Source: Planctomycetota bacterium (GTDB taxonomy: Bacteria; Planctomycetota; Phycisphaerae; WQYP01). From it: DNA of 32,333 bases. This document shows positions 1 to 32,333 of the stretch, piece after piece. The notes beneath the pieces are model-generated. The model searched no databases and was not told the origin of the DNA. It saw nothing but the letters and a program-made list of their open reading frames with translations. The DNA is taken from NCBI GenBank assembly GCA_021790475.1, contig JAJYDU010000012.1, positions 1-32,333 of the forward strand. Direction: 5' to 3'. Position 1 is the first letter of the stretch; the number at the start of each line of letters is the position of its first letter. A program made the translations under genes and the position numbers.

Positions 1-1336
1 CCTGCCCCGGCGACTTTCCGCGGATGAATTGTTCGGCTTGCTCCTCGAGCCGCCGGGCGGCCTCGGCGTCCAGCTGGAAAAGCCGATTGAATTCGGCGGC
101 AAAATCGGCGAAGCGGATGGCGTCGCTGTCGAATACGGCGATATTTCCGCTGGTTTGATAGGCCACATGCACTTCATGCCCCTGCTCCGCCAGACGAATC
201 AGCGTACCGCCCATGCTGATTACGTCATCATCGGGATGGGGGCTGAACACCAGAACGCGTTTGGGAAAAATATCATCGGTGGGGCGGCGAATATCGCCGG
301 GCCGGCGCTCCGTTTCCGGTTTGCCGCCCGGCCAGCCGGTAATGGTGAGAATCAGCGCCCGGAACACGTCCAGATTGATGTTATAAGCCGGCCCTCTTTC
401 CGCCAGCAGGTCCTGCAGACCGGATTCGTTGTAATCCTCATCGGTAAGTTTGAGAATGGGCTTTTTAAGTTTCCGCGCCAGCCATATCACGGCTTTGCGG
501 ATCATACGCTCATCCCAGGGGACAGGCCCGATCAGCCATGGACTTCGACTGCGGGTCAATTCCGCCGCCGCCGCCCGGTCGAGAACAAAACGCGCATTCG
601 GGTGGTTCTGCAGATAACTGGCCACGATCGTGGCGTTGACCGGTCCCTCGATCGCCTGTGCAACCACCGACGCTTTGTTCTCGCCGAACGCCAGGAGGAT
701 GATCTGCCGGGCCTCCCGGATCGTGGCCACGCCCATTGTGATGGCTCGGCGGGGCACGTATTCCTGGCCGAAAAAATCACTGGCTGCATCCAGACGCGTC
801 ACCCGGTCCAGCGTGATCAGGCGCGTGCGGCTCTCCAAGGCCGAACCCGGCTCGTTGAAACCGATGTGACCGGTGCGCCCGATTCCCAGAAGTTGCAGAT
901 CCACGCCTCCGGCGGCTTGAATCGCCTGTTCGTAGGAGCGGCAGTATTCCGCCACCGCCTCCGGTTTGATTGTGCCATCGGGTATGTGCGTGTTGGCGGG
1001 TGAAATGTCAATATGGTCGAACAAGTTTTCCCGCATAAAACGCCGGTAACTCTGGGGCGCCTCCGGCGCGATCGGAAAGTATTCGTCCAGATTGAAAGTA
1101 ATCACGTGGGCGAAACTAAGACCCTCCTCCCGATGCAGCCGGATCAGTTCGCGGTACACGCCGATGGGAGTAGAACCGGTCGCCAGGCCGAGCACACAAT
1201 GAGCGCCCGCCCGCCGGCGCAATTGAATCAGGTCGGCAATGACGCGCGCCACCGCTTTACTCGCGGCGCTTGCTTCGCCAAAAACCTCCACCGTCACGCG
1301 TTCATATTCCGATGTGCGTTTCCCGCCATTGTTCAT
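1..1336 (-). CDS. nagB: Glucosamine-6-phosphate deaminase (NagB) fused to a C-terminal PIG-L/LmbE-like deacetylase domain, truncated by window edge
   Basis: Hand-translated reverse strand MNNGGKRTSEYERVTVEVFGEASAASKAVARVIADLI...LGLATGSTPIGVYREL...TFNLDEYFPI...LLGIGRTGHIGFNEPGS... (NagB motifs), then ...FPKRVLVFSPHPDDDVISMGGTLIRLAEQGHEVHVAYQTSGN (PIG-L HPDDD motif). GGAG upstream of ATG. Not in ORF track because it has no stop inside the window. Confidence 0.93.
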   Translation of the reverse strand, partial: MNNGGKRTSEYERVTVEVFGEASAASKAVARVIADLIQLRRRAGAHCVLGLATGSTPIGVYRELIRLHREEGLSFAHVITFNLDEYFPIAPEAPQSYRRFMRENLFDHIDISPANTHIPDGTIKPEAVAEYCRSYEQAIQAAGGVDLQLLGIGRTGHIGFNEPGSALESRTRLITLDRVTRLDAASDFFGQEYVPRRAITMGVATIREARQIILLAFGENKASVVAQAIEGPVNATIVASYLQNHPNARFVLDRAAAAELTRSRSPWLIGPVPWDERMIRKAVIWLARKLKKPILKLTDEDYNESGLQDLLAERGPAYNINLDVFRALILTITGWPGGKPETERRPGDIRRPTDDIFPKRVLVFSPHPDDDVISMGGTLIRLAEQGHEVHVAYQTSGNIAVFDSDAIRFADFAAEFNRLFQLDAEAARRLEEQAEQFIRGKSPGQ

Positions 1337-1645
1337 CCCGTAGTTCTCCAATTTGATCCGCCGATGGCAAAAGTCCCGCCGCGCGGAGCGCAACCGAACG
1401 CCGATCATAACGATGCCGAGCGGGCCATCCAACCCGATTTCTTTTGTAACATCACCGGTTTGCGGGTGTGGCCGTTTTTTTTGGCAACAAGGCAAAAACC
1501 GGCTTAACACGGTGTTCATCTCTATGAAGAGAATTCCTTTTTTCGGCTAACGAGGCGGCTGGGGCCAGCTTTGCCAAAAAATATGGCCACACCCCCGGTT
1601 TGCCGCCTGTATTCAATCCGGCGGCGTCGTATTATACTTTGGCTC

Positions 1646-2650
1646 ATGATCAGGACGGAATCCCTGGTGACGAGATTTCTTGCGGCGGCGGCCCTGGTTG
1701 CGGCAATGCTGCTTTTCGGACCGGTCTTACGCGCGGCGCCGCCTCCGCGGCCCGCCGCGACCTGGCTCCTGCAAAACGGCGTTTGGGTTCCCCTGGTGGC
1801 GCCGGGGCAAAGCACGCCCGAAGCGCAAGTGGCGCTGATGGTCCAGAATCTCAATACCGGTCATTATTCCCGCGTGGTTCACCAGGCCAAACGCTGGCTC
1901 AAGAACAAGTTTAACAAGACCAATCCGCTCGTCCCGGAGGTGTTGCTCCTGCGCGGCGACGCTTTCAACGCCAGGGGCGATAAATACGCCGCTTTGTTCC
2001 CCTATGAGGACTTGCTGGACAATTTTCCCAACAGTCCATTGTATGGACCTTGTCTGGAACGCGAATACAACATCGCCTGCGCTTTTTTAAGAGGCTACAA
2101 ACGACGGTTCCTGGGTATGCGGATTCTTCCCGTCGGTGGCGATGCGCTGCGCCTGCTGCGGCGAATCCAGGATCGCCAGCGCGGTTCGCCCCTGGCCGAG
2201 CTGGCCGGCATCCGTGTGGCCGATTACTACTACCACGAGGGCCGCTTTCGCCGGGCTTTGCAATCCTACAAGGACTTCCTTCGCCGTTATCCGTACAGCC
2301 AGTTCGTAATCCAGGCCTCCATCCACGAAATTGAATGTCTGCTGGGCACGTTCCACGGGGTGCGATTCGATATGACTCCTCTGCACAACGCCGAAGCCGA
2401 ACTGGAAACTCTCTCCAGGCGTTACCCGCGTTTCGCCGCCCATCTCCAGGTTAAAGCGCTGGAAGAACGCATCTACCAGTTGGAAGGGGAAAAGGAACTG
2501 CAAATCGCCCGTTTTTACGTTCGCTTCAGTCGTCCCCACGCGGCCGAATATTATTATCGCCGCGTCATGAACGACTGGCCGGACACCATCTGGGCCAAAA
2601 AGGCCCGCCGTGAATTCGCCGCGCATTTCGGCAAGGGGAGCGGTCGATGA
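1646..2650 (+). CDS. Secreted/outer-membrane TPR-like protein (BamD/YbgF-like)
   Basis: ORF 1571..2650; internal ATG 1646 gives signal peptide MIRTESLVTRFLAAAALVAAMLLFGP and helical-repeat segments (YYHEGRFRRALQSYKDFLRRYPYSQF, AAEYYYRRVMNDWPDTIWAKKARRE). Confidence 0.7.
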   Translation: MIRTESLVTRFLAAAALVAAMLLFGPVLRAAPPPRPAATWLLQNGVWVPLVAPGQSTPEAQVALMVQNLNTGHYSRVVHQAKRWLKNKFNKTNPLVPEVLLLRGDAFNARGDKYAALFPYEDLLDNFPNSPLYGPCLEREYNIACAFLRGYKRRFLGMRILPVGGDALRLLRRIQDRQRGSPLAELAGIRVADYYYHEGRFRRALQSYKDFLRRYPYSQFVIQASIHEIECLLGTFHGVRFDMTPLHNAEAELETLSRRYPRFAAHLQVKALEERIYQLEGEKELQIARFYVRFSRPHAAEYYYRRVMNDWPDTIWAKKARREFAAHFGKGSGR

Positions 2651-3255
2651 GAAGGGACGGTTCCATCGGTCCGCCGCGTAGCGGCGACAAGGCGGATTGC
2701 GGCGGCTACGCCCCGGCCGTCCCCGCCCGGAAGTTCGCCGGCCCGGGCGCTCGCGCCACATTATGGATGCGGATCATCAGCGTTTGGCTGTTACTGATCG
2801 CGCCGCTGGCGGGTTGCGGTTATTCGGATTCATCGCTCTACCCGCGCGACATCCGAACCGTGGCGGTTCCGATCTGGCGGAGCGATACTTTTCGCCGGCA
2901 GATTGAATTCCGCCTGACGGAGGCCATCGACAAGAATATCGAAGCCCGCACGCCTTACAGGCTGGCTTCCGTCAAGCATGCCGATTCGGTTTTGACCGGT
3001 CGCGTCGTGGCGGTCCAAGAGAGCGTTCTTAGCAGCAGCTTTCAGACGAATTTGCCCCAGGAAACCCAGGTTACCATCGTGGTGGATTTTACCTGGAAGG
3101 ACCTGCGAACCCAAAAAATCCTGGTGCGGCGAAAGTCTTTCGCCCGTGCCAGCACGGAAATTCCCCAGATCGGCCAGCAACTACCCGATGCCGAGCAGAT
3201 GGCCATCGAACGGCTGGCCCGGGCCATTGTGAATCAGATGCAGGAAGGCTGGTAG
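2647..3255 (+). CDS. lptE: LptE-like LPS-assembly lipoprotein (start could alternatively be 2767)
   Basis: Lipobox in MRIISVWLLLIAPLAGCGYSDSSLYPRDIRTVAVPIWRSDTFRRQIEFRLTEAIDKNIEARTPYRL, typical of the LptE family; ATGA overlap with upstream TPR gene, SD AAGGGGAGCGG before ATG 2647. Confidence 0.75.
   Translation: MRRDGSIGPPRSGDKADCGGYAPAVPARKFAGPGARATLWMRIISVWLLLIAPLAGCGYSDSSLYPRDIRTVAVPIWRSDTFRRQIEFRLTEAIDKNIEARTPYRLASVKHADSVLTGRVVAVQESVLSSSFQTNLPQETQVTIVVDFTWKDLRTQKILVRRKSFARASTEIPQIGQQLPDAEQMAIERLARAIVNQMQEGW
2676..2711. repeat. REP-like GTAG-containing palindrome within the 5' part of the lptE ORF
   Basis: GCGTAGC (2676-2682) and inverted GCTACGC (2705-2711) enclose GC-rich internal repeats; lies between the SD-supported ATG 2647 and the lipoprotein signal at 2767. 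Confidence 0.4.
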
Positions 3256-3307
3256 TCCGACCCGCGCACCACCCGCAGCGGGTCGCGGCGCACTTGAGCC
3301 ACGATCG
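3179..3307 (+). repeat. 129-bp direct repeat copy A (3' end of lptE plus remnant of comB 3' end)
   Basis: Aligned by eye to 4103..4231 at constant offset 924 with 2 mismatches (3189 t/g, 3207 c/t). Confidence 0.97.
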
Positions 3308-3376
3308 CAGATTATATTCCTGAGGATCGTACCATCACCGGGACCTTCTTGGTACAATTTCCCATTGAGGAATGAC

Positions 3377-3592
3377 ATGACCTATCGTGGAACAGTACGA
3401 GGCGGCATTGTGGTCCTGGACGACCCCACCGGCTTGGCCGAAGGGACCGAGGTTGAGGTGGCGCCGCTGTCCGAAACGAAACAGCCCACTTGGGCCGAAG
3501 TCTGGAAAGACGTCATCGGCAAGGCCAAGGGGTTGCCCTCTGACTCCTCGCGCAACCACGATCACTATCTCTACGGTACGGGGAAAAGATGA
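3377..3592 (+). CDS. Antitoxin-like protein of a VapBC-type module
   Basis: MTYRGTVRGGIVVLDDPTGLAEGTEVEVAPLSETKQPTWAEVWKDVIGKAKGLPSDSSRNHDHYLYGTGKR: small N-terminal beta-rich domain; stop overlaps the PIN ORF start (ATGA). Confidence 0.8.
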   Translation: MTYRGTVRGGIVVLDDPTGLAEGTEVEVAPLSETKQPTWAEVWKDVIGKAKGLPSDSSRNHDHYLYGTGKR

Positions 3593-4002
3593 TCGCGCGA
3601 TTTGCCGACACGTCCTATTTCCTCGCCTTATTGATCCCCAACGACGAAAACCACGCCGCAGCTGTCCGATTGTCTGCCTGGACGGGTCCGCTTGTTACCA
3701 CCGACTGGGTATTGGTTGAGACCGGTAACTTCCTTGCCCCGCAACAATCAAGGCGTATCTTTCCGCAATTTGTACGAGCCATGGTCGCGGAGCCGCGAAT
3801 TACCGTCGTTCCGGCCTCGCTCAAAATACTGCAACGGGGCCTTGAACTATACGAGTCTCGTCCGGATAAGGACTGGTCGCTTACCGATTGCACCTCGTTT
3901 ATCGTGATGAGTGACAAGGGAATTGCCGACGCCTTATCCGCCGACCACCATTTCGAACAGGCCGGGTTCACGATTCTTCTCAATGATAGGATACAGGCAT
4001 AG
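3589..4002 (+). CDS. PIN-domain toxin (VapC-like)
   Basis: MIARFADTSYFLALLIPNDENHAAAVRLSA...TTDWVLVETGNFL...SLTDCTSFIVMSDKGIADALSADHHFEQAGFTILL: PIN acidic residues (ADTSYF, VLVE, SLTDC, ALSADHHF). Confidence 0.9.
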   Translation: MIARFADTSYFLALLIPNDENHAAAVRLSAWTGPLVTTDWVLVETGNFLAPQQSRRIFPQFVRAMVAEPRITVVPASLKILQRGLELYESRPDKDWSLTDCTSFIVMSDKGIADALSADHHFEQAGFTILLNDRIQA

Positions 4003-4102
4003 CCGAACGATTTCTTCAACTGAAATCCCAGCCGGCGCTTACGCAGCAACCCCTTCCCGCTTGCCACAGTTATTCGAGACACATGCCCTGCGAGCGGAGA
4101 AA

Positions 4103-4231
4103 AACTACCCGAGGCCGAGCAGATGGCCATTGAACGGCTGGCCCGGGCCATTGTGAATCAGATGCAGGAAGGCTGGTAGTCCGACCCGCGCACCACCCGC
4201 AGCGGGTCGCGGCGCACTTGAGCCACGATCG
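4103..4231 (+). repeat. 129-bp direct repeat copy B (3' end of comB plus remnant of lptE 3' end)
   Basis: Same as copy A at 3179..3307; the lptE 3'-terminal codons recur here without the rest of the gene. Confidence 0.97.
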
Positions 4232-4922
4232 GCCGACTGTTGATCGCCGCGCAGCAGTCGATGTCCTCCTCGAATCCAGCCTGAATTAAGTTCAGGCCGC
4301 CGCTGCCGAGGCGCAGCGCCGCCGGCAGCCGATCCTTCACCGCGGAAAAAGCATGGTACGCCATCCACGCCGTATCGGTGAAGGAAAGATCGCCGCGATA
4401 AGTACCGCCGAAGATGTACCAGAGAATCGCGCCCGCTCCGAGCCAATCTTCCAGCGACACCCGCCCGTCGGTTCCCGCCGGAACAAACAGCGTATGGAGA
4501 TTATCGATCGCCGGTAAAAGAGCCTCGGCGGTAGCCTGGGCGTTGAGCAGAGAGCCGATGTACAGGCGTTGCGCCGCCGCGGCCGCCGTCGCGGCGCGGG
4601 TTCCGTTGGTGGTGCTCAGCAGTACGGTGGCGCCGCCGACAACGTCCGGTCGGTATTGCGCGGGCGAATTGCCCAGATCAAATCCCGGAACCGGCAGGCA
4701 GCCGCGCTCGCCGCCGGCGAGCACGCACGGCGTCGTGGCCCGCAGGGCCGCCCGCGTCGTCGCCACTTCCTCCACGCCGTCAAACAGACGCACTTCCACC
4801 GCCCCGTTGGCCAATGCGGTAACCATGGTGCTGCTGGCGCGCAGCACGTCCAACACCACCACCTGCGATTGCGGCAGCAGAGACGTATCCAGGAGCGAAG
4901 GCAGAAGGACAACGTTTATCAT
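4158..4922 (-). CDS. comB: 2-phosphosulfolactate phosphatase family protein (ComB)
   Basis: MINVVLLPSLLD...VVVLDVLRASSTMVTALANGAVEVRLFDGVEEV...CVLAGGERGCLPVPGFDLGNSPAQY...LLSTTNGTRA: hallmark ComB motifs. Confidence 0.9.
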   Translation of the reverse strand: MINVVLLPSLLDTSLLPQSQVVVLDVLRASSTMVTALANGAVEVRLFDGVEEVATTRAALRATTPCVLAGGERGCLPVPGFDLGNSPAQYRPDVVGGATVLLSTTNGTRAATAAAAAQRLYIGSLLNAQATAEALLPAIDNLHTLFVPAGTDGRVSLEDWLGAGAILWYIFGGTYRGDLSFTDTAWMAYHAFSAVKDRLPAALRLGSGGLNLIQAGFEEDIDCCAAINSRPIVAQVRRDPLRVVRGSDYQPSCI

Positions 4923-4930
4923 TATGATAT

Positions 4931-6367
4931 TTATGCGCTTGCGCGATGATAGGCCGACGTATCTTTCCCCGTGGCAACATTGGAATGAATCTGAAACTTC
5001 GACCGGGGCAACGGCCCCGGGCGGTCCACAACAAAGGCCTTGCCCTGGAAAGTATTGCCGGTGATGACGGCCGTGGCGCAGCGTCTGGTGATGGCGAGGG
5101 CTTTTCTCGTACCGCTGAGAAAAAACAGGCAGTTGGAGATTGTAGCCGGGGCCCCATCACAGAGAATCGCCGGCTCGCCGCGATTGTTTTTATCCCAGTT
5201 CTGAAAATTGCAGCCGATCAGGCTGACCGGGCCGGTTCCCTGGATGGTTCCGATGCGGTTGGAGAGACCCCAGAAAGCACAATTGTTCATGATGACCTGT
5301 CCCGTGTTTTTCGGCCCGATCACAAATCCCTGGGCTTGAGCGCCGACCATGGCGACGAACAAGCCGTTGGTGAACAACAGCCCCCCGTCGGGCTGTCCCG
5401 CGTCCACGCGAATCGCCTCAAAGGTCGAGTCCGCCCCCATACCCAGAAAATTACCATAGCAGGCGCCGCTGGGAGTTTGGACAAAATGATAGCCGATGTG
5501 GTACTGGAGCGCAACGGTATTGAATACATACTGCCCGTCGCTGCGACCAAAACGAAACGCGGTTCCATGATCCTGTATCCATCTGGTGATGGGGATGCCG
5601 CAGCGCCAGAAAGGCCATACAAAATGCGTGTTTTCGATGCGGCCGGTATCGTAGCACTGATCCACATAAATCCCGATGAGAATCGGCCTGCCGAAAACCC
5701 GGTCTATATAGTGCCGCCGGGCAAGAGTCAGATCAATACCCTGATAGGCGTTGGTCAGGTTGACATCAATCACCGAGAGACCCGCCGATCCATCTCCGCC
5801 AAAAGGCGGATGTCCCGTGGGTGGCCGGCTGATATTCTGAATCGTCCAGGGATAGGGCGCCGGCTCAACCGCGTCGGCATGCTGTTGCGGATAATAGATG
5901 CCGAGGCCGCGAATTGTACAGTTCACGCCGCGAACGCTGATAAATGCGGGGCCGTTGGGCCGACCGCGACCTTCCGTCGGCATCAACACCGTACCTTTTC
6001 CAAGTTTTCCGAAAAAGCCCGCGGGTGGGCCGGCGAATACCCCCAGCAGCGCTGTATTGGACGGCATCGTTAAGTGTCCCTTGAACAGAAACCGCCCCGC
6101 CGGCACATGCACAATTCCCCCGCCGGCGGCATGGACGGCGTCCAGCGCTTTTTGAAACGCCGTCGTATTATCCGTTTTGGCGTCGCCCCGGGCGCCGAAC
6201 TTAAGCACATTGCGGGCGAAAGGCGACAGGGGCGATTCGTTGCCGTGGGCCTGGCCCATGAGCATTCCCGTATGGGGCGGCGCACCGCCAACGCTGCGCC
6301 CAGCAAGGGAGGAAACGCCCGCCATGGCCAATGTGGCCATCCAATTACGCCGCGAGAAATCAATCAT
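4931..6367 (-). CDS. Tat-exported right-handed beta-helix / pectate-lyase-superfamily protein
   Basis: Tat-like N-terminus MIDFSRRNWMATLAMAGVSSLAG; NVLKFGARGDAKTDNTTAFQKALDAVHAAGGGIVHVPAGRFLFKGHLTMPSNTALLG. Confidence 0.85.
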   Translation of the reverse strand: MIDFSRRNWMATLAMAGVSSLAGRSVGGAPPHTGMLMGQAHGNESPLSPFARNVLKFGARGDAKTDNTTAFQKALDAVHAAGGGIVHVPAGRFLFKGHLTMPSNTALLGVFAGPPAGFFGKLGKGTVLMPTEGRGRPNGPAFISVRGVNCTIRGLGIYYPQQHADAVEPAPYPWTIQNISRPPTGHPPFGGDGSAGLSVIDVNLTNAYQGIDLTLARRHYIDRVFGRPILIGIYVDQCYDTGRIENTHFVWPFWRCGIPITRWIQDHGTAFRFGRSDGQYVFNTVALQYHIGYHFVQTPSGACYGNFLGMGADSTFEAIRVDAGQPDGGLLFTNGLFVAMVGAQAQGFVIGPKNTGQVIMNNCAFWGLSNRIGTIQGTGPVSLIGCNFQNWDKNNRGEPAILCDGAPATISNCLFFLSGTRKALAITRRCATAVITGNTFQGKAFVVDRPGPLPRSKFQIHSNVATGKDTSAYHRASA

Positions 6368-6483
6368 TATATAGATTCCTTTCCAAGTAACTGCTCAGCT
6401 GGTAAAGTATACACAGGATGGGGAAAAACCATAGTTTTTCCTCACCTCCAAGATCATTTTTCATTTTGAAAGGAGTCATGCCG

Positions 6484-7311
6484 ATGGTTGGCGGATCGAC
6501 GCGCTGGCGGGCCATCATGGCGCAACGTTTTCTGCTGATTGCCGGAGCACTCTTGTTCCTGGGCGGATTATTCTGGCTCTATCTCCCGTTTCTGCATCTC
6601 TTTCATCTCCCCGAGGGCAACAACTCGGTCTGGGATTGTTCAATCTTAAGCACGCCCGCGGGTTGGTTGGCGGGCTTGCTTCCTGGCGGCTACAGCCACC
6701 ATAAAACGATGAACGAATTCATTACTATTACAATGTATCTTGGTCTGTTTATATTTGCACAAGCCATATTTCTCTGGCCGCATGGCAAATGGCGATTGGC
6801 GCTCGCCGGGCGGGGCCGGCCGCTTCGGGGGGCAGCCATCGGGGCCGGGCTGATGGGCATGCTGCTTTCAATCGCATTCCTCGCCACGCTTATGGAGATT
6901 CCATCCTGGCTATCCAAACACCCAACTTTTGGAAGATCGAGTTGGATGAGTCTTTGGACCATTTGTGCAGGCCATTCATGGTTTGGCTTTACCCTGCTCG
7001 GCGTGATGCCCGCACTCTGGGCGGTTTGGGCCTTTGTGTTCTTTCGCTACTGGCGGGGTGCGAACCAGTTGTCGCGCGTCGAACGCGTGATTCGCCTGCT
7101 GATTGCCGGCAGCATACTGGAGGTGCTTGTGGCCTCGGCGGTACAGGCCTTCACTCCGGGCAACCGGAATTGTTATTGCGCCAAAGGCTCCTACACAGGC
7201 CTTGTGTTCGGCGGGACGGTGCTGATATGGCTTTTCGGCCCGGGAATCCTTTTCGTCTCTCTGCGCAAATACCAGCGCCGGAAAAAAGTGGATGAACCCG
7301 CGGCGGGGTGA
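6484..7311 (+). CDS. Hypothetical multi-pass membrane protein
   Basis: Several hydrophobic segments (FLLIAGALLFLGGLFWLYLPF, ITMYLGLFIFAQAIFLWP, GAGLMGMLLSIAFLATLM, GGTVLIWLFGPGILFVSL); SD AGGAG 8 nt upstream of ATG 6484. Confidence 0.7.
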   Translation: MVGGSTRWRAIMAQRFLLIAGALLFLGGLFWLYLPFLHLFHLPEGNNSVWDCSILSTPAGWLAGLLPGGYSHHKTMNEFITITMYLGLFIFAQAIFLWPHGKWRLALAGRGRPLRGAAIGAGLMGMLLSIAFLATLMEIPSWLSKHPTFGRSSWMSLWTICAGHSWFGFTLLGVMPALWAVWAFVFFRYWRGANQLSRVERVIRLLIAGSILEVLVASAVQAFTPGNRNCYCAKGSYTGLVFGGTVLIWLFGPGILFVSLRKYQRRKKVDEPAAG

Positions 7312-7432
7312 TTTTCGGTCCCGGACAGAAGGGCGAGAAAGCGAAAGTGAACAGGGGCGAGCTGCGACACAGGAAAAAACTATATCAGTATTGAGCGCGG
7401 CCACGTGGGCGGGACTATCTTGGGAAACAGGC

Positions 7433-8053
7433 CTAAAATCGCAGCGTGTTTTCCGGCGCGGGATGTGCCTGTAAATACCGGCTCACCATGGCCAGATAGG
7501 TGGCCGGTTCGTTGGGAATCGCTTCCAGAGTCAGCTTCCGGCGGGCCGCCAGCACGGCGTTTTCATCCGGCCCTTCGATTTCCACAAAGCGCCCGAGTAC
7601 GGGTAATTCATCCAACTCCACCCGGCAATCGTCCAGCCGCCACGATTCCCGGCGCTTCTCAAACGCCACCGTGGGCGTAAAGCCCAGCGCTTGCAAAAAG
7701 CCACGGGCCAAGTCCGCCGGCGTCACCGTTAAATCAAGCGAGGCGCGATTGTGCATCACCCCGCGGCTTTCCGGACCTTTCCAGGTTAAAAGCCCGGCGG
7801 GCGCGGCGGCGCTCTGGCGCCGGATCAACCGCAAACGCAGCCCGCAGCCGGCGGCCCGCAGAGAGGCGTCCGGGCGATCATAAAAGGTATTCAATTCCAG
7901 CACGCTTTCGATAAATTCCGCACTGGCCCGTAGCAAAGCCGCCCGCGGTAAATTCATGTCCGGCACGCGGAGCTTGATCTCAATTTCGCGGGGCGCGGCG
8001 CCGCCGGCGGGATTCACCGGCGAACCTTGTGCGGGGAAGTCGGAGCGGGTCAT
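7433..8053 (-). CDS. CYTH-domain protein (class IV adenylate cyclase / thiamine triphosphatase-like)
   Basis: REIEIKLRVPDM (ExExK signature), LRLRLIRR, LLTWKGPE, FEKRRESW...ELDELPVLGRFVEIEGP. Confidence 0.9.
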   Translation of the reverse strand: MTRSDFPAQGSPVNPAGGAAPREIEIKLRVPDMNLPRAALLRASAEFIESVLELNTFYDRPDASLRAAGCGLRLRLIRRQSAAAPAGLLTWKGPESRGVMHNRASLDLTVTPADLARGFLQALGFTPTVAFEKRRESWRLDDCRVELDELPVLGRFVEIEGPDENAVLAARRKLTLEAIPNEPATYLAMVSRYLQAHPAPENTLRF

Positions 8054-8065
8054 GGATACCTCGCT

Positions 8066-9235
8066 TTATCGAAACAGAGCCAGGCTGACCGTCTGGCCGT
8101 GAATGAAATTTCTGCCCCCGACCGGCCCGAGTTCGCCGGCGCAGAAAAACCCCGCCACCGGTATCGGGCCGAGAATATCGCCCAGCGTCTGGATATCATG
8201 GTTCGGCGTCTGGAACAAATGGGTCCCGCGGCCGTTGCAACTGAACATCAGCACCCCCCGGGGCGCATTGGACAGCAGCAGTTCTCCTTCCAGCAACAGC
8301 CGGAGGTCTTCGTTCGCCGTGCGGGCGTCCTGCACCTGAAACTGGACGATCTGGCCGCTTTGCACCATGTCCCCGATGGACAAACCATGCGAGGGCCGAT
8401 GGATTCCCAGGATGTTGCGTACCAGGAAATCGCCCCGTCCGAAGTTTCCTTTCCTTTCGTCGATCACGCGGCCGATCTGCAATCCCCGCTGCTCCATCAG
8501 ATCGTGGTCCGCCGGCGGCAGCTGGTCGATCATTTTCCGCAACGTGCGCAGCGCGGGTTCATGGTCGAGTTCTTCAATAATGTTGTCATGTCCGCGTGTG
8601 ATTACAAATGTTTTCCCGATGGGCCGGCATCCCTGCGAAACCACGCAATCCACCTCCAGCGGCCCGGCGAAGGAAACACCGATCAGGCCGGAACTGAAGA
8701 TATTATCGCCGATCGCCAGGCGCGTCTCGCCGGGGTGCATGATGCCGCTGGCCATGCCCCCCACGATCGGAGCGTGGGGAAACTCGCGCGAGCAGGCGTC
8801 TCGAAGATGCACCACCGGCGTGGTGAAGGGATCGCCGAACATGAGCAACAGGCGCAGATCGGGACCGGTCTCCAGCCGCGCGCGCAGCGTCTTGCCTTCG
8901 CCCATCAGCTCCGGCCATTCCTCTTCGGCGAAACGGAAGTGGCCGATGGTGACGCCCGGCAGCGATATCGCCATCGCGGAGACCGCCGCCTGCCGCTCAA
9001 TTTCCCGCCCCCCTCCCAGAACGCTCTCGGCCGTGCAGGCCAACATGGTCCGAGCGCCAAGTTGCCGGCAAATCTGGCCGGTGATCCCGCCAAAATGCTT
9101 CTGGAGGGGAGTGGAAACAAACAGCATAAGCAGATCCGCCGGATCGCCTTCCAGGCCTTTCCGCAACTGTTGCGTTAATTCACCAATAATTCGTCCCGGC
9201 TCTTCCTGGGAAGCAATGGCCGAAACCATTCGCAT
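8066..9235 (-). CDS. FIST (F-box and intracellular signal transduction) domain protein
   Basis: ORF track 8066..9508; SD AAGGAG upstream of ATG 9235 (MRMVSAIASQEEPGRII). MLACTAESVLGGGREIERQAAVSAMAISLPG..., C-terminal GVLMFSCNGRGTHLFQTPNHDIQTLGDILGPIPVAGFFCAGELGPVGGRNFIHGQTVSLALF. Confidence 0.85.
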   Translation of the reverse strand: MRMVSAIASQEEPGRIIGELTQQLRKGLEGDPADLLMLFVSTPLQKHFGGITGQICRQLGARTMLACTAESVLGGGREIERQAAVSAMAISLPGVTIGHFRFAEEEWPELMGEGKTLRARLETGPDLRLLLMFGDPFTTPVVHLRDACSREFPHAPIVGGMASGIMHPGETRLAIGDNIFSSGLIGVSFAGPLEVDCVVSQGCRPIGKTFVITRGHDNIIEELDHEPALRTLRKMIDQLPPADHDLMEQRGLQIGRVIDERKGNFGRGDFLVRNILGIHRPSHGLSIGDMVQSGQIVQFQVQDARTANEDLRLLLEGELLLSNAPRGVLMFSCNGRGTHLFQTPNHDIQTLGDILGPIPVAGFFCAGELGPVGGRNFIHGQTVSLALFR

Positions 9236-9293
9236 AGACACCAACTCCTTGCGTGTGAGCCGTATAGCTCCCGGGCCGATCCGCAACCGGCTG

Positions 9294-10907
9294 TTATTCC
9301 TGCCGACCCTGCTCGGCCAGCGCCGCCAGAGCGGCGCGGCGCAGGACTTCCAGAGGAGCGGGGCGCAAGGTGAATCCTTCAAACTGCGCCGCCGCCTGCC
9401 GCCAGAGCATCTCAATTCCCTCCACGGCGCGCGCGCCGTGTTCCCGCGCCAGCTTAAGCAACCGGGTCTGACGCGGATTGTAGACGGTGTCGAACACCAC
9501 CATACCACGATGCAGCGGTAAAGTGTCCGGTATCGGCAGCGCCTGGGTATTCGGCGTCATGCCCACAGGCGTACAGTTAATGAGCACCTGACATACGGAG
9601 TGTGGAAACTCTTCCAACGGCGCCGCCCGCACCCGGCCGGTTTCACCGCCGAATTCACGGGCCAGTTCCTGCGCATGCGCCAGGGTACGATTGTAGATCG
9701 CCACGGCGGCTCCATAAGAAGCCAGACCGGCCACGATCGCCCGCGCCGCCCCACCCGCCCCGATCACCGCGACTTCGTATCCGCCCAGCTCTTCGGGCGC
9801 GATGCCCAGCGCCGCGGTCAAGGCGTCGCGCGCCCCCGGCCAGTCGGAGTTGATTCCGCCGATGGATCCGTCGGGATGAAAAAAGATCGTGTTAATCGCC
9901 CGTATGCGGCGCGCTGTTTCATCAAGCGATCCGGCACGCTCCCGCACGTACCGAAAAGCGTTTTGCTTGTGTGGAATCGTGACGCTCAGGCCGGCCAGGC
10001 GCAGTTCCGGGAAATTCCGCGCCGCATCCACCGCGGCCACGAATGCTTCCCAACCCGGTTCGATCGGCAGCGGCACATAGACGCCGGGGAACCCCAGCTC
10101 CCGGAACCCCGCATTATGAATCGCCGGGCTGATCGAATGCGACACCGGCCAGCCGGCCAGGGCGAAGACGCTCCAATCCGTCCGCTGGCTATCAAAGCGA
10201 TAGACATTCTTCAAATCATAAATTCGTGGTTGCCCCGGCGCGGTCCCGGTTTGATCCGCCGGCGTTGCGAATGTGAACGCGGCGCCGAACTTCGCCGCCA
10301 GCAGCCGGGATATCCGTCCCGCTTCATCCATGGCGATGCTGACCAGCGGCCGCGGGTCCAGACGGCGGGCGTGGTCGTAGAGCCGCAGCGCCGCAAAGGC
10401 GTCGTGAACATTCCGGGCGCGAAAGGCGATTTTCAGAAGGCTCGCCGCACGCACCGCCGCCAGCGCCGCGAAGTGATTTTCCAGGTTCGGCGGAGCGCCG
10501 GAAAAATCGTGGGTGGAAATAATCAGACGCGGCCCGTTCCCCGCGGGCGACTCGAAGGGGGTGATCTTATCGGTCAGAACACTTCGGAATTTGTCCGATT
10601 GATTCCAAGCCGCCAGTTCCACGTCCAGAAAATCCGCGCTGGTCAGCCACCGGCAGGCCAATGCCAGCAATTGCAGACGGTCCTGTTCGCCACCGCGATA
10701 AAAACCGCCTTCCCATACCGGCCGGATCGTCACAATCAATCGCGTCTGGCGTATTTCGGGCCGCCCCAGCAAGGTTTCCATCGTTTCCGGGGAGGCGCGG
10801 TCGCAGCGCAGTTCCACAGAGTCCGCTCCCTCCCGCCGGGCGGCTTGTATCTGCGCCCGCGTCGCGTCAGCATCCGAGACAAAAATGGGAGCAACAATCC
10901 AAGTCAT
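9294..10907 (-). CDS. aroDE: Bifunctional type I 3-dehydroquinate dehydratase / shikimate dehydrogenase
   Basis: AroD part (ADSVELRCDRASPETM, LIVTIRPVWEGG, KIAFRARN, SIAMDEAGRISR) fused to AroE part (AGWPVSHSISPAIHNAGF, LAGLSVTIPHKQNAF, AINTIF, VAVIGAGGAARAIVAGL, INCTPVGM). Confidence 0.95.
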   Translation of the reverse strand: MTWIVAPIFVSDADATRAQIQAARREGADSVELRCDRASPETMETLLGRPEIRQTRLIVTIRPVWEGGFYRGGEQDRLQLLALACRWLTSADFLDVELAAWNQSDKFRSVLTDKITPFESPAGNGPRLIISTHDFSGAPPNLENHFAALAAVRAASLLKIAFRARNVHDAFAALRLYDHARRLDPRPLVSIAMDEAGRISRLLAAKFGAAFTFATPADQTGTAPGQPRIYDLKNVYRFDSQRTDWSVFALAGWPVSHSISPAIHNAGFRELGFPGVYVPLPIEPGWEAFVAAVDAARNFPELRLAGLSVTIPHKQNAFRYVRERAGSLDETARRIRAINTIFFHPDGSIGGINSDWPGARDALTAALGIAPEELGGYEVAVIGAGGAARAIVAGLASYGAAVAIYNRTLAHAQELAREFGGETGRVRAAPLEEFPHSVCQVLINCTPVGMTPNTQALPIPDTLPLHRGMVVFDTVYNPRQTRLLKLAREHGARAVEGIEMLWRQAAAQFEGFTLRPAPLEVLRRAALAALAEQGRQE

Positions 10908-11926
10908 GGCCGTCCTTTTATCCGACGTTGACCTGATCCGGCGGCGCGACCGCCCGCCACACGGGGTCGCGGCCGCGCGGCCTGGTGCGGCTGAACACCT
11001 GCCTGCGGGCTGCGACCTGATCCATCAAGTGGAGTTTTCTTCCCCGCCGCCAGGGCGCGAAGGATGGAAAGATTGATTTGATCCCAAGGTCGGCCATCGG
11101 GCGCCGTTTCCTTGGGTGTTTCAAGAATTTTGGGAATGGGCAAAAAACGCTCGTCGCTACACAGATAGGAAAATGCCGGCAGGCCGACATGGCCGCACCC
11201 GATATGGGCATGCCGGTCCACCCGGCTGCCCAGCGGCTTGCGACTGTCGTTGAGATGGATTACCCGCAATCGATTGAGCCCTATGATGCGGTCAAACTCA
11301 CTCATGGTTCCGCGGATTCCCTGCTCCGTGGCGATATCGTAACCCGCGGCGAGCACGTGGCAGGTATCCAGGCACACACCCAGGCGTTCCGGGTCGCGCA
11401 CGCCGGCGATGATGTCGGCCAACTGCTCAAACCTCCAGCCCAGCGCCGTGCCCTGGCCGGCCGTGGTTTCCAGACAAACGATCACCCGTTTGTCGGCGGC
11501 GGCCAGCGCCTCATTGAGCGAGTCGATCAGACGGCGGATTCCCCGCGCTTCTCCGGCACCGCCATGCGAACCGCCGTGTGTGACGAGAAACGAAATCCCA
11601 AGCCGCGCGCATCGATTCAGTTCTCCGGCAAAGGCGGCGATGCTCTTTTGCCGCAGTTGTTCATCGCCCGCCGCCAGATTGACCAGATAGGAGTCGTGCG
11701 CGACGATCCGCGAAAATCCAAGCCGGTCCGCTTGCGCACGGAACCGGCGAACCTCCGGCTTATTGAGCGGGGGAGCATTCCACCGCCGCTGGTTGCGGGT
11801 GAATATCTGAACCGTTTGCAGGTTCAGTTCAGCCGCGGCCAGCAGTGCATGATGCAGGCCGCCGGCGATGGAAAGATGGGAACCAAACATAGTCAATCCG
11901 AGCGGCGGTAGCGCCGCAATATTCAC
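10904..11926 (-). CDS. nfo: Endonuclease IV (AP endonuclease); start may be 11890
   Basis: MFGSHLSIAGGLHHALLAAAELNLQTVQIFTRNQRRW, CLETTAGQGTALG, CLDTCHVLAAGYDI, VIHLNDSRKPLGSRVDRHAHIGCGHVG, ILETPKE. Confidence 0.95.
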   Translation of the reverse strand: MNIAALPPLGLTMFGSHLSIAGGLHHALLAAAELNLQTVQIFTRNQRRWNAPPLNKPEVRRFRAQADRLGFSRIVAHDSYLVNLAAGDEQLRQKSIAAFAGELNRCARLGISFLVTHGGSHGGAGEARGIRRLIDSLNEALAAADKRVIVCLETTAGQGTALGWRFEQLADIIAGVRDPERLGVCLDTCHVLAAGYDIATEQGIRGTMSEFDRIIGLNRLRVIHLNDSRKPLGSRVDRHAHIGCGHVGLPAFSYLCSDERFLPIPKILETPKETAPDGRPWDQINLSILRALAAGKKTPLDGSGRSPQAGVQPHQAARPRPRVAGGRAAGSGQRRIKGRP

Positions 11927-12021
11927 TCCGAACCGGGCGGCGGTGTTTTTTTACCTCACCGCGTCGCACGCAGAGGTTAGAACCAGCGGCTGAATTCTCC
12001 GCGGCGGTTACGCACGTCCTC

Positions 12022-12528
12022 TTACCCGCCCGATTCCTCCGCCGCGCGGACTACTACTTGCGCCCCGGAAACGCCGACCACCACAACCCTGGTTCCACTC
12101 CTGATAATCATCCCTTCGCTTACCGAGGCGAGACGGCGCTCATCAAAGGCGCATACGCCCGCCGGCCGCAGCGTTGTAACCGCGACGCCCATTCGACCGA
12201 CCATGTCCGCCAGTTCCTTCCGGTGCTCGGAAAATCCCTTGATTGAATCCGGATTCGGCTGACTCATCAATATCCGCCGTCCCACCGGACTTTTGGGGTA
12301 GTATCGCACGCCGGCAAAAAGCAGCAGAGGACCAAACACCATGACCGCCAGAATGCTTACGGTTCCGAAAACCGGGCCGATATAAAAGCAGGTGATAATC
12401 CCGCCAAGAGTCAAAAAACCACAGAGGATCGCCAGCAGCCCGTGCGCGGGCACAAACAATTCCGCGACCAGAAAAACCACGGCGGCGGCGAACAGCAGTA
12501 TGGCGGCGATAAGCAGATCTATCGGCAT
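12022..12528 (-). CDS. NfeD-like membrane protein with C-terminal OB-like domain
   Basis: MPIDLLIAAILLFAAAVVFLVAELFVPAHGLLAILCGFLTLGGIITCFY... then GRMGVAVTTLRPAGVCAFDERRLASVSEGMIIRSGTRVVVVGVSGAQVVV. Confidence 0.8.
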   Translation of the reverse strand: MPIDLLIAAILLFAAAVVFLVAELFVPAHGLLAILCGFLTLGGIITCFYIGPVFGTVSILAVMVFGPLLLFAGVRYYPKSPVGRRILMSQPNPDSIKGFSEHRKELADMVGRMGVAVTTLRPAGVCAFDERRLASVSEGMIIRSGTRVVVVGVSGAQVVVRAAEESGG

Positions 12529-12587
12529 AGCAACCCTTTTTCCCATTCGACCGGCCGGATGCCCGCCGCACCGCATCATCGAAGCAA

Positions 12588-14195
12588 CTATCCTTTTTCC
12601 GGCACGGGGCGAACCATCACCTGATTCTCCGTTATCCGGGTGATTTCGACCACTCGCGCCCGGGCGATGAATTCGCCATCCGCCACCACATCCACCAGTT
12701 GCCCGCCGAAATAGGCTTTGCCGGCGGGGCGCAGATCGGAAACCGTCCGGCCCACCGCGCCGACGAAAATAATCTGCTGGGCCGCGACCGGTCCACGAAA
12801 CAGACGGCTCGTATCGGGGGCCGGCGCCGGTTGCAGCGTCAGCCGGCGTAAACCCGGCGTGATGTCCAGATACCGCACCAGCAGCAGAATAATCGCCAGC
12901 GCGCAGGCCAGCCCGAGAACGATCACCGAAATGCCCGTCTGCAGGGCGTGGCCGGCGCCGGACTCCCCCACCGGCACGAACGATCCGATCAACCCGACCA
13001 GCACCATAAGAAAACCGGGAATCGCCAGCAGTCCCAGTCCGCCGAAATGGACAATATCAATTATGATAAGCAACACCCCCAGAACCACCAGGGCGATTTC
13101 CCACCAGTTCGCCAGACCGGTAATCATCGGTCCGCCGAACATCAGCGCCAGCGCGGCCAGGGCAATCACTCCCGGAACGATCAGCCCCGGATGGCTCAAC
13201 TCGATATAGCCGCACACCACCATGATGACAAACAGAATAAAACGAACCCCCGGCGCGGCGAGCCAGCGGGCCAGCCGTTCCATAAAATCCAGCCGAAGAA
13301 TGTAAATATGCCGGCCGGTAATATTCAAAATTGCCGGAAGAGCGGCGTTATTACCGGCCTCGGCCTGGCAAATTCCCATCGGCTTGGCCCGGCGCGGGCC
13401 GACGGTTAATAGTGTTCCGCGGCGTTTGACCCGGCGAACGAAAAACCACGGATGCACCGGAGCCTGGCCCGGACGGGCCTGTTGCACGCGCACCAGCGTC
13501 CGGCGGACGGCCGGCGTAACAAAACGAACTTGGCCATTGAGTTTATTGCGTACCTGGTCAATCTGAATCGCCCGGTCCACAATGGCCAGCAGAATCGCCG
13601 GGGGATAGCCGTTGGCCCTGGCCGACGCCTGCAGATCGCGCAGCACCGGCGAAGACGATGCAAGCCGTGGATTCGCCGCCGCCTGTTGCGCCGTCTTTCC
13701 CTGGAGTTCAAACGCCTGGCCATCGCCCAGATGCGCCCGCGGCGCCATCACAATTTGCCGGCACGAGACCGCAACCAGCGCAGCCGGGCCAATGGCCGAT
13801 CCGGAAATGTACGCCACCGTCGGCAGTCCGATATGACGCGTGAAATGGGCGAGGCGCAGCGCCGGGGAGAGCATCCCGCCGATGCTGTTGATGCGATACA
13901 CAATAAGCGAGCAGCCGAGCTTGCGCGCTGCGGTTACCCGCCGCCGCACGCTGGTCCACGTGATCTGATCCACCGGTCCGCGGATGGTAATAATGGCCGC
14001 CCGATGGTGCGGGCGCTTCTGAATCGGCTGCATACCCGCCTGGCCGACCAACAATCCCTGTCCCCGGACTGCGCCGCCGCGGGTACAGAGGAAAATCAGC
14101 GGCAACAGGAAAAACGCCGCCGGCAGCCGCTTGGCGCGACAGGGACCTCGCCGGTGTTTCCAGGATTGATCGGCCGGCCCACGAGAAGCGATCAT
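12588..14195 (-). CDS. NfeD family protein: N-terminal SppA/ClpP-like protease domain, TM region, C-terminal NfeD domain
   Basis: IITIRGPVDQITWTSVRRRVTAARKLGCSLIVYRINSIGGMLSPALRLAHFTRHIGLPTVAYISGSAIGPAALVAVSCRQIVMAPRAHLGDGQAF; multi-TM; VGRTVSDLRPAGKAYFGGQLVDVVADGEFIARARVVEITRITENQVMVRP. Confidence 0.88.
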   Translation of the reverse strand: MIASRGPADQSWKHRRGPCRAKRLPAAFFLLPLIFLCTRGGAVRGQGLLVGQAGMQPIQKRPHHRAAIITIRGPVDQITWTSVRRRVTAARKLGCSLIVYRINSIGGMLSPALRLAHFTRHIGLPTVAYISGSAIGPAALVAVSCRQIVMAPRAHLGDGQAFELQGKTAQQAAANPRLASSSPVLRDLQASARANGYPPAILLAIVDRAIQIDQVRNKLNGQVRFVTPAVRRTLVRVQQARPGQAPVHPWFFVRRVKRRGTLLTVGPRRAKPMGICQAEAGNNAALPAILNITGRHIYILRLDFMERLARWLAAPGVRFILFVIMVVCGYIELSHPGLIVPGVIALAALALMFGGPMITGLANWWEIALVVLGVLLIIIDIVHFGGLGLLAIPGFLMVLVGLIGSFVPVGESGAGHALQTGISVIVLGLACALAIILLLVRYLDITPGLRRLTLQPAPAPDTSRLFRGPVAAQQIIFVGAVGRTVSDLRPAGKAYFGGQLVDVVADGEFIARARVVEITRITENQVMVRPVPEKG

Positions 14196-14292
14196 GGAAA
14201 TATTCTCCTGTTAATGGATTATCATAACAGCCGTTTGGCGCAGCGCCTGCTGATCATTATCCTTGCCACCACCTGTTCTGGAGAAACACCTT

Positions 14293-16167
14293 ATGCCCCC
14301 CCTTCCCCTGATACCCCCGCCCCGCCGGATCAGCCGGGGCGCCGGCCAATGGGTGTTGCCCGCGGCGGGAAGCATTTTCATCGGTTGCGACGACGAACCT
14401 CTGACATTAGCCGCTCGTTCGCTCCAGCAGTTACTGGAAAGGGGAGCGGGAAAATGGCGCCTGAGCCATACCCCACCGACCAGGCGGGGAATCACCCTGC
14501 GGTTAGACCCCGATGGCGAGCACGAACAGGGTTACAGGATCGACATCCGCCCGGAGGGAGTGATCGCACGCGCTAAAACGTCGCAAGGCCTTTTCTACGC
14601 CGTCCAGACCCTGCGGCAGATCGCCCGCCACTGCCGGCGCGCCTGGCCGTGCCTGCGCATCATCGATCAACCCGATTTTTCCCGCCGCGGCTTCTATCAC
14701 GACGTTTCCCGCGGCAAAGTGCCGAAGGTACAAACCATTCTGTGGCTGGTGGACAAACTGGCCGAGCTGAAAATCAACGAGTTTCAACTTTATATCGAAA
14801 ATGTGTTTGAATTCCGCCGCCATCCCGACTTTTATTTCGACACCACCCCGCTTACCGCCGCTGAAATTCGCCGGATCGACGCCGCCTGCCGGCAAAGATA
14901 TATCGACTTCGTTCCTTCGCTGAGCTCGTTGGGACATTTCGAGAAGATTCTCCGATTGCCGCGCTATCGGCATTTGGCGGAGGCCGAGCCGGCGGATCTG
15001 AAGAAGCGGGGGATCAACGTCGGGAGCGAACATCCCTGGTCGCTTTGTGTAACCGATCCGGAAGCAAAAAAACTTATTTCCGATATGTACGATGAATTCC
15101 TCCCGAATTTTTCCAGCCCGATTTTCAATATCTGCTGCGATGAATCATATGACCTGGGGCTGGGTCGCAGCCGGGTCGCGGCGCGGGAAAAAGGCGCCGG
15201 GCGGTTGTATGTCGATTGGGTGAAATATTGCGCCGCCGCCGCGGCCAAACACGCCAAGCGCGTGCAGCTTTGGGGCGACATCATCCTGCATCATCCCCGG
15301 CTCATCGACGAATTGCCGTCCAATGCCACCGTGCTCGAATGGGGTTATGGAGCCGAACACCCCTTCCTGGAACATGGACGATTGTTTGCCGCCGCGGGAC
15401 GCCCTTTTTATGTTTGTCCCGGTACATCATGCTGGAATTCGCTCGGAGGGCGAACGGCCAACGCCCTGGCCAATATGCGGGTTGCGGCGCGGGCGGGCCT
15501 GCAACACGGCGCGACCGGATATCTCAACACCGACTGGGGCGATAACGGCCACCAGCAGATGCTGGCGGTGAGCCTTTTACCCATGGCCTGCGGCGCGTCG
15601 ATTTCCTGGAATCATCGACAGCCGCACGATTGGCCCATCCGCAATGCGGTAAGCGAATATCTGTTCGACGACCCCGGCGGAAAGATAGCCCGGCTGACCG
15701 CGGATATCGGCCTTGTCTACCAGCGCATCAATCGGGATCGTCTGTCCAACAGTTCGCTTGATTTTCATCTTTTCCGCGAACCGTGGGATCAGACAACCTA
15801 TCTGACCCGGGCCCGGCTTAACCAGTTCACCGGGGAAATCGCCCGGCTGAACCGCTATCTTGCCGTGCTGGAACGGGCGCCTTTCCACAGCCGGTCGCAG
15901 GCGCTGATCGTGGACGAACTTTCATTCACGGTCCGGCTGATCCGGCATACGCTGCGGCGGACAATCCTCCGGGCACAAGGCGATCAACTCCCGGATAAGT
16001 TTCAATCTGAAGTTGTTTCGCTCATGAATGATATCGGCAAACTGAAGCGCGAATTCCGGGCGCTGTGGCGTATGCGGAATAAGGAATCCCGCCTGGCGGA
16101 TGTTATGGCGCATTTTGATCGACGGGCGGCGGAATACCGCCATCTCGTTTATACTCCCGCGTCGTAG
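14293..16167 (+). CDS. Glycoside hydrolase family 20-like beta-N-acetylhexosaminidase
   Basis: GYRIDIRPEGVIARAKTSQGLFYAVQTLRQI, DQPDFSRRGFYHDVSRGKVPKVQTILWLVDKLAELKINEFQLYIENVF, FVPSLSSLGHFE, FNICCDESYDLG, VQLWGDIILHHP, GYLNTDWGDNGH. Confidence 0.88.
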   Translation: MPPLPLIPPPRRISRGAGQWVLPAAGSIFIGCDDEPLTLAARSLQQLLERGAGKWRLSHTPPTRRGITLRLDPDGEHEQGYRIDIRPEGVIARAKTSQGLFYAVQTLRQIARHCRRAWPCLRIIDQPDFSRRGFYHDVSRGKVPKVQTILWLVDKLAELKINEFQLYIENVFEFRRHPDFYFDTTPLTAAEIRRIDAACRQRYIDFVPSLSSLGHFEKILRLPRYRHLAEAEPADLKKRGINVGSEHPWSLCVTDPEAKKLISDMYDEFLPNFSSPIFNICCDESYDLGLGRSRVAAREKGAGRLYVDWVKYCAAAAAKHAKRVQLWGDIILHHPRLIDELPSNATVLEWGYGAEHPFLEHGRLFAAAGRPFYVCPGTSCWNSLGGRTANALANMRVAARAGLQHGATGYLNTDWGDNGHQQMLAVSLLPMACGASISWNHRQPHDWPIRNAVSEYLFDDPGGKIARLTADIGLVYQRINRDRLSNSSLDFHLFREPWDQTTYLTRARLNQFTGEIARLNRYLAVLERAPFHSRSQALIVDELSFTVRLIRHTLRRTILRAQGDQLPDKFQSEVVSLMNDIGKLKREFRALWRMRNKESRLADVMAHFDRRAAEYRHLVYTPAS

Positions 16168-16224
16168 GGATTGAGCCCGCGGGCCGGCGGCGACCGGCGG
16201 ATAATTTTCGGAGCCTACAAACAG

Positions 16225-17148
16225 ATGTCTTTACTGGTTACCGGTTCGATTGGCATCGACAATGTCACCACGCCGCACGGCGCCGTCAGCGACGTTCTGG
16301 GCGGTTCGGCGGTTTATTTCAGCTGGGCGGCGGCGGCGTTCTGCAAAGTGCGGTTGGTGGCGGTGGTTGGCGAAGATTTTCCTCCACGGTTCCGCAATGC
16401 TTTGATCCATCCCAACATTGATACGCGGGGGCTGGAGCGCCGCGCCGGAAGCAAAACATTCCGCTGGAGCGGCCGCTACGACGCCGCGATGAATGAGGCC
16501 ACCACCACCGCCGTGGACCTGAACGTACTGGCGGAAAAAACGCCGCAAGTGCCGGACGCATTCACCGACAGCACGGTGGTATTTCTGGCCGCGACACATC
16601 CGCTTTTGCAGATGGATCTGCTTTCCCAGGTGAAAAGGCCGAAACTGGTGGTGTCCGACACGCGCGACCTCTGGATTCGCAATTACACCAAGGAACTGCT
16701 CCGGAGTCTCAAAAACGTTGATGGTCTGGTCCTGAATGATCTGGAGGCGCGCCTGCTGACCGATAAGACGAACCTGGTCGCGGCGCTGGAACAGATTCGC
16801 CGGTTTCTCAAACCTTCCGGACCGCGCCTGGTGGTATTGAAAAAGGGCGAGCACGGCTGCCTGGCGGCCTTCGGCCAATCATTTTTTCCCATGCCCGCCT
16901 TCCCCACGGCCGAAGTTATTGATCCCACCGGCGCCGGCGACAGTTTCGCCGGTGGCATGTTGGGCTATCTGGCCGGCCGGCCCCGCTGGAATCCGGCGGC
17001 ATTCAAACAGGCGGTGGCGGCGGGAACCATCATGGCCAGCTTTACCATTGAGGCTTTTTCCCTGGCCGGCTTGCGCCGGGCCGATCGTCCCGGCATCCGT
17101 GCCCGCCGCAGGGCCTTTGCACACATGCTTACCGCCGGCCTGGTCTAA
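16225..17148 (+). CDS. PfkB-family carbohydrate kinase
   Basis: LVTGSIGIDNVTTPHG...VLGGSAVYFSWAA, ...EVIDPTGAGDSFAGGMLGYLAGRP (PfkB signature 2). Confidence 0.93.
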   Translation: MSLLVTGSIGIDNVTTPHGAVSDVLGGSAVYFSWAAAAFCKVRLVAVVGEDFPPRFRNALIHPNIDTRGLERRAGSKTFRWSGRYDAAMNEATTTAVDLNVLAEKTPQVPDAFTDSTVVFLAATHPLLQMDLLSQVKRPKLVVSDTRDLWIRNYTKELLRSLKNVDGLVLNDLEARLLTDKTNLVAALEQIRRFLKPSGPRLVVLKKGEHGCLAAFGQSFFPMPAFPTAEVIDPTGAGDSFAGGMLGYLAGRPRWNPAAFKQAVAAGTIMASFTIEAFSLAGLRRADRPGIRARRRAFAHMLTAGLV

Positions 17149-17157
17149 AAATATGAA

Positions 17158-17181
17158 GAAATCCCGACGCGCCGGGATTTC
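17158..17181. promoter_or_regulatory. 9-bp-stem hairpin between the PfkB gene and thpR
   Basis: GAAATCCCG (17158-17166) - ACGCGC - CGGGATTTC (17173-17181), perfect stem, ending 14 nt before the thpR ATG. Confidence 0.5.
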
Positions 17182-17195
17182 CCGGGGACCTTGTC

Positions 17196-17780
17196 ATGCG
17201 GCTCTTTGTTGCCCTCGATGTGCGCGGCGATATCGGCGAGAAATTATCTGCCTGGCAGCGGCGCCTCCGGCAGACGCCCGCGCAGGTTCGCTGGGTTCCT
17301 CCCGATCAATATCACATCACCGTGAAATTCATCGGAGCGGTGGAACCGGCGCAACTCGATCCGATATGCCACCGCCTGGATCAAGCCGCCGCGCAAGTGC
17401 CCGCATTTCCCCTGGTGATTCAGGGATTGTCCCGGCTGGAATCGCGCGGCAAGGTGCGGATCATCACGGCTGAAATTGGTTCGCCCGACATGCGCATCGT
17501 GCGGCTGCACCGATTGATCGATCAGGAGTTGGGCGCGCTGGGCGTTGCTCTGGACACGCGGCCGCTGCGGCCGCACTTGACGCTCGGCCGCGTGCGGAGC
17601 AATCATTCGCTTAACAAACTGCTGCGGCGATTGGAGCCTTACAGCGCGGACCGGATAAATCCGCTCGGTCCGTGGTGGATAAGCGAGGCCCTGCTGATGG
17701 AAAGTGTTCTCTCGCCGGAAGGAACGATATATCGCCTCCGGCATCGCGCCCCGTTGCAGCCGGCCGAATTGCTCATATAG
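17196..17780 (+). CDS. thpR: RNA 2',3'-cyclic phosphodiesterase (2H phosphoesterase)
   Basis: MRLFVALDVRGDI...VRWVPPDQYHITVKFIGAV (HxT motif 1) and LRPHLTLGRVRSNHSLNKLL (HxT motif 2). Confidence 0.93.
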   Translation: MRLFVALDVRGDIGEKLSAWQRRLRQTPAQVRWVPPDQYHITVKFIGAVEPAQLDPICHRLDQAAAQVPAFPLVIQGLSRLESRGKVRIITAEIGSPDMRIVRLHRLIDQELGALGVALDTRPLRPHLTLGRVRSNHSLNKLLRRLEPYSADRINPLGPWWISEALLMESVLSPEGTIYRLRHRAPLQPAELLI

Positions 17781-17918
17781 CTTGCACGTCGCCATAATGG
17801 GCGAGGTCGGCTTCCTCCGTTCCCCACTGATGACCGCATGGTGTATAGTAGTGTGTATGCAGGCCGGTTTGGCTCGGACGGGAGCATTCTCCCGCCGGGA
17901 TCCGGCAAAAAGGGAAGC

Positions 17919-18791
17919 ATGAGCGCGGTAGTAAACGTAGCGTCCGTCCCGAAACGCAGCCCGTTTCGGTATCCGGGTGGCAAGACTTGGCTTGTCCCAA
18001 GAGTGCGTACGTGGCTGGCGTCGATTGGTCGCCCGCGCCTTTTCGTTGAGCCGTTCGCTGGGGGAGCGATCATCGGCCTGACGGTTGCGTTCGAGGATCT
18101 TGCGGACCGCGTCCTGCTCGTTGAAAAAGATGCCGACGTGTCCGCAGTGTGGAGGAGCATACTCGGAAGGAGCGGTGAAGCTTTGAGTCGTCGCGTGGAG
18201 ACGTTTTCGCTCTCGCGCGATACCGTTTGTGCGCTGCTTGCGCGGCCCCCGAGGGGGGTGGAAGAGCGTGCGTTTCAGACGCTGGTAAAGAACCGCGTGC
18301 AGCACGGCGGAATTATGGCTCCTGGCGCAAGCTTGATGAAGAATGGGGAGAACGGCAAAGGCATAACATCCCGATGGTATCCGCAGACGATCGCGCGAAG
18401 GATCAGGGATATCGCCGCGCGCCGAAAGCGCATTGGGTTCCTTCAGAGCGATGCTTTGGACGTGATCTCCAGCTACGCCCCGGCATCGCATGTGGTTTTT
18501 TTTATCGACCCGCCTTACACCGTCGCCGGGCGAAGGTTGTACCCTCATTCGGATGTTGACCATGCCAGACTGTTCGAGCTGGCGGCCAATATCCGCGGCG
18601 ATTTTCTCATGACCTATGACAGCGCCGGACCAATCAGGAAGCTGGCGGAATCTTTTGGCTTTGATACGGCGGAGGTCGCCATGAAGAATACCCATCACGC
18701 CATTCTGCGCGAGCTACTCATTGGGCGAGACCTGGCCTGGCTCGGAGCGGAGATGGGCCAGCTTTCGTTGTATCCGGCCCTCGAAGACTGA
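17919..18791 (+). CDS. D12-class (Dam-like) DNA adenine N6-methyltransferase
   Basis: FRYPGGKTWLVPRV (FxxPGGK), LFVEPFAGGAIIGLTVAFE, VVFFIDPPYTVAGRRLY (DPPY motif), GDFLMTYD. SD AAAGGGAAGC before ATG 17919. Confidence 0.92.
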   Translation: MSAVVNVASVPKRSPFRYPGGKTWLVPRVRTWLASIGRPRLFVEPFAGGAIIGLTVAFEDLADRVLLVEKDADVSAVWRSILGRSGEALSRRVETFSLSRDTVCALLARPPRGVEERAFQTLVKNRVQHGGIMAPGASLMKNGENGKGITSRWYPQTIARRIRDIAARRKRIGFLQSDALDVISSYAPASHVVFFIDPPYTVAGRRLYPHSDVDHARLFELAANIRGDFLMTYDSAGPIRKLAESFGFDTAEVAMKNTHHAILRELLIGRDLAWLGAEMGQLSLYPALED

Positions 18792-19625
18792 TTGGCTTAC
18801 AGGTTTTCCCGCAATGAGCCCCTGGACGGATTCTTCCAGAGTGGCGAACAGGACATTCTCGCGAGTTAATCGACAGCGGTCGTCGAAACGCACGACAAAC
18901 CAAGCCACATCGCAGTTTGAGAGGTCTGGGACCGTGTTTATGCGCCCCATGGCGTTGAAAAAATCTTCATCGACGACGACGCCCATTTTCTTCCCCCACC
19001 TACGGAGTGTGGGAACTTTGATCTGCAACTGGGGCATCAGACGTTTGGGAGCGCTACTTCGGTAATCGGGACGGCGCTTCCCAGCCGGGAAGGGAATCTC
19101 GTCCGTCCGATGCCGACGAATGGCGGCAAAATCCTTTGCCATTGCGTCACCGGAAAAATAGACGGCTTGTATTTCGACGGGGCACCACTGTAATGGCGCA
19201 GTGTCGGGAACGATCATCACGTTATCAATGCGACCAACGCCTTCTCGTCCCTCAATGTCCAGATTCGCCGACTCGTGCGCTACCCTCGCCAGCGGCACAC
19301 GCTCAAGAAAATTTACCTGGCCGATCGGGATAGCCTTTGAAGAATTCAGGAGTATCTCACCGATCCATTGGTAAATAAGACCACCTTCTTCGAATCGGTT
19401 GGGGCAGGTGGCTCGGATTGTGCCGGCGGCCGATATCCGGCCATTTTCCGATCTCTGGTATTCCCTGATGGAGCACACTCCGCCGAGCTTTGAGCAGGAA
19501 ACGGGGTGGTTCTGCTTAGACAAGAACGGACAAGGTCGTGTGGTCTGCTCCGTCGCTTTTTGCCGCTGCTCCGGCGACAGGCGAGTAAAGTCTGCTCCGT
19601 ACCACTCCGCAATCCCATATCGTTT
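18714..19625 (-). CDS. NotI-like restriction endonuclease (Cys4 metal-binding, PD-(D/E)xK-type); start codon unresolved, possible pseudogene
   Basis: ORF track 18714..19523 starts at an internal TTG. Frame stays open upstream to the TAA at 19632-19634; 19625 is only an approximate boundary in that stretch. Reads ...LQKRYGIAEWYGADFTRLSPEQRQKATEQTTRPCPFLSKQNHPVSCSKLGGVCSIREY...ATCPNRFEE...REGVGRIDNVMI...WCPVEIQAVYFSGDAM. Four cysteines spaced as in the NotI Cys4 region (CPFL / C / GVC / CPNR) and a D..ExQ catalytic-like motif. Confidence 0.72.
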   Translation of the reverse strand, partial: KRYGIAEWYGADFTRLSPEQRQKATEQTTRPCPFLSKQNHPVSCSKLGGVCSIREYQRSENGRISAAGTIRATCPNRFEEGGLIYQWIGEILLNSSKAIPIGQVNFLERVPLARVAHESANLDIEGREGVGRIDNVMIVPDTAPLQWCPVEIQAVYFSGDAMAKDFAAIRRHRTDEIPFPAGKRRPDYRSSAPKRLMPQLQIKVPTLRRWGKKMGVVVDEDFFNAMGRINTVPDLSNCDVAWFVVRFDDRCRLTRENVLFATLEESVQGLIAGKPVSQSVFEGRIQRKLAHLRSEPGQVSPNE

Positions 19626-19701
19626 TTGGAGTTATTGCATGACGATATGATGCGTGGAAATCAGGGAAAGTTCAAACCCCGGAGCAAGCCGGAAGCGCTC
19701 A

Positions 19702-20289
19702 TCAACCCGGCGGCGTGGCTTCCAGTTCCTCCTGCGTAGGCTGGCGCGGGACCGCGGACGGGACCTTGCCGGTCGCGGGGCGTTGATCTTCTCCGCCCGC
19801 CGCGCGCACGGATTCGGCGCCCCGGGCCATGGCGATCACGCCCGTTCGGGCCAGTTCCCGAATGCCGTAGGGCCGCACCAGTTCGACGAACGCGTCGAGC
19901 TTGCCCTCTTCGCCGGATATTTCCACCAAGATCGTATTGTGGCTCACGTCGACAATTCGTCCGCGGAATAGATCGGCCAGTTCAATGACTTCGCTGCGCG
20001 TCCGCGGCGTGGCGCTGAGCTTCACCAGCATCAGATCGCGGGCCACAAACGGCAAATCCTTGAAGTCGCGCACCTTGACCACCGTAACGATCTTGGCGAG
20101 CTGCTTGCGAACCTGGTCCAGCGTGCGTTCGTCCGCGATGACCACAATGGTCATGCGCGAAAGATTCGGGTCTTCCGTGCGGCCCACCACCAGGGAATCA
20201 ATATTAAAACCGCGGGCCGAAAACATTCCCGCCACATGCGCCAGCACGCCGGGTTCATTCATCACCAGGGCGGTAATCACATGTTTCAT
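19702..20289 (-). CDS. ilvN: Acetolactate synthase small (regulatory) subunit
   Basis: MKHVITALVMNEPGVLAHVAGMFSARGFNIDSLVVGRTEDPNLSRMTIVVIADERTLDQVRKQLAKIVTVVKVRDF: ACT domain of IlvN/IlvH. Confidence 0.96.
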   Translation of the reverse strand: MKHVITALVMNEPGVLAHVAGMFSARGFNIDSLVVGRTEDPNLSRMTIVVIADERTLDQVRKQLAKIVTVVKVRDFKDLPFVARDLMLVKLSATPRTRSEVIELADLFRGRIVDVSHNTILVEISGEEGKLDAFVELVRPYGIRELARTGVIAMARGAESVRAAGGEDQRPATGKVPSAVPRQPTQEELEATPPG

Positions 20290-20320
20290 GGATGGAACCT
20301 CTTGCGATGGAAAAACAAAA

Positions 20321-22228
20321 TCAGGCCAACGATCCCATTTCACGCGAGCTGTTGGGCGGCGTTTCGCCCACCACGCCCATTTCCATCTCGTGGAGTCCTT
20401 TACCGCTGGCCACCATCGGATACACGTTTTCATCCGTTTCACAGATAAAATCAACCACGCAGGGGCCGGGGTATTGGATCATTTCCTCCACAATGCGCGG
20501 GACATCCTCTTTCCTGTCACAGCGGACGCCCCGTATGCCGAAACTCGCCGCCAGGGCGGCAAAATCAGGATTGATCATTTCGGTGTGCGAAAAGCGGCCG
20601 CCGTAGAAAAGCTTCTGCCATTGGCGGACCATACCCTGGAAACGGTTATTGAGTATCGCCACTTTTACCGGCAAATTGTACTGGTGCATGGTGGCCAACT
20701 CCATAACCGTCATGAGGAGGGAGCCATCGCCGTCGATGTCGATGACCAACTCGCCCGGCCGGCCCACCTGCGCGCCGATCGCCGCCGGCAGACCGTAGCC
20801 CATGGTACCCAGGCCGCCGCTGGTAACCATGCTGCGCGGGATGCTCCAGCGGATAAACTGGGCCGCCCACATCTGGTGCTGGCCCACACCCGTCGTGAAA
20901 ATCGCCCGTCCCCGGGTCAGCTTATTGATCGCTTCGATGATCGCCTGCGGCTTGGGCAACGGCGAATCATCCTTCCAGGTGAACGGGTAGCGGCTCTTCC
21001 ACAGGTTAATCCGGTCAAACCATTCCCGCCGCGGCTGATATTCAATGTGCGCCAGCATGTCCTGCAAGCACAGGCGGGCGTCGCCGACCACCGGCACATC
21101 CACCCGCACGTTCTTGCTGATGCTCGATGGGTCGATGTCCAGGTGAATAATCTTCGCCCTGGGAGCGAAAAGTTTCAGGTTGCCCGTCACGCGGTCGTCA
21201 AAACGAGCGCCCAGGGCGATCAGGCAGTCCGATTCCTGCACGGCGTAATTCGCGTACGCGCTGCCGTGCATTCCCAGCATGTGCAGGCTCAGCGGACTGT
21301 TCTCATCGAACGCGCCCAGCCCCAGTAACGTAGTCGTGACGGGAATGTTGCCTTTCTCGGCAAGCTGGCGGACTTCCGGCCAGGCCCGGCTGATAATCAC
21401 TCCCCCGCCCACATACAACACCGGTCGCTGCGCGGCGTTGATCATGTCCGCCGCCGCCTTGACCATGCGGCTGTTGCCGCCTTTGTAAATGCGGTAGCCC
21501 GGCAGGTTCGGCGTGTCGTCGATGATTTCTTCCACCCTGGCGGTGCTCACGTCCACCGGCAGATCCACCAGTACCGGTCCCGGCCGGCCGGTCGTGGCGA
21601 TGATAAACGCCTCGTTGATGACCCGCGGCAAATCCTTGACGCTTTTGACCAAGTAATTGCGCTTCGTGACCGGCCGCGAGATTCCTGTGACATCCGCCTC
21701 CTGGAAAGCGTCGTTGCCGATAACATACGTCCGCACCTGGCCGGAGAAGATGATTATCGGGATCGAATCCATGCAGGCGGTGGCCAGCGGCGTGATGGTA
21801 TTGGTCGCCCCGGGTCCGCTGGTGACAATGACTATGCCCGGCTTGCCGGTGGCGCGGGCGTAACCGTCGGCCATGTGGCCGGCGCCTTGTTCATGCCGCA
21901 CCAGAATAAAATTCAGCTTACTCTCGTACAGCTGGTCGAAAGTCGGCAGGATCGCTCCGCCCGGGTAACCAAACGCATCCGTCACGCCATGCTCATGCAG
22001 CATCTGGAGAAGAATCTGCGCGCCGGTCAGGCCGATGTAACGATCGGTCCGCCCCGGGCGATAGCCCAGCACCGGCAGGTGGCCGGCCTGGGGCTGCTCG
22101 TCCGCAACGCTGATCTGCGCGGTTGCCGCCTCTTTTTTCTTGTCGGCCGGTTTGGGAGCTGAACTGGATGGGGAACCGGCGGCGGGCGCAGTACCCACCC
22201 CCCCCGTGGAAGGAGGTTTCGTAGACAT
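20321..22228 (-). CDS. ilvB: Acetolactate synthase large subunit
   Basis: TGAQILLQMLHEHGVTDAFGYPGGAILPTFDQLYES...HEQGAGHMADGYARATGKPGIVIVTSGPGATNTITPLATACMDSIPIIIFSGQV...TPP-binding GDGSLLMTVMELATMHQYNLPVKVAILNN. Confidence 0.97.
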   Translation of the reverse strand: MSTKPPSTGGVGTAPAAGSPSSSAPKPADKKKEAATAQISVADEQPQAGHLPVLGYRPGRTDRYIGLTGAQILLQMLHEHGVTDAFGYPGGAILPTFDQLYESKLNFILVRHEQGAGHMADGYARATGKPGIVIVTSGPGATNTITPLATACMDSIPIIIFSGQVRTYVIGNDAFQEADVTGISRPVTKRNYLVKSVKDLPRVINEAFIIATTGRPGPVLVDLPVDVSTARVEEIIDDTPNLPGYRIYKGGNSRMVKAAADMINAAQRPVLYVGGGVIISRAWPEVRQLAEKGNIPVTTTLLGLGAFDENSPLSLHMLGMHGSAYANYAVQESDCLIALGARFDDRVTGNLKLFAPRAKIIHLDIDPSSISKNVRVDVPVVGDARLCLQDMLAHIEYQPRREWFDRINLWKSRYPFTWKDDSPLPKPQAIIEAINKLTRGRAIFTTGVGQHQMWAAQFIRWSIPRSMVTSGGLGTMGYGLPAAIGAQVGRPGELVIDIDGDGSLLMTVMELATMHQYNLPVKVAILNNRFQGMVRQWQKLFYGGRFSHTEMINPDFAALAASFGIRGVRCDRKEDVPRIVEEMIQYPGPCVVDFICETDENVYPMVASGKGLHEMEMGVVGETPPNSSREMGSLA

Positions 22229-22665
22229 AAACAGAACCTTTACAACATCGGCTGCATTGGAACGGTTGGCGGGCGTCCGCGGCAAGCGAATTACACCCGC
22301 GCCTTTTCAAGCCGCCGTTTTCATCCGAAAATCACGAGCCGACCGGCATCTCGGCGCTGGTCCAGCCCGCTGTCGCAACTGTCATTCTCGCATGTCCCGC
22401 CCAGAATTGCAAGCGGGCGATGAAACAGTAACACTGCGTATCGCGTCGCTGTCAGACGGCATATCTCGATACCATATACCGGGAGATCATATTTCGCCGG
22501 CTGGAGCAATACAGAAGAACCGCCAAGCCTGGCTGGCAGTATTCTCATCCCTTCCACACGGAGTTTCCCGTCATTTCCGACGCTCATGCCAGCGGAAGCT
22601 CTCTCGGCGCTCCAGCTACGGACCGCTCTTACGCGCGAGCAAAAATTTATCCGTATCGGCAGACG

Positions 22666-22809
22666 TCAATCGCCGACAAGAAGGCGGGGCATATTGCAGA
22701 GCATCCGCCGGGCTTCCAGCCGCGCCTGCTTGCGATGCTGAAAAGCGCCCTTGTTAAAACCAATCTTGTGTGAACGAACCTTGGCTCCGGACGTGCGTCG
22801 ATGTGCCAT
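22666..22809 (-). CDS. Small highly basic protein of unknown function (47 aa)
   Basis: Hand-translated MAHRRTSGAKVRSHKIGFNKGAFQHRKQARLEARRMLCNMPRLLVGD*; SD CGGAGG 6 nt upstream of ATG; promoter TTGTTT-N17-TACTAT upstream. Below the length cut-off of the supplied ORF track. Confidence 0.65.
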   Translation of the reverse strand: MAHRRTSGAKVRSHKIGFNKGAFQHRKQARLEARRMLCNMPRLLVGD

Positions 22810-22856
22810 GGCTGGCCTCCGTGCAAAGCAAGAACCAGTAGAACACTCCGAAACTT

Positions 22857-22885
22857 ATAGTAGCATGTTTCATCAGACAAAACAA
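22857..22885 (-). promoter_or_regulatory. Sigma70-like promoter for the 47-aa small basic protein gene
   Basis: Reverse strand TTGTTT (22885-22880), 17-nt spacer, TACTAT (22862-22857), about 48 nt before ATG 22809. Confidence 0.6.
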
Positions 22886-22988
22886 GCGTCTTAATTTTCC
22901 AGCCTTTCATTTTTTTTATTTGGACCACGACTATAATTCACATCGGTAAGAAGCCTTAACCCGCGACGACGAAAATGCCGTTGCCGCA

Positions 22989-23010
22989 AGAGCCTGTTCG
23001 GACAGGCTCT
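22989..23010. promoter_or_regulatory. Perfect 9-bp hairpin upstream of wrbA
   Basis: AGAGCCTGT-TCGG-ACAGGCTCT; no T-run follows, so not an obvious terminator. Confidence 0.5.
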
Positions 23011-23062
23011 GAGAGCGGTTATTGTCGAAACATAATGGGACCTGTTTTTTAAGGAGTTTGCC

Positions 23063-23683
23063 GTGGCTACCAAGGTTTATGTCGTGTTCTACAGCATGTA
23101 CGGCCATATCTGGAAAATGGCTGAGGCTATCGCCGCCGGCGTCCGCGAAGTTCCCCACACCGAGGTCAGTCTCTTTCAGACGGCGGAATTAGTCCCGCCG
23201 GAAACGCTCGAGAAGATGGGGGCCGCGGCGGCGCATAAACAATTTGCGCATATTCCGGTGATCAAGCCCGACCAATTGGCCGAGGCGGATGCGATCATTT
23301 TCGGCACACCGACGCGTTTTGGAAATATGGCCGCCCAGATGCGTAATTTGCTGGATCAGACAGGCCAGTTGTGGCTACGGGGCGGCCTTGTCGGCAAAGT
23401 CGGCGGCGTGTTTACCAGCACCGCCAGCCAGCACGGCGGCCAGGAAACCACCATCACCAGTTTCCACACCACGCTGCTGCATCACGGTATGGTGATTGTG
23501 GGAGTGCCTTATTCCGAGTCGCGGCTGTTAAACATGAATGAAATCACCGGCGGTTCGCCCTACGGCGCCACCACGCTGGCCGGCGCGCGGGGCGAGCGCC
23601 AACCGAGCGAAAACGAGCTGGCCATCGCCCGTTTCCAAGGCAAGCATACGGCCCGGGTCGCCGCGAAACTCGCGGCACAGTAA
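23063..23683 (+). CDS. wrbA: NAD(P)H:quinone oxidoreductase, WrbA family
   Basis: [93 protein letters not shown]. Confidence 0.96.
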
Positions 23684-23817
23684 GAACCTGATCTCCAAGG
23701 GTAGCGAAAACACGCTATCTGGCAACCGTTCACGGGGTTATAAAAATAGCGATTGTCCCGGAGAATAAATGATTTCCAGAACCCGCCTGGCCTTTGCGTG
23801 GCCGGAGCCGACCTTTT

Positions 23818-24016
23818 GTAGAGACCGCCGCCTGCGGCGGTCATCAGCGGGCGTGGCAATATTTCCGGGCTGGGCCGGAATTCCAACAAAACAAGCCCTG
23901 TTCATAACGCCGCGGAGCCTTCCCCAAGGGCACAAGCGGGTGAGGACACCCGCGCTCCCAGGGATGCCCGGAAAAATTGCCACGCCCTCATCAGCCGATG
24001 AGGGCATCGGCTCTAC
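23818..24016. repeat. Pair of GTAG-headed inverted REP-like hairpins, interrupted by a MITE-like element
   Basis: GTAGAGACCGCCGCCTGCGGCGGTC (23818-23842; 8-bp perfect stem) and GCCGATGAGGGCATCGGCTCTAC (23994-24016; reverse complement begins GTAGAG; 7-bp stem). Confidence 0.75.
23849..23987 (-). mobile_element. MITE-like element, copy 1 (139 bp)
   Basis: 22-bp terminal inverted repeats GGGCGTGGCAATATTTCCGGGC / GCCCGGAAAAATTGCCACGCCC (1 mismatch), flanked directly by direct repeats TCATCAGC (23841-23848 and 23988-23995). Confidence 0.78.
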
Positions 24017-24069
24017 ATTTTTTTCCCGTGAACGGATACGCTATCTGTTGAGAGCAGGGAGGCGCACGC

Positions 24070-27000
24070 ATGGCGAATCAAAATGATTCTTTTGTTCATC
24101 TGCACGGTCATTCGCATTATTCCCTGCTTGATGGCGGCGCTACCGTCCCCGACTTATGCCGAAGGGCCGCCGAACTGGGCATGCCCGCCCTGGCGCTAAC
24201 CGATCACGGAAACCTTTTTGGACTGGTGGAGTTCCATCAGGAAGCGAAGAAGGCCGGCCTCAAACCGATTATCGGCTGCGAATTGTATATCGCCCCCGGT
24301 TCCCGTTTTGATAAAGACGCCCATGGCATCGGCGATGCCGCCTATCATCTGGTGGTGCTGGCGAAAAATCAGGCCGGTTACCGAAACCTGCTCAAACTGG
24401 CCAGCCTGGCCTACCTGGAAGGTTTCTACTACCGCCCCCGGGTGGACAAGGAGCTATTGGCCCGCCACGCCGAGGGGTTGGTGGTCATCAACGGCCACCT
24501 AGGCACGGAAATAGCCGCGTGCCTGACGCGCAACGACTTATCCGCCGCCGTGGGCGTGGCGGGACAGTACAAGGAAATGTTCGGCGAAAATTTTTTTGTG
24601 GAATTGCAGAACCACGAAGACCCGGTCCAGATCGAACAGATTCCGTGGCTCGTGGAGGTGGCCCGCCGCGCCGGTTGCCCGGTGGTGGCCACCAACGATT
24701 ACCATTATCTGCTGAAAGAAGATTACGACGCGCACGACGTGCTTTGCTGCATCAGTATGGGCAAAACACTCGACGCGAAGGACCGCTTGCGCTACTCCCG
24801 CCAGCTTTACCTGAAAAGCTCGCGGGAAATGCGGGCTATTTTCAAAGACATGCCCGAAGCCTGTGATAATACCCTGAAAATCGCCGGAATGTGCGACCTG
24901 GATCTCGATTTTTCCCGGCGCCACGCCCCCGTTTACACGCCGCCGGCCGATACGAAAACCAACCGGCCGACCACGGCCGACGACTATCTTCGGCAGTTGT
25001 GCGAACAGGGAGTCATCCGGCGCTATGGCCGGTTCAACGAGATTCTTCAGCGGCGATTGGAGCAGGAACTCAAAGTCATCCAGGATAAGGGCTTTTCCAG
25101 CTACTTTCTGATCGTATGGGACTTCTGCAATTACGCCCGGCGCAACGGCATACCGGTAGGCGCCAGAGGTTCGGGCGTGGGCACGCTGGTGGGTTACGCG
25201 TTGGAACTCTGCGACGTGGATCCTATCCGTTACGATCTGCTTTTCGAGCGGTTCATGGACCCAAGCCGTTCGGAAATGCCCGACATCGACATCGACATCT
25301 GCCAGGAAGGCCGGGCGAAAGTTATTGAATACGTCCGGCAGAAATACGGCAATGTATCGCAGATCATCACTTTTTCCACGCTGGGGGCCAAGGCGGCCAT
25401 TAAGGACGTCGGGCGCGTGCTGGGCCTGCCCCTGCCGGAAGTGGACAGAATTACCAAGCTGATTCCCGGTGGCATAGGCGTAACGCTGGAAAGCGCCTTG
25501 CAGACGGCCGATCTGAAAAAACTTTACCAGGAAGATCCCAATGTCACACGATTGATTGACATTGCCCGGCGTCTGGAAGGCCTGTGCCGCAATGCCGGCA
25601 TGCACGCCGCGGGCGTAATCGTCTGCGACAAACCAATTGAACAGGTGGTTCCGCTGTACAAAAATGGGACCGACATCATGACCCAGTGGGATGGGCCGAC
25701 GTGTGAAAAGGCCGGCCTGCTGAAAATAGACTTTTTAGGTTTGCGCACGCTGACCATTCTGGAACGGGCACTGCAACTGATCGAAAAAGACTTCGCCGGC
25801 GGTTTGCCGGAGCGCCACACGCGGGACGATAAGCAGGGCGGGGAAAATTCTCCCAGCGCGGCCACTCATCCGGTCATGCCGGGGCGCCCCGGCCGCATCG
25901 ACCTGGAGAAAATTGATCTGGCCGACCCGCGGATCTACCGGCACATTTTCCAGAAGGGTCGGACCAAGGGTGTTTTCCAGTTTGAATCGCCGGGTATGCG
26001 CGAGCTGCTGATCCGGATGAAGCCCGACCGCATTGAGGACCTGATCGCCGCCAATGCCCTGTTCCGTCCCGGCCCGATGGAACTGATTCCCGATTATTGC
26101 GCCCGCAAGCAATTGCGCCAGCAGGTTCCGGAGGTTCACCCGATCATGGACAAAATCCTGTCGGAAACCTACGGCATCATGGTGTACCAGGAACAGGTGA
26201 TGCGGATATTCAACCAGCTTGGCAATATTCCGCTGGCCCGCGCATATAAGATTATCAAGGCCATCAGCAAAAAAAACACCGCCGTTATCGCGGCGGAAAG
26301 GCGGCATTTCATCGATGGCGCCGCCGGCAACGGCATTGATCATGAATCGGCCGGACGGATATTCGCCCTGATCGAAGAATTCGGCAAGTACGGTTTTAAC
26401 AAAAGCCATTCCACCCGCTACGCCCTCGTGGCGTATCAGACGGCGTATCTGAAAACCTACTTTCCGCTGCAATACATGGCCGCCCTGCTCACCTTTGAAA
26501 TGAACGATCAGGCCAAAACCACCGAATACATTGAGGAATGCCGTTTCCTGCCACAGGCCGACGGGAGCGCAGGCATTGCCATTCTGCCGCCGGATATCAA
26601 TAAAAGCATCGCCGATTTCAGCGTGGTGGAAGGAACCATCCGCTTCGGTCTGGCCGCGGTCAAGGGGGTGGGCGAAAAGGCGGTTGAGGCGATCCTGGCG
26701 GCGCGGGGCGATTCGGCCGGCGGCGCCGGCAAACCGTTCACCAGTCTCCATGATTTCTGCGAACGGGTGGACCTGCGGGTGGCCAACAAATCGGTTCTGG
26801 AGGCACTGATCAAGTGCGGCGCCTTTGATTCGCTGCATGCCAACCGCGCCGCCGTTCTGGCCGCGGTGGAACACGCCGTCCAGGTGGGAGGAGCGGCGCA
26901 GGAAGCGCGGCGCGCGGGTCAGGAAAACCTCTTTGGCGGTGGTGGCCCCGCAGCAACGGTTGATTTCAAGCTGCCGGCGGCGCCCGAATGGACGTCCTCC

Positions 27001-27726
27001 CAGAAAATGACCTATGAAAAGGCCGTGCTGGGCTTTTATGTCACAAGCCATCCGCTGCGCGATGTGGAAAATGTGCTGGTTCATTTCACCACGCTTGATA
27101 GTCAGACTATTTTGGAAGCGCCCGACCGCAGGGAGGGCATCGTTGGCGGTCTGATTTCCAAGGTCAATCTGATGATCGCCCGCACGGGGGCGCGCGCCGG
27201 CCAGAAATGGGCGACTCTGATTCTCGAAGACCTGCACGGCACGCTCAAGGCGCTGATTTTTTCCAACGAATACCAGCGATACGCCGGCCAATTAGCGCCG
27301 GAGGCGATCCTGTTTTTCCGCGGCGCCGTGGACCGCTCGCGGGAACAGCCGTGTTTCCGCGTTACTGAAATATTCACGCCGCGCCAAATTGTCGAAAAGC
27401 TCGCCAGTGAAGTGGTGTTGGTCGCCCCGGCTCTGGCCATGGATCAAACCGCGGTGGATAAACTCGACCAGGTTCTACGCCGGCACGCCGGCGGTCGGGT
27501 GGCGGTGAAAATGGATTTGCTAGATGAAAGCCAACAGCCGGCGCTTAGAACAATCCTGGATCTGCGCCGGAAAATTGTAATGACTCCACAGACCGAAGAA
27601 GATTTGTGCGCCGTTTTTTCCGGTCTGTCTCTTCTCTGGCGCGGACCCGGTTCACCGCAGGAGTATTTCTCGAAAGTTCCGCCCGATGCGGAATCCGGAA
27701 CCAGGGCGGTACGATCAAACTCGTGA
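24070..27726 (+). CDS. dnaE: DNA polymerase III subunit alpha
   Basis: PHP N-terminus [118 protein letters not shown]. Confidence 0.98.
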   Translation: [1218 protein letters not shown]

Positions 27727-27730
27727 AGCG

Positions 27731-27759
27731 CCGGCACAATGCCGGAGAGGATTTTTTTT
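27731..27759 (+). terminator. Possible intrinsic terminator downstream of dnaE
   Basis: CCGGCA-CAA-TGCCGG, then AGAGGA and T8; short stem and 6-nt gap before the T-run. Confidence 0.4.
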
Positions 27760-27849
27760 ACGCAACAGATATGTTCCCACCGCGGGAATTATTATCGGGA
27801 ACCGGTCTGGTCGCGGTGCGGATGACGCCGCAACCCGCCGCTGTTTCGG

Positions 27850-30201
27850 CTACAACTTGACGTTGAGCAGATTTCCCCGGACATCGTAAACTTCCATCAG
27901 TACGGCGTCGCCCGGCAAAGCGGAGTCGGAGAGCACGTGAATCTGCTTGTTAATCGTGTTCTCCAGTTCGACCAGCCGCCGGCGTTTGCGGTTGAGCAGA
28001 TACGCGGCGACCAATGAATGAACCCTCGCCTCAATCCGTGCCGCGTCGCGGTGCAACGCCGCGGCGGCCAATCGCCGGAGCACGTCCAGCGAAACGCTTT
28101 CCGGGTTTTTAATCAGCGCGGCGCCGTGGCAATACGGGCAATCCTGGTAAATGCCGCGTTTGAGGCTCGGTTTGACGCGTTGGCGGGTCATCTCAATCAT
28201 GCAGAACTGGCTCATCCGCAGCACTTTGGTTTTGGCGCGGTCCTGCTTGAGCTGATCCCGCAGCAAACGTTCGATATCGCGCTTGTGGCGATCCTCGCGC
28301 ATGTCGATCAAGTCGATCACGATCACGCCGCCGAGATCCCGAAGCCGCAGTTGCCGGCAAATCTCCTGGACGGCGTCTTTGTTGATGTTGTAAGAGGTAA
28401 GCTCGGCGTCGCGGTGCTCGCGATAGCGGCCGGAGTTCACGTCAATGGCGACGAGAGCCTCGGTGGAGTCGATCACCAGCGAGCCGCCATTGGACATTTC
28501 CACCCGGCGGGCGTTGATCTTTTCAATTTCCTGCTCCACGTTGTGGCGCTGGAACAGCGGCAGAGCGTCGGAATATACACTTACCATTTCCGCCGAGCGC
28601 GGGCTGACAATCGATAAAAAGTCGCGAACCCGCTCGGCGACAGCGGCGTCATCCACCAGAATTCGGTCCATGTCGTGGACGACCAGATCGCGAATGGTGC
28701 GAATCACCAGATCGCTTTCCTGATAAAGCTCCGCCGGGGCGGGCAGAGTTTCCAGCCGATGGGCTATGCGTTTCCACAGCCGAACCAGATAATGCAGATC
28801 CTGCTGGAGTTCCCGGCGAGTCCGGTCGATGCCCGCCGTGCGGATGATAAAACCAAGATTGTGCGGCGGATTGAGTTCCTGGAGTATTTTTTTCAAGGCG
28901 CGACGCTGGTCGATATTCTCGATCTTACGGGATACCCCAAGTTGGCTCATGCCGGGCATCATCACGAGGTAGCGTCCGGGTACGCTGATGTAGCTGGTGA
29001 GCGTGGGTCCTTTGTTGCCAATACCTTCCTTAGTGACCTGGACGATGATTTCCTGCCCGCGCCGCAGGCACTGCTGAATAGGCGGGCGACTGTGGCGCGG
29101 TGTTTTACGGCCGACTTTTTCCATGGGCAAAATGTGGTCCTGATCGACCTGCAGGTCCGCGGCTTCCAGCAGTTCATCGGCCAGTTGCGGGTATATGTCG
29201 CCGTAGACGCCCTCCGGAGCTTCCCGTTCGCCGTCGCCGGCCGGCGCCGTATTATCGGGTGATTCTCCGGCGGCGGGTTTATTCGCGCCGGCGGCGGAAC
29301 GCCCCGGACGAGAGGCATGGCCGGGAAAATATTGCGGGTGCAGATCGCTGATGTGCAGAAAGCCGTTCCGGCCGATACCGAAGTCGATAAACGCCGCCTG
29401 AATGGACGGCTCCACATTGAGCACCCGGCCCTTATAGATATTGCCGACGTGTAATTCCGTGCTGGTTCGTTCGACGTAAAGTTCTTCGAGCCTCCCCTGG
29501 CAAATGACGGCGATGCGGACTTCGTCTTTTTCCTGCGCGTTGATGAGCATTTGTCGCGGCGGGCCTTGCTGACGGCCACGGGCGGATTCGATCTTGCTCT
29601 CTTGCGCCGCGGAGGTCGCGTCCGCTTCACCGGCCGGGACGACTGCGGCCGTATGATTGGTTGCCGATATCGGCAGGTCCGACGCCGATACGCCTCCTTC
29701 ATGAGAATGCAAGCCGGCTTCCATGGCCGGTTCAAAAATTTCCTCGTTGTCCACGGAAGTGGCTGGATTGATGGTACCAGGCGCAGTTGGGACGGCTGCG
29801 TTTTCGCGCACACCTGTTATCGGCCGCGATTCCACCGCGGACGGAACCTTTGGATTAAGGTCCGAACCGGGCGCCCGCGTAAGTACCCCGGGAGCCGCCG
29901 GAGGTTCGCCGGTGGGAGGCGCGGTGCTGGGACGGAATTGATGACGAACGCGGCCACCCCCTCCAAACGAGCGACGGCCAAAGTGGCGTGTCGTTCCCGG
30001 AGCGGCCCGCGCTACGACTCTTCCCGCACCGGGACGGTGCGTCAAAGTATCCCCGCTGACGATTTCCGGCTTGTCCGCCGACTTAACGGGTTGATCGACG
30101 GATTTCCAACCCGCGCTTGCGGATTCATCCGGCGTGGGAACGACACGCGTTTGCGCAATCACAGTCGACGCCGCCGGGGGAGGCACGGAAGTTTCCCGCA
30201 C
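27850..30201 (-). CDS. Ribonuclease E/G family protein (annotated GTG start; frame stays open to ~30525)
   Basis: LINAQEKDEVRIAVICQGRLEELYVERTSTELHVGNIYKGRVLNVEPSIQAAFIDFGIGRNGFLHISDL (S1 domain), VQVTKEGIGNKGPTLTSYISVPGRYLVMMPG, GGSLVIDSTEALVAIDVNSGRYREHRDAE, LGGVIVIDLIDMREDRHKRDIE, MTRQRVKPSL...CPYCHG. Confidence 0.95.
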   Translation of the reverse strand: MRETSVPPPAASTVIAQTRVVPTPDESASAGWKSVDQPVKSADKPEIVSGDTLTHRPGAGRVVARAAPGTTRHFGRRSFGGGGRVRHQFRPSTAPPTGEPPAAPGVLTRAPGSDLNPKVPSAVESRPITGVRENAAVPTAPGTINPATSVDNEEIFEPAMEAGLHSHEGGVSASDLPISATNHTAAVVPAGEADATSAAQESKIESARGRQQGPPRQMLINAQEKDEVRIAVICQGRLEELYVERTSTELHVGNIYKGRVLNVEPSIQAAFIDFGIGRNGFLHISDLHPQYFPGHASRPGRSAAGANKPAAGESPDNTAPAGDGEREAPEGVYGDIYPQLADELLEAADLQVDQDHILPMEKVGRKTPRHSRPPIQQCLRRGQEIIVQVTKEGIGNKGPTLTSYISVPGRYLVMMPGMSQLGVSRKIENIDQRRALKKILQELNPPHNLGFIIRTAGIDRTRRELQQDLHYLVRLWKRIAHRLETLPAPAELYQESDLVIRTIRDLVVHDMDRILVDDAAVAERVRDFLSIVSPRSAEMVSVYSDALPLFQRHNVEQEIEKINARRVEMSNGGSLVIDSTEALVAIDVNSGRYREHRDAELTSYNINKDAVQEICRQLRLRDLGGVIVIDLIDMREDRHKRDIERLLRDQLKQDRAKTKVLRMSQFCMIEMTRQRVKPSLKRGIYQDCPYCHGAALIKNPESVSLDVLRRLAAAALHRDAARIEARVHSLVAAYLLNRKRRRLVELENTINKQIHVLSDSALPGDAVLMEVYDVRGNLLNVKL

Positions 30202-30593
30202 CGGTGATTCTTGTGTTGACCGGGATTCTCCCGTGAGACCGGTTGCTTGTGGTGCAACGGATGCCGATTGATCCTGGGACTTGCGCCCCCCCTGGCCGCG
30301 ACCGCGCCGCCCGTGTCCCCGACCGCCGCGGCGGCGGCGTCGCGGCCGCCCCTGAGCGGAGTGATGGCTTGTCTGCGAATCCGCCGGTGAATCAGCGGAT
30401 GGGCCGGCGATCGCGCCGGAAGTTGAGCCTCTCTCCGCAGCCTGGGACGGCGAGACTTCGCTATCGGTAGTGGACCAACTCCGTCGGGATGATTCGATTT
30501 CTTCTATGCTGATGCGCCAACCTCGTTAAGCATTTGTTCCAACTTAATTATCGCCGTGGACGGTCGATTACGTTCCACCCACATCGTAGAATG

Positions 30594-30599
30594 ATTATA
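30594..30599 (-). promoter_or_regulatory. Consensus -10 element (TATAAT) upstream of the RNase E/G gene
   Basis: Reverse strand ...GGACGAACAAATATAATCATTCTACG; -35 element not clear. Confidence 0.4.
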
Positions 30600-30701
30600 T
30601 TTGTTCGTCCCGGACAAGTCCATGCGTCCGGAAAATCAGTATCCCGGCTCGATCCGGTCTTCGTAAAAAAAAGACGGCCTTTTTTATCCCCGCACGGCTG
30701 G

Positions 30702-31595
30702 TCAGGATCGTTCGCGAAGCCAGGAAATTGCCGCGGGGTGGCACCGCCAGGCCTCACCTATTTCATAGGCACAGATCACCGCTTCGTTTTCATCTCCAAG
30801 CCCATAGTAAGATGGAAGTTCCGCGGGCAATGTTTTTCGCTTGGTCAGATAAGACTCCACACGAGAATTGATTTTTCGCGCCCGGTCAAGCGCCTGGTCC
30901 GCACCTTTACCGCCGGCGCCGCCGGATAGGAATTGCTCCAAGACGCGCGCCCAGGCGAACATGGCGCTGCTGTCATCTTCATACTGTTGAAACAGCCGCC
31001 GAGCGTCATCCAATCGTTCCAATTCCAGATAGTGGCCCAGCAACGAATAGCGCAGCCCCTGATTGTCATTCGGGTTCAGTTGCAGCATTCCCTCGTAATG
31101 GCGCACCGCTTCCTCCCGTTGGCCGGACTTGGCCAGCATCTGCGCCAGAGCAGCCCGTGCCCGCATGTAAGGGCGGGTTTCGTGAATGCCCCAGAAATAC
31201 CCCTCATTTTTCTCAAAGAATGTTTGCCCCAGCGTCTCTTCCCCCTGCCGCACTACCTGCCGCATATTCACAATGACGACGCTTTTGTCGCGACTTGATG
31301 CCTGCGCGAGGATTCGCAGGGCATCCACGCAAGCAGGATCCGTTTCTACCGCCCGGCCGGCAAGTTCCACGGCCCGCGCGGCTTCGCCTTGCTCGATGGC
31401 TTCCATCGCCTCAAAAGCCAGATCCTGCGCGCGCGCCCGGCGGACATTTCCACCGCCGGCAAATATATTTCGCAAGGATCTTTCAACAACATGCCGCGGT
31501 GGCATCGGGGGGAGATCGGTATTTTGAGTTTGATCGCCGCTCTTTGTGCCGAGGCGTTTTCGCCTCTCCTGTCGTTTGCGATCCGGCTTGTTCAT
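30702..31595 (-). CDS. Tetratricopeptide-repeat protein (possibly ST7-like)
   Basis: AFEAMEAIEQGEAARAVELAGRAVETDPACVDALRILAQ...YMRARAALAQMLAKSGQREEAVRHYEGMLQLNPNDNQGLRYSLLGHYLELERLDDARRLFQQYEDDSSAMFAWARVLEQF; strong SD AAAGGAGG before ATG. Confidence 0.85.
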   Translation of the reverse strand: MNKPDRKRQERRKRLGTKSGDQTQNTDLPPMPPRHVVERSLRNIFAGGGNVRRARAQDLAFEAMEAIEQGEAARAVELAGRAVETDPACVDALRILAQASSRDKSVVIVNMRQVVRQGEETLGQTFFEKNEGYFWGIHETRPYMRARAALAQMLAKSGQREEAVRHYEGMLQLNPNDNQGLRYSLLGHYLELERLDDARRLFQQYEDDSSAMFAWARVLEQFLSGGAGGKGADQALDRARKINSRVESYLTKRKTLPAELPSYYGLGDENEAVICAYEIGEAWRCHPAAISWLRERS

Positions 31596-31683
31596 GACCC
31601 GAGCCTCCTTTTACGTACCGCGGTCCACGATTATACCTGCGATGATGGTTCGGGAAACGGGCACTTCAACATGCGGATTGTTG

Positions 31684-31827
31684 GGGGGGGGTGGCAATTT
31701 TTCCGGGCAGCCCTGGGAGCACGGCTGTCCCCAGGGCCGCTTCTACTCCCTGGCGACTTCGCAGCGGCGTTCGGTTTAAGCCCTGCTTAGCAAAATTCGG
31801 CTGCTGCCCGGAAATATTGCCACGCCG
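31684..31827 (+). mobile_element. MITE-like element, copy 2 (~144 bp), inverted relative to copy 1
   Basis: TIR core GTGGCAATTTTTCCGGGC (31691-31708) / GCCCGGAAATATTGCCAC (31806-31823); flanked by GGATTGTTG direct repeats (31675-31683 and 31828-31836). Interior block CCCTGGGAGCACGGCTGTCC matches CCCTGGGAGCGCGGGTGTCC on the reverse strand of copy 1. Confidence 0.75.
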
Positions 31828-31912
31828 GGATTGTTGCACCGTCACGCGCGCCGTGAAAGCAAGTCGCCCTGCGGGTAAGATGGCGTTGTATTGCAGGAGC
31901 GGAAGAAGCAAC

Positions 31913-32333
31913 ATGGCCGAGAAAGAACCTCTCACCGTCACCGCGTTATGCGCCCTGGCGGGGATATTTGCACGTGACGAGTCGCAACTTGCAAGTCCCG
32001 AACTCTTTGGAGTTACGGACGGCAAAGCCATTGGCACATGGGTTGAGCGAAAACTCCGGGCTGTGCTTCAAGATCACTATATTTTTTCAGAGGGAAATAC
32101 GGCTTACGGGATAGACTTCCCATCACTGGAAGTTGACATGAAGGTCGCCAATATTACCCAGCCTCAGTCTTCCTGCCCATTCCAAGCGGCTGACCAAAAG
32201 ATATTCGGCCTCGGCTATTCCTACAACGCTAGTTTCCCCCGGCAGGATTTCTGGCAAGACCACGGCGAAAACGCAAGGGGACGCGGCTTGCAAGGGTTTG
32301 GCCTGGTGTACAAGAATCCAAAATGTAAGCGGC
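31913..32333 (+). CDS. Putative type II restriction endonuclease, N-terminal part only (runs off window)
   Basis: Hand translation MAEKEPLTVTALCALAGIFARDESQLASPELFGVTDGKAIGTWVERKLRAVLQDHYIFSEGNTAYGIDFPSLEVDMKVANITQPQSSCPFQAADQKIFGLGY...; GIDFPxLxVDxK resembles a PD-(D/E)xK core. SD GGAGCGGAAG upstream. Confidence 0.6.
   Translation, partial: MAEKEPLTVTALCALAGIFARDESQLASPELFGVTDGKAIGTWVERKLRAVLQDHYIFSEGNTAYGIDFPSLEVDMKVANITQPQSSCPFQAADQKIFGLGYSYNASFPRQDFWQDHGENARGRGLQGFGLVYKNPKCKR

Follow-up and report, generated by a model that had tools for sequence, protein, structure and literature searches.

A toxin–antitoxin module between duplicated gene ends in a Planctomycetota genome: probable insertion with long target duplication

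Introduction

An arrangement known as insertion with long target duplication has been reported from Helicobacter pylori 26695/J99, where it concerns restriction-modification genes (Nobusato et al. 2000, Gene 259:99, as cited in PMC1643837, PMC3031569 and PMC3874152). In a 2009 review on toxin–antitoxin (TA) systems, this pattern is cited for restriction-modification systems only. A ParDE-like module beside MaOC1 in Microcystis aeruginosa PCC 7806 (PMC7935541) resembles the module described here in being located downstream of a host gene and between direct repeats, which are identical and 152 bp long; unlike the repeats described here, however, the Microcystis repeat begins 14 bp past the host stop codon and has an inverted repeat of 16 bp within it. 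Neither an interpretation as target duplication nor an empty site is given in the accessible parts of that publication. Mobile TA pairs are also found in Tn3-family transposons (PMC7157771), but these move by means of a transposase, whereas the module reported here has neither a transposase nor terminal inverted repeats and is flanked by a 129-bp duplication.

The module is located in a 32,333-nucleotide stretch of Planctomycetota DNA, which was analysed as a whole and is referred to as the window. As far as the H. pylori cases are recounted in the citing papers (PMC1643837, PMC3031569, PMC3874152), the likeness comprises addiction-type genes, an empty site in a close relative, the lack of a transposase, and direct repeats of about 100 bp, long and variable in length, which correspond to the target sequence. 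In contrast to those cases, the cargo found in this study consists of TA genes (PIN, FitAB-like, MNT/HEPN, ParE) instead of restriction-modification genes, the host belongs to the Planctomycetota, and the target was mostly the end or the start of a gene in the cases examined. A first-pass annotation of the window had considered an undescribed way of TA insertion, which is too strong a wording, since target duplications of about 100 bp are known for restriction-modification genes (PMC1643837, PMC3031569, PMC3874152). In a literature search covering mostly papers outside subscription journals, no publication was found that describes the pattern as common to TA modules in general. To our knowledge, the entry of small TA modules into chromosomes without a transposase or integrase is a long-standing gap.

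Gene ends and direct repeats at the lptE/comB locus

Two intact genes border the module. The open reading frame of lptE (2647 to 3255, plus strand; PF04390, E = 1.5e-11) encodes an LPS-assembly lipoprotein, LptE, and comB (4158 to 4922, minus strand; PF04029, E = 1.6e-58) encodes a 2-phosphosulfolactate phosphatase, an enzyme of coenzyme M synthesis and not a competence protein. The segments 3179 to 3307 and 4103 to 4231 form a direct repeat with a spacing of 924 bp and 127 of 129 positions identical, the mismatches being T at 3189 against G at 4113 and C at 3207 against T at 4131. Besides this pair (BLAST E approximately 1e-51), no other direct repeat of such kind was detected in the 32-kb window. 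The 129-bp unit contains the last 77 nt of lptE, with the stop codon ending at position 3255, as well as the final 74 nt of comB (4158 to 4231); the two coding ends overlap within the unit by 22 nt. The left copy completes lptE and carries a second comB end (3234 to 3307), while the right copy carries a second lptE end (4103 to 4179) together with the live comB end. Both stop codons lie within the duplicated stretch, so that each gene retained an intact end; the second lptE and comB ends are, judged from their sequence, dead and starting to decay.

The insert between the copies comprises 795 bp (3308 to 4102) and was found to contain neither a transposase gene nor terminal inverted repeats. 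A DDE transposon or insertion sequence was rejected as its carrier on account of these two features and of the 129-bp length of the duplication. An Rfam search of positions 2500 to 5000 gave no match to a structured RNA, and nothing exceeding chance level was obtained in a promoter scan. The first-pass annotation had reported the 129-bp repeat with the same identity and offset, an antitoxin and a PIN toxin between the copies, and the entry of the cassette at the cost of neither C-terminus, with lptE completed by the left copy and comB by the right one. The repeat was reproduced on re-comparison, the toxin and antitoxin are borne out by the Pfam match and the homologues described below, and both genes were found complete as stated.

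The structure was read from one fragmented metagenome-assembled genome of 214 contigs, the one assembly of this species covered by the analysis. A collapsed or mis-joined repeat might be suspected in such an assembly, the more so as the longest identical run between the two copies is exactly 100 bp and as some repeat copies at other loci lie at contig ends (L287, L352). Nevertheless, an assembly artefact is extremely unlikely, given that the two differences between the copies both fall into a dead segment, that the insert is unique and continuous, and that the same anatomy was observed in many independent assemblies with copies diverged by approximately 2–18%.

Toxin and antitoxin

The insert encodes a putative antitoxin of 71 amino acids (3380 to 3592, plus strand; possible earlier TTG start at 3365), the stop of which overlaps the start of the gene for a PIN-domain toxin of 137 amino acids (3589 to 4002, plus strand; PF01850, E = 5e-7). 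The toxin residues D7, E44, D100 and D119 are conserved in 115 to 118 of 119 relatives. The nearest relatives with solved structures are VapC20 proteins (5wzf), deposited as 23S rRNA-specific endonuclease, and the toxin is predicted to be a VapC20-like PIN RNase. For the antitoxin, a Pfam search with E values of up to 10 returned no family beyond one non-significant match. Its assignment is based on its position and on its homologues, which are found upstream of most PIN relatives and represent a conserved family of their own. The module thus shares with the VapC20 group of VapBC systems a PIN toxin with conserved acidic active-site residues and a small upstream antitoxin overlapping the toxin start, but the antitoxin differs from VapB proteins in that no DNA-binding family known for VapB in Pfam was recognized in it. 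PADLOC gave no defence match for the module. Among 28 genomes of the family, DNA matches to the insert were limited to short stretches of the paralogous cassette on contig C30 of the source genome (G000) and of one cassette in G004.

The empty site and the age of the duplication

In G001 (contig C49), the only other genome of the genus covered by the analysis, lptE and comB are adjacent; the repeat is present once and the module is missing. Neighbouring lptE and comB genes were found in the window's genus only. The insert is absent at the matching site of this close relative, as is another insert described below (G001:C36), and the flanking repeat equals the single-copy target at the empty site and has a length in the range of 100 bp that varies between loci, which corresponds to insertion with long target duplication. 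The cargo is not a restriction-modification system; this was the original association and lies outside the anatomical definition.

In a three-way comparison with G001, both copies of the window were found to share seven substitutions and a deletion of 2 bp, with no private change in the left copy and two in the right one (4113 and 4131), both inside the dead lptE segment. Since both copies share the differences from G001, the two species had already separated when the duplication arose. By this comparison, it is assigned to the lineage of the window and either coincided with the insertion or shortly preceded it. That an empty site would have one copy and lack the module had been predicted in the first-pass annotation, and the opposite case it had named, an ancestor already having both copies and no module, is contradicted by the single copy in G001. 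The antisense overlap of the two genes, which was taken there as the invaded structure, is present in the window (22 nt) but is a derived feature: no such overlap exists in G001, where the comB stop is located 4 nt beyond the lptE stop and ComB has 246 amino acids. A lineage-specific 2-bp deletion (window 4158 to 4179) lengthened ComB by eight codons from 246 to 254 amino acids and created the overlap with lptE; since the deletion is found in both copies, the overlap predates the duplication.

The same final anatomy would result if the 129 bp had been tandemly duplicated first and the module had entered between the copies later. This order of events is very improbable, as no relative was seen to have two copies but lack the module and as two events at one place would be needed, repeated at every flanked locus. 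A plain tandem duplication, one of the routes suggested in the first-pass annotation, brings in no foreign DNA.

The TA module was probably inserted into the convergent lptE/comB junction after the split from G001 and thereby duplicated a 129-bp target. Insertion with long target duplication is favoured because it accounts for the empty site, for a second copy specific to the lineage, for the restriction of decay to the dead parts and for the survival of both genes. Duplication and insertion would have been one event, which might have taken place at a break whose far-apart nicks were repaired by fill-in, or through template switching during replication. Insertions would survive where the duplicated stretch includes a gene end, and addiction might then guard the module against deletion between the repeats. 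Long target duplications suit compact genomes, because an insertion can be harmless when the duplicated sequence includes gene ends. If the module were excised between the repeats, a small circle would be expected, as would a conflict of RecA-dependent loss with addiction.

Further flanked inserts in the source genome

A direct-repeat survey of 1.16 Mb (43%) of the 2.68-Mb source genome revealed four cases besides the window, one of them ambiguous, and one insert with non-TA cargo; TA cassettes flanked by repeats (>50 bp) of host gene ends, for which a search had been proposed from the window alone, thus do occur elsewhere. A paralogous PIN module on contig C30 (L047) is flanked by 69-bp repeats (86% identity) representing the start of a Uma2-family gene. 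An MNT/HEPN module on contig C22 is flanked by 197-bp repeats (99.5%), which contain the ends of the convergent genes cdsA and acpS, and the corresponding site in G001 (C36) is empty. On contig C92, a VapBC-like module with a FitAB-like antitoxin and a PIN toxin is bordered by a duplicated stretch of gatB of at least 294 bp (98%). A second MNT/HEPN module (contig C55, L287) with 153-bp repeats is regarded as ambiguous, because its repeat contains a dispersed element. The non-TA cargo, a ParA-like ATPase gene on contig C9 (L333, 5163 to 6800), lies between 196-bp copies of the ftsY start; the upstream flank of this locus was not found in G001.

TA cargo was therefore present in five of six repeat-flanked inserts within the 1.16 Mb, one of the five being ambiguous and the tally leaving out tandem paralogues and inserts flanked by a plain dispersed repeat. 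Excluded on these grounds were L242 (tandem PEP-CTERM-like genes), L347 (a tandem gene copy) and L251, the repeat of which recurs elsewhere in the genome. Four PIN matches were obtained in the source genome; three of these are small toxins, all of them flanked, and the fourth is part of a 365-amino-acid frame and was kept outside the flank count. Of the MNT genes on the surveyed contigs, two out of five are flanked.

A different origin of the second copy would be a homology-anchored transfer, in which a donor fragment or circle already carrying a gene end plus the module recombines at the homologous gene end on one side and is joined at the other side illegitimately or by a single crossover, leaving the recipient and the donor version of the gene end on either side of the module. 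Once formed, a repeat-module-repeat unit could indeed excise a 924-bp circle that re-enters empty sites. However, in four cases of the source genome the copies were compared with G001, and 7, 11, 13 and 19 shared differences were counted against 2, 1, 7 and 5 private ones. As the copies share most of their differences from G001, the second copy originated in this same lineage. Moreover, such a transfer leaves unexplained the initial placement of the module next to the lptE/comB segment. As the origin of the window arrangement it is considered unlikely, and insertion with long target duplication is preferred.

Some further features were observed. At L047 (5768 to 7634), an MNT-domain gene directly adjoins the flanked PIN module upstream of the Uma2 gene, so that modules are clustered there. 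At L287 (5870 to 7200), the module adjoins a phage capsid gene, and the element within its repeat, approximately 80 bp long, is found at about ten places in the genome. A 94-bp repeat with a spacing of 414 bp at L332 (5316 to 5822) holds the start of a small open reading frame of 130 amino acids and apparently represents a partial gene duplication.

Repeat-flanked toxins across the phylum

Related PIN loci were drawn from GTDB genomes and from whole-genome searches, which yielded 122 distinct copies with enough flanking sequence. A copy was counted as flanked when located inside a pair of direct repeats of at least 35 bp, with at least 85% identity and a spacing of 500–1500 bp. In this set, which is not fully independent because the window is part of it and some of its genomes are related, 16 of 122 PIN copies (13%) were flanked, compared to 55 of 6174 control positions (0.9%) in the same loci. 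The repeats of L060, L116 and L171 are palindromic or dispersed-looking and may represent a different phenomenon; they are included in the 16 copies, and such repeats are likewise included in the control. Among ParE toxins, 3 of 28 were flanked. The recurrence of the arrangement at other TA modules in the genome and in the phylum suggests a way in which these modules may be mobile in the absence of a transposase.

The repeats differ from locus to locus, and most of those examined hold ends or starts of host genes, among them lysS and folC (both named from sequence), a gene for a sigma-54 regulator, and TPR and AAA genes. Their lengths amount to 69, 129, 196, 197 and at least 294 bp in the source genome and to 39–190 bp in relatives. 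Gene-end targets with direct repeats are reminiscent of islands that restore a gene 3' end, and stacked arrays (see below) of accretion, which could point to site-specific recombination, with the copies as attL and attR and the gene ends as substrate of a trans-acting recombinase. This is very unlikely, since the repeats of different loci have no common core, range from 39 to at least 294 bp, involve many unrelated genes and also 5' ends, and enclose, in the window, an insert without a recombinase. Two specific carriers were rejected as well: an integron cassette, because the flanking repeats share no sequence between loci and hence no recurrent attC, and a tyrosine-recombinase island, because a different gene is concerned at every locus, with no shared att core and no recombinase.

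Several older loci are closer to what homology-anchored transfer would produce. The similarity of the copies ends exactly at the stop codon in L063, L110, L121, L151 and L174. All ten differing codons in L121 are synonymous and two different stop codons are used, and in L174 five of six differing codons are synonymous. Stacked arrays at one gene end were found at L110 (four copies) and L121 (three copies). In view of the stop-codon boundaries and the synonymous differences, one mechanism may not cover all loci. The copies in several of the older loci look like diverged functional gene ends, which suggests that homology-anchored transfer may contribute in addition to insertion with long target duplication. 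A gene end duplicated by such an insertion may provide the homology at which further cassettes dock, so that stacked arrays are formed.

The array of L110 (2375 to 7946) comprises cassettes and four copies of one gene 3' end, each terminating in an in-frame stop codon, and a second repeat family is located further on. In L121 (3916 to 5476), the 3' end of one AAA-type gene is present three times and separates two cassettes; the differences between these copies are synonymous only, and their stop codons differ. Both arrays fit repeated docking at a gene end. The first cassette of L121 carries an aspartyl-protease-like open reading frame and not a PIN toxin.
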